Shown here piece after piece: positions 1 to 42,928 of a DNA stretch of 42,928 bases. The translations under genes were made by a program, and so were the position numbers. The notes under the pieces are model-generated. The model did not search any database and was not told the origin of the DNA. It saw nothing but the letters and a program-made list of their open reading frames with translations. Location of the stretch: the IMG/VR virus record IMGVR_UViG_3300047557_002645, positions 1-42,928 of that record; one strand, 5' to 3'. The number at the start of each line of letters is the position of its first letter. Position 1 is the stretch's first letter. Source of the stretch: a virus.

Positions 1-2
1 TT

Positions 3-548
3 TCGGAACTACGAAACGTCTTAAATAGCAAAGATCCGCAAATCGTCGAGGGTTATTCCAATTTCACAAAAAAAGAATTAAAAGGATATCTCTCATATAT
101 CGAAAGGATCATTTCTGATGCCGAGAAGATTGCCCATGTAACAAAAGTGACTCGCGCACCCAGGAAGAAAAAAGTCAAACCTGTCGATAAAGTCGTATCT
201 AAATTACAGTATAAAAAGGAAGACTCCGAATTCAAAATCGGATCAGTGAATCCTACCGAGATTGTAGGCTGCACCCAACTATGGGTCTTTAACACTAAGA
301 CACGCAAACTTGGTGTATACAATTCGATTGATGAATCTGGTCTTACGGTCAAGGGTACAACGATTCAGAATTATGATGAATCAACATCAATTCAAAAAAC
401 TCTCCGAAAACCTGATGTTACACTTCCAGAGTTATTAAAAGCAGGTAAAGTTGCATTGAGAAAATTATTGGGTAATATTAATGCAGTTGAACAGACATTG
501 ACAGGTAGAATTAATTCTGATACAATCCTAGTTAGGATTATCAAATAA
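3..548 (+). CDS. Conserved phage protein, C-terminal part (start lies upstream of the window)
   Basis: The frame is open from the first complete codon of the window, so this is the 3' part of a longer gene. The first internal ATG or GTG is not preceded by a convincing ribosome site. The visible 181 residues have a lysine/arginine-rich patch (TRAPRKKKVKPVDKV), then a compact domain with a QLWVFNTKTRKLGVY strand pattern and a C-terminal helix. Function is not recognised. It sits directly upstream of RNase H with an 8-base gap, so it is probably co-transcribed with the replication genes. The basic stretch would suit nucleic-acid binding, but that is inference. Confidence 0.8.
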   Translation, partial: SELRNVLNSKDPQIVEGYSNFTKKELKGYLSYIERIISDAEKIAHVTKVTRAPRKKKVKPVDKVVSKLQYKKEDSEFKIGSVNPTEIVGCTQLWVFNTKTRKLGVYNSIDESGLTVKGTTIQNYDESTSIQKTLRKPDVTLPELLKAGKVALRKLLGNINAVEQTLTGRINSDTILVRIIK

Positions 549-556
549 GGTATATT

Positions 557-1399
557 ATGATTCTCGTTGATCTAAATCAAGTTCTTCTTTCTGGTATCAT
601 GGCACAAATTTCAGATAGAAGTGTAAAAATTGAAGAAGGGCTGGTTCGACATCTTGTACTGAATATTCTCCGTACACATATCAAACAATTCAAATCGGAA
701 TACGGTGATGTTATTCTCTGTTGCGATAACAAACGGTATTGGCGCAAAGAATTTTTCCCTTTCTACAAAGCAGGCCGCAAAAAGTCGAGAGAAAAGAGTG
801 ATCTTAATTGGCAACTAATTTTTGAGATTCTTGGTAAGATCAAACAAGAATTAAAAGATTATTTTCCCTATCGTGTCATTGATGTTGATGGTGCAGAAGC
901 GGATGATATTATTGGCACTCTTGCACCTAAATTCTCAAACCATGAAAAGGTTTTAATTCTGTCAAGTGATAATGATTTCCTTCAACTTCAAGTGCATAAA
1001 AATATTAAGCAGTATAATCCTGCAACAAAGAAGTTTGTTAAATCTGAAAATCCAATTGTCGAATTGAAAGAGAAAATTATTCGAGGAGATAAAGGTGATG
1101 GTATTCCTAATATCTTTTCACCTTCTGATTGTTTTGCGCTTGAACAACGTCAAAAAACAATTTCTAAAAATAAGCTTGAGCAGTTTCTGAATGAACATCA
1201 TTCACAATATGATGAACTCTCACGAATCGGTTTTTCCCGCAATCAAACGCTTATTGATTTGAATTGTATTCCCGATAACATTCGACAATCTATTTTGCAA
1301 ACTTATAATGATGTTAAAGTGCCGCCTAAATCCATGTTAATTAATTACTTCATGGAAAACAAACTCAAAAATCTAATGGAAGTTATAGAGGAATTTTAA
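557..1399 (+). CDS. rnh: RNase H, T4 type (5'-3' exonuclease of the FEN family)
   Basis: Removes RNA primers from lagging-strand fragments during phage DNA replication. The 280-residue protein shows the acidic metal-binding motifs of the T4 RNase H/FEN family in order: D5 in MILVDLNQ, the DGAEADDIIG block at about residues 111-120, SSDNDF at about 136-141, and the GDKGDGIPN helix-hairpin-helix start at about 178-186. Length is a little shorter than T4 RNase H (305 aa). The start has an AAGG ribosome site just upstream. The stop overlaps the next ATG (TAATG), indicating translational coupling. The helicase loader gp59 and gp32, partners on the lagging strand, are encoded at the far end of the window. 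Confidence 0.95.
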   Translation: MILVDLNQVLLSGIMAQISDRSVKIEEGLVRHLVLNILRTHIKQFKSEYGDVILCCDNKRYWRKEFFPFYKAGRKKSREKSDLNWQLIFEILGKIKQELKDYFPYRVIDVDGAEADDIIGTLAPKFSNHEKVLILSSDNDFLQLQVHKNIKQYNPATKKFVKSENPIVELKEKIIRGDKGDGIPNIFSPSDCFALEQRQKTISKNKLEQFLNEHHSQYDELSRIGFSRNQTLIDLNCIPDNIRQSILQTYNDVKVPPKSMLINYFMENKLKNLMEVIEEF

Positions 1400-1821
1400 T
1401 GAGAAAAAACATTTATGAAATCTTCGACGAATTCGAAGCGGCTAAAACTAAACAAGATAAAATTAATGTTTTGGCTAAAAACTGGACACCGACTTTGAAA
1501 TTGGTACTTCAACTAGCATATCGTCCAGAAGTACAATGGAAGTATAACGATTATCCAAAAGAATATAAAAAGCCTGATACATTACAAGGCGTTTCATTCG
1601 GTTCACTTGATACTGAATTGAGGCGTTTGTATATTTTTCAAAAAGGTAATCCAACCGCAGAGAAACTAACCGAGAAGAGGAGTAAAGAACTTCTTATTCT
1701 TGCGCTAGAAGCTCTTGAACCTCGTGAAGCGGATGTTGTTATTGGTATTTTTAAAAAGAATCTGGGGGTTAAAGGTTTGACTCCAAAATTTATTCGTGAT
1801 AATATTCCAGATATCCTATAA
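1399..1821 (+). CDS. Conserved T4-like phage protein (DUF6433-like)
   Basis: A 140-residue soluble protein beginning MRKNIYEIFDEFEAAKTKQ and ending with an all-helical segment (LILALEALEPREADVVIG). The overall pattern, including the KNWTPTLKLVLQLAYRPEVQW motif, matches a small family I know from T4-like marine phages, usually encoded close to RNase H and without a known role. The family name is from memory. The gene overlaps the rnh stop codon, so its product is probably made with RNase H; a replication accessory role is only suggested by position. Confidence 0.8.
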   Translation: MRKNIYEIFDEFEAAKTKQDKINVLAKNWTPTLKLVLQLAYRPEVQWKYNDYPKEYKKPDTLQGVSFGSLDTELRRLYIFQKGNPTAEKLTEKRSKELLILALEALEPREADVVIGIFKKNLGVKGLTPKFIRDNIPDIL

Positions 1822-1844
1822 ACTTTTAATTACGGAGTAAATAA

Positions 1845-2039
1845 GTGGCAAAATTCGTCGGCAAGTTTCGTCAAAATCGTAGTTATATGGACGATGAAGA
1901 TTACGGTAGAAGCTTTACAAAAAATAAAAAACGTAAGAAAGATGAATATCGAGAAATGCGTAAAATAAAACAGCGAAGTATCGAAGAGGGTGATTTCGAA
2001 TATGCCGACGAAGCTCCAAAACGAATGAAGTTGTATTAA
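1845..2039 (+). CDS. Small basic phage protein with GTG start
   Basis: A 64-residue, strongly charged protein (MAKFVGKFRQNRSYMDDEDY..., then a lysine/arginine-rich middle). GTG is the start, chosen because the ACGGAG ribosome site at 1832-1837 sits at the right distance and no ATG is available. Function is not recognised. The 3' end of the gene carries the left half of the GTTG-N8-CAAC dyad of the next promoter. Confidence 0.7.
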   Translation: MAKFVGKFRQNRSYMDDEDYGRSFTKNKKRKKDEYREMRKIKQRSIEEGDFEYADEAPKRMKLY

Positions 2040-2076
2040 AACAACACTTGACAAGGTCTATCATTCATGCTACAAT
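2030..2076 (+). promoter_or_regulatory. Sigma70-type promoter with GTTG-N8-CAAC dyad
   Basis: GTTG (2030-2033), 8 bases, CAAC (2042-2045), 2 bases, TTGACA (2048-2053), 17 bases, TACAAT (2071-2076). It places transcription start near 2083 and supports ATG 2101 as the start of the next gene. It is the first member of the dyad-promoter family that recurs across the window. Confidence 0.85.
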
Positions 2077-2100
2077 GTAGCTTTGATGGAGTGATTATTA

Positions 2101-2426
2101 TGCTAATCTATGGTCGTACAGAAAAGTCTAAGCCAAAACTCAAGCCTCGAAAAGAGCGTGAAGAATATGAAGCTTGGCTCAAAAAACACCAAGTTAACAA
2201 ACCTGTTACTTTTGGTAAACCTGTTTCTTCAATCAAAATTCCCCCTGGTCGTTCGACCACTAGGCATATACCTTCCGTTGACTCCGGTTTTGCTGTAGCG
2301 GCTGCACCGCCCCGTAAAGTTTACACTGGTAACAAAATTATTGGCATCGGAACCCTACATAAATCGAATGCGGTGCCAATTTTCTCAGATGAAGAAGCAA
2401 AAGATATTGCAAAAATGCGGAGATAA
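2101..2426 (+). CDS. Conserved phage protein of unknown function
   Basis: 108 residues starting MLIYGRTEKSKPKLKPRKER. An upstream in-frame ATG at 2067 is rejected because it lies inside the -10 region of the promoter at 2030-2076; the ATG at 2101 follows a GGAG ribosome site at 2088. The protein has a basic N-terminus, a proline/glycine-rich centre (SIKIPPGRSTTRHIPS) and a short C-terminal helix ending DIAKMRR. The centre looks unstructured, as in scaffold or adaptor peptides. I do not recognise a function. Confidence 0.8.
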
Positions 2427-2428
2427 GA

Positions 2429-2659
2429 ATGGAACAACAAGCCTGGCAACAACTTACACAAATTATTCAAGATTGGGTCAATCCTCAAGAAATTTATTTT
2501 GGAATTGGTGAAATTACTGATGCGGAAGATGGCTCAGGTGACGGAATTCTGACTTTTCCTGATGGTTTATGTGATAAAATGGGTTGGAACGAAGGAGATA
2601 CTCTTAATATTGAACTCCGGGACGGAAATACGATTGTGTTGTATAAAAAATACGAATAA
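2429..2659 (+). CDS. AbrB/SpoVT-type small DNA-binding-like protein
   Basis: 76 residues. The C-terminal half reads GDGILTFPDGLCDKMGW, then NEGDTLNIELRDGNTIVLYKK, the swapped-hairpin beta pattern of AbrB/MazE/SpoVT domains (strand, 'lP..l....gw..Gd.l.i', strand). Such domains usually bind DNA as dimers and act as transition-state regulators or antitoxins. No toxin gene is adjacent. It lies 2 bases after the previous gene and shares its promoter. It is one of the candidates for a protein acting at the dyad operators, but that link is speculation. Confidence 0.7.
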   Translation: MEQQAWQQLTQIIQDWVNPQEIYFGIGEITDAEDGSGDGILTFPDGLCDKMGWNEGDTLNIELRDGNTIVLYKKYE

Positions 2660-2671
2660 AAACAAGAAAAT

Positions 2672-2700
2672 TTGACTTTTTTCTCAAAAAATGCGATAAT
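2672..2700 (+). promoter_or_regulatory. Sigma70-type promoter for the VWA-protein gene
   Basis: TTGACT (2672-2677), 17 bases, GATAAT (2695-2700). It sits in the short gap before the 716-residue VWA protein and has no GTTG/CAAC dyad, so that gene may be controlled differently from the dyad-promoter genes. Confidence 0.75.
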
Positions 2701-2737
2701 TTAGTCTGAAAATCACTAAAAACGCAAGGAAATTCAC

Positions 2738-4888
2738 ATGCTAATCGATTCCAAGTCAAATCTAGCCCGTCTGATGGCGACCGAGAACATTCTTATCGAA
2801 CAAAAAAAGACTCAGACTGCATATTTTGACATTAAAAATCGAATTTTGACGATTCCTATTCTTAACGGCAACCTTTCTCCCGAACTTTATGACCTCCTTC
2901 TCGGGCATGAGGTCGGACACGCACTAGAAACGCCCGCCGAAGGCTGGCACGATTCGATTGTCGACCTTAAAGTTGACCGCACCATTCTGAATGTGTGTGA
3001 AGATGCTCGCATCGAGAAAAAAATCAAACGCAAATTTCCTGGTATTCGTATCTCTTTTGTCAAAGGATACAAAGAACTGATGGAAATGGATTTCTTCGGT
3101 GTAAAAGAACAAAACCTCAATGACCTTAACTTTATTGACCGAGTGAATCTATACACTAAAGGTGGTGCTGCACAAGGTATTGAATTTCTTGCAGAAGAAA
3201 AAGTTCTTCTAGAGGAAGTTGAGAACGCCGAAACCTTTCAAGAAACTGTTGAAGTTGCGATTAAAATCCAAGACTTCATGAAAAAAGAACTTCAATCTAA
3301 AACACAGTCATCTTCAAACGTGATGGATTTTGAAGATGATGAAGGTGTATTTGAAGAATCTGAAGATCCTTTCTTTGGTGATGAAGGAGAATTCGACGAA
3401 GATTTTGGTAATACAGAAACAACCCTTAAAAAGAAAGCCCAAGGGCAATCAAAAGATGGGTCTTCAGAAAAAGAAGTGAAAACCCTCGGGCGTCAAGGCT
3501 CTTCTGGTTCATCATTGAATCGCATTCAAGCAAATACCGACAAAAAGTTCCGGGAAAAAGAAAAGGAACTTTATTCGAAAGAAAATAAAGGTGTCGTTTA
3601 TGCTAATGTTCCAAAAATTGACATGAATGCAACCATATACTCTTATGAAGAACTTTTAAGCCACCTTCACAAACACCACTCGGAATGGGACTATATCAAA
3701 AAATTGACGCAAGAAATGGTGAAGGACTATACGAAGCTCAAAAATGAATCCACAAAAGTGGTTTCTTATCTTGTCAAAGAATTTGAACTTCGTAAAAATG
3801 CATCACAACTTTCTCGTGCAAAAGTCTCCAAGACAGGTGAATTGAACCTGACAAAGGTTCATGAGTATCGGTTCACTGATGATATCTTCAAACGCATGAC
3901 TACTGTACCCAACGGTAAGTCACACGGGCTTGTCATGTTTGTTGATTGGTCCGGTTCGATGCATCCGTATCTCGGTGCAACTTTTAAGCAACTTCTTAAT
4001 CTTACTTGGTTCTGCAAAAAGATTAATATTCCTTTTGAGGTTTATGCTTTCACTTCGCATCGGACCGAAGATAAAAAAATAATCGGAGAAAATTGCCCAG
4101 AACCAAAAATTGGTGACATATCAGTATCGACATTTTCTTTACTGAATATTCTTTCCAGTCGCATGAAGTCCAGAGAATTCACCGAAATGTCTTCTTATCT
4201 CCTTCGGTACGCCGTATCTGGGCAACAAGAATATGTGCCCCATATCCTACACCTCTCAGGTACTCCACTGAATGAGGCGATTATCTCTGCATTTGAAGTT
4301 GTTGAACAGTTTAAACAAAAGACAAAAGCCGAGATTGTCAATACCGTGTTTCTGACCGACGGTGAAGGATGTCGTTTGTATGGATATTTGACCGACCAAA
4401 AAGACGCCGAGACGAATTCGTACACACATTTCAAAGGCTGGTGCAATCGTCATATTTTTCGTGATACAGTAACAAAAGCTTGCTCTGAAATTGAGGAACA
4501 CAAATACAATGAATCACAGGCTCAAACGATTGCACTACTTAAACTTTTAAAAGCCCGAGTTGGTGGCAATATAATTGGGTTCTACATTGCAAGTTCACGG
4601 GATGCTCGCTCTGCACTGGCCTCATATGTTGACTCAAACAGAAATGACCGTACAAAAATCGAGGCACATATTCAAAGCCTTCGTAGAAACAAATTCACCT
4701 TTGTTGCAAACTCTGGGTACGACGAATATTATTTCCTTCGTTCAGATGGGCTTGATACCGATGATGAAGCAGAAATTGAAGTAAAAGCAAATACTACCCG
4801 TGGGCTCGTGAATGCGTTTTCTAAATATACGACCAATCGTATTGGTAATCGTTTGGTATTGAATCGTTTTATTAATTTAATTTCATAG
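2738..4888 (+). CDS. CobT-like VWA-domain protein with an HExxH zinc-peptidase-like motif
   Basis: 716 residues. The N-terminal part has HEVGH at residues 57-61, a zinc-metallopeptidase-type motif within an antirestriction/peptidase-like helix. The middle is very acidic and low in complexity (about 195-260). The C-terminal half holds a von Willebrand A domain with the metal-ion site DWSGS at residues 403-407 and a later FLTDGEG segment. VWA proteins of this kind (CobT, BchD, MoxR partners) work with AAA+ ATPases, and the window encodes a CobS-like ATPase at 22943-24112. T4-like aquatic phages often carry both. The likely role is an ATP-driven remodelling or insertase machine; its substrate is unknown. 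Start ATG 2738 follows AAGGAAA. Confidence 0.85.
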   Translation: MLIDSKSNLARLMATENILIEQKKTQTAYFDIKNRILTIPILNGNLSPELYDLLLGHEVGHALETPAEGWHDSIVDLKVDRTILNVCEDARIEKKIKRKFPGIRISFVKGYKELMEMDFFGVKEQNLNDLNFIDRVNLYTKGGAAQGIEFLAEEKVLLEEVENAETFQETVEVAIKIQDFMKKELQSKTQSSSNVMDFEDDEGVFEESEDPFFGDEGEFDEDFGNTETTLKKKAQGQSKDGSSEKEVKTLGRQGSSGSSLNRIQANTDKKFREKEKELYSKENKGVVYANVPKIDMNATIYSYEELLSHLHKHHSEWDYIKKLTQEMVKDYTKLKNESTKVVSYLVKEFELRKNASQLSRAKVSKTGELNLTKVHEYRFTDDIFKRMTTVPNGKSHGLVMFVDWSGSMHPYLGATFKQLLNLTWFCKKINIPFEVYAFTSHRTEDKKIIGENCPEPKIGDISVSTFSLLNILSSRMKSREFTEMSSYLLRYAVSGQQEYVPHILHLSGTPLNEAIISAFEVVEQFKQKTKAEIVNTVFLTDGEGCRLYGYLTDQKDAETNSYTHFKGWCNRHIFRDTVTKACSEIEEHKYNESQAQTIALLKLLKARVGGNIIGFYIASSRDARSALASYVDSNRNDRTKIEAHIQSLRRNKFTFVANSGYDEYYFLRSDGLDTDDEAEIEVKANTTRGLVNAFSKYTTNRIGNRLVLNRFINLIS

Positions 4889-4896
4889 GGCTAATT

Positions 4897-5457
4897 ATGG
4901 CTGTAAACATTCTCCGTGACGTACTTTCACAGAACTTGATTGACCGAATCTTTGCATGGAACGAAGAAACAAAAGGTGGTGATGTTTGGGCATCCAACCA
5001 AGTTAAGTGGTTGGATGTTCTTAAATATTCTACGACCGGGACGATTCTGTCCCGAGTTCTACCGGAAAACCTCCGAGCCGATATCTACAACGAGATTTAT
5101 AGCCGCGGTAAAATCAACTGGATGCCACAAACGACCTCAGCCCTTTTCTATATGGGCTTTCCTCTTTCCTGCGTCAACTGGCATCCAGACTTTCCTGAGT
5201 ATGATGCAATGTCAATTTACCTTTCACGAGAATGGGATTCAAATTGGGGTGGCTGGTTTGCATGGACAACCGAGAATGCTGGAAAAGATTTATCGCAGCC
5301 CTCTTTTAATGTTCCTTACGGGTATTTCTGGGCACCTCAATTTAACACGGCCATTCACTCAACCAACACAGAGTGGCATTCAACGACGCCGATTGCAGCC
5401 AATGCACCAGTTCGGTATTCAATTCAACTTTGGTTCTCGAAGAAGTCTACCGCCTGA
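4897..5457 (+). CDS. 2OG-Fe(II) oxygenase (prolyl-4-hydroxylase-like)
   Basis: 186 residues. The double-stranded beta-helix signature is visible: the iron ligands NWHPD (H96, D98), the distal histidine in EWHSTTP (H161), and the 2-oxoglutarate-binding arginine in PVRYSIQLWF (R173). Enzymes of this class hydroxylate protein side chains or nucleic-acid bases using 2-oxoglutarate, O2 and Fe(II). T4-like phages commonly encode several, mostly with unknown substrates. The gene starts 8 bases after the VWA gene and its TGA overlaps the following ATG, so it belongs to the same operon. A second oxygenase lies at 30218-30799. Confidence 0.85.
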   Translation: MAVNILRDVLSQNLIDRIFAWNEETKGGDVWASNQVKWLDVLKYSTTGTILSRVLPENLRADIYNEIYSRGKINWMPQTTSALFYMGFPLSCVNWHPDFPEYDAMSIYLSREWDSNWGGWFAWTTENAGKDLSQPSFNVPYGYFWAPQFNTAIHSTNTEWHSTTPIAANAPVRYSIQLWFSKKSTA

Positions 5458-5861
5458 TGCCAGTACAAAAAAAGACACTTAAAGCACACCTTATCAAGTA
5501 TCGAGATCCATATCTCCAGGATTACATCTGGTTCTGGATCAATCCAAACACAGGTAATAAAATCTCAGGTGACTTCTTTACACAAGAAGAAGCCGAAGAA
5601 TGGTTCCGAGAAATGATGTCAATCTATGACGAAGCAATTGGTCTGATCCGCCGAGTAAAAGACGGGCAGTTTTTCCAGCTAGAAGGATATCTGGAAGACC
5701 GAAACGTATCAATCAATAAGAACTGCCCCTTTGAACATACGATCCGTTCGCTTGAGACAGGTGAAAATGTACTGATTGTTAAAGTTCTTGGAATAGATCA
5801 AAACGACGCAAAGTACCGTGTTCAGAATTTCTATGACGTAAAGGAATGGGTGGAATCCTAA
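5457..5861 (+). CDS. Conserved phage protein of unknown function
   Basis: 134 residues starting MPVQKKTLKAHLIKYRDPYL. Start at 5457 is chosen because its A is the last base of the upstream TGA (TGATG coupling); an upstream in-frame ATG would run deep into the oxygenase gene. The protein looks soluble and alpha/beta, with a FFTQEEAEEWFREM helix. Function is not recognised. The stop lies at a CTAAATA late-promoter-like motif that precedes the next gene. Confidence 0.75.
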   Translation: MPVQKKTLKAHLIKYRDPYLQDYIWFWINPNTGNKISGDFFTQEEAEEWFREMMSIYDEAIGLIRRVKDGQFFQLEGYLEDRNVSINKNCPFEHTIRSLETGENVLIVKVLGIDQNDAKYRVQNFYDVKEWVES

Positions 5862-5897
5862 ATATAGGGTAAAACTACCCTATAAAAGGTATCCTTT
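5858..5897 (+). promoter_or_regulatory. Late-promoter-like CTAAATA plus perfect hairpin and ribosome-site dyad
   Basis: CTAAATA at 5858-5864 resembles the T4-type late promoter. It overlaps a perfect 9-bp inverted repeat, TATAGGGTA (5863-5871) and TACCCTATA (5876-5884) with loop AAAC. Right after it, AAAGG-TAT-CCTTT forms a second small dyad that contains the ribosome site of the gene at 5898. This is either a late promoter with a regulated leader or a weak terminator. Confidence 0.5.
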
Positions 5898-6959
5898 ATG
5901 TACACGCTGAATCTGAAAGAACCAGAAACTCCAAAAGAACTAAAAGAAGAAAGCCCTTTCAAGTATAGCTTTAAGAAATTCTTATCCGAAAGGATACTAG
6001 ATGAAGAACATTATGAATTTCTTACAGAAGAAGAAAAGGTTCAATCAAACACAAAAGGTGTCTTGCATGAACTTTTAGTGGGTTATCATCTAAACGGTAA
6101 AAATCATTTAGACAAACATCCTGACGTATTTGGTGATTCACCCAAACAGGCACATGACCGTCTTAAAAAGACTGTAACACCAGAACAATATAAAATGATG
6201 AATCAGCGAGCCGAAGCCGCTGCAAACGACATAAGAGGTAAGTTAAAAGGTGAAGTTCATTCAATTCACTGGACCTCAAAGCATGGTGACATTGAAAGAA
6301 CAACCGGTATCAAGTCCACGCAAAAAGAAGACGATTCGGATATCATCGTTTCAACGCGCCATCAGAACAAAATCCTACACCATGGAATTTCTCTGAAAGT
6401 AACCGACGGTCGCTCGGCTGTTCCCGTTTCCAATCCAGGGTTAGAATCGACCTATGGTGGAGATGAAATACTTGAGAAGCACCGACAAGCACTCAAAGAA
6501 AAATTTCCAGTCCTGAATAAACTCACCTCGGCCGACGATAGAAAGACTGAGATGTTATTCCGTCCACGCATGGAGCAACATGTCAAAGAACAAAACAAAA
6601 AAGTTTTAAATGACATAGCCGACCATCTTCATAATAAACTCTCACAGATGAGCCGAGAAGAATTTGTTCACCACATAAGAACACATGTACTTCATGCATT
6701 TGCAACACCCATGGAAAAACTCGGGCACGTGCATATCCGCCACACGACACACGGAAAGAGTAAATTCACTTTCCGTTCCCATGCACCATCAGAAGACCAT
6801 GAAGAAATACTGAATGATCCAGATAACATTACACATGAGAAATCCGGAACGGGTGTAGTCTTTAAACACAAAGGAAAAATCTTCGCTCGTCACCGCCTAA
6901 AATTTACAAGCCAAAGTGATCCACTCAGTTCCGTCAAAGGTTCTGGTTCTTACAATTAA
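5898..6959 (+). CDS. Conserved phage protein with a possible PD-(D/E)XK-like nuclease core
   Basis: 353 residues. The middle (about 130-180) contains DDSDIIVSTRHQN followed by HGISLKVTDG; a D-x(n)-SLK pattern of this sort is typical of phage restriction-endonuclease-like folds. The rest is helical and rich in histidine and lysine, and the C-terminus ends in GSGSYN. The catalytic assignment is tentative because I see no unambiguous upstream glutamate. Preceded by a late-promoter-like motif, so expression late in infection is possible; a structural protein with a nuclease-like fold is the alternative. Confidence 0.6.
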   Translation: MYTLNLKEPETPKELKEESPFKYSFKKFLSERILDEEHYEFLTEEEKVQSNTKGVLHELLVGYHLNGKNHLDKHPDVFGDSPKQAHDRLKKTVTPEQYKMMNQRAEAAANDIRGKLKGEVHSIHWTSKHGDIERTTGIKSTQKEDDSDIIVSTRHQNKILHHGISLKVTDGRSAVPVSNPGLESTYGGDEILEKHRQALKEKFPVLNKLTSADDRKTEMLFRPRMEQHVKEQNKKVLNDIADHLHNKLSQMSREEFVHHIRTHVLHAFATPMEKLGHVHIRHTTHGKSKFTFRSHAPSEDHEEILNDPDNITHEKSGTGVVFKHKGKIFARHRLKFTSQSDPLSSVKGSGSYN

Positions 6960-6981
6960 CAACTATAAAAAGGAAAGAAAA

Positions 6982-7215
6982 ATGGTAGAAGTCAAAGATA
7001 TCTCAACCGAAGGTAAGACCTGCAAGATTTACCAAGACGCAAATGGAACGTATGCCGTAGAGTTTATTGATGGTGAATTAGCCGTTATGGCTGGTGCATT
7101 TTCCACTGAAGCCCTCGCTGAAGCTAAAGGAGTCGAACTGATGGGTGCTGATCATATCTCTGGTGAAATGCTCGTAGGTGATGTACCTGTACCTGCTGAA
7201 GCTCCAACCGAATAA
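6982..7215 (+). CDS. Small acidic phage protein
   Basis: 77 residues starting MVEVKDISTEGKTCKIYQDA. Start 6982 is taken over an upstream in-frame ATG inside the previous gene because AGGAAAG lies 4-10 bases before it. The first 45 residues form a beta-rich unit; the C-terminus is acidic and proline-rich (VPVPAEAPTE). It is the last gene before a strong intrinsic terminator. Function is unknown. Confidence 0.75.
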   Translation: MVEVKDISTEGKTCKIYQDANGTYAVEFIDGELAVMAGAFSTEALAEAKGVELMGADHISGEMLVGDVPVPAEAPTE

Positions 7216-7224
7216 AATGGCACC

Positions 7225-7252
7225 GGAGGGCTCCGGGCCCTCCAAAAAAATT
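7225..7252 (+). terminator. Rho-independent terminator
   Basis: GGAGGGC (7225-7231), loop TCCGG, GCCCTCC (7237-7243), then a run of A and T. It closes the 1-7215 transcription unit exactly where base composition shifts to the GC-rich accessory block. The A-tract directly after the stem may also let it act in the other direction. Confidence 0.8.
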
Positions 7253-7255
7253 TTA

Positions 7256-7418
7256 TCCATAGCAAATTTCGAAAATACTCTTCCGGCCCCAGAAAATAAA
7301 TTTTAGAAAAAAAGAGTTTGGGCCATAGCACAAAATTACTTACACCACATAATTTTAAGGCCACTGCCCTCCAAATTTTAAGCTACTGCCGGAATGTGGC
7401 CTCCACGCAACACTCCAC
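7256..7418. other. AT-rich gene-free spacer at the composition boundary
   Basis: No gene is visible. The stretch has repeated AAATTTT-type tracts at roughly 20-40 base intervals, two copies of CCATAGCA, and a loose GGCCC/GGGCC pair. It separates the conserved block from the accessory block. It could be a bent or easily melted element, or simply a recombination junction. Confidence 0.4.
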
Positions 7419-7453
7419 CAACACTTGCCACAACCTGCTCCGACCGTCATACT
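7419..7453 (+). promoter_or_regulatory. Promoter with half dyad (CAAC-N2-TTGCCA)
   Basis: CAAC (7419-7422), AC, TTGCCA (7425-7430), 17 bases, CATACT (7448-7453). The left GTTG half-site is degenerate here. The leader that follows (CCATCCATG..., then ACGGAG) is shared with other promoters of the block. Confidence 0.65.
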
Positions 7454-7489
7454 CCATCCATGTCAACGAAAAACACAACGGAGCAGAAA

Positions 7490-7723
7490 ATGGCCAAGCG
7501 CCAAACCAAAGCCCAATTCAACCACGCCGTGGCTGATTCCATTATGACCACCTTCGTCGAAACCATCCGTGCGAAGCAAGCCAAGGAAGGTTATGACCGT
7601 GGCGATACCGCAGCATATGCCCTTGGCTACCTTCAGTCCATGATGGCGACCTTCATGGTGCAGCATCCCCAGATGATGGCTGATGTAGCCGACCGTCTGG
7701 CTCGCATCACCAACAAGGAGTGA
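7490..7723 (+). CDS. Small phage protein, first gene of the GC-rich block
   Basis: 77 residues, MAKRQTKAQFNHAVADSIMT..., mainly helical, ending ADRLARITNKE. Start 7490 follows GGAG with proper spacing; an earlier in-frame ATG at 7394 precedes the promoter and is rejected. Function is unknown. A 29-residue membrane peptide follows after 3 bases. Confidence 0.75.
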   Translation: MAKRQTKAQFNHAVADSIMTTFVETIRAKQAKEGYDRGDTAAYALGYLQSMMATFMVQHPQMMADVADRLARITNKE

Positions 7724-7726
7724 TCC

Positions 7727-7816
7727 ATGGATCGCCTGTATCCTTACGCTTACACGGTGGTCCTGGCCGCCGTGGTTGTGGTAGCAGCCCTTGACCTCTT
7801 CGTTTGGAGACCGTAG
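7727..7816 (+). CDS. 29-residue single-pass membrane peptide
   Basis: Reads MDRLYPYAYTVVLAAVVVVA and ends ALDLFVWRP. It has one hydrophobic segment (about residues 10-24) with short charged ends. An AAGGAG ribosome site lies 7 bases before the ATG and the gap to the previous gene is 3 bases, so it looks translated. Phages use such peptides as host-membrane effectors or lysis modulators; the role here is unknown. Confidence 0.6.
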   Translation: MDRLYPYAYTVVLAAVVVVAALDLFVWRP

Positions 7817-7824
7817 CAGGACGG

Positions 7825-7858
7825 CAACACTTGCCAGCCAGTCTGGTACCTGTACACT
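7825..7858 (+). promoter_or_regulatory. Promoter with partial dyad
   Basis: GTAG (7813-7816, one mismatch to GTTG), 8 bases, CAAC (7825-7828), AC, TTGCCA (7831-7836), 16 bases, TACACT (7853-7858). It serves the gene at 7889. Confidence 0.7.
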
Positions 7859-7888
7859 CCATCCATCGCAACCAATTAAGGAAACACC

Positions 7889-8089
7889 ATGAGCATGACA
7901 AGAAAAGACTTCGAAACCCTTGCCGACTCGATTTGCACTATCATGGACACCCACTGCCGGCTCCAGGCAGCCGTGGCGGTTGTCTCCGCTTGCGTTAAAC
8001 TGAATCCTCGCTTCGATACCCAGAAGTTTTTCGAGGCGTGTAACGTGGGCGTATCCACTTCCCGCGTGTATCACCTTCCCAAGGAGTAA
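7889..8089 (+). CDS. Small helical phage protein
   Basis: 66 residues, MSMTRKDFETLADSICTIMD..., with a cysteine-containing helical body and C-terminus STSRVYHLPKE. Start follows AAGGAAACACC. The tail can be read as a small helix-turn-helix-like end but evidence is thin. Function is unknown. Confidence 0.75.
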   Translation: MSMTRKDFETLADSICTIMDTHCRLQAAVAVVSACVKLNPRFDTQKFFEACNVGVSTSRVYHLPKE

Positions 8090-8092
8090 AGC

Positions 8093-8269
8093 ATGAAAGC
8101 ATACAACGTACCCAAGGCTAAAACCTTCTGGCAGGTCCGATGGATCGGACGGTTGGGAACCCGTACCTTCCGAACCCGTAAGGAAGCCCGTGAGGTTGCA
8201 AAGAATTCCTGGCATTCCGAATGGCAAAAGCCCTTGATTGTAAAAGTAACCGAGCAGGTGATACGATGA
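8093..8269 (+). CDS. 58-residue basic phage protein
   Basis: Reads MKAYNVPKAKTFWQVRWIGR... with aromatic and arginine-rich strands (FWQVRW, LGTRTFRTRKEAR) and ends VTEQVIR. The fold could be a small three-stranded sheet plus helix, like arm-type DNA-binding domains of integrases, but no recombinase is nearby. An AAGGAG site precedes the ATG and the stop overlaps the next start (ATGA), supporting a real gene. Confidence 0.65.
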   Translation: MKAYNVPKAKTFWQVRWIGRLGTRTFRTRKEAREVAKNSWHSEWQKPLIVKVTEQVIR

Positions 8270-8487
8270 CCAAGCGTCCCCTTCCCTTTTCCGTCATTAT
8301 GGGCACCGAGTCTGAGGTGGTGTCCAATCGGTTTACCGGAGAGTCGGTGACCCTTCCCCCTGACGCCGTGGCAGTGTATGATGCCATCATTGGTGCGGAA
8401 ATGTTCGGGCAGTATAAGATAGTCCGAAAGGGTCTGGATTGGTTCCGTCGGCACTTCCCTGCGGAATACATGGTGTTGCTGGATTGA
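8266..8487 (+). CDS. Conserved small phage protein
   Basis: 73 residues, MTKRPLPFSVIMGTESEVVS... with TGESVTLPPDAVAVYDAI and a WFRRHFPAEYMVLLD end. I know this pattern from several aquatic phages as a hypothetical protein. Start 8266 overlaps the upstream TGA, pointing to coupled translation; longer in-frame versions would overlap the whole previous gene. Confidence 0.75.
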   Translation: MTKRPLPFSVIMGTESEVVSNRFTGESVTLPPDAVAVYDAIIGAEMFGQYKIVRKGLDWFRRHFPAEYMVLLD

Positions 8488-8493
8488 TACAGT

Positions 8494-8587
8494 CGGAGAG
8501 GATGGTTGCCGTCCTCTCCGTCCAGTGTAGAATGGTTTCCATAGCACTGGACGTCCGAGGCTCTAATCCGCCCCTGCGCGCTTTTTT
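8494..8587 (+). ncRNA. Structured two-dyad element, candidate small RNA or promoter/operator (copy 1)
   Basis: Two adjacent perfect inverted repeats: CGGAGAGGA (8494-8502) with TCCTCTCCG (8512-8520), and CGTCCAGTG (8519-8527) with CACTGGACG (8545-8553); the second also pairs ATGG with CCAT in its loop. A promoter-like TTGCCG (8506-8511), 16 bases, TAGAAT (8528-8533) is threaded through them. Downstream, CCGAGGCTCTAATCC and CCCCTGC are repeated almost exactly near 9890-9916, and a T6 run follows at 8582-8587. It is either a folded transcript or a compact operator region; the sequence alone does not decide. Confidence 0.45.
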
Positions 8588-8589
8588 CC

Positions 8590-8635
8590 GTTGCGTGGAT
8601 ACAACGGTTGCCACAACCCATGGCTCCTGTACACT
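8590..8635 (+). promoter_or_regulatory. Dyad promoter
   Basis: GTTG (8590-8593), 8 bases, CAAC (8602-8605), GG, TTGCCA (8608-8613), 16 bases, TACACT (8630-8635). The leader CCATTCCATGATGAA then ACAACGGAG is nearly identical to that of the promoter at 9029. Confidence 0.8.
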
Positions 8636-8675
8636 CCATTCCATGATGAATGCAACCAAAACAACGGAGAAAACC

Positions 8676-9026
8676 ATGCGGTACACCTACGATTCCTCGA
8701 TTGTTTCCGACCTCCACAAGGAAGCCACCGGTTTCCGCCCAGCCCCCGATTTTTGGGCAGAGTGGAACCAAGCCACCGCGGATGAGCGGCAGTATATCTG
8801 GGACAACCTGTTGACGGCTGCGGAACACGCCCAGGACCTCCAGGAACAGGAGGAGCAGGAAGCCATCCGTTATTTTGAGACCCGAGTGGAGAACCTTCTC
8901 CATGCTGGTGGTGACCGTGCCAGCACCATCCAATTGATGATGGAAGCCGCTGGTGCTCAAGGCGACCTGGAATACTTTGAATTCACCCAAGGGCTTCCCT
9001 TCGGCTACCTGACCAAGGCGGTCTGA
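8676..9026 (+). CDS. Phage protein with 'LHKEATGFRP' N-terminal domain
   Basis: 116 residues. The first 45 residues (SDLHKEATGFRPAPDFWAEW... DERQYIWDNL) belong to a common phage family with the D-L-x-K-x-x-x-G-F-R-P signature and unknown role. A glutamate/glutamine-rich linker and a helical tail follow. A shorter paralogue of the N-terminal domain is encoded at 9665-9826. Start 8676 follows GGAG; the ATGs at 8642 and 8645 lie almost at the predicted transcription start and have no ribosome site. Confidence 0.75.
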   Translation: MRYTYDSSIVSDLHKEATGFRPAPDFWAEWNQATADERQYIWDNLLTAAEHAQDLQEQEEQEAIRYFETRVENLLHAGGDRASTIQLMMEAAGAQGDLEYFEFTQGLPFGYLTKAV

Positions 9027-9028
9027 CC

Positions 9029-9074
9029 GTTGCATCCACGCAACACTTGCCACAACCACTGGTACCTGTAGAAT
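9029..9074 (+). promoter_or_regulatory. Dyad promoter
   Basis: GTTG (9029-9032), 8 bases, CAAC (9041-9044), AC, TTGCCA (9047-9052), 16 bases, TAGAAT (9069-9074). It drives the 9082-9826 three-gene operon. Confidence 0.8.
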
Positions 9075-9081
9075 CCATTCC

Positions 9082-9447
9082 ATGATGAAAACAACGGAAG
9101 AAAACTTGAAAAGCTTTATAGTAGAATACACCAATGAGGACCTGCCCGGAAATCAGGTCCTGACCATGGAAATTGATGCATCGGACCTTGAGGAGGCATA
9201 CGATATCATGGAAGACCTTTACCCCCACCTTGCGGTGGATAACATCTACCCGAACGATTCCGACCGGTTTTTCTCTGAGCAACCGACCGAAGAGGAACGG
9301 TTAGAGGAAGCCAACCGAGAATTGCGGGAGTGGGCCGCCGAGGCGGTAGCCGAAGCCGACCACCAAGCCTACATGGAATACCTGGACGCCATGCTCCATG
9401 CATTCTATGAAGACAATTTCGCAACCACTGAATGGGACCTAGCATAA
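9082..9447 (+). CDS. Acidic phage protein; start is ambiguous (ATG 9082 or TTG 9106)
   Basis: 121 residues from ATG 9082 (MMKTTEENLKSFIVEYTNED...). The protein is strongly acidic with helices rich in glutamate (PTEEERLEEANRELREWAAE). The -10 box ends at 9074, so ATG 9082 would be leaderless. By alignment with the leader at 8636-8678, the real start could be the in-frame TTG at 9106, which has GGAAG at 9096-9100 in the place where the neighbour has GGAG. Function is unknown. Confidence 0.7.
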   Translation: MMKTTEENLKSFIVEYTNEDLPGNQVLTMEIDASDLEEAYDIMEDLYPHLAVDNIYPNDSDRFFSEQPTEEERLEEANRELREWAAEAVAEADHQAYMEYLDAMLHAFYEDNFATTEWDLA

Positions 9448-9668
9448 TGAGCACAATGGCTAATGGTTGGATCCGTGAAGGTCAGAAAGTCCAAGCCACC
9501 TACCTTTTTGACAAGGTGGTCACCGGTACCATCCTGGAGTCCCGTGTAAAGTACGGGGGCAAGATCCAGCATACTCTCAAGCTTGACCAACCACTGGAAC
9601 TAAGGTGGCGGTCGGAGCCAGCGGATCGGCTCCTAATCGAGGAAGAGCAAATCCAGGAGATCCTATGA
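9447..9668 (+). CDS. Small beta-rich phage protein
   Basis: 73 residues, MSTMANGWIREGQKVQATYL..., with VVTGTILESRVKYGGKIQHT, a pattern like a small SH3/KOW-type barrel that binds a ligand or nucleic acid. Start overlaps the previous stop (TAATG). Function is not known; the fold guess rests on the alternating strand pattern only. Confidence 0.7.
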   Translation: MSTMANGWIREGQKVQATYLFDKVVTGTILESRVKYGGKIQHTLKLDQPLELRWRSEPADRLLIEEEQIQEIL

Positions 9669-9826
9669 CCAACCAAGAAATATCCGATCTCCACCTGGAG
9701 GTGTATGGTATACGCCCTTCCCCTTGTTTTTGGACATGGTGGGACCTCTGCACCGACGATGGTAAACAGGAAGTCCTTGACAACATCCGGGACGCCCTGG
9801 ATGAGCAAGCGTATTCCCAGAGGTAA
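9665..9826 (+). CDS. Short paralogue of the 'LHKEATGFRP' protein
   Basis: 53 residues: MTNQEISDLHLEVYGIRPSP then CFWTWWDLCTDDGKQEVLDN. It aligns with residues 9-52 of the 8676-9026 product (SDLH, G-[FI]-RP-[AS]-P-x-FW, D-N) but lacks its linker and tail. Start overlaps the previous stop (ATGA). It may be a working minimal version or a trimmed duplicate; the reading frame is intact. Confidence 0.7.
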   Translation: MTNQEISDLHLEVYGIRPSPCFWTWWDLCTDDGKQEVLDNIRDALDEQAYSQR

Positions 9827-9829
9827 GGT

Positions 9830-9875
9830 GTTGCGGGAATACAACGGTTGCCACTGGCTCTGGTTCCTGTAGGAT
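9830..9875 (+). promoter_or_regulatory. Dyad promoter without an obvious gene downstream
   Basis: GTTG (9830-9833), 8 bases, CAAC (9842-9845), GG, TTGCCA (9848-9853), 16 bases, TAGGAT (9870-9875). No open frame with a ribosome site follows for over 500 bases, so it probably makes a non-coding transcript that begins with the repeated element at 9880-9916. Confidence 0.7.
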
Positions 9876-9922
9876 GGAATCATAGCACTGGCGCACCGAG
9901 GCTCTAATCCACCCCTGCTTAA
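9876..9922 (+). repeat. Copy 2 of the ATAGCACTGG / CCGAGGCTCTAATCC element
   Basis: ATAGCACTGG (identical to 8541-8550), four different bases, then CCGAGGCTCTAATCC-A-CCCCTGC, matching copy 1 (8554-8575) with one change. In both copies the element begins within 10 bases of a -10 box. The GG-CTCTAAT-CC part recalls a tRNA T-arm (normally GG-TTCRANY-CC) but the stem does not close. No T-run follows here. Its role is unknown. Confidence 0.5.
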
Positions 9923-9931
9923 CGCCAATTT

Positions 9932-9978
9932 GTTGCAGGAAAACAACACTCCGGCGGAAGCCGTTTGGACCATTATAG
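9932..9978 (+). promoter_or_regulatory. GTTG-N8-CAAC dyad with weak promoter
   Basis: GTTG (9932-9935), 8 bases, CAAC (9944-9947). The -35 position (9950-9955) reads TCCGGC, which is poor, but TTATAG (9973-9978) is at -10 spacing. A 7-bp hairpin GCACCAT (9985-9991) / ATGGTGC (10005-10011) lies just downstream. Confidence 0.45.
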
Positions 9979-10056
9979 CATGCGGCACCATAGGGCTGTC
10001 AACCATGGTGCAGGAATACAACACCTCTGAGGTTTCGTTTTCTGAAGGACCCACCA

Positions 10057-10137
10057 GGACGCGCCAGGATCAATCGAGGTCCTGGGTGAGGTTCGGACCT
10101 TCCTGCGGTCCTCTGAGTGCCTCCTGAGAGGTTCTGG
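10057..10137 (-). repeat. Inverted homologous element A, encoding EDRRKV-x4-RTSIDPGA on the minus strand
   Basis: Read on the minus strand this stretch encodes EDRRKV, four residues (RTSP), then RTSIDPGA. The same 18-codon pattern occurs on the plus strand at 14185-14251. The two copies differ at 7 of the 14 matched codons and every difference is synonymous. On the plus strand the DNA also holds overlapping hairpins (CCAGGA/TCCTGG, GGTCC/GGACC) and GAGGTYCTGG repeats at 10076 and 10128. It may be a remnant of a short gene or a leader peptide. Confidence 0.5.
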
Positions 10138-10243
10138 TACTTTTGCGGTTTTTCTTTTGAGGGCCGCTGGCAGCCAGCCGCTTGGCTCCAATGTGATGTT
10201 ATAACATAACATGGCCTGCGAAGGGCACCGCGAAAAACGGAAG

Positions 10244-10263
10244 TTATCCACAGGTTATCCACA
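10244..10263 (+). promoter_or_regulatory. Two tandem perfect DnaA boxes
   Basis: TTATCCACA at 10244-10252 and again at 10255-10263, exactly 11 bp apart, so both face the same side of the helix; a third imperfect repeat starts at 10266. They lie inside the 610-base gene-free region and follow a short AT-rich palindromic patch (GTTATAAC, ATAACA). The boxes match the consensus for host DnaA. They could serve a replication origin or DnaA-dependent control of the nearby dyad promoters. Confidence 0.65.
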
Positions 10264-10275
10264 GGTTATTCTCCT

Positions 10276-10332
10276 GTTGCGTGGATACAACATTCCAAAT
10301 TCGATTGCCACCTTGTCCACCCATGCTAGGAT
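10276..10332 (+). promoter_or_regulatory. Dyad promoter, dyad displaced by one helical turn
   Basis: GTTG (10276-10279), 8 bases, CAAC (10288-10291); TTGCCA follows at 10305-10310, 11 bp further downstream than in the adjacent type; 16 bases; TAGGAT (10327-10332). The transcript would start at about 10339, inside the left arm of the 10334-10416 inverted repeat. Confidence 0.65.
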
Positions 10333-10333
10333 T

Positions 10334-10432
10334 GAGGTTCTGGTCGGTTCAGGTGTTGTAAAAAAGCAACGGTGTTGTACGGAAACGACAGAATTGGTTA
10401 TGATTGCCAGAACCTCTGATTCACATTAGAAT
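10334..10432 (+). promoter_or_regulatory. Inverted repeat and overlapping promoters before the 10440 gene
   Basis: GAGGTTCTGG (10334-10343) pairs perfectly with CCAGAACCTC (10407-10416). Between them are a dyad GTTG (10355-10358) / CAAC (10367-10370) and a possible promoter TTGTAC, 18 bases, TATGAT (10399-10404). A further promoter, TTGCCA (10404-10409), 17 bases, TAGAAT (10427-10432), has its -35 inside the right arm. Its -10 ends 8 bases before ATG 10440, so that transcript would be almost leaderless. Confidence 0.55.
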
Positions 10433-10439
10433 TCATTCC

Positions 10440-10733
10440 ATGATGAACGAAGCAAAGCACGAAACGAAACAAGCCAACGATTTCCTACCCTATGCGGTAC
10501 CTGCTATTGCATGGGATGGTGAATCGCGGTATGAGGTGTCCCCTTATCTGATTTTCAAGGGCATACCAATCCACCTTCTGGGCCAATTCAAGTCCTCTTA
10601 CAAAGGAGCCGGATTCACTATTAGGTGGCGTGGACCTCGGAAGCATAGGAAGGATCGCTCCCGGTGGCTTCGGCAGTCGGTTTGCACCCGTGAGGATGCG
10701 GTTTCGTTTTCGGTTTATTATTACGGAAGGTAA
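10440..10733 (+). CDS. Phage protein of unknown function, possibly leaderless
   Basis: 97 residues, MMNEAKHETKQANDFLPYAV..., with a basic C-terminal half (TIRWRGPRKHRKDRSRWLRQ) and aromatic end VYYYGR. There is no Shine-Dalgarno sequence before the double ATG at 10440/10443, and the -10 box ends at 10432, so translation may begin on a leaderless message. Function is unknown; the basic patch suggests nucleic-acid contact. The GP88-domain gene follows after 4 bases. Confidence 0.65.
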   Translation: MMNEAKHETKQANDFLPYAVPAIAWDGESRYEVSPYLIFKGIPIHLLGQFKSSYKGAGFTIRWRGPRKHRKDRSRWLRQSVCTREDAVSFSVYYYGR

Positions 10734-10737
10734 GAGA

Positions 10738-11550
10738 ATGAAGTTATTGACGGTTGGCAATCCTAAGGTTCTCAAAGGTATGGATCAAGGTTATATGACC
10801 TACATCCTACACCTGGCTCCTGCTAATGTTTCGGGTTATGAGACCTGCCCAAAACGGACGGCTGGTTGCACTCTGGCCTGTCTTAATACGGCAGGGCGTG
10901 GTGGCATGTTTCGGCATGGCGAGTCCACCAATGTGATTCAAGAGGCACGGAAGCGTAAGACCCGGTTGTTTTTTGAGAATCGGGACGCTTTTATGGCCCT
11001 CCTGGTGGCTGATATTGAATTGGCCATTAAACAATGCGCCCGTATGGCAGAACGGAATAATGCTCTGGCACGGACTGATCCTTCGATTGAACCCAAAAGG
11101 GCTTTGGTCCCCGTGTTTCGCCTGAATGGCACCTCTGACATTGCATGGGAAAAGTACCCGGTGGTTCGGAATGGCGTAGAATATGGCAATGTCTTCCTGG
11201 CCTTCCCTGAGGTTCAATTCTACGATTACACCAAAGTCCTTGGGCGTAAGGTGTTAGCATATACTAACTACCACCTGACCTTTTCGTGGGCAGATGGTAA
11301 TGATTCCGACGTGGCGCGAGCCATTGATGCTGGTATGAATGTGGCGGTTGTGTTCGGTGTACCTAAGTCCAAACCTCTCCCGGTGGCATATGCTGGTCGC
11401 CCAGTTTTCAACGGTGACGATTCAGACCTCCGCTTTCTTGATCCAAAAGGCGTGGTTGTCGGGCTCTACGCCAAAGGTAAAGCCAAAAAAGATACGTCCG
11501 GTTTTGTCAAGTTCCCGGTACCTGTTGTTTTTATGCAACAGGCTGCCTAA
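10738..11550 (+). CDS. GP88-domain phage protein (cysteine-motif fold of unknown function)
   Basis: 270 residues. Near the N-terminus it has ETCPKRTAGCTLACLNTAGR (about 38-57), the cysteine cluster of the family named after mycobacteriophage gene product 88; the family then shows F-x-R-L-N-G-x-S-D (FRLNGTSDIAWE here) and YDYTKV, all present. Members occur widely in phages and plasmids; some reports link the domain to accessory or single-stranded DNA functions but no activity is firmly established to my knowledge. Start 10738 uses the AAGG-TAAGAG region. The last codons overlap a CTGTTG/CAACAG dyad of the next promoter. Confidence 0.8.
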   Translation: MKLLTVGNPKVLKGMDQGYMTYILHLAPANVSGYETCPKRTAGCTLACLNTAGRGGMFRHGESTNVIQEARKRKTRLFFENRDAFMALLVADIELAIKQCARMAERNNALARTDPSIEPKRALVPVFRLNGTSDIAWEKYPVVRNGVEYGNVFLAFPEVQFYDYTKVLGRKVLAYTNYHLTFSWADGNDSDVARAIDAGMNVAVVFGVPKSKPLPVAYAGRPVFNGDDSDLRFLDPKGVVVGLYAKGKAKKDTSGFVKFPVPVVFMQQAA

Positions 11551-11583
11551 AAGGTTGCCATTCTCGGTGGTACCTATTAGAAT
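11524..11583 (+). promoter_or_regulatory. Dyad promoter inside the end of the GP88 gene
   Basis: GTTG (11524-11527), 8 bases, CAAC (11536-11539), extended on both sides to CCTGTTG/CAACAGG; TTGCCA at 11555-11560 (13 bp displaced); 17 bases; TAGAAT (11578-11583). It drives the six small genes at 11601-12692. Confidence 0.75.
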
Positions 11584-11600
11584 TGATTACAGGTGAAACA

Positions 11601-11744
11601 ATGATGAAAACGAAACACTTCCAACCGATAGCAGTACCAGTACCGAAACCGGTATGCCGTACACCCATCAAACCGATGGAACGGCATACGATTCGGACCA
11701 AGTATACCCGCAAAGCAAAACATCCTTCAAAGGAAATGCAATAA
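11601..11744 (+). CDS. 47-residue highly basic peptide
   Basis: Reads MMKTKHFQPIAVPVPKPVCR... and ends in a run rich in K, R and H (HTIRTKYTRKAKHPSKEMQ). The AGGTGAAAC ribosome site precedes the ATG and the stop overlaps the next ATG (TAATG). The strong positive charge suggests nucleic-acid or RNA-polymerase binding; no family is recognised. Confidence 0.6.
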   Translation: MMKTKHFQPIAVPVPKPVCRTPIKPMERHTIRTKYTRKAKHPSKEMQ

Positions 11745-11926
11745 TGCTCACCTACCGCAACCTTTTGGAAATTCTCCAAGATATGCCGGCTTCGATGTTG
11801 GACACCACGGTTACCGTGCACCTTTCGGAGTCGGATGAATTGTTCGGTGTTGTCAATATGCGGTGCACCGATGAAACCGAAGACCGCCTGGATCCTCTCC
11901 ACCCTGTCCTTACTATTCTGGAGTAA
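11744..11926 (+). CDS. Conserved small phage protein
   Basis: 60 residues, MLTYRNLLEILQDMPASMLD then TTVTVHLSESDELFGVVNMR. This L-L-x-x-L-x-x-[ML]-x-x-x-x-L-D-x-[TD]-V-T-V pattern is frequent in phages of many hosts and has no known role. Start overlaps the previous stop. Confidence 0.75.
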   Translation: MLTYRNLLEILQDMPASMLDTTVTVHLSESDELFGVVNMRCTDETEDRLDPLHPVLTILE

Positions 11927-11929
11927 ACC

Positions 11930-12169
11930 ATGAAAGACCCTCATGGAAATGGCATGAAGTCCTATATTGTCCTGTACCGCATTGAATCAATTATGACCCC
12001 TCTGGATTCTCCTTTCGGTTTCCAATGCTGGGCTGATGATACGGATCACGCCGAGGAACAATGCATCAATGCATATCCGGATGCTGATATCGTATGGTTG
12101 GTCGAAGGTGATTCAATGCAGGATGCATTGGACGATTATTACGATATTCTGGAAGATTGTGGCCTCTGA
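11930..12169 (+). CDS. Conserved small phage protein
   Basis: 79 residues. The core MKSYIVLYRIESIMTPLDSP, then AEEQCINAYPDADIVWLVEG, is a recurrent phage family of unknown function, with a beta-alpha-beta layout. The start is ATG 11930 after GGAG; an internal ATG at 11954 is the position where relatives begin, so the first 8 residues may be extra. Confidence 0.75.
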   Translation: MKDPHGNGMKSYIVLYRIESIMTPLDSPFGFQCWADDTDHAEEQCINAYPDADIVWLVEGDSMQDALDDYYDILEDCGL

Positions 12170-12196
12170 TTCTGTCTTAATGTAAAAGGAAAAACA

Positions 12197-12403
12197 ATGT
12201 TCACCGAACGTGATGCTGAAAACCTGGATTTTCTCCGCTCCCTCTCTGACGATGCACTCCTGAATTGGTACTCTCAGGCGTCCGATGATGATATCGAATA
12301 TGCTCAGGAACTCCTTGACCGTTGGGAACTTGCACTCCTTACGATGGAAGCCGAGGAGCGTGGTTTCACCGTGATTGACATTCCTACCACCACCCTTCAG
12401 TAA
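12197..12403 (+). CDS. Conserved small phage protein
   Basis: 68 acidic residues: FLRSLSDDALLNWYSQASDD then DIEYAQELLDRW. I recognise this helical pattern from other phages' early regions, without function. An AAGGA site precedes the ATG. Same transcription unit as its neighbours. Confidence 0.75.
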   Translation: MFTERDAENLDFLRSLSDDALLNWYSQASDDDIEYAQELLDRWELALLTMEAEERGFTVIDIPTTTLQ

Positions 12404-12413
12404 GGATTGAACC

Positions 12414-12692
12414 ATGAAAGTACCTAATGCAAATTTTTTGAAACTGAAATTCTACACCGATCCGGGCCATGGCTGGTTGGCCGTGAAACGGAAACTGGTC
12501 GACCAGTATATGAGCCATGATGCTGTTACCTGCTTCTCCTACATGAAGGGGTCGACCGTGTACCTTGAGGAGGACTATGATGCACCTCGATTCCTTGAGG
12601 CCGTGAAAGCCGCTGGTATCGTGGTTGAAATTGAGCATAAGAATTCCCCCACGAAAGACAGCCCGATCCGTCGGTATGAGCACTTCAACTAG
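12414..12692 (+). CDS. Conserved phage protein with 'DPGHGW' motif
   Basis: 92 residues, KLKFYTDPGHGWLAVKRKLV then GSTVYLEEDYDAPRFLEAVK. DPGHGW followed by a VYLEEDxD segment defines a common phage and plasmid family of unknown role. AAGGA lies upstream of the ATG. It ends the 11601-12692 operon; the next promoter dyad begins 4 bases later. Confidence 0.75.
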   Translation: MKVPNANFLKLKFYTDPGHGWLAVKRKLVDQYMSHDAVTCFSYMKGSTVYLEEDYDAPRFLEAVKAAGIVVEIEHKNSPTKDSPIRRYEHFN

Positions 12693-12695
12693 ACT

Positions 12696-12741
12696 GTTGT
12701 TTTTATACAACAGTTGCCACACCGGCCAGTACCTGTAGAAT
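12696..12741 (+). promoter_or_regulatory. Dyad promoter (best palindrome)
   Basis: GTTG (12696-12699), 8 bases, CAAC (12708-12711), extended to ACTGTTG/CAACAGT, AG, TTGCCA (12714-12719), 16 bases, TAGAAT (12736-12741). It drives the AAA ATPase operon. Confidence 0.8.
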
Positions 12742-12788
12742 TCTTTATATCGATTCAACACTTTAAGACAAGACAACAGGAGTTCACT

Positions 12789-13616
12789 ATGCCCCGTGGC
12801 GTACCCAAAGCAGGTTTCCGTCGTACCAAGTCCCGTCTGACCAGGGCCACCGAAGCCCTCTCCGTCAAGGCGGCAGAGTCCCGTTTCACTATCAACCAGC
12901 GGTTCGGTTTCCTTGGCGACATGGTCTCCATGTTGGCCAAAGGCGATCAGGCGTCCGTGGTTGTGTCTGGCCCTGGCGGGCTGGGCAAGTCCTACACCGT
13001 AACGCAGGCTCTGACCGATGCTGGCATGGTCGACGTTTCTCTCCTTGATGAATTCGATATTGGCGACAAAATCAACACCGCCAAGTCCTTTCGTGTTATC
13101 AAGGGTTATTCTACGCCTAAGGGCCTGTACCGTACCCTTTACGAAAACAAGGACGGCGTGGTTGTTTTCGACGATTGCGATTCTGTACTCAAGGATCCCG
13201 TATCGTTGAACCTGCTGAAGGCAGCATTGGATTCCTATGACCGTCGCGTTATCTCATGGCGTGCCGACCTCCGTGATGAGGACCTGCCGCAGGCTTTCGA
13301 ATTCAAGGGTCGCGTGGTCTTTATCTCGAATCTGCCGGCTGATGCTCTTGACCAAGCCATTATCACGCGGTCAATGGCGGTTGATGTTTCTATGACCAAT
13401 GAGCAGAAAATCGACCGCATGCGGTTCCTGCTTGACCAGTCTGGTTTCATGCCTGAATATGAAAAGTCTCACAAGGTCGATGCTCTTAATCTTATCGATA
13501 CTCTTAAAGATAAGGTGAAAGAATTGTCCCTTCGGACTCTGATTCAGGTCACCAAGATTCGGAAATCGGCTGGTGCTAAGTGGAAAGACCTTGCAGAATA
13601 CACCATCTGCGGTTAA
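12789..13616 (+). CDS. AAA-family ATPase
   Basis: 275 residues. Walker A GPGGLGKS at 61-68, Walker B VVVFDDCD at about 124-131, sensor-1-like VVFISNLP, and an arginine-containing ITRSMAVDV segment. The first 40 residues are basic. Similar small ATPases are encoded by many large phages; they may load or remodel a partner, but no partner is visible here. This is the third AAA-type ATPase of the window and the only one inside the GC-rich block. Start 12789 follows CAGGAG; an upstream ATG at 12714 lies on the promoter and is rejected. Confidence 0.8.
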   Translation: MPRGVPKAGFRRTKSRLTRATEALSVKAAESRFTINQRFGFLGDMVSMLAKGDQASVVVSGPGGLGKSYTVTQALTDAGMVDVSLLDEFDIGDKINTAKSFRVIKGYSTPKGLYRTLYENKDGVVVFDDCDSVLKDPVSLNLLKAALDSYDRRVISWRADLRDEDLPQAFEFKGRVVFISNLPADALDQAIITRSMAVDVSMTNEQKIDRMRFLLDQSGFMPEYEKSHKVDALNLIDTLKDKVKELSLRTLIQVTKIRKSAGAKWKDLAEYTICG

Positions 13617-13631
13617 TAAGAGGATAAGAGA

Positions 13632-13796
13632 ATGAGCCAACGATTTATTGTAATTTGCCCTGAATGTGGTGAGGAACACCTCACCACTAAGGTAGAGTTT
13701 CTTAATGTTGAGGAAGATATCCAAGGGCGGGATGTTATGCATTACACTTGCCCCATTACTAAACAACCCACAAAAAGTCTGGTATATAAAAAATGA
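13632..13796 (+). CDS. 54-residue zinc-ribbon-like protein
   Basis: Reads MSQRFIVICPECGEEHLTTK and later MHYTCPITKQPTKSLVYKK. CPEC near residue 9 and YTCP near residue 38 could form a partial zinc knuckle, with histidines as other ligands. AAGAGG-type ribosome site precedes it; the stop overlaps the next ATG (ATGA). A phage transcription or translation modulator is possible but unproven. Confidence 0.6.
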   Translation: MSQRFIVICPECGEEHLTTKVEFLNVEEDIQGRDVMHYTCPITKQPTKSLVYKK

Positions 13797-14002
13797 ACAG
13801 TAAAACCAACACCTTAAAAATGGCTGAAGATTTTGTGACCATCTATGGCGACCTGAATTGGTGGCGTGAACAATTCACCATCTTACGGGAAAACAATAAC
13901 GTCCTAGATTCTATCCAATTGTCTCTTGAAGCCCAAGACCTTTGGACCTCTTTTGTGTCTTATATGTCAATCAATACCAATGGAGAAACTTTCAATGGAT
14001 AA
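13793..14002 (+). CDS. Small phage protein of unknown function
   Basis: 69 residues, MNSKTNTLKMAEDFVTIYGD... helical, with no recognised motif. It overlaps both neighbours by a few bases, in line with a compact operon. Confidence 0.65.
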   Translation: MNSKTNTLKMAEDFVTIYGDLNWWREQFTILRENNNVLDSIQLSLEAQDLWTSFVSYMSINTNGETFNG

Positions 14003-14174
14003 GGAAATGGTTTTTGAATTTTTGGACAACCTCCGCGAGTCTGGAGCCATCAATATGTTCGGAGCGGGTCCCTATGTCCAGGACGCCTTTGGGCTAGACC
14101 GACGGGAAGCCAGGAACCTAGTGCTAGAGTGGATGGAGACCTTCACCGCCCGCCATCCGGTGTCGAATGGTTAG
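13995..14174 (+). CDS. Conserved small phage protein ('LRESGAINMFGAGPY' family)
   Basis: 59 residues: MDKEMVFEFLDNLRESGAIN then MFGAGPYVQDAFGLDRREAR. This motif set is one of the most widespread small-protein families in phages and is always of unknown function. GGAG at 13982 and the overlap with the previous gene define start 13995. Confidence 0.8.
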   Translation: MDKEMVFEFLDNLRESGAINMFGAGPYVQDAFGLDRREARNLVLEWMETFTARHPVSNG

Positions 14175-14184
14175 GACCGCCTCC

Positions 14185-14251
14185 AAGCGCCTGGAGGATC
14201 GACGGAAGGTCCTAGCATGGGCCAGAACCTCCATCGATCCTGGAGCGCCCC
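14185..14251 (+). repeat. Inverted homologous element B, encoding EDRRKV-x4-RTSIDPGA on the plus strand
   Basis: Inverted relative to element A (10057-10137). Plus-strand reading gives KRLEDRRKV, LAWA, RTSIDPGAP within an open frame from ATG 14167 to 14376. That frame runs through the next promoter, so if it is a gene it is probably a remnant or ends in a different frame. CCAGAACCTC at 14222-14231 repeats the arms seen at 10334 and 10407. Confidence 0.5.
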
Positions 14252-14259
14252 ATAGGACT

Positions 14260-14335
14260 GTTGTATGGGCGCAACATGTTGGAAAAAAACAACACTCCGA
14301 CTGGTTGTTGCCAACCTCACCAACACCTGTAGACT
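14260..14335 (+). promoter_or_regulatory. Promoter with two tandem dyads
   Basis: Dyad 1: GTTG (14260-14263) / CAAC (14272-14275). Dyad 2: GTTG (14278-14281) / CAAC (14290-14293). TTGCCA follows at 14308-14313, 12 bp displaced from the adjacent position relative to dyad 2; 16 bases; TAGACT (14330-14335). It is the only promoter here with two full dyads, spaced 18 bp apart. Confidence 0.75.
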
Positions 14336-14366
14336 CTCTATATCGATCAACGAAACGGAGCAAAAC

Positions 14367-14723
14367 ATGGACGTAATTGACACCCGCGACCTTCAGGACC
14401 GCCTGGAAGAGATTCAGACGGAACTGGTGCTGAACCTTGAAATTCTGACAGCCGAAGAGGCCAAGGAACTTCAGGCTGAACGGGCTGAAATTCTGGCGGT
14501 CAAGGAAGAGGTTGACGGCTACGCTGGCGGCACCTTCCAGGATGGCGTCCAATTGATCGCCATGGAGGACTTCCCTGAATATATACAGGTGCTTCTGGAA
14601 GACACTGGAGACGTTCCTGCTCTTCCCTGGTACGTGGAGGTCGACTGGGAAGCCACTGCCGACCACCTGCGCGTGGACTACACCGAGGTCGAATTCCAGG
14701 GCACCACGTACCTGTTTCGCTGA
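14367..14723 (+). CDS. Conserved phage/plasmid protein ('IDWEATADxLxxDY' family)
   Basis: 118 residues. An N-terminal coiled-coil-like helix (LQDRLEEIQTELVLNLEILT) is followed by FQDGVQLIAMEDFPEYIQVL and a C-terminal module VDWEATADHLRVDYTEVEFQ ending YLFR. The C-terminal pattern is very common in phage and plasmid early genes and loosely resembles the end of ArdA-like antirestriction proteins; antirestriction is a guess. Start 14367 follows CGGAG. Confidence 0.75.
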   Translation: MDVIDTRDLQDRLEEIQTELVLNLEILTAEEAKELQAERAEILAVKEEVDGYAGGTFQDGVQLIAMEDFPEYIQVLLEDTGDVPALPWYVEVDWEATADHLRVDYTEVEFQGTTYLFR

Positions 14724-14741
14724 ACTTAAGAGGAGATAAGA

Positions 14742-15011
14742 ATGGGTAAGATGAAGGATATTCATATTTTAATCGAGGAACTCTTGGAGACGGACCACAC
14801 CTATGAGGAGATTGTGGAACTGATTCAGGAAACGTCCATTCATTTTTCTCCTGAGTATATCATGGAGATTATCATGGACGTGGAGACTCAATTGGCGATC
14901 CGTTATAAAGATATGGAAGATTATGATATCATGGACGGTGACCATGCATCGGCTCTGGCCTCGGCTGGGTGGGGTACGGAAGAATCGTATGGTTATTTTG
15001 GAGATGATTGA
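14742..15011 (+). CDS. Acidic phage protein of unknown function
   Basis: 89 residues, MGKMKDIHILIEELLETDHT..., strongly acidic, ending GTEESYGYFGDD. AGGAG lies just upstream. Its last 19 bases overlap the end of the antisense HNH gene, which marks the insertion edge of that element. Confidence 0.75.
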   Translation: MGKMKDIHILIEELLETDHTYEEIVELIQETSIHFSPEYIMEIIMDVETQLAIRYKDMEDYDIMDGDHASALASAGWGTEESYGYFGDD

Positions 15012-15610
15012 TTCTTGGTGTACTGATTTTTAACATTGGTCTGTTTCGCTCTGGCATTTTTAATTTTTTCCTTTGTTTCTTCGGTGTGATTTCGGCCAAA
15101 AATTTTCTTTTGTTTCAATGCGGCAATTCTCAATTTTTGTTTAGTTTCTTCTGTTATTTTTCTCCCGGCCCTTTTTTTATTTAATTCAATCATTCTCTCT
15201 TTCATTTTTTCTTTCTGTTCGTTTGTATATGTTGGTGATTTTCTGTTAGTGTATTTTCTTCCTTTGTTTGTTTCTTTTAATAAGATTGGAATTTCTTTTC
15301 TCAACTTTTCATAAATTTTTGAATTTATTTTATAATTTCTCTCCATTCTATAAATACCATTTTGATTTGACATGGCCCACAATGCAAACATTAAAGAGTT
15401 TTTTTCCTTTCCGGTTGACATTTTAGTTAAAAGTAAATGGCAAATATAATGCTCTCTATATGTTAATTTAACAAGATTTGAATCAATATTTGATCCTCCA
15501 CATGATACAGGAATTATATGATGTATTTCTCCTAAAAAATCTGAATTACGGCGTTTAGCAAAATTAATAATATTAAAATAAATTCTGGTATATTTTGAGT
15601 TATTGAACAT
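14993..15610 (-). CDS. HNH homing endonuclease with NUMOD3-type repeats
   Basis: 205 residues on the minus strand, the only leftward gene before 40308. The N-terminal half has the HNH core EIHHIIPVSCGGSNIDSNLV and LTYREHYICHLLLTKM. The C-terminal half repeats short basic segments typical of DNA-binding NUMOD3 motifs (TEETKQKLRIAAL and HTEETKEKIKNAR). Its coding is much more AT-rich than either flank. Free-standing HNH enzymes cut a sister genome lacking the insertion and copy themselves by recombination. No intron is evident, since the flanking genes are complete. Confidence 0.9.
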   Translation of the reverse strand: MFNNSKYTRIYFNIINFAKRRNSDFLGEIHHIIPVSCGGSNIDSNLVKLTYREHYICHLLLTKMSTGKEKNSLMFALWAMSNQNGIYRMERNYKINSKIYEKLRKEIPILLKETNKGRKYTNRKSPTYTNEQKEKMKERMIELNKKRAGRKITEETKQKLRIAALKQKKIFGRNHTEETKEKIKNARAKQTNVKNQYTKNQSSPK

Positions 15611-15688
15611 AGAAAGTGCCTATAATGTGTTATAATGACAGGTATATTTAGTTCCTCAGTAGTGCAACCAGCAATTGAAGGGTGAAAT

Positions 15689-15808
15689 ATGAGTATTAAA
15701 AAATTGTTCTCGGTGGTATTCTGGCGCATGGGCCATATTGCACCAGCCATTGGCTTGGTGTTGCTTATTCTTGCCGTGCTCTCGGCGGTCGCTTTGAGTA
15801 ACCGATGA
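15689..15808 (+). CDS. 39-residue membrane peptide
   Basis: Reads MSIKKLFSVVFWRMGHIAPA followed by a hydrophobic stretch IGLVLLILAVLSAVAL and ends SNR. GAAGGGTGAAAT precedes the ATG. Two TATAAT hexamers at 15621 and 15631 may supply a promoter, although no good -35 box fits. It overlaps the next membrane peptide. The role is unknown. Confidence 0.6.
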   Translation: MSIKKLFSVVFWRMGHIAPAIGLVLLILAVLSAVALSNR

Positions 15809-15948
15809 TGGCTAATGTATACCCACTGGTATATTTTATTCTTTTCTTTTGGCTATCAATTAAAGCCAATGAGCGTGATGGATTGCCCGGTGCTCTTGGT
15901 GTAGTGATTGCATGGTTCATTTTTAACTTTTTTATTTTGGGGGCTTGA
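15805..15948 (+). CDS. 47-residue two-pass membrane peptide
   Basis: Reads MMANVYPLVYFILFFWLSIK, a charged turn (ANERDGLPGA), then LGVVIAWFIFNFFILGA. Two membrane segments. Start overlaps the previous stop, and a GTR-family gene follows after 3 bases. Confidence 0.6.
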   Translation: MMANVYPLVYFILFFWLSIKANERDGLPGALGVVIAWFIFNFFILGA

Positions 15949-15951
15949 AGA

Positions 15952-16335
15952 ATGGGTACTCGCGCATTGATTAAAATCCGTGATGAGTCGAACTCGGTGG
16001 TTGTTTGTCTTTATTCACAATGGGACGGGTACCCATCAGGCCTCGGTGCTGAATTGGCCGTGTTTCTTAATGGTATTAAGATGGTCAATGGTTTCACTGG
16101 GCAAGAAACTGTCCCGGTGGCTAATGGGCTTGGTTGCCTGGCGGCTCAGATGGTTGTATACTTCAAGAAACAGGTAGGATCATATTATCTGGTCGACCCA
16201 AAACAGGATCACGGGCAGGAATATGTCTACGATGTTTATAAGGATAAAGTTAAGGTGAGCAATTATGCTGACGAAATTATTTACAGTGGTCCGTGGAATC
16301 TTTTTTCGGACTTCTGCAACGGTTCTGATGACTAA
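15952..16335 (+). CDS. Conserved phage protein ('GTRALIKI ... YSQWDGYPSG' family)
   Basis: 127 residues. The start MGTRALIKIRDE and the LYSQWDGYPSGLGAELAVFL segment match a family present in many phages and some bacteria, function unknown. It is soluble and alpha/beta. GAAG lies before the ATG. Confidence 0.8.
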   Translation: MGTRALIKIRDESNSVVVCLYSQWDGYPSGLGAELAVFLNGIKMVNGFTGQETVPVANGLGCLAAQMVVYFKKQVGSYYLVDPKQDHGQEYVYDVYKDKVKVSNYADEIIYSGPWNLFSDFCNGSDD

Positions 16336-16438
16336 ACCTGTGACCTACCGCCAATACTATTTCAAAGAATTCAAACGCCATAGTAATGTATTGTGGCGTG
16401 ATATCAAAGGTATTATTCTGAATAAGAGGATAAAATGA
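16328..16438 (+). CDS. 36-residue basic peptide
   Basis: Reads MTKPVTYRQYYFKEFKRHSN and ends KGIILNKRIK. It overlaps the previous gene by 8 bases and its stop overlaps the next start (ATGA), so it fills the gap exactly, as expected of a real gene in this packed cluster. Function is unknown. Confidence 0.5.
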   Translation: MTKPVTYRQYYFKEFKRHSNVLWRDIKGIILNKRIK

Positions 16439-16746
16439 ATAAAGTTATTCGTGATGGAATGGTGGCGGTTCTGATTTCACCTCGTTATGGTGCAGGTTGG
16501 TATTCGTGGCATGGCATTCGAGAATTGTTATTTGACCCGGTGGTTGTGGAGATGTTGGAAAATAATATTGATCGAGATGAAATCGAAAAGTATTGTGAAA
16601 AGACATACGGTGAGGATGAATATTATGGTGGAATTACCGATCTTCAAATTGTATGGATACCAGAGGGTCGAGAGTTTATGATTCATGAATATGATGGCTC
16701 TGAGACTCTTCGGTATAAAGATGAAATCAGGTGGATTCAGACATGA
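16435..16746 (+). CDS. Conserved phage protein
   Basis: 103 residues. MNKVIRDGMVAVLISPRYGA, GWYSWHG and a LLFDPVVVEMLENN helix form a known phage family, with no function assigned. AAGAGG lies upstream of the ATG. Confidence 0.8.
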   Translation: MNKVIRDGMVAVLISPRYGAGWYSWHGIRELLFDPVVVEMLENNIDRDEIEKYCEKTYGEDEYYGGITDLQIVWIPEGREFMIHEYDGSETLRYKDEIRWIQT

Positions 16747-16889
16747 ATGAATGGTTGAATGAATGGTTGAATCAGCCAATCACTGTTGCAAACTTGCTAC
16801 AGTGTATAATTTTCTATTTGACCTACATTCTTTTTAGCCCTATAATTAAGATATTGTATCTTACATGGAAAGAAACGAAAAACAAATGA
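16743..16889 (+). CDS. 48-residue membrane peptide
   Basis: Begins with an internal repeat (MNEWLNEWLN) and continues with one hydrophobic segment (CIIFYLTYILFSPIIKILYL) and a basic tail. Overlaps both neighbours by ATGA junctions. Function is unknown. Confidence 0.55.
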   Translation: MNEWLNEWLNQPITVANLLQCIIFYLTYILFSPIIKILYLTWKETKNK

Positions 16890-17068
16890 AACCTAAATTC
16901 ATACCTCTATTGGAACAATGTATTGAAACGGGCATTTCTTTGGGCTATAATCGTGCTTTTAAGTATAACGATAACCCAACAAAAGAAGAAATTGAACAAG
17001 AGATTCATAGAGCCGTCATGAATGAAATCTATGAATGGTTTGATTTTCCGGAGAATTATGATGAATGA
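16886..17068 (+). CDS. Conserved small phage protein
   Basis: 60 residues: MKPKFIPLLEQCIETGISLG then YNRAFKYNDNPTKEEIEQEI and a MNEIYEWFDF end. This L-x-x-C-I-E-x-G pattern recurs in many phages. Start 16886 overlaps the upstream stop (ATGA); an ATG at 16865 in the same frame is less likely. Confidence 0.75.
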   Translation: MKPKFIPLLEQCIETGISLGYNRAFKYNDNPTKEEIEQEIHRAVMNEIYEWFDFPENYDE

Positions 17069-17306
17069 TAGAATTCATGAACTTGCTTTAGAAGTTTTTA
17101 GTTTTAAATACAAGACTTCTCCCGATGAATTAAATCCAGGGCACCACATGGATCACATACACAAGTTCGCCGAGTTGATTGTTCGGGAATGTAATCAAGC
17201 GGTCTTAGAAGTGCCGTGTTACTATAAAGATTATAGGTCTCAAATTGAAGAGGCTGTGATTAATGATTGTGCTAGGGCTGTATTAGAACATTTTGGAGTT
17301 AAATAA
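17061..17306 (+). CDS. 'FAELIVREC' family protein, copy 1
   Basis: 81 residues with MNDRIHELALE at the start, KFAELIVRECNQAV in the middle and HFGVK at the end. Four tandem paralogues of this design lie between 17061 and 18808. ATG 17061 is favoured over 17058 by the distance to GGAG (17050). The family is common in phage early regions and its function is unknown. Confidence 0.8.
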   Translation: MNDRIHELALEVFSFKYKTSPDELNPGHHMDHIHKFAELIVRECNQAVLEVPCYYKDYRSQIEEAVINDCARAVLEHFGVK

Positions 17307-17695
17307 TGGGCACTAATTACTACGTTGCCACTAACCACTGCGAGTGCTGCGACCGGTATGATGAGGAGTATCATATCGGTAAATCTTCTGGAGGTTGGGC
17401 ATTCTCTTTTCGAGGCTATCGCCCGGAGCGTCTTGTCTCATGGAAGCAGTGGAAAGAGTTTCTGAAAGACAAGATTATCATGGATGAATACCATGAACGA
17501 ATTGACTATGATTGGTTTGTGGAATTCATTGAGAATCAAAAGTCTCCAAATTTTGTAAATGATCGTGGGCGTAAGAACCAAATTCACAATGTCGAAGGCA
17601 GAAAGCCTGATAAGAATGGGTACACTTGGTTTAATCCCGAATACGATTGGGACGACGAGGACGGTTATTCGTTTTCTTCAAGGGAGTTTTCATGA
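17306..17695 (+). CDS. Conserved phage protein ('GTNYYVATNHCxCC' family)
   Basis: 129 residues. MGTNYYVATNHCECCDRYDE then HIGKSSGGWAFSFRGYRPER. The CxCC cluster suggests metal binding. Known from many phages without function. Start overlaps the preceding stop (TAATG). Confidence 0.8.
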   Translation: MGTNYYVATNHCECCDRYDEEYHIGKSSGGWAFSFRGYRPERLVSWKQWKEFLKDKIIMDEYHERIDYDWFVEFIENQKSPNFVNDRGRKNQIHNVEGRKPDKNGYTWFNPEYDWDDEDGYSFSSREFS

Positions 17696-17910
17696 ACGAC
17701 CGAATCGAACAGTTAGCAGAACAATGCTGGGTTCATACTAATGAACCTTTGTTTGCTGCTAAGTCTCCACATTGGGAATTCGATAGACAAAAGTTTGCCG
17801 AGTTGATTGTTAGAGAATGTATTGACACTGTGTCTGATTGCAGTATAGAATATTGTACCAGACCGCAGATTGTGAATGAACTTAAAGAACATTTCGGAGT
17901 TAAAGAATGA
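17692..17910 (+). CDS. 'FAELIVREC' family protein, copy 2
   Basis: 72 residues: MNDRIEQLAEQCWVH, KFAELIVRECIDTV, ELKEHFGVKE. The conserved ends and core match copy 1, while the linker between core and C-terminus differs in length and sequence. GGGAG precedes the ATG. Confidence 0.8.
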   Translation: MNDRIEQLAEQCWVHTNEPLFAAKSPHWEFDRQKFAELIVRECIDTVSDCSIEYCTRPQIVNELKEHFGVKE

Positions 17911-18137
17911 GTGATCCAATGCGTGATCTATTTGAAAACATGGTCTATCCTAGTTTTGGTGTCACCTCAGGTCATAGCCTGCGGCGTAAACCTAATGGTG
18001 AATATGTAAGCGATGCACTCGAAGATCATTGGCAAACCTTTCAAGAAGGTTGGGAGTGCGCTATTGAATATCTAAAGATCAAAGACAACGAGCAGTATTC
18101 GGATATTATGTCAGATGGTGGGATGGATCCACGATGA
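17907..18137 (+). CDS. Conserved small phage protein
   Basis: 76 residues with GEYVSDALEDHWQTFQEGWE, a short motif seen in several phage families whose members often sit next to FAELIVREC proteins. Overlaps both neighbours (ATGA). Function is unknown. Confidence 0.75.
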   Translation: MSDPMRDLFENMVYPSFGVTSGHSLRRKPNGEYVSDALEDHWQTFQEGWECAIEYLKIKDNEQYSDIMSDGGMDPR

Positions 18138-18412
18138 ACGAACGATTCGAAAATTTAATGTATCAAGCAGGTCTTACTGCTCAGGGATGCTGGGACGAAA
18201 TGGACGATTATGATCGAGAGGCTATTCTGAAGTTCGCCGAGTTGATTGTTCGGGAATGTGCTAGCCTTGTTAAGACTAAATCCGATTCCATTGTGGAACG
18301 GGCTGTGAAATATGCTGAAGACGCTGACGAAGAAACTTCGGCCAAAGCCACTGCTTGGCAGTTTCTAGTGTTTGAACAAGAAATTAAGAAACATTTCGGA
18401 GTTGAAGAATGA
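18134..18412 (+). CDS. 'FAELIVREC' family protein, copy 3 (longest)
   Basis: 92 residues: MNERFENLMYQAGLT, KFAELIVRECASLV, EIKKHFGVEE. An alanine/glutamate-rich helical insert separates the core from the C-terminus. Overlaps both neighbours by ATGA. Confidence 0.8.
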   Translation: MNERFENLMYQAGLTAQGCWDEMDDYDREAILKFAELIVRECASLVKTKSDSIVERAVKYAEDADEETSAKATAWQFLVFEQEIKKHFGVEE

Positions 18413-18603
18413 ACGAACGAATTCGTGAACTTCTCAACAAGGGATATTCCCCGCAGGTAATCGCTATGACACATGGCGGCCCTGTTGGTACACGAGAATA
18501 TTATGATTTATTAAACCAATTAGAGCCTAATAGAACTGTTGGTTGTCCTTATTGCGGAGAACCTCGTTTTGGAACAGGCGATTGTAATTGTCAGGACAGA
18601 TGA
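18409..18603 (+). CDS. Small phage protein with CxxC zinc motif
   Basis: 64 residues, MNERIRELLNKGYSPQVIAM..., ending VGCPYCGEPRFGTGDCNCQD. CPYCG plus CNC would bind zinc. Its MNERI start resembles the neighbouring FAELIVREC proteins but the core is absent, so it may be an offshoot that kept only the N-terminal helix. Confidence 0.7.
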   Translation: MNERIRELLNKGYSPQVIAMTHGGPVGTREYYDLLNQLEPNRTVGCPYCGEPRFGTGDCNCQDR

Positions 18604-18604
18604 T

Positions 18605-18808
18605 ATGAACGAACGAATCATTGAACTTGCAGAACAGTCTGGCTTAGAATATAATTTTGATCCAATGCTTTGGTTGAAGTATGAAAAGTTCGCCGAGTTG
18701 ATTGTTCGGGAATGCTTTGAGATTTGTCGCAGTGAGGACTGGGAAGATCAGCAGGGTTGGGGCAAACTTTATGCTCATAAAATCAAAAAACATTTCGGAG
18801 TTGAATAA
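18605..18808 (+). CDS. 'FAELIVREC' family protein, copy 4
   Basis: 67 residues: MNERIIELAEQSGLE, KFAELIVRECFEIC, KIKKHFGVE. ATG 18605 follows the previous stop by 1 base. An in-frame upstream start at 18539 would overlap the previous gene entirely and is rejected. Confidence 0.8.
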   Translation: MNERIIELAEQSGLEYNFDPMLWLKYEKFAELIVRECFEICRSEDWEDQQGWGKLYAHKIKKHFGVE

Positions 18809-19017
18809 TGAACACAATCAGACTTAATCGCCGTGAATTAAATCGTGTTTTAGAACTTTTTAATCTGTTCAATGATACGGGTGAATATGGTTATGTGGAA
18901 CTAGTGCAAGAGAGCGATAGTGGTATTGGTTCAGTTCTAACTGCTAAGTTTAATATCGAACACAAAGAAGTGGACGGTGAATTCTCTGTGATTATTACAG
19001 ATGAGGAGCATTGGTGA
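18808..19017 (+). CDS. Conserved small phage protein
   Basis: 69 residues: MNTIRLNRRELNRVLELFNL then SGIGSVLTAKFNIEHKEVDG, ending DEEHW. A beta-rich family common in phages, function unknown. Start and stop both overlap neighbours. Confidence 0.75.
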   Translation: MNTIRLNRRELNRVLELFNLFNDTGEYGYVELVQESDSGIGSVLTAKFNIEHKEVDGEFSVIITDEEHW

Positions 19018-19181
19018 TGGGCAATAAATTTGAAGTGTTGGCATGGGAGTCTGCTGGTGAAAGCTCTCACTACTACTGGCTAGAAATGTATCGTGGCGAG
19101 AGTCTAACCAAAGCCCTATACAATTTGTTCTGGGCAAAGCGTCAAGGGTGGAAGTGTATTAAGCTGGAGTGGAGACCGTGA
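19017..19181 (+). CDS. 54-residue conserved phage protein
   Basis: Reads MGNKFEVLAWESAGESSHYY then YRGESLTKALYNLFWAKRQG and ends CIKLEWRP. The YRGESL...AKRQGW...LEWR pattern is a recurrent small phage family. Start overlaps the previous stop (TGATG). Confidence 0.7.
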   Translation: MGNKFEVLAWESAGESSHYYWLEMYRGESLTKALYNLFWAKRQGWKCIKLEWRP

Positions 19182-19438
19182 AATCTATCTGGGAACGCCG
19201 TGGCGAGATTGAACGCGCCCGTGTGAAGAAGAACCAAGAACTCATGGGTGAGTACGACCGCACGGTTTACTATCCCGCAATGTTAGCACTTCAGAAAGAA
19301 TGCGAAGAAGGTATTCTAGAAGGTCAAGGGCACAGCGGCGGCAGATATCATGACAATGGGCTTGGTTGGTCTTGGTTCTATTGTGGTAAGTGCGGTGCTA
19401 GGTATGATATTACAGGACCTAATGGAGAAAAGAAATGA
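19178..19438 (+). CDS. Conserved phage protein with CxxC motif; GTG start
   Basis: 86 residues from GTG 19178, which overlaps the TGA of the previous gene (GTGA); a GTG at 19169 is the alternative. It carries LQKECEEGILEGQGHSGGRY then GLGWSWFYCGKCGARYDITG. The YCGKCG pair with upstream cysteine and histidine suggests a zinc-binding site. This family is frequent in phages. Confidence 0.75.
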   Translation: MKSIWERRGEIERARVKKNQELMGEYDRTVYYPAMLALQKECEEGILEGQGHSGGRYHDNGLGWSWFYCGKCGARYDITGPNGEKK

Positions 19439-19761
19439 AGATTCGTTATAGCACCAACTGGATGGGACCCATATCTATTGATTGGTATAAACAGCGTGGG
19501 CTTACCAAACCAGGATTTATGACGTTCAAGGATCAAGTCATAGAGACAGTAGAAATCACTGAATCATATTCGGCTGGGCGTATTGATGTTAGAGATGGTA
19601 CAGAGTATGGTGATGAGATTCATCTACCAGCTATGCGAAATGAAGATTGGCATAGATTCAGTAAATGGCTTGAAACATTTGAAACTGATGATGTATGGAC
19701 ATTGGAACAATTGGTCGAACTATATGAACGGGCGAATCCAAAAATTACATGGAGTAAATAA
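19435..19761 (+). CDS. Conserved phage protein ('RYSTNWMGP' family)
   Basis: 108 residues starting MKIRYSTNWMGPISIDWYKQ. The N-terminal motif and the EIHLPAMRNEDWHRFSKWLE segment identify a well-spread phage family with no known role. ATGA overlap upstream. Confidence 0.8.
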   Translation: MKIRYSTNWMGPISIDWYKQRGLTKPGFMTFKDQVIETVEITESYSAGRIDVRDGTEYGDEIHLPAMRNEDWHRFSKWLETFETDDVWTLEQLVELYERANPKITWSK

Positions 19762-20096
19762 TGAAACTATCTGAACTAAAAGCAATTATTGATCGTAGTG
19801 TTGAACATATGCGTGAAGGTGAAGATAAAGAAGTAATGATTGCGGTTAAACTTCCTTATACAACTGTTGGTTCTATTCCGATGGTTCCTGTAAAATATGC
19901 CTTCAACGGTTTCGATTGGGAGAAAGGTAAATTTGTTCTTACACCAGAAGAAAATCTAACTCCTGCCGACCGTGACTTTGCTAAACAAATGCGTGAGATG
20001 CAAGAACGAGCAGGTAATGCAGATTATGAGAATCGTAGGCTCAAAGCTGAGATTAAACGATTGAATAAGTTATTGGAGAAGAAAAGTGAGGTATGA
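19761..20096 (+). CDS. Conserved phage protein with C-terminal coiled coil
   Basis: 111 residues. An N-terminal beta domain (KEVMIAVKLPYTTVGSIPMV) is followed by a basic helix (YENRRLKAEIKRLNKLLEKK) likely to form a coiled coil. Function is unknown. Its end overlaps the start of a membrane protein. Confidence 0.75.
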   Translation: MKLSELKAIIDRSVEHMREGEDKEVMIAVKLPYTTVGSIPMVPVKYAFNGFDWEKGKFVLTPEENLTPADRDFAKQMREMQERAGNADYENRRLKAEIKRLNKLLEKKSEV

Positions 20097-20265
20097 TTCT
20101 TTTAGTGTTGAATCACTAGCACTGATTGTATTTGGTGCACTAGGTATATTTGCACTGATGGGAGGCATGGTATATAAAGAACAAAGAGATCATGAATGTG
20201 TGATGACTGCCATGAAGATGGAAAAGAGTGCCGATGATATTAAAAAGATTTGTTATGGGAAATAA
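20086..20265 (+). CDS. 59-residue membrane-anchored protein; GTG start
   Basis: From GTG 20086: MRYDSFSVESLALIVFGALG then IFALMGGMVYKEQRDHECVM, so one N-terminal membrane segment and a charged domain with two cysteines (HECVM... KKICYGK). GGAG-AAGAAAA precedes the GTG. It resembles the next gene in layout: anchor, one cysteine near the middle, another near the C-terminus, suggesting a disulphide-bonded periplasmic domain. Confidence 0.6.
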   Translation: MRYDSFSVESLALIVFGALGIFALMGGMVYKEQRDHECVMTAMKMEKSADDIKKICYGK

Positions 20266-20267
20266 AA

Positions 20268-20444
20268 ATGAACGATAACTTTTGGTTTTTGCCTGCTGCA
20301 CTTATTTCGTTTTTGTTACTATTTGGCCTAATTATGATGGGTGGTAAGATGGAAAATGAACGAATCTATGAGAAGTGCTTGACAACCAATTCAAACATGG
20401 TCTATAATGACCTTACTAAAATGTGTAAAGAGTTAGTCAAATAA
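20268..20444 (+). CDS. 58-residue membrane-anchored protein with two cysteines
   Basis: MNDNFWFLPAALISFLLLFG then LIMMGGKMENERIYEKCLTT, ending MCKELVK. Layout matches the preceding gene: one membrane anchor and a short domain with two cysteines. Probable divergent paralogue of it. Function is unknown. Confidence 0.65.
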   Translation: MNDNFWFLPAALISFLLLFGLIMMGGKMENERIYEKCLTTNSNMVYNDLTKMCKELVK

Positions 20445-20560
20445 TGATTGGTAAGATTATAGGCATGATTATGACAATCATGTTTCTGTTTTCGTTTTCA
20501 TTGCTTATAATACCTATGTTTGGAATTATATTTGGTGTGATTGGGAGTTTGTTTAAATGA
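20444..20560 (+). CDS. 38-residue membrane peptide
   Basis: Almost wholly hydrophobic (MIGKIIGMIMTIMFLFSFSL then LIIPMFGIIFGVIGSLFK). One long or two short membrane segments. Overlaps both neighbours (TAATG and ATGA). Confidence 0.55.
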   Translation: MIGKIIGMIMTIMFLFSFSLLIIPMFGIIFGVIGSLFK

Positions 20561-20919
20561 ATGAAGGGCAAGAACCTAAACGAGACTTAAATTGGTGGGA
20601 GCATTATCCTCTGCACAAGGTGTGGTGTAATGATGCTTTCCCACTAGTGCCCCGATTCGAATATCGAAAAGGTGATGAATGGAATGCCAACAACTTTTCT
20701 CTGCACTGGATGATTTTTCATATTTGGTCTCTTGAACACTTCGCATTTAATGCTGAGATTAATATAGAACCGAATAGTATTACGATTGGTTTTATTGTAC
20801 CGTATTTTAGAATCTTTATTGGCTTTCATCATGTATGGCAATGGACTTGGTTATATAAACTAGGTCGATTTCTGCGCCGTAAGCCTGCACTTAAAAATGA
20901 ACAAGGAGAATACAATTGA
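20557..20919 (+). CDS. Conserved phage protein ('EYRKGDEWNAN' family)
   Basis: 120 residues, aromatic-rich: WWEHYPLHKVWCNDAFPLVP, FEYRKGDEWNANNFSLHW, then alternating strands, ending with a basic tail. The GDEWNA[NS]-FSxHW motif is known from other phages. It is not a clear membrane protein despite many aromatics. Confidence 0.75.
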   Translation: MNEGQEPKRDLNWWEHYPLHKVWCNDAFPLVPRFEYRKGDEWNANNFSLHWMIFHIWSLEHFAFNAEINIEPNSITIGFIVPYFRIFIGFHHVWQWTWLYKLGRFLRRKPALKNEQGEYN

Positions 20920-21395
20920 GTAATTATGATAGTCACGCATGGCGAGAGTTCCGTGCCGCTGGTTGGGTTGATGAGAATAATAACTTTGATGATGAATGGC
21001 AAGAGGCGATTTGTAAGAATGTGCTTAAAATGCTTGAAATCTTTGCGGATGAGGGACACTCTGGATCATCGGCACCATACGCAATTAGTCTATTTGAAAA
21101 GATCGCATCATTCAAGCCTCTAACGCCGTTGACTGGTGAAGATTGGGAGTGGCATGATGTTTCTGAATATGGCGGTCGAGATGATGGTCCCGTATATCAG
21201 AATAAGCGATGTGGTCATGTTTTTAAAGATAATACTGGCGCATACGATACTGAGGGTATTGTGTGGTATGACTGGTATACCGATGAAGAAACCGGTGAAA
21301 AGCGTAAGAGTCATTTCATCAACTATAAGAGTCGAGTCCCGGTGACCTTTCCGTATAGCCCTAAAACTGAGTATAAGGAAAGGATTGAAGAATGA
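20916..21395 (+). CDS. Conserved phage protein ('DEGHSGSSAPYAISLFEKIA' family); TTG start
   Basis: 159 residues from TTG 20916 (AAGGAG at 20903-20908), overlapping the previous TGA. It contains FADEGHSGSSAPYAISLFEK and LASF-like KIASFKPLTPLTGEDWEW, QNKRCGHVFKD, then a beta-rich end. This is one of the best conserved unknown families of phages infecting very different hosts. Confidence 0.85.
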   Translation: MSNYDSHAWREFRAAGWVDENNNFDDEWQEAICKNVLKMLEIFADEGHSGSSAPYAISLFEKIASFKPLTPLTGEDWEWHDVSEYGGRDDGPVYQNKRCGHVFKDNTGAYDTEGIVWYDWYTDEETGEKRKSHFINYKSRVPVTFPYSPKTEYKERIEE

Positions 21396-21544
21396 GCTGG
21401 GCTTTCTTTACTACTACAATAACTATTCTTCTCACTGTTTTATTTTTCTTGATGATTATGGTGTTACTGGTCGTGTTTGATGACCTTGCATTCAAAGGGC
21501 ATTTTGCCAAAAAACTTCATAAACGTTTGGGAATTTCAGAATGA
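21392..21544 (+). CDS. 50-residue membrane protein
   Basis: MSWAFFTTTITILLTVLFFL then MIMVLLVVFDDLAFKGHFAK, ending LHKRLGISE: one long membrane segment with a basic cytoplasmic-type tail. Overlaps both neighbours by ATGA. Confidence 0.6.
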   Translation: MSWAFFTTTITILLTVLFFLMIMVLLVVFDDLAFKGHFAKKLHKRLGISE

Positions 21545-21786
21545 AAAATATATTCAAACAAACCAAAGTGATCTATGACGCCCATGAGAAAGAGTATCAG
21601 GTGTGGTACCGAAACTTCTTTATCTGGCAGTATGATTCATGCTACAAGCACGATATCAGCCATCCTTATACTCCTCACTACGATGAGAAAAAATCAGAGG
21701 CGGAACAACGTGCAATTGATCGAGCAAAAGCCATGCTGAATACGATTGAAGTGTGGCGTGGATCTAATTTCGTTCCTTATGTGTGA
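21541..21786 (+). CDS. Conserved small phage protein
   Basis: 81 residues, MKNIFKQTKVIYDAHEKEYQ then VWYRNFFIWQYDSCYKHDIS and a C-terminal helix AEQRAIDRAKAMLNTIEVWR. Resembles a phage family with a small beta-sheet plus helix; function is unknown. Confidence 0.7.
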   Translation: MKNIFKQTKVIYDAHEKEYQVWYRNFFIWQYDSCYKHDISHPYTPHYDEKKSEAEQRAIDRAKAMLNTIEVWRGSNFVPYV

Positions 21787-21793
21787 GAGACTA

Positions 21794-22006
21794 ATGAATG
21801 ATCACGAAGAAAGAATTAAAGCACTTGAAGAAAAAGTAAAATACCTAGAGCGTATGCAACAAAACTCTTGGGGTACTTTGCCCACCGATTACTATAAAGG
21901 TTGTCGTGTATGTGGCATAGGAAAAGATGGCGGTGTTGTGGGTTATGTCTGCTACCGTTCGGATTGCCCGACTCGAATTACTGTTGGAGGAATACAAAAT
22001 GTCTGA
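21794..22006 (+). CDS. Small protein with coiled coil and zinc motif
   Basis: 70 residues. N-terminal coiled coil (DHEERIKALEEKVKYLERMQ) followed by CRVCGIGKDGGVVGYVCYRS and DCP. The cysteines CxxC and C-x5-C would bind zinc. ATG 21794 comes soon after the previous stop; GAGAG upstream is a plausible ribosome site. Confidence 0.75.
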   Translation: MNDHEERIKALEEKVKYLERMQQNSWGTLPTDYYKGCRVCGIGKDGGVVGYVCYRSDCPTRITVGGIQNV

Positions 22007-22433
22007 TATCGAAAAAGCTCTCGTTGATCTTGAAGAAACTTCAAATGCGTTTATGACTGCGATGAATATACTTAAAGAAGAACAAGAAGCGTATTGGGAA
22101 TCTCTTTCAAAAGAAGAACAACTAAAAGCTTTTTGTGCCGTTGCTCGGCGTATTCATAAAGGTGAAGTTGAATTGGGTGGTACCTATCGTTACGTTTTGT
22201 ACGATGTTTTTGGATTTGGACCAGAAGCATATGCACAAGCACAATTGGCTGGTTACCTAGATATTCACAATGCAATCTATACTGGTGTAGAGATTGATGA
22301 GACTATTGAAAAGGTTGCGCGTGAATGTATTCGAATCTGTGAAGAAGGCGAAAAAACTCAAACTACTTCCTCAGGCGCGGCTTCTCTCATTAAACAACAC
22401 TTTAACATAAAGGATGACAAAAATGAAGTTTAA
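21999..22433 (+). CDS. Conserved phage protein ('AFCAVARRIHKGE' family) with FAELIVREC-like tail
   Basis: 144 residues. Central part: LSKEEQLKAFCAVARRIHKG, YRYVLYDVFGFGPEAYAQAQ, a known phage family. The C-terminal 45 residues (EKVARECIRICEEG ... LIKQHFNIK) match the FAELIVREC ... HFGVK layout of the four proteins at 17061-18808, so this looks like a fusion of two phage families. Start 21999 follows GGAGG. Confidence 0.8.
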   Translation: MSDIEKALVDLEETSNAFMTAMNILKEEQEAYWESLSKEEQLKAFCAVARRIHKGEVELGGTYRYVLYDVFGFGPEAYAQAQLAGYLDIHNAIYTGVEIDETIEKVARECIRICEEGEKTQTTSSGAASLIKQHFNIKDDKNEV

Positions 22434-22623
22434 TTTGGAAATTGATTATGATGCTGCTGATAACATTGCCGTTAGCGTATTAAAAGATTATAGGGATTCA
22501 CTTATTGAATCTTTGGAAAATCATAAAAATGGTGGTTGGATGCATGAGGATGATGTTGTTCATGCAAATAAGATGGTTCAAGCAATTAATTTTGTGATTA
22601 AAGATTTTACGGTAGAAGAATGA
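22423..22623 (+). CDS. Conserved small phage protein
   Basis: 66 residues, MKFNLEIDYDAADNIAVSVL then LKDYRDSLIESLE and HEDDVVHANKMVQAINFVIK. A family with the D-x-x-D-x-[IL]-x-x-x-x-L-K-x-Y pattern, present in many phages. AAAGGA at 22409-22414 supports ATG 22423 rather than ATG 22414. Confidence 0.75.
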   Translation: MKFNLEIDYDAADNIAVSVLKDYRDSLIESLENHKNGGWMHEDDVVHANKMVQAINFVIKDFTVEE

Positions 22624-22784
22624 AAATTGTTGTTATTGTTGGTATTGCCATTTTTGTCATAGCACTATTGATTCATTCTATGAGTATGATGTTTAAACCT
22701 AAGATTAAGGTTTATCGAGAAGGTAACTATGAATGTGTTACTTTACAAGGTGTTGGTGGTGCTTCTTGTTACCGTGTTGATTGA
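22620..22784 (+). CDS. 54-residue membrane-anchored protein
   Basis: MKIVVIVGIAIFVIALLIHS then MSMMFKPKIKVYREGNYECV and ending GGASCYRVD: N-terminal anchor plus a short domain with two cysteines that could form a disulphide in the periplasm. Last gene of the small-gene cluster. Function is unknown. Confidence 0.6.
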   Translation: MKIVVIVGIAIFVIALLIHSMSMMFKPKIKVYREGNYECVTLQGVGGASCYRVD

Positions 22785-22876
22785 AGGCAGGACATACCTA
22801 TCTATATAAGATAACAGAGTGGTATCGAGGTAAATATGTGTTTTTTATACAACATTACCAAAAATAGATACCAAAA

Positions 22877-22911
22877 CAACAGTTGCCAGCCAAATTGATT
22901 CATGTTAATAT
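22877..22911 (+). promoter_or_regulatory. Promoter with half dyad for the CobS-like gene
   Basis: CAAC (22877-22880), AG, TTGCCA (22883-22888), 17 bases, TAATAT (22906-22911). A similar CAAC-A-TTACCA lies upstream at 22850-22860, preceded by a GTGT half-site. The 22785-22942 gap holds no gene. Confidence 0.65.
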
Positions 22912-22942
22912 AACGGTACACTAAATTATGGAGATTTCTCTG

Positions 22943-24112
22943 ATGAACAAGAATGCAAAAGCATTTGTCAATGCAGCAACCGATATGTTTGGGCAAAATG
23001 CTGTCATTAACCGTGATCAGATTCAAAAAGTTGTTGAAGAACGAAGTGTACCGTATCCTTTCTGGTTTGTTACCCGCCAAGAATTCCGTATGGGTCGTGG
23101 TAACTACCGTCTCCCAGATTCCCCTGATGAAAACAATGTGCCGCTCCCGGTGGCTAAGGAACAACCTATGAATGTTGCACAAACTGTTGAAATGGCGGCT
23201 ACCGTTCATGTGCTCCGCCAAAAACGCCTTCATGATGATGTTGATACGGCTATTCCTGAAAAATATGAGGGCTATGTTCCCTTTGGCTTTTACAAAGACC
23301 TGATGACGATTGTACAGTCGAATCAGTTTTTTCCTGTCTTTATCACTGGACTTTCTGGCAACGGCAAGACGCTGATGGTCGAGCAGGTTTGTGCCAACCT
23401 GAAGCGTGAATGCATTCGTGTTAATGTTTCAATCGAGACTGATGAATCCGACCTGATTGGTGGTCCTACTCTCGTCGATGGTAATGTGGTGTATCGTGAT
23501 GGTCCTGTGATTACAGCCATGAAGCGTGGTGCCATTCTTCTTATCGATGAAGTGGATCGTGGCTCCAATAAACTTATGTGTTTGCAGGGCATTCTAGAAG
23601 GTAAGCCATACTTTAACAAAAAGTCTGGCGAGTACATTTATCCAAAAGCCGGCTTCAATATCATTGCAACGGCCAACACAAAAGGTCGTGGCTCTGAGGA
23701 GGGCAAGTATCTGTCACAGATTCTTGATGATGCATTCTTGGAACGTTTCAATGTCACGGTCGAACAGGAATATCCTGAGGCACGTGTAGAATTGAAGATT
23801 CTCAAACCTCTTCTCAACGATGATGAGTTTGCCGAGAATCTGGTCAAATGGGCTGATGTTATTCGCAAGACTTATACCGAAGGTGGTGTTGATGAGATTA
23901 TCTCGACTCGCCGCCTTGTACATATCGCTAAGACCTATTCGATCTTCCGTGATCGGTCTAAAGCGGTTCAACTTTGTATCAATCGTTTCGATGAAGAAAC
24001 CAAGAATTCATTTCTTGACCTGTACACGAAAGTCGATGCAAAAGTGGCACAGGTTTACACTGTAGCACCTGACGTTGTTAAACACCCACAAGATGATGAT
24101 ATTCCATTCTAA
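22943..24112 (+). CDS. cobS: CobS-like MoxR-type AAA+ ATPase
   Basis: 389 residues. Walker A GLSGNGKT at 136-143, the DESDLIGGPTL segment typical of MoxR/CobS ATPases, Walker B LLIDEVDR around 199-206, and sensor region IIATANTKG with ILDDAFLERF downstream. T4-like aquatic phages commonly encode this protein; it is annotated after the cobaltochelatase subunit CobS, but no cobalamin genes are present here. It probably works with the CobT-like VWA protein at 2738-4888. Start 22943 is preferred over ATG 22928 because GGAG (22930-22933) lies between them. Confidence 0.85.
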   Translation: MNKNAKAFVNAATDMFGQNAVINRDQIQKVVEERSVPYPFWFVTRQEFRMGRGNYRLPDSPDENNVPLPVAKEQPMNVAQTVEMAATVHVLRQKRLHDDVDTAIPEKYEGYVPFGFYKDLMTIVQSNQFFPVFITGLSGNGKTLMVEQVCANLKRECIRVNVSIETDESDLIGGPTLVDGNVVYRDGPVITAMKRGAILLIDEVDRGSNKLMCLQGILEGKPYFNKKSGEYIYPKAGFNIIATANTKGRGSEEGKYLSQILDDAFLERFNVTVEQEYPEARVELKILKPLLNDDEFAENLVKWADVIRKTYTEGGVDEIISTRRLVHIAKTYSIFRDRSKAVQLCINRFDEETKNSFLDLYTKVDAKVAQVYTVAPDVVKHPQDDDIPF

Positions 24113-24693
24113 TGTTTATCTTTGATGTAGAAACACTTGGCAAGAGGTCGAATTCGGTCATCCTTTCGATGGCTGCAATTCACTTCGAGCCAACCAAAAA
24201 GCCCTCTTTTGAGGAATTAAAGTCGAGTGCATTCTTTGTTAAATTGGATGCAGAAGATCAAATGCTTAGACTGAAACGGTCTACCACTAGGTCAACAATC
24301 GATTGGTGGGCCAAGCAATGTGAGAATGTAAAAAAGAGGTCCTTTTATCCAACCCAACAAGATGTTATTTTTGAAGATGGTTATGAAATGCTTCGTATAT
24401 GGGCTAAACAATTCAACGATAACAAGTCTTGGGTATGGGCAAGAGGAAATCTAGACCAGTTGGTCATGGATGACATTGAGGAGCAATTGGGTATCGATCC
24501 AGTCTTTCCATACGCTCGGTGGCGAGATGTTCGTACAGCCATTGATATCTTCTATAACACCGAAAAGGGATATGTGGATGTAGACTATCCTGGTTTTAAT
24601 TTTGGTCTACATATAACAAAACATGACCCGGTGGATGATTGTGTTGCAGATGTTATGCAACTTTTGTATGGTGTTGCAAAGGAACAACAATAG
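24112..24693 (+). CDS. dexA: 3'-5' exonuclease, DEDDh type (T4 DexA-like)
   Basis: 193 residues. Motif I FDVETLG (D5, E7), motif II region WARGNLDQLVMDD, the RDVRTAIDIF segment typical of the Rv2179c/DexA group, and motif III HDPVDD with H171 and D176. These are the four acidic residues and histidine of DEDDh exonucleases. T4 DexA degrades single-stranded DNA; this protein is about 30 residues shorter. Start overlaps the CobS-like stop (TAATG). Confidence 0.85.
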   Translation: MFIFDVETLGKRSNSVILSMAAIHFEPTKKPSFEELKSSAFFVKLDAEDQMLRLKRSTTRSTIDWWAKQCENVKKRSFYPTQQDVIFEDGYEMLRIWAKQFNDNKSWVWARGNLDQLVMDDIEEQLGIDPVFPYARWRDVRTAIDIFYNTEKGYVDVDYPGFNFGLHITKHDPVDDCVADVMQLLYGVAKEQQ

Positions 24694-24731
24694 TGTGGAT
24701 GGTTGCCACCAGAAACCAACTATGCTATAAT
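24673..24731 (+). promoter_or_regulatory. Dyad promoter, displaced type
   Basis: GTTG (24673-24676), 8 bases, CAAC (24685-24688), both inside the end of the exonuclease gene; TTGCCA at 24703-24708 (12 bp displaced), 17 bases, TATAAT (24726-24731), a perfect -10 box. It drives the winged-helix-like gene at 24782. Confidence 0.8.
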
Positions 24732-24781
24732 AATACATCTGGTGAATTTTTATTTTTTTAACTTTGATGAGGAACTTTGAA

Positions 24782-25126
24782 ATGAACAAACATACTGGTA
24801 AAATCAATCGTCACGAAAAAATCGCTTGTGTCCTTCTGTCGGGCAAACCTGTTTCGCCTGACCAGATTCGAGAGTGCTTCAAGGGTTCGGATCAGGAATC
24901 GGTTCTGTACCGCCTGTCGACCAACATCTACAATATTCGTAAAGATGGCGGTGTTATCAAGGTGCATAAAGACGGTCGTAATGTGACGGCATATCAACTG
25001 ATGAACCCTGAAGAATTCAGCCCAGAAGGCCGTTATATTGGCAAGCAGGTCAAAAATGTAACACCCGTTACACCTGTGACCCCTGTTCAACCTACTCCCA
25101 AAACTGAAGAAGCGGTGGCAGCCTAA
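24782..25126 (+). CDS. Winged-helix-like conserved T4-like phage protein
   Basis: 114 residues. The first 75 look like a winged helix: INRHEKIACVLLSGKPVSPD, RLSTNIYNIRKDGG, VIKVHKDGRNVTAYQLMN (two wing strands). A low-complexity tail follows (VTPVTPVTPVQPTPK). Comparable proteins are frequent in T4-like phages of aquatic hosts. DNA binding is likely, and it is a candidate regulator of phage promoters, but this is inference. Confidence 0.7.
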   Translation: MNKHTGKINRHEKIACVLLSGKPVSPDQIRECFKGSDQESVLYRLSTNIYNIRKDGGVIKVHKDGRNVTAYQLMNPEEFSPEGRYIGKQVKNVTPVTPVTPVQPTPKTEEAVAA

Positions 25127-25127
25127 T

Positions 25128-25301
25128 ATGAATCGATTCAACCTTGATACAGTATTTACTTTGAACCTTCGGCGTGTTGACAAGGGCTATATTTCAAACC
25201 TTGTTACGGTCGACCTTGAAGATAAAATTGAAAAACAAATCGAGTCGATGAATGAATACAAAGATGCAAAAGAAGTTTTGAGTAAGTTTTTGGTAAAATG
25301 A
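25128..25301 (+). CDS. 57-residue phage protein
   Basis: MNRFNLDTVFTLNLRRVDKG then YISNLVTVDLEDKIEKQIES and EYKDAKEVLSKFLVK. Short strand pair plus two helices; no recognised family. Its stop overlaps the next ATG (ATGA). Confidence 0.65.
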   Translation: MNRFNLDTVFTLNLRRVDKGYISNLVTVDLEDKIEKQIESMNEYKDAKEVLSKFLVK

Positions 25302-25582
25302 AAACACCTGAACAAATTATTTCTAGTATGTGTTATACTCTTAGGCACGACTTCGGTCTAGCCAAAGAGAAAGATCCAGGTGGTTATTCCTTTCCATATA
25401 TGGCAGGCATGACTGAAGAGGAGCGAATACAGCTTTGGCAAGACATGGAAAAAATTTACCGACATGTTATTACACCACATCTAGGAGAAGTGTATGAAGA
25501 AGCGTACTTTCAAGGACTCGAAGATTCAATCTCAACTCTCCAACACCTCACCAAGCGCCAACGTGGAGCCAGTAGTGTCTGA
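25298..25582 (+). CDS. Conserved phage protein ('SMCYTLRHDFGL' family)
   Basis: 94 residues. SSMCYTLRHDFGLAKEKD, GMTEEERIQLWQDMEKIYRH and ITPHLG make up a family I know from T4-like and other phages; function is unknown. The following gene begins inside this one by 89 bases in another frame. Confidence 0.75.
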   Translation: MKTPEQIISSMCYTLRHDFGLAKEKDPGGYSFPYMAGMTEEERIQLWQDMEKIYRHVITPHLGEVYEEAYFQGLEDSISTLQHLTKRQRGASSV

Positions 25583-25694
25583 CAATAAACTTTTCAATTT
25601 CTACCTTGATGCATGGAACTATTGCCGTCAGCACAATATCGACCTGAAACGCATTCGCAAGGTTGATTGGAAGACCTGGGAAGTATTTGTGTGA
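25494..25694 (+). CDS. Small phage protein overlapping its neighbour out of frame
   Basis: 66 residues: MKKRTFKDSKIQSQLSNTSP then DNKLFNFYLDAWNYCRQHNI and a KVDWKTWEVFV end. AGGAG sits before ATG 25494. The last 40 residues are the conserved part of a known phage family, so the 89-base overlap with the previous gene covers only its variable N-terminus. Confidence 0.7.
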   Translation: MKKRTFKDSKIQSQLSNTSPSANVEPVVSDNKLFNFYLDAWNYCRQHNIDLKRIRKVDWKTWEVFV

Positions 25695-26851
25695 AATCTC
25701 TTACACAAATATTGAAGGAGTTGGACGGCTTGAAACGAAAATCGCGTTCTTGGCGTATAACAACCAAAACAATTGGTACACGCCTAACTAAAAGAAAAAG
25801 AAGAGTAAGTAAAAGAATTCAACACGGTATTATTGAAGGGGCTTCAATGGCTAATGTAGCAAACGAAAAGAGAGATATTTTTCTAGGTACCTCCGATATC
25901 TCAGATATGCTTGTTTCAAAAATGATGAACGAGCGTGTACTGAATAATATGGAATGCCTACATGAAACATTTGGCATCTATGTTTCATTGCAAGAATGGA
26001 AAAATTACATCAAAACCCTTCCTCTTCGCAAAGTTCAAATTAGCCAGTCGCGTGGATTTCTGTTTAATGATGAACACCTTTCGTTCATCGAATACAATAT
26101 TCATTCGACTCATGTGACGATTGAACTGGTTGGTTCTTCCTCTTTTATCAATGAACATGAGACATTGTTTAAAAAGGACTTCGAGGTTGTACTGAATCAT
26201 GTTGAGTGGGTGTATGGTGCTGATGGGCATTCGATTGATGTACCGATTCGCCATGACCGAGTACCTCTTGAAGAAATGTATCCGTTTCTTGAGGGTAAGA
26301 ACCTTGGTGAATACTATGATGACTTCATGGATTCAAATGCATCGATTCTCCTTCTGATTGGTCCACCTGGCACAGGCAAGACCACGTTTATTCGTGGACT
26401 TCTGCAACATTGCAATGTGTCTGCAACCGTTTCGTATGATACTAACGTGCTTGAAAAGGATTATGTCTTTGCAAACTTCATCGAAGGTGACAAAGCTATC
26501 CTTGTGCTTGAAGATGCCGATATGTTTTTGAAGTCACGGCAAGAAGGTAATACGATGATGCATAAGTTTCTAAACGTTGGTGATGGTCTAGTCACCACAC
26601 GAAATAAGAAACTTATTTTCTCGACCAATCTACCATCGGTTCGTGACATTGATCCTGCCCTGGTTCGCCCTGGTCGTTGCTATGATATTATTACTTTCCG
26701 TGAATTGGATCAAGAAGAGGCTGAGATTCTCGCAAAGAAAGTTGGCGTCACACTCAAAGGAAAGCGTGATAAGTGGACTATCTCTGATATCTTCTTTGAA
26801 CAAAATGTAAACACTCCAAAACCCATTAATCGAAAGGTAGGCTTTATATGA
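25691..26851 (+). CDS. AAA ATPase (BCS1/FtsH-like core)
   Basis: 386 residues if translation begins at GTG 25691, which overlaps the previous TGA; 334 if at ATG 25847, which follows GAAGGGG. The extra 52 residues are very basic (RLTKRKRRVSKR). Walker A GPPGTGKTT at about 224-232 (long form), Walker B AILVLEDAD, sensor 1 IFSTN, then DPALVRPGRCYD with the arginine finger pattern of classical AAA proteins. The N-terminal 170 residues are a separate beta-rich domain. Phages of this group often carry such an ATPase; the substrate is unknown. Confidence 0.8.
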   Translation: MKSLTQILKELDGLKRKSRSWRITTKTIGTRLTKRKRRVSKRIQHGIIEGASMANVANEKRDIFLGTSDISDMLVSKMMNERVLNNMECLHETFGIYVSLQEWKNYIKTLPLRKVQISQSRGFLFNDEHLSFIEYNIHSTHVTIELVGSSSFINEHETLFKKDFEVVLNHVEWVYGADGHSIDVPIRHDRVPLEEMYPFLEGKNLGEYYDDFMDSNASILLLIGPPGTGKTTFIRGLLQHCNVSATVSYDTNVLEKDYVFANFIEGDKAILVLEDADMFLKSRQEGNTMMHKFLNVGDGLVTTRNKKLIFSTNLPSVRDIDPALVRPGRCYDIITFRELDQEEAEILAKKVGVTLKGKRDKWTISDIFFEQNVNTPKPINRKVGFI

Positions 26852-27051
26852 TTCGTTTTGAATTTTCTGAACCCTTTCAGCAGTATCGGTATTTCGTTAC
26901 GATGAAAGATATTCGTGACCTCAAACATGTTATTCTAGAAATAGAATATCAAGGTCCGAAACATCCAGATGCCATTCGCTCGCGTTCCGAATTCTTTCTG
27001 AACAAGAATGAATGGAATAATTTTAAAGATATCATCAACGCTGTTGTATAG
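26848..27051 (+). CDS. Small phage protein
   Basis: 67 residues, MIRFEFSEPFQQYRYFVTMK then DLKHVILEIEYQGPKHP and a SEFFLNKNEWNNFKDI end. ATGA overlap with the ATPase gene and same operon. The LNKNEWNNF part is like FLxxxEWxxF elements of other phage proteins. Function is unknown. Confidence 0.7.
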   Translation: MIRFEFSEPFQQYRYFVTMKDIRDLKHVILEIEYQGPKHPDAIRSRSEFFLNKNEWNNFKDIINAVV

Positions 27052-27106
27052 AAACAACACTTGCCAATACCTCACTGTTCGTGCTATAATGGTACAAACA
27101 GTGAGG
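27043..27106 (+). promoter_or_regulatory. Dyad promoter with a second inverted repeat around the -10 box
   Basis: GTTG (27043-27046), 8 bases, CAAC (27055-27058), AC, TTGCCA (27061-27066), 18 bases, TATAAT (27085-27090). In addition CCTCACTGTT (27070-27079) and AACAGTGAGG (27097-27106) form a perfect 10-bp inverted repeat with a 17-base centre that contains the -10 box. This second dyad looks like a repressor operator. Confidence 0.75.
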
Positions 27107-27115
27107 TTTTTTATT

Positions 27116-27367
27116 ATGAATGCAAACTATTTTCGTTCCCTGGCTTGTGAAGAACTGTGCGAAACGCTTATGTGGGGTGACCTGGTAAACGATTTTGGCA
27201 CGTTCCGAAGCAAAGACAAAGACAAGAAAGGTCAAACCTTCTACCGCCTGTCCATGAAGTCTGGAGAGGTCCTGGTGTATTCTCCTAAGTCTATCTTCAT
27301 CAACGGGCAGAAACACACCTCGGTGGTAGCCGCAAAGGTATATTTGCAGAAAATAATTGCTGCATAA
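27116..27367 (+). CDS. Conserved small phage protein
   Basis: 83 residues, MNANYFRSLACEELCETLMW then GQTFYRLSMKSGEVLVYSPK and SIFINGQK. Function is unknown. ATG 27116 lies downstream of the promoter; GAGG (27103-27106) serves as ribosome site and is also the right arm of the operator-like inverted repeat. A TATAAT at 27403 precedes the next gene but I see no matching -35. Confidence 0.7.
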   Translation: MNANYFRSLACEELCETLMWGDLVNDFGTFRSKDKDKKGQTFYRLSMKSGEVLVYSPKSIFINGQKHTSVVAAKVYLQKIIAA

Positions 27368-27437
27368 GCACACCTATACAGGTCTGCAACATAAAAAACC
27401 TATATAATAGAGTAACATTAACTTATAGGAGAAACTC

Positions 27438-27641
27438 ATGTTCGCAATCGACCAATTTATTGATACCGTTCAAAATGGCAAAAAATACTTTGTTTCCACT
27501 TTCGTGACCGACGAAACCCTTCGTAAATCTATGAATGGCTTTGTGGATGCTCAGACGGATTTTGTCAAACAAATCGTCAAACTTAACAACGATATGTTTT
27601 CTTATTCCACTGAACAAATGATGAAACATAAGGCCAAATAA
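27438..27641 (+). CDS. Small helical phage protein (phasin-like pattern)
   Basis: 67 residues: MFAIDQFIDTVQNGKKYFVS then MNGFVDAQTDFVKQIVKLNN. The FVDAQTDFVKQ helix recalls phasin-type amphipathic helices of bacterial granule proteins, but the match is short. TAGGAG precedes the ATG. Confidence 0.65.
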   Translation: MFAIDQFIDTVQNGKKYFVSTFVTDETLRKSMNGFVDAQTDFVKQIVKLNNDMFSYSTEQMMKHKAK

Positions 27642-27805
27642 TGTACCTAGGATTTCTGTTCAGATACATTGAGGCCTTACAATCAAAGAAGGTCTCACCT
27701 ATGCAGCAGTACATTGAGTCCAAAAGACCACAATCGTGCGCTGACATAGAAAGGTTAGAAAACGAATACCAACGTACCTTAGGGAGAACGAAATGGGGTT
27801 TTTAA
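27641..27805 (+). CDS. 54-residue conserved phage protein
   Basis: MYLGFLFRYIEALQSKKVSP then MQQYIESKRPQSCADIERLE and NEYQRTLGRTKWGF. The YIESKxPQxxADIERLxxEY part is a known phage motif. Start overlaps the previous stop (TAATG). Confidence 0.65.
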   Translation: MYLGFLFRYIEALQSKKVSPMQQYIESKRPQSCADIERLENEYQRTLGRTKWGF

Positions 27806-27897
27806 AAAGAACTTGGACTTTCCTTGTTGAGTGGGCCGAGGCAGTAAATGAGTTCAGAAGAGGCAGTAAACAATATCCAAAAGGATGGTACTACTAA
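27793..27897 (+). CDS. 34-residue phage peptide
   Basis: Reads MGFLKRTWTFLVEWAEAVNE and FRRGSKQYPKGWYY. GGGAGAACG precedes the ATG, and it overlaps the previous gene by 13 bases in another frame. The EWAEAVxEFRR pattern recurs as a tiny phage protein of unknown role. Confidence 0.55.
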   Translation: MGFLKRTWTFLVEWAEAVNEFRRGSKQYPKGWYY

Positions 27898-27900
27898 ATA
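27894..27900 (+). promoter_or_regulatory. Late-promoter-like CTAAATA
   Basis: CTAAATA at 27894-27900, 33 bases before ATG 27933, the same spacing as at 5858 and 32465. T4-type late promoters are recognised by gp55 with coactivator gp33; gp33 is encoded at 38016. Confidence 0.45.
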
Positions 27901-27932
27901 GGATTATTCTTAACTTATTTTAGAGTGTCGTT

Positions 27933-28070
27933 ATGTTTTATTATGAACTTTTCATGGAACTGGAAAAAATAATTCAAGAAAACGAGAGGCGCCGCAGAAG
28001 AAAAATATTTTTCTTGACTGTGGCGTTTTTTATTTGTATAATCAGTATCGTATATTTTTTAGTGAGGTAA
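27933..28070 (+). CDS. 45-residue membrane-anchored peptide
   Basis: MFYYELFMELEKIIQENERR, then RRRRKIFFLTVAFFICIISI and VYFLVR: a charged N-terminal helix with an arginine cluster followed by a C-terminal membrane segment. Its coding sequence contains the next gene's promoter. Function is unknown. Confidence 0.55.
   Translation: MFYYELFMELEKIIQENERRRRRKIFFLTVAFFICIISIVYFLVR
28014..28042 (+). promoter_or_regulatory. Sigma70-type promoter
   Basis: TTGACT (28014-28019), 17 bases, TATAAT (28037-28042), inside the small membrane gene; it serves the genes from 28073 onward. No GTTG/CAAC dyad is present. Confidence 0.75.
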
Positions 28071-28072
28071 TT

Positions 28073-28375
28073 ATGTTTATTGAAGTTAACTCGGTTATTC
28101 CCAAAAATTGTAAAGTCATTATCAACATGAACACCGTTATGGAAATTGCTCCTTTGGTTGCTGGTGGTTGTGTACTTTATTTCTCTACTCTTGAATCTGG
28201 TTCACCACGAACAATGACAGTATCCGATGAATATGCAATGTTCTCACAGTTTGTTCTACAGACTGTTTCAGCCGAGGACCTTGCACGAAGGTTTCCCAAG
28301 AAAAAAGTTGAAGAAGCAAATATCAAATCAAATAACAAAGGTGTTGAACTGAACATTCCTTCTTTTGGAGCATAA
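28073..28375 (+). CDS. Conserved phage protein
   Basis: 100 residues, MFIEVNSVIPKNCKVIINMN then TVMEIAPLVAGGCVLYFSTL and a FSQFVLQTVSAEDLARRFPK helix. The first 70 residues form a beta-rich unit known from other phage genomes. GAGG lies before the ATG. Confidence 0.7.
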   Translation: MFIEVNSVIPKNCKVIINMNTVMEIAPLVAGGCVLYFSTLESGSPRTMTVSDEYAMFSQFVLQTVSAEDLARRFPKKKVEEANIKSNNKGVELNIPSFGA

Positions 28376-28376
28376 T

Positions 28377-28613
28377 ATGTACACTTTTAAATATGAAGAT
28401 GAAGATGTCACTGTTGAAGTTAAAACTAAACATACTGGTGTTATGCTAGATGATCTTCTCAGTGCATTTGAAGATTTTTTAAGAGCATCAGGTTTCAATT
28501 GGATTGATTCAATTGAGCATGTACAAACCCTTAAAGAACAACCTACTGCACAATCTTCCCAGATGGAAATGGTGTTTCAGCCTATGTCGGCAAGAGGGCT
28601 TGGACCGGAATGA
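28377..28613 (+). CDS. Small acidic phage protein
   Basis: 78 residues, MYTFKYEDEDVTVEVKTKHT then LDDLLSAFEDFLRASGFNWI. A beta hairpin and an amphipathic helix. GGAG serves ATG 28377; a TTG start at 28365 is unlikely. Its stop overlaps the glycosyltransferase start (ATGA). Confidence 0.7.
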   Translation: MYTFKYEDEDVTVEVKTKHTGVMLDDLLSAFEDFLRASGFNWIDSIEHVQTLKEQPTAQSSQMEMVFQPMSARGLGPE

Positions 28614-29413
28614 AAATTAAAGTTTTCATCGTGACATGGAACGATGCGAATGCTCTCCATGAGAACTTACGAAGTCTGTTTCAAATTTATGACCGTGATA
28701 TTTCGAATCTGGCAGAAGTTCATGTCAATATCATCAATAACCATTCTAACTTTAATCTTAATCCTGTTTTTCATGAACATGTAAATGTGATTCACAATCG
28801 TGGTACTCCAGATTTTGCAACAGCAATGCTTGCAAGAATGTGGAACATGGCTTTGATACATGGATTTAAAGACCTGAACAATCCCGATGCTGATATTGTG
28901 GTCACTTCACAAGATGATACGGTATGGAACTTTGATTGGCTGTATCAATTGATTAAAGTTCATCGTGATTATGATTTTTATTCTGATGACGCCGGTGATA
29001 TGGTATGTTCTTATACGCCAAACGCCGTGAAGAAAATTGGTATGTGGGATGAAAGGTTTCATTATGGCTTTGGTGAAGGGGATTATTACCTGAGAGCAAT
29101 CAAATACCATCCAGATAAATCTACCATCAATGATTTTGCACATGGGCGAGTATGGAATCCGACCTTGCATCTAGCAAAACGCCCAGAACCGGAACTTTCT
29201 CGTTTATATGAACAGAGCCGATCACATGAATATCGTATCTTATCGTGGCATGTTTGGGAATATAAATGGAAACTTAGGCAATTAGAAGGCCGTTGGCCGG
29301 ATGATATCCAAGATATGGTCAATAATACCTTGCCAGTACCGCATCATGTGTTGTATCCTTATTTTGAAATGAACGTTGAAAACCTCAAAGAAAAAGGCTA
29401 TATCGTACCGTGA
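28610..29413 (+). CDS. GT-A fold glycosyltransferase (family 2-like)
   Basis: 267 residues. KIKVFIVTWNDANALHENLR is the nucleotide-binding start of family 2 transferases; TSQDDT (99-104) is the DXD-type metal site; WDERFHYGFGEGDYYLRAIK matches the acceptor-side ED motif. Such enzymes transfer a sugar from a nucleotide-sugar to a hydroxyl; in phages they modify DNA bases, virion proteins or host surface. No base-modification synthase is seen in the window, so the acceptor is unknown. Confidence 0.85.
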   Translation: MKIKVFIVTWNDANALHENLRSLFQIYDRDISNLAEVHVNIINNHSNFNLNPVFHEHVNVIHNRGTPDFATAMLARMWNMALIHGFKDLNNPDADIVVTSQDDTVWNFDWLYQLIKVHRDYDFYSDDAGDMVCSYTPNAVKKIGMWDERFHYGFGEGDYYLRAIKYHPDKSTINDFAHGRVWNPTLHLAKRPEPELSRLYEQSRSHEYRILSWHVWEYKWKLRQLEGRWPDDIQDMVNNTLPVPHHVLYPYFEMNVENLKEKGYIVP

Positions 29414-29955
29414 ATATTTTCTATCTACATAATGATCCTAAAATTTGTGCTGAGATGCATAACGATAAGCATTGTACGAAGATGGTTATTGAATACGCCC
29501 AACTTATGTCTACTGCACACCGTTTGCTTGATGGCGTGCCATATCTTGACAAGACCACCAACGGGCGCTCCATCAAACGGTGGCGTCTTGAAGGCGAGAA
29601 CGACACTGTTATGATGAAGGCTTCACATATCAATCATCCTTCAGCCGTATGGACCCGTTCAAATCGCCAAAACTATATCTGGCTATACCAGATGTGGTTT
29701 TATTTGTGTAAAGAATATACCTATCGGTATGGCAAAATTCATGCTGTAGAGAAACGTATGTCTGATGCATTGTATTTGCCTCCTGTTAACATCGTGAGCA
29801 GTGAGTTTTACGGTCCTACGCCGGCAATGCCTGATGATGCAAAAGTTCCCGGTGATTCTCTTGCATCTTATCGCAATTATTATAATCGCAACAAAACACA
29901 TCTTGCATCTTGGAAAAATCGACCTATTCCTGAATGGTATGGAGTAAATGTATGA
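29410..29955 (+). CDS. Conserved phage protein ('HNDKHCTKMVIEYAQLMSTAHR' type); GTG start
   Basis: 181 residues from GTG 29410, overlapping the glycosyltransferase stop. NIFYLHNDPKICAEMHNDKH and CTKMVIEYAQLMSTAHR are strongly conserved in a family found in T4-like and other phages. The H-x-D-K-H cluster could be a metal or active site. The downstream part is rich in aromatic residues (NYIWLYQMWFYL, NRPIPEWY). Enzymatic function is likely but I cannot name it. Confidence 0.75.
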   Translation: MNIFYLHNDPKICAEMHNDKHCTKMVIEYAQLMSTAHRLLDGVPYLDKTTNGRSIKRWRLEGENDTVMMKASHINHPSAVWTRSNRQNYIWLYQMWFYLCKEYTYRYGKIHAVEKRMSDALYLPPVNIVSSEFYGPTPAMPDDAKVPGDSLASYRNYYNRNKTHLASWKNRPIPEWYGVNV

Positions 29956-30221
29956 GAGATAAAAATACTGTAATGGCAATCCTACAGGAAGAATGTGCAG
30001 AAGTTGTACAGGCTGTTTCTAAAGTTTATCGTTTTGGGCTTGATAATTCTTGGAATGGTGTTACAAACAAACAAGCACTGATTACCGAAATTGGTGACGT
30101 TTTAGCACTTATTGATATTCTCGTTAAAGAGACGGATATAAATATTTCTGAAGATGATATACTGAATGCAATCGAAGCTAAACGAGAAAAACTTAAAATA
30201 TTTTTGCCCGAGACATTATGA
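29952..30221 (+). CDS. MazG-like nucleotide pyrophosphohydrolase
   Basis: 89 residues. ILQEECAEVVQAVSKVYRFG carries the E-E-x-x-E metal-binding helix and TEIGDVLALIDILV the E-x-x-D helix of all-alpha NTP pyrophosphatases. Phage MazG proteins hydrolyse dNTPs or the alarmone ppGpp, tuning nucleotide pools or delaying starvation responses. Length fits the single-domain MazG-like class. GTG/ATG overlap with the previous gene. Confidence 0.8.
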   Translation: MRDKNTVMAILQEECAEVVQAVSKVYRFGLDNSWNGVTNKQALITEIGDVLALIDILVKETDINISEDDILNAIEAKREKLKIFLPETL

Positions 30222-30799
30222 TACTTGATAACTTTTTCCCTTCAGTAGTTGCGCGAGAAGAACATTTCGATTGGGCAGATAGAATGCTGCCGGCCGTCAA
30301 AAACTTTTTTGATACACAGCCGTCAAATCAAGATTTTTATTACAACGGGCGTACCACACACGGTACAGGTTTAGATTTAACTAGGAATCCGGAATTTAAA
30401 CCTTTCACAGATTTTATTGTAGAAAAAGGTAAATACTTTTTGGAAATACAAGGATTTGATCCCAACCCGATTCGTTTTAATCCATACTTCTTTCTAAATT
30501 CATTCTCAAAAGGTAGCAGCCATCCAAAACATGTACATTCACAGTGTACACTGTCTGGCATTTTCTATCTTCAAACTCCTCCAGGTTCTTCAAAGATTCG
30601 TTTCTATCCGAATCAACCATTTAGGGACTTCTTTGATTATTTTTTTCATATAAAAGATCCCAACAATTGGTATGCAATGCCACACTACGAATACACTCCT
30701 TATCCAGGTTTATTGTTAATTTGGCCAGGTTGGTTATATCATGAAGTCGCACCAAATCTATCCGAAGAACCTCGTATGTCAATCGTTTTTAACATGTAA
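30218..30799 (+). CDS. 2OG-Fe(II) oxygenase (TIGR02466-like)
   Basis: 193 residues. HPKHVHSQCTLSGIFYLQTP contains the first iron ligands (H105, H107), IWPGWLYHEVAPN the distal histidine (H175) and EEPRMSIVFN the 2-oxoglutarate arginine (R186). This subfamily is widespread in aquatic T4-like phages. The substrate is unknown. It differs clearly from the oxygenase at 4897-5457, so the two are not recent duplicates. Confidence 0.85.
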   Translation: MILDNFFPSVVAREEHFDWADRMLPAVKNFFDTQPSNQDFYYNGRTTHGTGLDLTRNPEFKPFTDFIVEKGKYFLEIQGFDPNPIRFNPYFFLNSFSKGSSHPKHVHSQCTLSGIFYLQTPPGSSKIRFYPNQPFRDFFDYFFHIKDPNNWYAMPHYEYTPYPGLLLIWPGWLYHEVAPNLSEEPRMSIVFNM

Positions 30800-30804
30800 A
30801 TAAA

Positions 30805-31086
30805 ATGCCAACATATCAATTCTTAAATAAAGAAACAAACGAAATAGAAGAATACACATTTAGTGTAAAAGTTCTAGATGAATTCAAGCAATTGAATCCG
30901 CACCTGGAAACTTATCACTCTGTTGATAGTCTTCCAGTTTTTGGTGATGGTATGCGTATGAGTGTTCCAAGTATGGGACAACCAGATGCAAGATTTGAGC
31001 GAGAAATTATCGGGCGTATTAAAGAAAAAGTGCCAGGAAATGTTTTGGCCCGATCCCATAAAACTAAAATGCCAAGAGAATGGTGA
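30805..31086 (+). CDS. Conserved T4-like phage protein
   Basis: 93 residues, MPTYQFLNKETNEIEEYTFS then LDEFKQLNPHLETYHSV and a C-terminal HKTKMPREW. Looks related to short FmdB-like regulators at the start (PTYxF) but lacks the zinc cysteines. Commonly encoded near phoH in T4-like aquatic phages. Function is unknown. Confidence 0.75.
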   Translation: MPTYQFLNKETNEIEEYTFSVKVLDEFKQLNPHLETYHSVDSLPVFGDGMRMSVPSMGQPDARFEREIIGRIKEKVPGNVLARSHKTKMPREW

Positions 31087-31104
31087 CCAGCATGAGGAGT
31101 ATTA

Positions 31105-31806
31105 ATGGCCACAGGAAAAAAGAAATCAGCCGCTGCACAGGCACAGTCGCAGCATTTTGGGCTTCGTAATATTGAACCCCTTACCGATAATCAAAGAAAA
31201 ACATTTCAGGAATTTGAAAAAGGTAATAACATAGTTCTATCAGGTTCAGCAGGTACAGGTAAATCTTTTCTTGCACTCTATCTTTCACTAAAAGATTTAC
31301 TTGAACCTAATTCATACTATGATAGAATCATAATCATTCGTTCGGCCGTACCTTCAAGAGATTTAGGTTTTGTTCCCGGTACATTGGAAGAAAAATCTAA
31401 AATCTATCAAGAACCATACATGAACATTGTCAATGAATTGATCGGGCGTGGTGATGCATGGCACTTTCTGTTGAACAAAGAGATTATACAATTTCAAACA
31501 ACAAGTTTTCTCCGTGGTTTGACATTTAGAAATTGCATTCTCGTATTTGATGAATTTCAATCGGCAACATTTCATGAAATTGATTCTGTGCTAACCCGTG
31601 TCGGTGAAAATTGTCGGTTCTTTTTATGTGGCGATTGCAATCAAAACGACCTCAATATTAAAAAAGAGAAATCTGGTTTTCATGATGCATTGACAATTTT
31701 AGAGAAACTTGAAAACACTTCGCATATTCAATTTAAATTGGAAGATATTGTGCGAAGCGGATTTGTGAAAAATTATTTAATCGTGAAAGAGAAACTAAAA
31801 CTATAA
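31105..31806 (+). CDS. phoH: PhoH-like ATPase
   Basis: 233 residues. Walker A GSAGTGKS (47-54), IIIRSAVPSRDLGFVPGTLE, Walker B LVFDEFQSA and the CGDCNQNDL motif are the PhoH family signature. PhoH is a standard marker of aquatic phages; it is an ATPase/RNA-binding protein with an unclear role, sometimes tied to phosphate stress. GAGGAG precedes the ATG, and the stop overlaps the exonuclease start. Confidence 0.95.
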   Translation: MATGKKKSAAAQAQSQHFGLRNIEPLTDNQRKTFQEFEKGNNIVLSGSAGTGKSFLALYLSLKDLLEPNSYYDRIIIIRSAVPSRDLGFVPGTLEEKSKIYQEPYMNIVNELIGRGDAWHFLLNKEIIQFQTTSFLRGLTFRNCILVFDEFQSATFHEIDSVLTRVGENCRFFLCGDCNQNDLNIKKEKSGFHDALTILEKLENTSHIQFKLEDIVRSGFVKNYLIVKEKLKL

Positions 31807-32468
31807 TGTTCACCCACTGCCCACCCAAACCTCTACCAAAACTTCAATCAAAAACTCTTGATGACGGTAAAAGATATTACACTACACCAAGTGGTATGGT
31901 TTTACCATCTGTCACGACCGTAATCGGTGCAAAAGGTAAACAAGGCATCATGGAATGGAGAAAGAGGGTTGGTGAGGAAGAAGCCAACCGGATCTCAAGG
32001 TTTGCGGCTGGGCGTGGTACGAAAATGCACGACTTAGTTGAGAAATACCTACTTAATGAAACCATAGATTGGAACGACCAAATGCCTGATGGCGTCTACA
32101 TGTTCCGCAAGATAGCACGAGAGTTAAAGAATATTAATAATATTCATTACATGGAAGATGCGCTTTGGTCTGAAAAACTGGGGCTTGCTGGGCGCGTAGA
32201 CTGTATTGCAGAATGGAAAGGTAAACTTTCTGTAATTGATTTCAAGACCTCACAAAAAATAAAACAAAAAGAACACATCCAGAACTATTTTGCACAATGC
32301 ACTGCATATGCAATGATGTATGAAGAATTGATTGGTGTTCCCATCAATCAAATTGTGGTACTAATTGCAGTCGATGAAGGCGTTTTTCAGGTTTTCGAAG
32401 AAAAAACGGAAGACCATGTATCAACTCTTGCTGAATACATTGATTATTACCATAAAATTAGAACATAA
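31806..32468 (+). CDS. PD-(D/E)XK exonuclease (MGME1/Cas4-like)
   Basis: 220 residues. SVTTVIGAKGKQGIMEWRKR near the N-terminus, GTKMHDLVEKYL, then GLAGRVDCIAEWKGKLSVID-FKTSQ with D132, D145 and K147 as the catalytic D...DxK set, and YFAQCTAYAMMYEE as the trailing helix. This is the single-strand exonuclease type found next to phoH in T4-like aquatic phages. Likely role: DNA repair or recombination. Confidence 0.88.
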   Translation: MFTHCPPKPLPKLQSKTLDDGKRYYTTPSGMVLPSVTTVIGAKGKQGIMEWRKRVGEEEANRISRFAAGRGTKMHDLVEKYLLNETIDWNDQMPDGVYMFRKIARELKNINNIHYMEDALWSEKLGLAGRVDCIAEWKGKLSVIDFKTSQKIKQKEHIQNYFAQCTAYAMMYEELIGVPINQIVVLIAVDEGVFQVFEEKTEDHVSTLAEYIDYYHKIRT

Positions 32469-32471
32469 ATA
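32465..32471 (+). promoter_or_regulatory. Late-promoter-like ATAAATA before the fibre genes
   Basis: ATAAATA at 32465-32471, 33 bases before ATG 32504. It precedes the first of three virion-type repeat proteins, as expected for a T4-type late promoter (TATAAATA in T4). Confidence 0.5.
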
Positions 32472-32503
32472 TGTATAATACATTCACATAATTTAAAAAA
32501 TTC

Positions 32504-33454
32504 ATGCCAGCTACTTCAAATACAACAGGCGTATTGTATTCCGATACCACCTTTCAATCTTCCTTGAAAAGTCAAGTGAGGGCCATATTTGGATATGGTC
32601 TTAATGCTTCTAGTGTTCGGGTTTCTATTACTAATCTTGTTAATAATATTGGTTTAGTTGGTACAGATGTAACAGGAGTAGGTACAGCAAGAAATTATTT
32701 GGCGGCAGCAGGGTATGGAGGCGATAAGGCTATATTTGGATATGGAACATCGAGTGGTGGTGTATCTTCTGTAACTAATCTTGTTTCTTTTACTGGTGTT
32801 GTTGCAACCGATACAACTGGTGTTGGAACGTCTCGAACATATCTGGCAGCAGCAGGCTATGGTGGTGATAAGGCTATATTCGGATACGGTTATACAACAT
32901 TAGAAGTTTCAATGACTAATTTAGTCTCAAACATTGGCGTCGTTGCAACAGATACGACTGGAGTTGGAACGGCCAGGTACAGTCTAGCGGCCGCAGGATA
33001 TGGTGGCGATAAAGCCATATTTGGATATGGCTATACAACAACTCGTGTTTCAATGACAAATCTTGTATCAAATGCCGGTGTTGTTGCGACAGACACTACT
33101 GGTGTTGGAACGGCTAGAGATGCTTTAGCAGCAGCAGGATATGGTGGCGATAAAGCCATATTTGGATACGGAACCACATCAGGTGCTTTCGGTTCCTCAG
33201 GTGGGAGAGTTTCTACAACCAATCTTGTATCAAATTTAGGTGTTGTTGCAACAGATACGACTGGTGTGGGCAGTTCTCGTTATTTTTTAGCGGCAGCAGG
33301 ATATGGCGGAGATAAGGCCATATTTGGATATGGGTTTACAAATACATCAGCTTCGATGACCAATCTTGTATCAAATACAGGTGTTGTTGCGACAGACACT
33401 ACTGGTGTTGGAACGGCTAGAGACGGTCTAGCGGCAGCAAGTTATTTTTCATAA
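32504..33454 (+). CDS. Six-repeat beta-propeller-like fibre/adhesin protein, copy 1
   Basis: 316 residues. After a short N-terminus (GVLYSDTTFQSSLKSQ, similar to the 'DGTxQTSA' trimer motif of phage fibres) come six repeats of about 45-50 residues: AIFGYG, a variable loop, TNLVSN, GVVATDTTGVGTAR, LAAAGYGGDK. The regular repeat length and GG/Y pattern suggest a six-bladed propeller of kelch type. Variability is confined to the loop after AIFGYG, as expected for a binding face. Likely a receptor-binding or decoration protein of the virion. Confidence 0.8.
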   Translation: MPATSNTTGVLYSDTTFQSSLKSQVRAIFGYGLNASSVRVSITNLVNNIGLVGTDVTGVGTARNYLAAAGYGGDKAIFGYGTSSGGVSSVTNLVSFTGVVATDTTGVGTSRTYLAAAGYGGDKAIFGYGYTTLEVSMTNLVSNIGVVATDTTGVGTARYSLAAAGYGGDKAIFGYGYTTTRVSMTNLVSNAGVVATDTTGVGTARDALAAAGYGGDKAIFGYGTTSGAFGSSGGRVSTTNLVSNLGVVATDTTGVGSSRYFLAAAGYGGDKAIFGYGFTNTSASMTNLVSNTGVVATDTTGVGTARDGLAAASYFS

Positions 33455-35330
33455 AAAGATAAAAAAATGCCCACGATACTAAAAAATTTAAGTTTTGCTT
33501 TTAATGATACAACAGAAATAACTACTGCTAGAACAGGCATTAGAGCAATATTTGGATATGGTTCTGCTTCTTTTAGTCAAGTTTCAATTACAAATCTTGT
33601 TAATAATCTTGGTTTAGTTGATACAAATACAACTGGAGTAGGAACTGCCAGATATGATTTAGCGGCAGCAGTGTATGGTGGCGATAAAGCGATATTTGGA
33701 TACGGTTCTAATTCTGGTGGCAATTTGTCAGTTACAAATCTTGTATCAAATACAGGTGTTGTTGCAACTGATACGACTGGTGTAGGTACAGCTAGGTATG
33801 GATTAGCAGCAGCCGGGTATGGTGGCGATAAAGCGATATTTGGATACGGTTTCCCAGGCACATCTGTTACAAATCTGGTATCTAATACAGGTGTTGTTGC
33901 AACAGATATTACTGGAATAGGAACTTCTAGATATCTTCTAGCCGCAGCAGGGTATGGTGGCGATAAGGCTATATTTGGATATGGCTTTACATCAGTAAGT
34001 GTTTCTATGACAAATCTTGTATCTAATGCGGGCGTCGTTGCAACTGATACTACTGGTGTCGGTACTGCTCGATATAGTTTAGCGGCAGCAGGTTATGGTA
34101 GTGATAAAGCTATATTTGGTTATGGGCGAACAACATCTAACGTATCTATGACAAATCTTGTATCTAATGCGGGCGTCGTTGCAACTGACACAACTGGTGT
34201 TGGTACAGCTAGACAATATCTTGCAGCGGCAGGATATGGAGGAGATAAAGCTATATTTGGATACGGTACAACCGGTTCCGACACATCAGTTACCAATCTT
34301 GTATCTAATGCTGGCGTTGTTGCAACTGACACAACTGGTGTTGGGACAGCTAGAAGTAGTTTAGCCGCATCATCTTTTAGTGGATAAAAGGTAAAACAAA
34401 TGCCCACAGTATTAATTACGTCTGGATTACAGTTTAATGATGGTACAGTGAGAACCTCTGCGCTCATTTCTGAAATGGCCATATTTGGTTATGGAATTAC
34501 AGTAGGTTCTCAAAATATAACAAATATTATCTCTAGCACAGGTGTTGCATCTACAGACCAGACTGGTGTTGGTTTAAATCGCTATGGATTAGCAGCAGCA
34601 GGATATGGCGGTGATAGAGCTATATTTGGTTATGGCAGATTCACTTCAAGTAATAGAGCTGAGACAAATTTAGTTTCAAATTTAGGTGTCGTTGCTACAG
34701 ATACAGGTGGTGTAGGAACTGCAAGATATTATCTTGCTGCGGCAGGTTATGGCTTCGATAAAGCAATATTTGGCTACGGAATTACTTCAACAAACCAATC
34801 AGTATCTAATCTAGTATCGAACATTGGTGTTGTTGCAACTGATACGACTGGTGTAGGTAGTGCAAGACACGGTTTAGCAGCAGCAATATATGGTGGTGAT
34901 AAAGCCATATTTGGTTATGGGGATTCAACAGCTATTACTAGTATAACTAATTTAGTTTCGAATGCTGGTGTTGTTGCAACTGATACGACTGGTGTGGGTA
35001 CTGCGCGTAAGTATTTGGCAGCGGCAGGATATGGTGGAGATAAAGCCATATTTGGATACGGAACCACAACAGGAGGTTCAGCAGCAAGTGTTTCTACAAC
35101 TAATCTGGTATCAAATGCTGGTGTTGTTGCAACAGATACAACTGGCGTAGGCACCGCACGTTCTTATTTGGCTGCATCAACATACGGAGGTGATAAAGCT
35201 ATATTTGGATACGGACAATTAACATCAGGTTCAAATACAACTTTGACGAATCTCGTATCCAATACTGGTGTCGTTTCTTCTGATACAACGGGAGCAGGAA
35301 CTGCCAGAAACTCTTTAGCCGCAGCGGTTT
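32585..35330 (+). repeat. Eighteen-unit coding repeat across three genes
   Basis: Each of the three genes 32504-33454, 33467-34387 and 34400-35338 holds six copies of a roughly 140-base unit. Neighbouring units share long identical DNA tracts coding TNLVSN and VVATDTTGVGTAR. The array offers ample substrate for unequal recombination and blade swapping. Confidence 0.85.
33467..34387 (+). CDS. Six-repeat beta-propeller-like fibre/adhesin protein, copy 2
   Basis: 306 residues, same layout as copy 1: N-terminus MPTILKNLSFAFNDTTEITT, six AIFGYG repeats, end SSLAASSFSG. The third repeat is shortened in its variable loop (GFPGTSV). It starts 12 bases after copy 1 and has its own ribosome site only weakly, so translation may be coupled. 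Confidence 0.8.
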   Translation: MPTILKNLSFAFNDTTEITTARTGIRAIFGYGSASFSQVSITNLVNNLGLVDTNTTGVGTARYDLAAAVYGGDKAIFGYGSNSGGNLSVTNLVSNTGVVATDTTGVGTARYGLAAAGYGGDKAIFGYGFPGTSVTNLVSNTGVVATDITGIGTSRYLLAAAGYGGDKAIFGYGFTSVSVSMTNLVSNAGVVATDTTGVGTARYSLAAAGYGSDKAIFGYGRTTSNVSMTNLVSNAGVVATDTTGVGTARQYLAAAGYGGDKAIFGYGTTGSDTSVTNLVSNAGVVATDTTGVGTARSSLAASSFSG

Positions 35331-35338
35331 TTGGTTAA
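34400..35338 (+). CDS. Six-repeat beta-propeller-like fibre/adhesin protein, copy 3
   Basis: 312 residues. N-terminus LITSGLQFNDGTVRTSALIS carries the clearest phage-fibre motif (F-x-DGT-x-x-TSA). Six AIFGYG repeats follow; the first unit is the most divergent (TNIISSTGVASTDQTGVG) and lacks the GGDK lead. Last unit also varies (VVSSDTTGAGTAR). It ends in AAAVFG. Confidence 0.8.
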   Translation: MPTVLITSGLQFNDGTVRTSALISEMAIFGYGITVGSQNITNIISSTGVASTDQTGVGLNRYGLAAAGYGGDRAIFGYGRFTSSNRAETNLVSNLGVVATDTGGVGTARYYLAAAGYGFDKAIFGYGITSTNQSVSNLVSNIGVVATDTTGVGSARHGLAAAIYGGDKAIFGYGDSTAITSITNLVSNAGVVATDTTGVGTARKYLAAAGYGGDKAIFGYGTTTGGSAASVSTTNLVSNAGVVATDTTGVGTARSYLAASTYGGDKAIFGYGQLTSGSNTTLTNLVSNTGVVSSDTTGAGTARNSLAAAVFG

Positions 35339-35344
35339 TAAATA
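35338..35344 (+). promoter_or_regulatory. Late-promoter-like ATAAATA
   Basis: ATAAATA at 35338-35344, 28 bases before ATG 35373, after the last fibre gene. TGAAGGAG then precedes the ATG as ribosome site. Confidence 0.4.
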
Positions 35345-35372
35345 AATGTTCATAATTGAAGGAGTTTGAAAA

Positions 35373-36032
35373 ATGGCAGCAAAGTTGAATTCTGAGTTTA
35401 ATTATCGTTATCAAGTTATGGGTGATACAGTATGGGAAAAAATTAAACATCTTCAAAACTTTTTAGTCGGCCGCAAACGGGCGGCAGCACTTGAGCAAGT
35501 TGCGGATCTAAAATATCAAGCGAAACTAGCAGAACTAGAGCATTTAAAAAATAATAATGGACTTCCACATTTAATTTTAAACTTACAAGCAGAAATTATT
35601 GAAATCGAATCAGTTCAGGAAGACCAAAGACAAAATTTCGAATTAAATAAACAAGAAATTAAAATTCTCGAAAAACTTTTAGATGAACTTTTTGTTTTAG
35701 CAGAACCAACACGATTAAAACATTCTGATGAAACACCATATACGGATGAAGAAATGTTTGAAGCGAACGCAGCGAACGAATTCACTGTTATGATTGGTAA
35801 AGAAATACAAGCCGAAATTATTGCAAACGGAAGACCTTCGCCGGCAAAATTAAAAAACGCAATGTCAAACCCTTATACATTTGCAGCTTTAAAACAAGTT
35901 GGATTAATTCCAGAAGAAGCAATGTTACTTGAAGGTAATGTCGATCCACTTCGTATTGAATTACGACCTGCACCATCAACTGTGCAACTAGAAAACAACC
36001 AAGTTAAAGTAGGGCTTTTGGAGGAAAAATAA
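35373..36032 (+). CDS. Coiled-coil virion or fibre-accessory protein
   Basis: 219 residues with long predicted coiled coils (AKLAELEHLKNNNGLPHLIL and FELNKQEIKILEKLLDELFV). The position directly after the fibre proteins and before the next gene suggests a structural or assembly partner. No family recognised with confidence. Confidence 0.65.
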   Translation: MAAKLNSEFNYRYQVMGDTVWEKIKHLQNFLVGRKRAAALEQVADLKYQAKLAELEHLKNNNGLPHLILNLQAEIIEIESVQEDQRQNFELNKQEIKILEKLLDELFVLAEPTRLKHSDETPYTDEEMFEANAANEFTVMIGKEIQAEIIANGRPSPAKLKNAMSNPYTFAALKQVGLIPEEAMLLEGNVDPLRIELRPAPSTVQLENNQVKVGLLEEK

Positions 36033-36439
36033 TGTTTTACCTTTGTTCAGTAGAAGCAAAAGATTTATCAACCGTTTTAGGTACACCAGAGCGTCCCGGT
36101 GAGCCTGAAACGCCACCAAAATATTCCAATCTCCAAACGATTATGATCGGTCAAAGACCAGATTCTTCTGGCTATCTTCTACTTTCAAATCAAGTTATCA
36201 AAGAATTCACTAAACTAAATTCTGTGCCAGAAGGGTATGATTTTATCTTCCGTCAAAGTTGGGGTTTAACAATTACGGAAGAAATTATTCATCGTGTTAT
36301 TGACACACTCAGAGCAGAATCCTATCCACCAATGGCAGATTATTTGGATGCAATCGTAAAAGGTGATGATGCTCAAAAAGAAAAATATCTCGATGACTGT
36401 CTGGCAGTAAAAGAAAAATATCCAAAATTTAGTTGGTAA
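36032..36439 (+). CDS. Probable fibre-assembly-type protein
   Basis: 135 residues. The C-terminal part SYPPMADYLDAIVKGDDAQK then YLDDCLAVKEKYPKFSW has the 'YPsxxdqLDAixkGd' pattern often found at the end of phage tail-fibre-associated proteins. The N-terminal half is beta-rich. TAATG overlap with the previous gene. The chaperone role is inferred from motif and position only. Confidence 0.6.
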   Translation: MFYLCSVEAKDLSTVLGTPERPGEPETPPKYSNLQTIMIGQRPDSSGYLLLSNQVIKEFTKLNSVPEGYDFIFRQSWGLTITEEIIHRVIDTLRAESYPPMADYLDAIVKGDDAQKEKYLDDCLAVKEKYPKFSW

Positions 36440-36472
36440 AACACTTGACAAGTTATAAGGATATAGTATAAT
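36439..36472 (+). promoter_or_regulatory. Sigma70-type promoter with degenerate half dyad
   Basis: AAAC (36439-36442), AC, TTGACA (36445-36450), 16 bases, TATAAT (36467-36472). The T of the -10 box overlaps ATG 36471, so a message from here would begin at about 36479, close to the internal in-frame ATG 36480. Confidence 0.6.
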
Positions 36473-36620
36473 GAAGTATATGGACGATTATACAAGTTTT
36501 GAAGTTCAAAAAAGAATCCTTCTAGAATACATGCAGGTTATGATTGCACTAGAAGATTGGCATGGTGTTGCCGACGTTGCTATGGATTTGAGAGAATTGG
36601 AAGCCAAAAACAAATCCTAA
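36471..36620 (+). CDS. 49-residue conserved phage protein
   Basis: Reads MKYMDDYTSFEVQKRILLEY then MQVMIALEDWHGVADVAMDL and RELEAKNKS. The EDWHGVADxAMDLREL end is a frequent motif of tiny phage proteins. ATG 36471 overlaps a -10 box; ATG 36480 would give 46 residues. AAGGA at 36456-36460 could serve either start. Confidence 0.7.
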   Translation: MKYMDDYTSFEVQKRILLEYMQVMIALEDWHGVADVAMDLRELEAKNKS

Positions 36621-36621
36621 T

Positions 36622-36810
36622 ATGTGGGTTTGGATTTTATCCATCACACTACTAGGCAGTAATCCTGAACATTCCAGAATCGCTAAATTTGAAACCAAAC
36701 AAGACTGCCAGAAAGCATTGATATCTAAAAAGATTGAATATGAACAAAAGGGCAGAGAAATGGTTGGTCATTGTTTCTATGTAAGAGCCGATTCTAAAGG
36801 GTGGTGGTAA
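36622..36810 (+). CDS. Small protein with N-terminal hydrophobic segment
   Basis: 62 residues, MWVWILSITLLGSNPEHSRI then AKFETKQDCQKALISKKIEY and GHCFYVRADSKGWW. The first 12 residues resemble a short signal or anchor; two cysteines (QDCQ, GHCF) could form a disulphide after export. It ends 26 bases before the tmRNA gene. Confidence 0.6.
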   Translation: MWVWILSITLLGSNPEHSRIAKFETKQDCQKALISKKIEYEQKGREMVGHCFYVRADSKGWW

Positions 36811-36816
36811 TAAATA
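36810..36816 (+). promoter_or_regulatory. Late-promoter-like ATAAATA upstream of the tmRNA
   Basis: ATAAATA at 36810-36816, about 20 bases before the start of the tmRNA acceptor piece. If functional, the tmRNA would be made late, together with virion and lysis genes. Confidence 0.4.
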
Positions 36817-36835
36817 AAACTTATGATCGTATGAA

Positions 36836-37142
36836 GTTAATCGAAAGGTGTTCTGGACGGCGGTTCGATTCCGCCCAGGTCCACCAAAAACGCATCAACC
36901 GCTACAGTAGGGATCCCGGTGTTGGCTGCTACACCAACCGATGCGTTTCTGATGGGCCTGACCTGGTTTCGACAGGGCAATAAGTAGAAAGATGGACGAT
37001 CCGGCAAGGTGAAAGCCGTTAGGGTTGGGACCTCCCGGCCGAAGAAGCAAAAACGTAAACGCAAACGACGAACAGTTCGCATTGGCTGCTTAAACACAGC
37101 CTAGGGTTTCGGTGGGTTTCCTCGTAACAGAATAACCCACCA
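36836..37142 (+). ncRNA. ssrA: Circularly permuted (two-piece) tmRNA
   Basis: Rescues stalled ribosomes by acting as alanyl-tRNA and as template for a degradation tag. The 3' tRNA-like part comes first: T-arm GGCGG-TTCGATT-CCGCC (36859-36875), acceptor strand CAGGTCC (36876-36882), A73 and encoded CCA (36884-36886). The 5' part follows at 36954: GGGCCTG pairs with CAGGTCC, including the G3-U70 alanine identity pair, then ACCTGGTTTCGACAGGG. CAGGGCA (36973-36979) pairs with TGTTCTG (36849-36855) as helix P2. The tag frame 37061-37093 encodes ANDEQFALAA-stop. The 67-base intervening piece is clamped by AAACGCATC (36888-36896) / GATGCGTTT (36940-36948). A hairpin GGTGGGTT / AACCCACC (37111-37141) ends the gene. 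The exact ends are estimates. Confidence 0.93.
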
Positions 37143-37161
37143 ATTTCAAAGGAGAACCATA

Positions 37162-37698
37162 ATGCAGTTTATGAAACTTGTTTTCATAGGCATTCTTGGC
37201 TACTTTTTCACACAGCATTTTCATTATTTAATAGACCACAAATTTGAAGAAGTCAAAGAGAGTAATAAGCAACATCCTCCATTTATAACAATGTCTCAAC
37301 GTGAAAAAGAACTTGACTGTCTAACGAAAAACATATATTATGAAGCAGGAACAGAACCTTTTGAAGGAAAAGTAGCAGTAGCACAAGTTACAATCAACAG
37401 AACAAAATCAGGTAAATTTCCAAAAGATATATGTGCAGTTGTATACGAAAGAAATCTCGTATATAATAATCTTATTTGTCAATTTAGCTGGTATTGTGAT
37501 TCAAAAGCAAAAGTGAGACCTATTCATGCAGCAACCTATAAAGAATCCGAGGCTGTGGCTAAAAAGGTACTTCTCGAAGGCTTCAAACTTGACATCATCA
37601 AAGAGGATACATTATACTATCATGCAGACTACATCAACCCAGGATGGAAAAGACAGCGAGTCGCCAAAATTGGAAAACACATCTTCTACAAAGGCTAA
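37162..37698 (+). CDS. SleB-type cell-wall hydrolase (endolysin candidate)
   Basis: 178 residues. N-terminal hydrophobic segment (FMKLVFIGILGYFF), then the Hydrolase_2/SleB domain: CLTKNIYYEAGTEPFEGKVA with the catalytic glutamate E61, VTINR, FPKDICAVVYE, CQFSWYCD, and LYYHADYINPGW with VAKIGKHIFY. SleB enzymes cut the glycan backbone of peptidoglycan. The hydrophobic N-terminus could act as signal-arrest-release anchor or tether. AAGGAG precedes ATG. It overlaps the holin-like gene, forming a lysis pair. Confidence 0.85.
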   Translation: MQFMKLVFIGILGYFFTQHFHYLIDHKFEEVKESNKQHPPFITMSQREKELDCLTKNIYYEAGTEPFEGKVAVAQVTINRTKSGKFPKDICAVVYERNLVYNNLICQFSWYCDSKAKVRPIHAATYKESEAVAKKVLLEGFKLDIIKEDTLYYHADYINPGWKRQRVAKIGKHIFYKG

Positions 37699-38014
37699 CT
37701 GGCTTGAGCGTTTCTCAAATACAAAAGATTATATGAGAGACTTTTTCAATAACAAACTAAAACCAAGTACAGCCGAATCAATCGGTTGGGTCGGGCTAGT
37801 TTTACTTCTTGCAGCAGTCATTCCAACCTTTCTGGCTGTCATGGCTGGCGTAACAGATAAGATGCCGCCAATTGATCTTGTTCTGTTTATGTGGGCAGCT
37901 CTGATTACATTCTTTGTTCGTGCAGCAATTCTTAAAGACACGGTCGTTGTACTGACGATTGGCATTGGCTTTATGGTAAATGCTGTGTTCATGGCCCTTA
38001 TTCTCTTTAAATAA
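37622..38014 (+). CDS. Holin-like membrane protein
   Basis: 130 residues from ATG 37622, which lies inside the hydrolase gene in another frame. Hydrophilic start (MQTTSTQDGKDSESPKLENT), then three membrane segments: IGWVGLVLLLAAVIPTFLAV, LVLFMWAALITFFV and VVVLTIGIGFMVNAVFMALI. Three segments and the overlap with a peptidoglycan hydrolase gene fit a class I holin. No direct family match is known to me, so it could be another membrane protein. Confidence 0.65.
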   Translation: MQTTSTQDGKDSESPKLENTSSTKANWLERFSNTKDYMRDFFNNKLKPSTAESIGWVGLVLLLAAVIPTFLAVMAGVTDKMPPIDLVLFMWAALITFFVRAAILKDTVVVLTIGIGFMVNAVFMALILFK

Positions 38015-38015
38015 T

Positions 38016-38237
38016 ATGGCTACAAAAGAAGAACAGAAAAACTTTTCTTCTCTGATACAGGGTATCGTTGAAGAAAAAAATCTCACATACATTGATGCAA
38101 TCGTTTATCATTGTGAGCAAACTGGCTTTGAGATTGAACTCGCAGCCACACTTTTAACAGCAGTGATTAAATCCAAAATTTCGGATGAAGCACAGTCTTT
38201 AAATTTGATCAAGAAGGTTAATAAGCTACCAATATGA
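38016..38237 (+). CDS. 33: Late-transcription coactivator gp33
   Basis: 73 residues: FSSLIQGIVEEKNLTYIDAI, VYHCEQTGFEIELAATLLTA, KSKISDEAQSLNLIKKVNKL. This matches the phage late-transcription coactivator family (T4 gp33), which bridges RNA polymerase and the sliding clamp at late promoters. It lies directly before gp59, as in T4-like genomes where 33 and 59 are neighbours. CTAAATA-type motifs elsewhere in the window would be its targets together with a gp55 sigma factor, which is not in the window. Confidence 0.85.
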   Translation: MATKEEQKNFSSLIQGIVEEKNLTYIDAIVYHCEQTGFEIELAATLLTAVIKSKISDEAQSLNLIKKVNKLPI

Positions 38238-38839
38238 ATGAAGCTGGCGGATATGAAGCTTTTACACTATATCATGGATTGAAATTACATTTTTCTGGTA
38301 AATATGATTTTATAAAATATAATGGCAAGACAAATGTAAACAAAGATCAGTTTATGTTAAGAAAGGACAAATATTCTTTTTATAAACTGTCTCGAAAATA
38401 CAAACGTGAAGAACTTTTTGGTTTCTATATCTCTAATTTTCTCATCAATACTAATATATGGGTTGGTGACTTAATGCAAGACGATGCAGATCAAGAATAT
38501 AAAAAGTGGCTTAAAGCACAACAATCTTTGTCTTATATTTTTGACCAAAATCTAAATCACCTTTTTGATCTGGTAGAAATGCCGGAAGATATGCTAAAAG
38601 TGGTTGACGGGCAATACCCTTTGCTGTATAATGAATACTTGCAAGGTAAAGTGAATCTGGAAACGATAATCATTCTCAATGATATTATGAATTTCTTTCC
38701 GATGTGGAAGAAAAAGGTGACCGATGATATCGTATTTCCAGATTTCATTACCAAATGCGAGAAATATAAGCCGTTTCTAAACTATGATAAAGCAAAATTC
38801 AAAAGTAAAATTAAGGAAAAAATATGTCAACTAGCGTAA
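38234..38839 (+). CDS. 59: Helicase-loading protein gp59
   Basis: 201 residues. GLKLHFSGKYDFIKYNGKTN, LRKDKYSFYKLSRKYKREEL, FGFYISNFLINTNIWVGDLM align with T4 gp59 (GKYDVIKYN, RRDKYFFQKLSEKYK, ISN...WIGD). gp59 binds fork DNA and gp32 and loads the gp41 helicase. Its partner gp32 is two genes downstream. ATGA overlap with gene 33. Confidence 0.9.
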   Translation: MNEAGGYEAFTLYHGLKLHFSGKYDFIKYNGKTNVNKDQFMLRKDKYSFYKLSRKYKREELFGFYISNFLINTNIWVGDLMQDDADQEYKKWLKAQQSLSYIFDQNLNHLFDLVEMPEDMLKVVDGQYPLLYNEYLQGKVNLETIIILNDIMNFFPMWKKKVTDDIVFPDFITKCEKYKPFLNYDKAKFKSKIKEKICQLA

Positions 38840-39321
38840 CAAAAATTTATGTTGATATGGATGGAGTCATTGCAGACTTCGAAAAACGTTTCAAAGAACT
38901 GACGGGTAAATTGCCATCAGACTATAAAACAGAAGCTGGATTTAGAACTAATTTTCAAAAGATAATTGATGGCGGCCATTTCGAAACTCTTGATAAGATG
39001 ACAGACTTTGAAACTCTTGTGTCTTTTCTAAATTCTGTCCCGGTAGAAAAATGTATTTTATCCTCAACGGCTCGACCGGAAACTAATTTTGCAGTTGCTA
39101 TGCAGAAGATGCAATGGCTAGCAAAAGTTGGAATTACTTGGCCCAAAATTTTTGTGCCAGGAAAGCAACTGAAGCAAGAACATGCAACACCGAATTCTAT
39201 TCTGATCGATGATACACCAATTGTTATCGAACAGTGGAATGCAGCAGGTGGTATCGGCATTCTTCACACGGATGCCTTGTCTACCATTGAAATGCTGAAG
39301 CAGCACCTTGATTTGAACTAA
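38824..39321 (+). CDS. HAD-type 5'(3')-deoxyribonucleotidase
   Basis: 165 residues. KIYVDMDGVIADFE has the DxD nucleophile pair (D11, D13); CILSSTARPE carries the motif II serine/threonine, and ILIDDTPIVIEQW motif IV with two aspartates. This is the pattern of phage 5'-nucleotidases of the HAD superfamily. Likely role: adjusting nucleotide pools during replication. It overlaps gene 59 by 16 bases. Confidence 0.85.
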   Translation: MSTSVTKIYVDMDGVIADFEKRFKELTGKLPSDYKTEAGFRTNFQKIIDGGHFETLDKMTDFETLVSFLNSVPVEKCILSSTARPETNFAVAMQKMQWLAKVGITWPKIFVPGKQLKQEHATPNSILIDDTPIVIEQWNAAGGIGILHTDALSTIEMLKQHLDLN

Positions 39322-39336
39322 ATAATCGTATATAAT
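39308..39336 (+). promoter_or_regulatory. Composite early and late promoter of gene 32
   Basis: TTGATT (39308-39313), 17 bases, TATAAT (39331-39336) gives a sigma70-type promoter, and CTAAATA (39318-39324) inside it resembles a late promoter. In T4 gene 32 is also transcribed from several promoter classes, so the overlap makes sense. Confidence 0.6.
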
Positions 39337-39393
39337 GATATTTTGGACAAATCGCAATACAACACATACAACGCTTATATAAAGGAAAATACG

Positions 39394-40281
39394 ATGTCAT
39401 CATTCGCAAATCTCAAACGCTCCTCGGGTAATCTGGAAAAGCTTGCAAAAGCTATTGAACAACTCAATTCTTCAGAAGCACCCTCCAAAGAAGACAATTT
39501 CTGGAAACCTGAAGTAGATAAAGCAGGTAACGGCTATGCTGTTATTCGTTTTCTACCTCAGCCCTCTGTTGACGGAGATGATGGTCTTCCTTGGGTTAAA
39601 ATCTTCAATCACGGCTTTCAGGGTCCCGGTGGCTGGTACATCGAGAATTCACTGACTACTCTTGGTCAAAAAGATCCTGTCTCTGAGTATAATTCGCAAC
39701 TTTGGAATTCTGGAATTGAAGCAAACAAAGAAATCGCTCGTAAGCAAAAACGCCGCCTTTCTTATATCTCTAACATCTACGTTGTGGAAGATCCGAAAAA
39801 TCCCGAAAACGAAGGAAAAGTATTTCTGTACAAATACGGAAAGAAAATCTTCGACAAGATTAATGAGGCAATGAATCCACAGTTTGAAGATGAAAAAGCT
39901 ATCAATCCTTTTGATATGTGGAGTGGTGCTAATTTCAAACTCAAAATCCGTAAAGTAGAAGGATATCAGAACTATGACAAATCGGAGTTTGAATCTGCTT
40001 CTGTTCTTGGCGATTTTGATGATGATAAACTTGAAGCAATCTGGAAATCTGAGCATTCTCTCAAAGAATTCCTCAGCCCAGACAATTTCAAGTCTTACGA
40101 TGAATTGAAAGCCAAACTTGATAAAGTTCTTGGCGTAGACGGTACTGTTGCACCGAAGACTACTGTTGAAAGTGCAAAAGCACCTACTCCTGCTGCTCGG
40201 AAACCAGCACCTGTTACATCAGACACTTCTGATGATGACGATGACTTGGCGTACTTTAGTAAATTGGCTGAAGAAGAGTAA
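39394..40281 (+). CDS. 32: Single-stranded DNA-binding protein gp32
   Basis: 295 residues. N-terminal cooperativity segment (MSSFANLKRSSGNLEKLAKA), OB-fold core with FLPQPS, IFNHGFQGPGGWYIENSLTT, ISNIYVVEDPKNPENEGKVF and LYKYGKKIFDKINEAMNPQF, then an acidic C-terminus (TSDDDDDLAYF). Core and ends match T4 gp32. The histidine of the T4 zinc site is kept (NHGF) but the three zinc cysteines are not: WYIENC reads WYIENS, and CPVC reads PVS. ATG 39394 has AAAGGA upstream; an ATG at 39343 is rejected. Confidence 0.93.
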   Translation: MSSFANLKRSSGNLEKLAKAIEQLNSSEAPSKEDNFWKPEVDKAGNGYAVIRFLPQPSVDGDDGLPWVKIFNHGFQGPGGWYIENSLTTLGQKDPVSEYNSQLWNSGIEANKEIARKQKRRLSYISNIYVVEDPKNPENEGKVFLYKYGKKIFDKINEAMNPQFEDEKAINPFDMWSGANFKLKIRKVEGYQNYDKSEFESASVLGDFDDDKLEAIWKSEHSLKEFLSPDNFKSYDELKAKLDKVLGVDGTVAPKTTVESAKAPTPAARKPAPVTSDTSDDDDDLAYFSKLAEEE

Positions 40282-40284
40282 AAC

Positions 40285-40309
40285 AAAAGGGGCGAAAGCC
40301 CCTTTTTTT
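40285..40309. terminator. Bidirectional intrinsic terminator between gene 32 and the minus-strand genes
   Basis: AAAAGGGGC (40285-40293), loop GAAA, GCCCC followed by seven T. Read on the minus strand, A7 precedes the same stem and TTTTGTTTT follows, so it can stop transcription from both sides. Confidence 0.9.
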
Positions 40310-41867
40310 ATATTGGTGATAGATTCTTCTCGATTGTTTTTTGAAAGATTCTGGTTCTGTTTCGTGTATCAGCCGCTTTGGGATCAGGCGCATCAGGTAA
40401 AGGAACATTATTCGACCTGTTTATGAAAGGTGACATCATAGGAGATGAAGAAGCACCACCGGTTTTAAATGCTCTTTCTCTCGCTAAGTCTGCTGAATGT
40501 TGCAGTAACAAATCACCTAAGTCAGTTGATACAGAAGGTTCAGGTTTCAAATACGGTGTTACACTTTCTTCAGGTGATCTTGTCATTGCAGATATATTTT
40601 CTCTGTCTTCAGGTGACATTGACAATTCAGACATTAAACGACCAGTTTTCGAGTCTGTTTTAAGTGGACCAACGAAGTCTACTAAATCTTTTCTCAGACC
40701 GGTTTGAGGGTCGTGTGTTTCGCCATAATTTGCAAACCAATCTCTCTCCGCGGCTGCCCTTTTTGCGCCTGTTTTTTCTCTTGTGAATTGACTAAGTGGT
40801 GGAACTCTTTCGGGAACCCTACCTGCAATTTCTTCTCTCGTTGGTGGTCTATATCCTTGTTCATCACCAGTCATATACAATGCATCTCTACTAGCAATCT
40901 CGACTAATTTTTCATATCCACCTTGTTTTTCAATATCTCGTTGACTACCGTTTTCAAGAACATTCCTTGCTTCTTGTGGTGTCAATTTAGAAAAATCTGT
41001 CATATTTCTGGCAATATACTCTAATGCTTTTCTTCCTGCATAAATTAGTGCCAAAGGTATGCCAATAACTAAACCTATTTTACCAAGCAAAGGCAACAAT
41101 CTGGTCAAAAATGGAAAGAGAGTGTTAGTGATCCAGCCTAATGATTTCAGTAAAAGCCCAAATAAAGATTTAGAAAGTGACATAAGTCCTCTAAACAACA
41201 GACTCAATGCTCCTCTAATAGCCAACATAATGGGTTTTAGTAAACCTTTTAGCAAACTAGAAATTGAAGATACTAAATCTTTAAATGTGCTAAACATTGT
41301 CGATAGTATAGAACCAAGTTTCGTGAAAAGTCCATCTCCCTTCTGTTCTTCTTCTTTCTTTATCTCTTTCACTGCACCGTCAGTGTCTAAAAAGTTTTTC
41401 AGAACAGAAATAAACTCTTTGTGTCTTCTCTCCGATTCTATTTCTTTTTCTTCTCTAAACGCCCTCTCAGTTTCATATCGTTTGACATCTCTTTCATCCA
41501 TTCTTTTGAAGAAATCAAACATTTGATTCAAAACATCACCCGATGATGCATTTAAAGATGGAGGAGGAGTCTTATCGACCTTAGAATATGTTCTTCTTTT
41601 TGGTGCGCCAGCAAAATATTCAATGTCTCTCTGTGATCTTCCTGTCAGTCTACCAATACCAACAGTCGCAAATCTACTGCCGCCTGTCATGAACCTTGCA
41701 ATATTCATTGGATCAAATTTTTCTTTTACACCTGTCGCTTTCGCTCTCATTTTCTGTGAAAGTGCGGAGCGGGTTGATCCTAAAACGCCACCACCTGCAA
41801 GCATTTTAGTTGTTATCATTGATGTGAGACTTCTGCCTCTGATATCTTTTGCCGTTTGATAGTCCAT
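40308..41867 (-). CDS. Virion-type protein with long hydrophobic centre (tape-measure or baseplate-like)
   Basis: 519 residues. N-terminal helical region with basic patches, a charged coiled coil at about 115-170 (RMDERDVKRYETERAFREEK), then a hydrophobic stretch from about 190 to 290 made of repeated leucine/glycine helices (LLKGLLKPIMLAIRGALSLL and FLTRLLPLLGKIGLVIGIPL). The C-terminal 200 residues look disordered and proline-rich. Hydrophobic coiled-coil structure is typical of tail proteins passed through the membrane. Identity is uncertain; it shares an operon with the lysozyme-like tail gene upstream. Confidence 0.65.
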   Translation of the reverse strand: MDYQTAKDIRGRSLTSMITTKMLAGGGVLGSTRSALSQKMRAKATGVKEKFDPMNIARFMTGGSRFATVGIGRLTGRSQRDIEYFAGAPKRRTYSKVDKTPPPSLNASSGDVLNQMFDFFKRMDERDVKRYETERAFREEKEIESERRHKEFISVLKNFLDTDGAVKEIKKEEEQKGDGLFTKLGSILSTMFSTFKDLVSSISSLLKGLLKPIMLAIRGALSLLFRGLMSLSKSLFGLLLKSLGWITNTLFPFLTRLLPLLGKIGLVIGIPLALIYAGRKALEYIARNMTDFSKLTPQEARNVLENGSQRDIEKQGGYEKLVEIASRDALYMTGDEQGYRPPTREEIAGRVPERVPPLSQFTREKTGAKRAAAERDWFANYGETHDPQTGLRKDLVDFVGPLKTDSKTGRLMSELSMSPEDRENISAMTRSPEESVTPYLKPEPSVSTDLGDLLLQHSADLARERAFKTGGASSSPMMSPFINRSNNVPLPDAPDPKAADTRNRTRIFQKTIEKNLSPI

Positions 41868-41870
41868 TTT

Positions 41871-42928
41871 TTAACCTACTAAAGGATGAGCATTATGCAT
41901 TGGGTCTGATGTCATTGCTATTCTTTTCTGTGATACGACATTATTATTATTAATTAAAATATTGCCCGATGGTGCACCAACCTGAATTTGATCAATGAGA
42001 CCAGAAAGTTGAATCGATCTTTCGTTCACTATGCTGCCAAGCATATTAATGCTTTCAGGATTTAAACTTTTTCTTTCTCTCAAATCAACTCTGTTAATTA
42101 ATCCCTGAATAAAACCCTCAGGATTTCTACTATTACTAATTGCGGTTGAAAATGCATTTCGTATATTTTCTGGCCTTCTGTCGAACTCAGATATTTTTCT
42201 GATCAATTCTTCAGGTGATGATGCACCAGTAGCATATTTTAATGCTTCTTTTTCGTTCACAAATCCATACTGAACTCTTCGGTCTGACATATAAATCAAA
42301 ACTTTTTCATTTCTTGCAATTTGTTCCGGAAAGTAACGCAATAAAAATGCTTGAAGAGGATTGATAACTTTATCTGCATACCATTGCATTTGCGCGTACT
42401 GTAATTCTATTTGTCTAGTTTGGCCTAATGATTTCCACCTCTCATCGAATTCTTTTGTGCCTGGTTGTAAATCTTGTAGACCAAATTGCGGAAACATTTT
42501 GATGAACTCATGTATCGTTTTTGATTTGGTATTCATACCAAAAAGTCCATAAGACTTATGACCTGGTTCCGGATCACTTTCAACAATTTGTGTGACGGGA
42601 TTTTTTTCCCTCTTATCAACTTCACCTTCTGCCGTGAGTGAAGTCGCCCTTCTTACTAAAGAAGTGCCCATGTGGTCACCAACATGCATTGGTTGTACTG
42701 CCTGTGGACTTACTGGTGTTGCAGTGGCAGTAGGTGCAGGCTTCTGTGGCTCTACTGGTGTAACTGATGGTGTGGTAGTTCTAGTTGATGCCCTTTCTTG
42801 TAATCTTTTCGTTTCGGCTAGACTTTGATTTTGAGTATCTAATGTTTGTAAGTCGCCTTCGAATTTTTTTGTTTGACTATCTAAATCATCTAAAAGTTTG
42901 CGAGCGTCTTTTTCATAATCTTCTAATG
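41871..42928 (-). CDS. Tail or baseplate protein with lysozyme-like domain, N-terminus outside the window
   Basis: The frame is open to the last base of the window, so the start lies beyond it; the first internal ATG (42689) is not taken as start. Visible order: a coiled coil, a threonine/proline-rich linker (TRTTTPSVTPVEPQKPAPTA), then a globular domain with HKSYGLFGMNTKSKTIHEFI and ARN-flanked helices (LQYAQMQWYADKVINP). SYGLFGMNxxSxT resembles the substrate-cleft part of tail-associated lysozymes. The C-terminus ends in a beta-rich tail. Likely punctures or trims the peptidoglycan during entry; the enzymatic claim is tentative. Confidence 0.6.
   Translation of the reverse strand, partial: LEDYEKDARKLLDDLDSQTKKFEGDLQTLDTQNQSLAETKRLQERASTRTTTPSVTPVEPQKPAPTATATPVSPQAVQPMHVGDHMGTSLVRRATSLTAEGEVDKREKNPVTQIVESDPEPGHKSYGLFGMNTKSKTIHEFIKMFPQFGLQDLQPGTKEFDERWKSLGQTRQIELQYAQMQWYADKVINPLQAFLLRYFPEQIARNEKVLIYMSDRRVQYGFVNEKEALKYATGASSPEELIRKISEFDRRPENIRNAFSTAISNSRNPEGFIQGLINRVDLRERKSLNPESINMLGSIVNERSIQLSGLIDQIQVGAPSGNILINNNNVVSQKRIAMTSDPMHNAHPLVG

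Follow-up and report, generated by a model that had tools for sequence, protein, structure and literature searches.

Gene organization of the locus

The window analyzed here is a virus record of 42,928 bases, in which ARAGORN identified a single RNA gene, a permuted tmRNA with the tag ANDEQFALAA. The tmRNA and the following neighbors are located on the plus strand. Upstream lie a PhoH-like gene and an exonuclease gene (31105-32468; phrog_170 and phrog_298), a small ORF of 49 aa without a PHROG match (36471-36620), which is placed between a promoter and the tmRNA and is probably co-transcribed with the latter, and a second small ORF of 62 aa with a weak match to phrog_5579 (36622-36810). Downstream, the tmRNA is followed by a cell-wall hydrolase of the Hydrolase_2/endolysin type (37162-37698; PF07486, E 4.2e-23; phrog_938) and by a conserved neighbor without a family match, which is called a holin-like small membrane protein from its position and hydrophobic stretches only (37670-38014). 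Next are genes for a T4 gp33-like late-transcription coactivator (38016-38237; phrog_254, E 2.3e-15), which shares 38% identity over 50 aa with the coactivator of the Methylophilales phage Melnitz, a T4 gp59-like helicase loader (38234-38839; phrog_269, E 2.6e-54), an NT5C-like 5'-3' deoxyribonucleotidase (38824-39321; phrog_2643), and a T4 gp32-like single-strand DNA-binding protein (39394-40281; PF08804; phrog_224), whose closest counterparts among isolates belong to cyanophages. By its gp33, gp59, gp32, PhoH and exonuclease genes the window is assigned to a T4-like phage. This placement, and that of the tmRNA beside the lysis genes, had been proposed in an earlier reading of the DNA letters alone (hereafter, the sequence-only reading), and the three T4-type genes together with the adjoining Hydrolase_2 gene agree with it.

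Two further features of the window were noted. Three adjacent paralogous repeat proteins with the motif AIFGYG are encoded between the exonuclease and the tmRNA region (32504-35338), and the two of them that were tested had no PHROG match. An HNH/NUMOD3 homing-endonuclease-like gene (14993-15610) is located on the minus strand, opposite to its neighbors.

Layout of the permuted tmRNA gene

The sequence-only reading had described a phage-encoded permuted tmRNA with the above tag and had named a covariance search with permuted models as its check. In this search, both Rfam models scored above their curated cut-offs, in agreement with ARAGORN: tmRNA_permuted (RF04321) gave a full-length match at 36825-37093 with 135.3 bits (cut-off 47; E 1.5e-26), and beta_tmRNA (RF01850) matched at 36774-37148 with 129.2 bits (cut-off 84).

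The CCA-ending 3' part lies ahead of the 5' part, with a spacer intervening, all on the plus strand. As delimited by the Rfam matches, sequence anchors and pair counts, the 3' piece, which is transcribed first, occupies 36825-36886; it holds P2 strands, the T arm (36859-36875), the 3' strand of the acceptor stem, CAGGTCC (36876-36882), and the encoded ACCA at its end (36883-36886). The spacer (36887-36953) measures 67 nt, exactly the length of the insert recognized previously, and through its terminal hairpin the two halves of the acceptor come to lie side by side. The 5' piece (36954-37142) starts from G1 with the 5' strand of the acceptor, GGGCCTG (36954-36960), and includes a D-like region, a pseudoknot region, the tag frame GCA...TAA encoding ANDEQFALAA and a stop (37061-37093), and a closing 3' hairpin (approximately 37111-37141). 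The extent of 36836-37142 originally assigned to the gene is thus correct at its end, while its start misses about 11 nt, including one P2 strand, as the 3' piece begins at about 36825. Judged from its sequence, this T4-like phage carries an intact ssrA gene in permuted form.

Structure and covariation

When the two parts are joined, the acceptor strands GGGCCTG and CAGGTCC form seven of seven pairs, including G3-U70, as the sequence-only reading had stated, and its view that P2 can be formed across the permutation also holds: the upper part of P2 (36849-36855 with 36973-36979) has 7/7 pairs in the window, and the lower part (36825-36830 with 36996-37001) has 6/6. Pairs were counted in 83 distinct phage tmRNAs, with the two pieces joined, and compared with shuffles. 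The acceptor stem was paired in 100% of cells (shuffled mean 84%, maximum 87%), the upper P2 in 99% (mean 81%, maximum 84%), and the lower P2 in only 80% (mean 69%, maximum 72%). G3-U70 was kept in all 83 sequences, acceptor positions 4 to 7 had changed on both strands, and double changes were numerous in the acceptor and P2 helices. The acceptor stem and P2, each formed across separate pieces, therefore covary strongly.

Acceptor pairing in this alignment was partly selected by ARAGORN and by the 7/7 filter; since both favor paired acceptors, the halves were also placed by sequence anchors that are blind to pairing. In 24 of 34 cases the halves paired 7/7 as printed, and the remaining 10 did so after a 1-nt offset of the 5' anchor, a reading of ours that was borne out by later comparison. 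The spacer ends were able to pair, with 6-19 end-to-end pairs, in 83 of 84 phage spacers. tmRNA is rich in pseudoknots, which the folding program cannot model, and it is thus unsurprising that the minimum-energy fold of the window was no better than shuffles (z -1.2). In the mRNA-like part, nested-structure tools, which leave out pseudoknots, gave only plausible hairpins. A chance or artefactual origin of the call is ruled out by ARAGORN, the Rfam matches and the covariation over the 83 phage sequences.

Conservation of the locus in related phages

A search with gp59 yielded 27 viral loci. A permuted tmRNA was found upstream of gp33-gp59 in 17 of 17 relatives with a gp59 identity of at least 52% and a sufficient stretch of upstream sequence (L122-L129 and L131-L139, of which L127 and L138 end at a contig edge), and four more distant gp59 loci (L140, L142, L144 and L145) gave no tmRNA match. 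The fixed place of the permuted tmRNA in all 17 of these relatives is new here. Both in the window and in Melnitz the tmRNA is positioned between PhoH/exonuclease and gp33-gp59-gp32; the tmRNA thus holds a conserved place, although the type of the RNA differs (alpha-like in Melnitz, beta-like in the window).

Some of the related loci have additional elements. In L124 (7489-8152) an HNH homing-endonuclease-like ORF, and in L037 (2971-3912) a SegE-like GIY-YIG homing-endonuclease-like ORF, lies within the 5' part of the permuted tmRNA gene. Both loci retain a remnant of an old 3' piece upstream and have a different, complete 3' piece downstream, as if an endonuclease element had brought a replacement 3' piece. 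The T arm of these two genes was considered as the site of a group I intron, a reading that was rejected, as there was no match to an intron model and the endonuclease ORFs were found instead. The tmRNA 3' hairpin is repeated ahead of the endolysin gene in L122 (3912-3942) and L124 (8885-8919), and in L124 a gene for a beta-barrel outer-membrane-like protein (8435-8872) is placed between the two copies.

Promoters

Two promoter types were identified upstream of the tmRNA, both on the plus strand. A sigma-70 promoter matching the consensus at 12 of 12 positions, TTGACA-16-TATAAT (36445-36472), is located 346 nt upstream of the tmRNA, with the two small ORFs in between. Just upstream of the 5' end, the late-promoter-like motif of the sequence-only reading is present at 36809-36816 as AATAAATA, with 7 of 8 positions of the T4 late-type element TATAAATA; the close relative L054 has an exact TATAAATA at the same position. 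Among 89 non-redundant relatives, a proximal sigma-70 promoter with at least 10 of 12 positions was found in 29 (1.1 expected, maximum 6), and TATAAATA in 6 (0.23 expected, maximum 2). These frequencies suggest that early transcription by the host polymerase would be common in this tmRNA family, with late transcription being no general rule; the latter is possible in some members, and transcription both early and late is possible for the window. The late role proposed earlier may therefore apply here, given AATAAATA and its exact counterpart in L054, but the window also has a 12/12 sigma-70 promoter, and this type is the commoner one in relatives. In mycobacteriophage Wildcat, the tmRNA is the most highly expressed lytic gene (PMC7474061).

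Diversity of tags

For a sample independent of the tag, viral contigs were chosen by a motif of the 5' piece, TGGTTTCGACAGGGCA, and 122 of the 128 loci obtained were permuted. These 122 tmRNAs carry 53 different tags, which end in LAA in 100 cases and in LAA, MAA, VAA or IAA in 114. ClpXP recognizes LAA, and varied inner residues combined with a constant C-terminus are what would be expected from selection for a ClpXP degron. Since the tag of the window, ANDEQFALAA, retains the ALAA degron, the suggestion that the phage reroutes tagging is unsupported for this gene.

Distribution in viruses and bacteria

At least 119 viral contigs contain the 20-mer GCAAACGACGAACAGTTCGC, which corresponds to the first part of the tag; among those listed, ARAGORN called 94 permuted tmRNAs, made no call in 25, and found none with the standard form only. 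The same 20-mer was found twice in 84,980 species genomes of bacteria and archaea, once in a protein gene and once in a phage-like contig of a MAG, and it was in no bacterial tmRNA of this set. An initial genome-wide scan with a 26-mer gave no matches. The tmRNA of the window belongs to a large family whose members were here almost all viral. Bacterial contamination is ruled out by the T4 neighbor genes and by the lack of the tag 20-mer in the bacterial tmRNAs of these 84,980 genomes.

The MAG contig with the 20-mer, L149 (CAIMTR010000195.1), is a short contig of a gammaproteobacterial MAG; it has seven tRNAs and a phage-type permuted tmRNA, and is probably phage DNA binned with a bacterium. 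In Cupriavidus plasmids (hits H43-H45), short unannotated stretches resemble the tmRNA region in two pieces at 93-94%.

When the 5' piece was compared by Blast with 349 genomes of one order, called betaproteobacterial from the model score of its center genome, matches reached at most approximately 46 nt. The sampled genomes contained no close bacterial tmRNA, the best matches being below 60 nt, so that the host of the phage is not inferable from the tmRNA. In a gammaproteobacterial sample, permuted tmRNAs above the cut-off of the beta model were found in only 2 of 369, one of them a phage-like contig. Bacterial permuted genes of the same kind, sampled from two families, differ from the phage genes in their acceptors, with GGGCCTG not seen among them, and in their spacers, the median length being 87 nt in phages versus 30 nt in bacterial permuted tmRNAs.

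In trees, the window groups with L054, L081 and L122 (97 to 99) inside a phage-only group. Two quick trees gave a phage-only clade of 95 rows including the window (94 and 95); this clade was not recovered with a thinned set, yet it was not rejected (p-AU 0.196), and neither was a single clade of all phage rows (p-AU 0.41). The deep branches of these trees depend on sampling, and some alphaproteobacterial genes were excluded from the rows owing to T-arm offsets.

Comparison with known tmRNAs

The mycobacteriophage and Streptomyces phage tmRNAs are of the one-piece form. They resemble the window gene in being phage-encoded and having a tag, and differ from it in their standard gene order and actinobacterial hosts (PMC4131195). 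Two-piece tmRNAs of phages were published in 2022 with Melnitz, in a study that distinguished 133 unique genetic structures of tmRNA over 402 phages, 53 of them two-piece genes of phage isolates, mostly aquatic (PMC9004378), and a tmRNA database holds 79 phage sequences (PMC11915505). The two-piece tmRNA highlighted by the sequence-only reading as a find in a T4-like phage is thus indeed present, but its kind had already been published. The literature searched, which was incomplete, did not yield a description of the conserved locus in this clade, of the scarcity of this tag sequence in bacteria, of the two types of promoter or of the endonuclease insertions.

Melnitz (MZ577097), a cultured T4-like phage, also has a permuted tmRNA, in the order PhoH - exonuclease - tmRNA - gp33 - gp59 - thyX - gp32, with near-consensus promoter elements just upstream of it, as in the window. 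Its tmRNA is recognized by the alpha model (RF01849, 106.7 bits), whereas that of the window matches the beta model; the Melnitz tag is ANDNYVPVDYALAA, and the spacer is 142 nt long compared with 67 nt. In Melnitz the tmRNA is followed by a glutamine riboswitch (RF01739), while in the window it is followed directly by the endolysin gene, and Rfam searches did not find RF01739 in the window. The Melnitz paper describes this riboswitch as common but not defining (PMC9004378), and so its absence from the window is no bar to the comparison of the loci.

With the betaproteobacterial tmRNAs of RF01850 the window gene shares the permuted layout, the encoded CCA, G3-U70 and a tag of the ANDExFALAA kind, but scores 129 bits, while the highest-scoring bacterial gene found here, L210, reaches 251. 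Large tailed phages, namely the Menderavirus phages of Stenotrophomonas and the Xanthomonas phages X1 and XacN1, have permuted tmRNAs that match RF04321 and, in two of these three, RF01850; they are located near tRNA genes and not at gp33-gp59, and two of the three have unusual tags, VAANDDSYTVRIAA and VAANDADYSVARYA. The permuted tmRNAs of XacN1 (L267) and X1 (L237) are unannotated in their records, and the tag of X1 ends in RYA, not LAA. Several Menderavirus records (L236, hits H1-H17) annotate either a tRNA-Leu at the permuted tmRNA or nothing.

Predicted function and alternative explanations

No SmpB gene was found in the 25 phage records searched, which include three isolate genomes, complete ones among them, in a search with matches in 10 of 14 control genomes; the phage tmRNA must therefore use host SmpB. 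With a probability of roughly three in four, we propose that the phage tmRNA supplements host trans-translation through host SmpB, alanyl-tRNA synthetase and ClpXP. This proposal builds on the structure, covariation, retained degron, conserved locus and promoters, as established from sequence, and from these we infer the processing, charging, activity and benefit of the RNA. One precursor, with the 3' piece, the spacer and the 5' piece in this order, would be made by the RNA polymerase of the host and possibly also by the late polymerase as modified by the phage. From this precursor host tRNA-processing enzymes would excise the 67-nt spacer, and the two resulting RNAs would stay joined through the acceptor stem and P2. 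Charging of the tmRNA by alanyl-tRNA synthetase would depend on G3-U70, host SmpB would deliver the charged RNA to stalled ribosomes on broken mRNAs, and there translation would resume at the GCA at 37061, adding ANDEQFALAA and a stop to a product then degraded by ClpXP. The likely benefit to the phage would be extra trans-translation capacity during the breakdown of host and phage mRNAs, which would keep ribosomes free. If lytic phages carry ribosome rescue as a conserved component of their core replication/lysis region, trans-translation would have to be a limiting process in infected cells.

Alternatively, the phage copy could restore trans-translation when the host tmRNA is cut or depleted by defense nucleases or shut-off, in which case a differing sequence would matter more than quantity. 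The distance of the phage gene from the sampled bacterial tmRNAs fits this idea, as does the presence of permuted genes in Xanthomonadaceae phages despite their rarity in the gammaproteobacterial sample. However, nucleases cutting the host tmRNA are not known for these hosts, and sequence divergence by itself is no proof of resistance; we regard this explanation as improbable.

In a decoy role, the tRNA-like part of the phage RNA would block trans-translation of the host by binding its SmpB or its alanyl-tRNA synthetase. Such a role was proposed as possible for mycobacteriophage DS6A, which encodes little beyond the tRNA-like domain; an RNA of this kind is able to inhibit tmRNA, perhaps through titration of SmpB (PMC4131195). 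Yet a decoy requires no tag, whereas in the phages studied here an LAA-type degron frame persists through 53 tags and the mRNA-like half is well conserved, which makes this role quite improbable. The ssrA gene is a frequent integration site of prophages, and these carry fragments of it (PMC9004378). Even so, a host fragment acquired recently, or bacterial DNA mistaken for a viral contig, functionless for the phage, has next to no probability for a full-length gene that lies amid gp33-gp59-gp32, in a place conserved in relatives, with a tag 20-mer missing from the bacterial tmRNAs of all 84,980 species genomes.

Origin of the phage genes

T4-like phages may have had the permuted tmRNA as an old gene, passed on together with gp33-gp59 and moved between phages, and phages may in addition have delivered it to betaproteobacteria; as a whole, this proposal is a tentative and rather unlikely one. 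Its first half, an old resident rather than a gene taken repeatedly from hosts, is favored by the tag scan and the conserved locus. Phage delivery to betaproteobacteria, if true, would explain one separate bacterial lineage with a two-piece tmRNA. The viral family offers a test bed for the origin of permuted tmRNA genes and, being large, with varied tags and kept degrons, a natural experiment on which tag residues matter. Phages whose hosts seem seldom to have permuted genes may suit such tests best. Some phages of the TGGTTTCGACAGGGCA sample have very long tags, for example ANDDSFDFAALSFTGNTVGGRVALAA and the cyanobacterial-looking ANTSDSAANNIVAFSRSTVAA.
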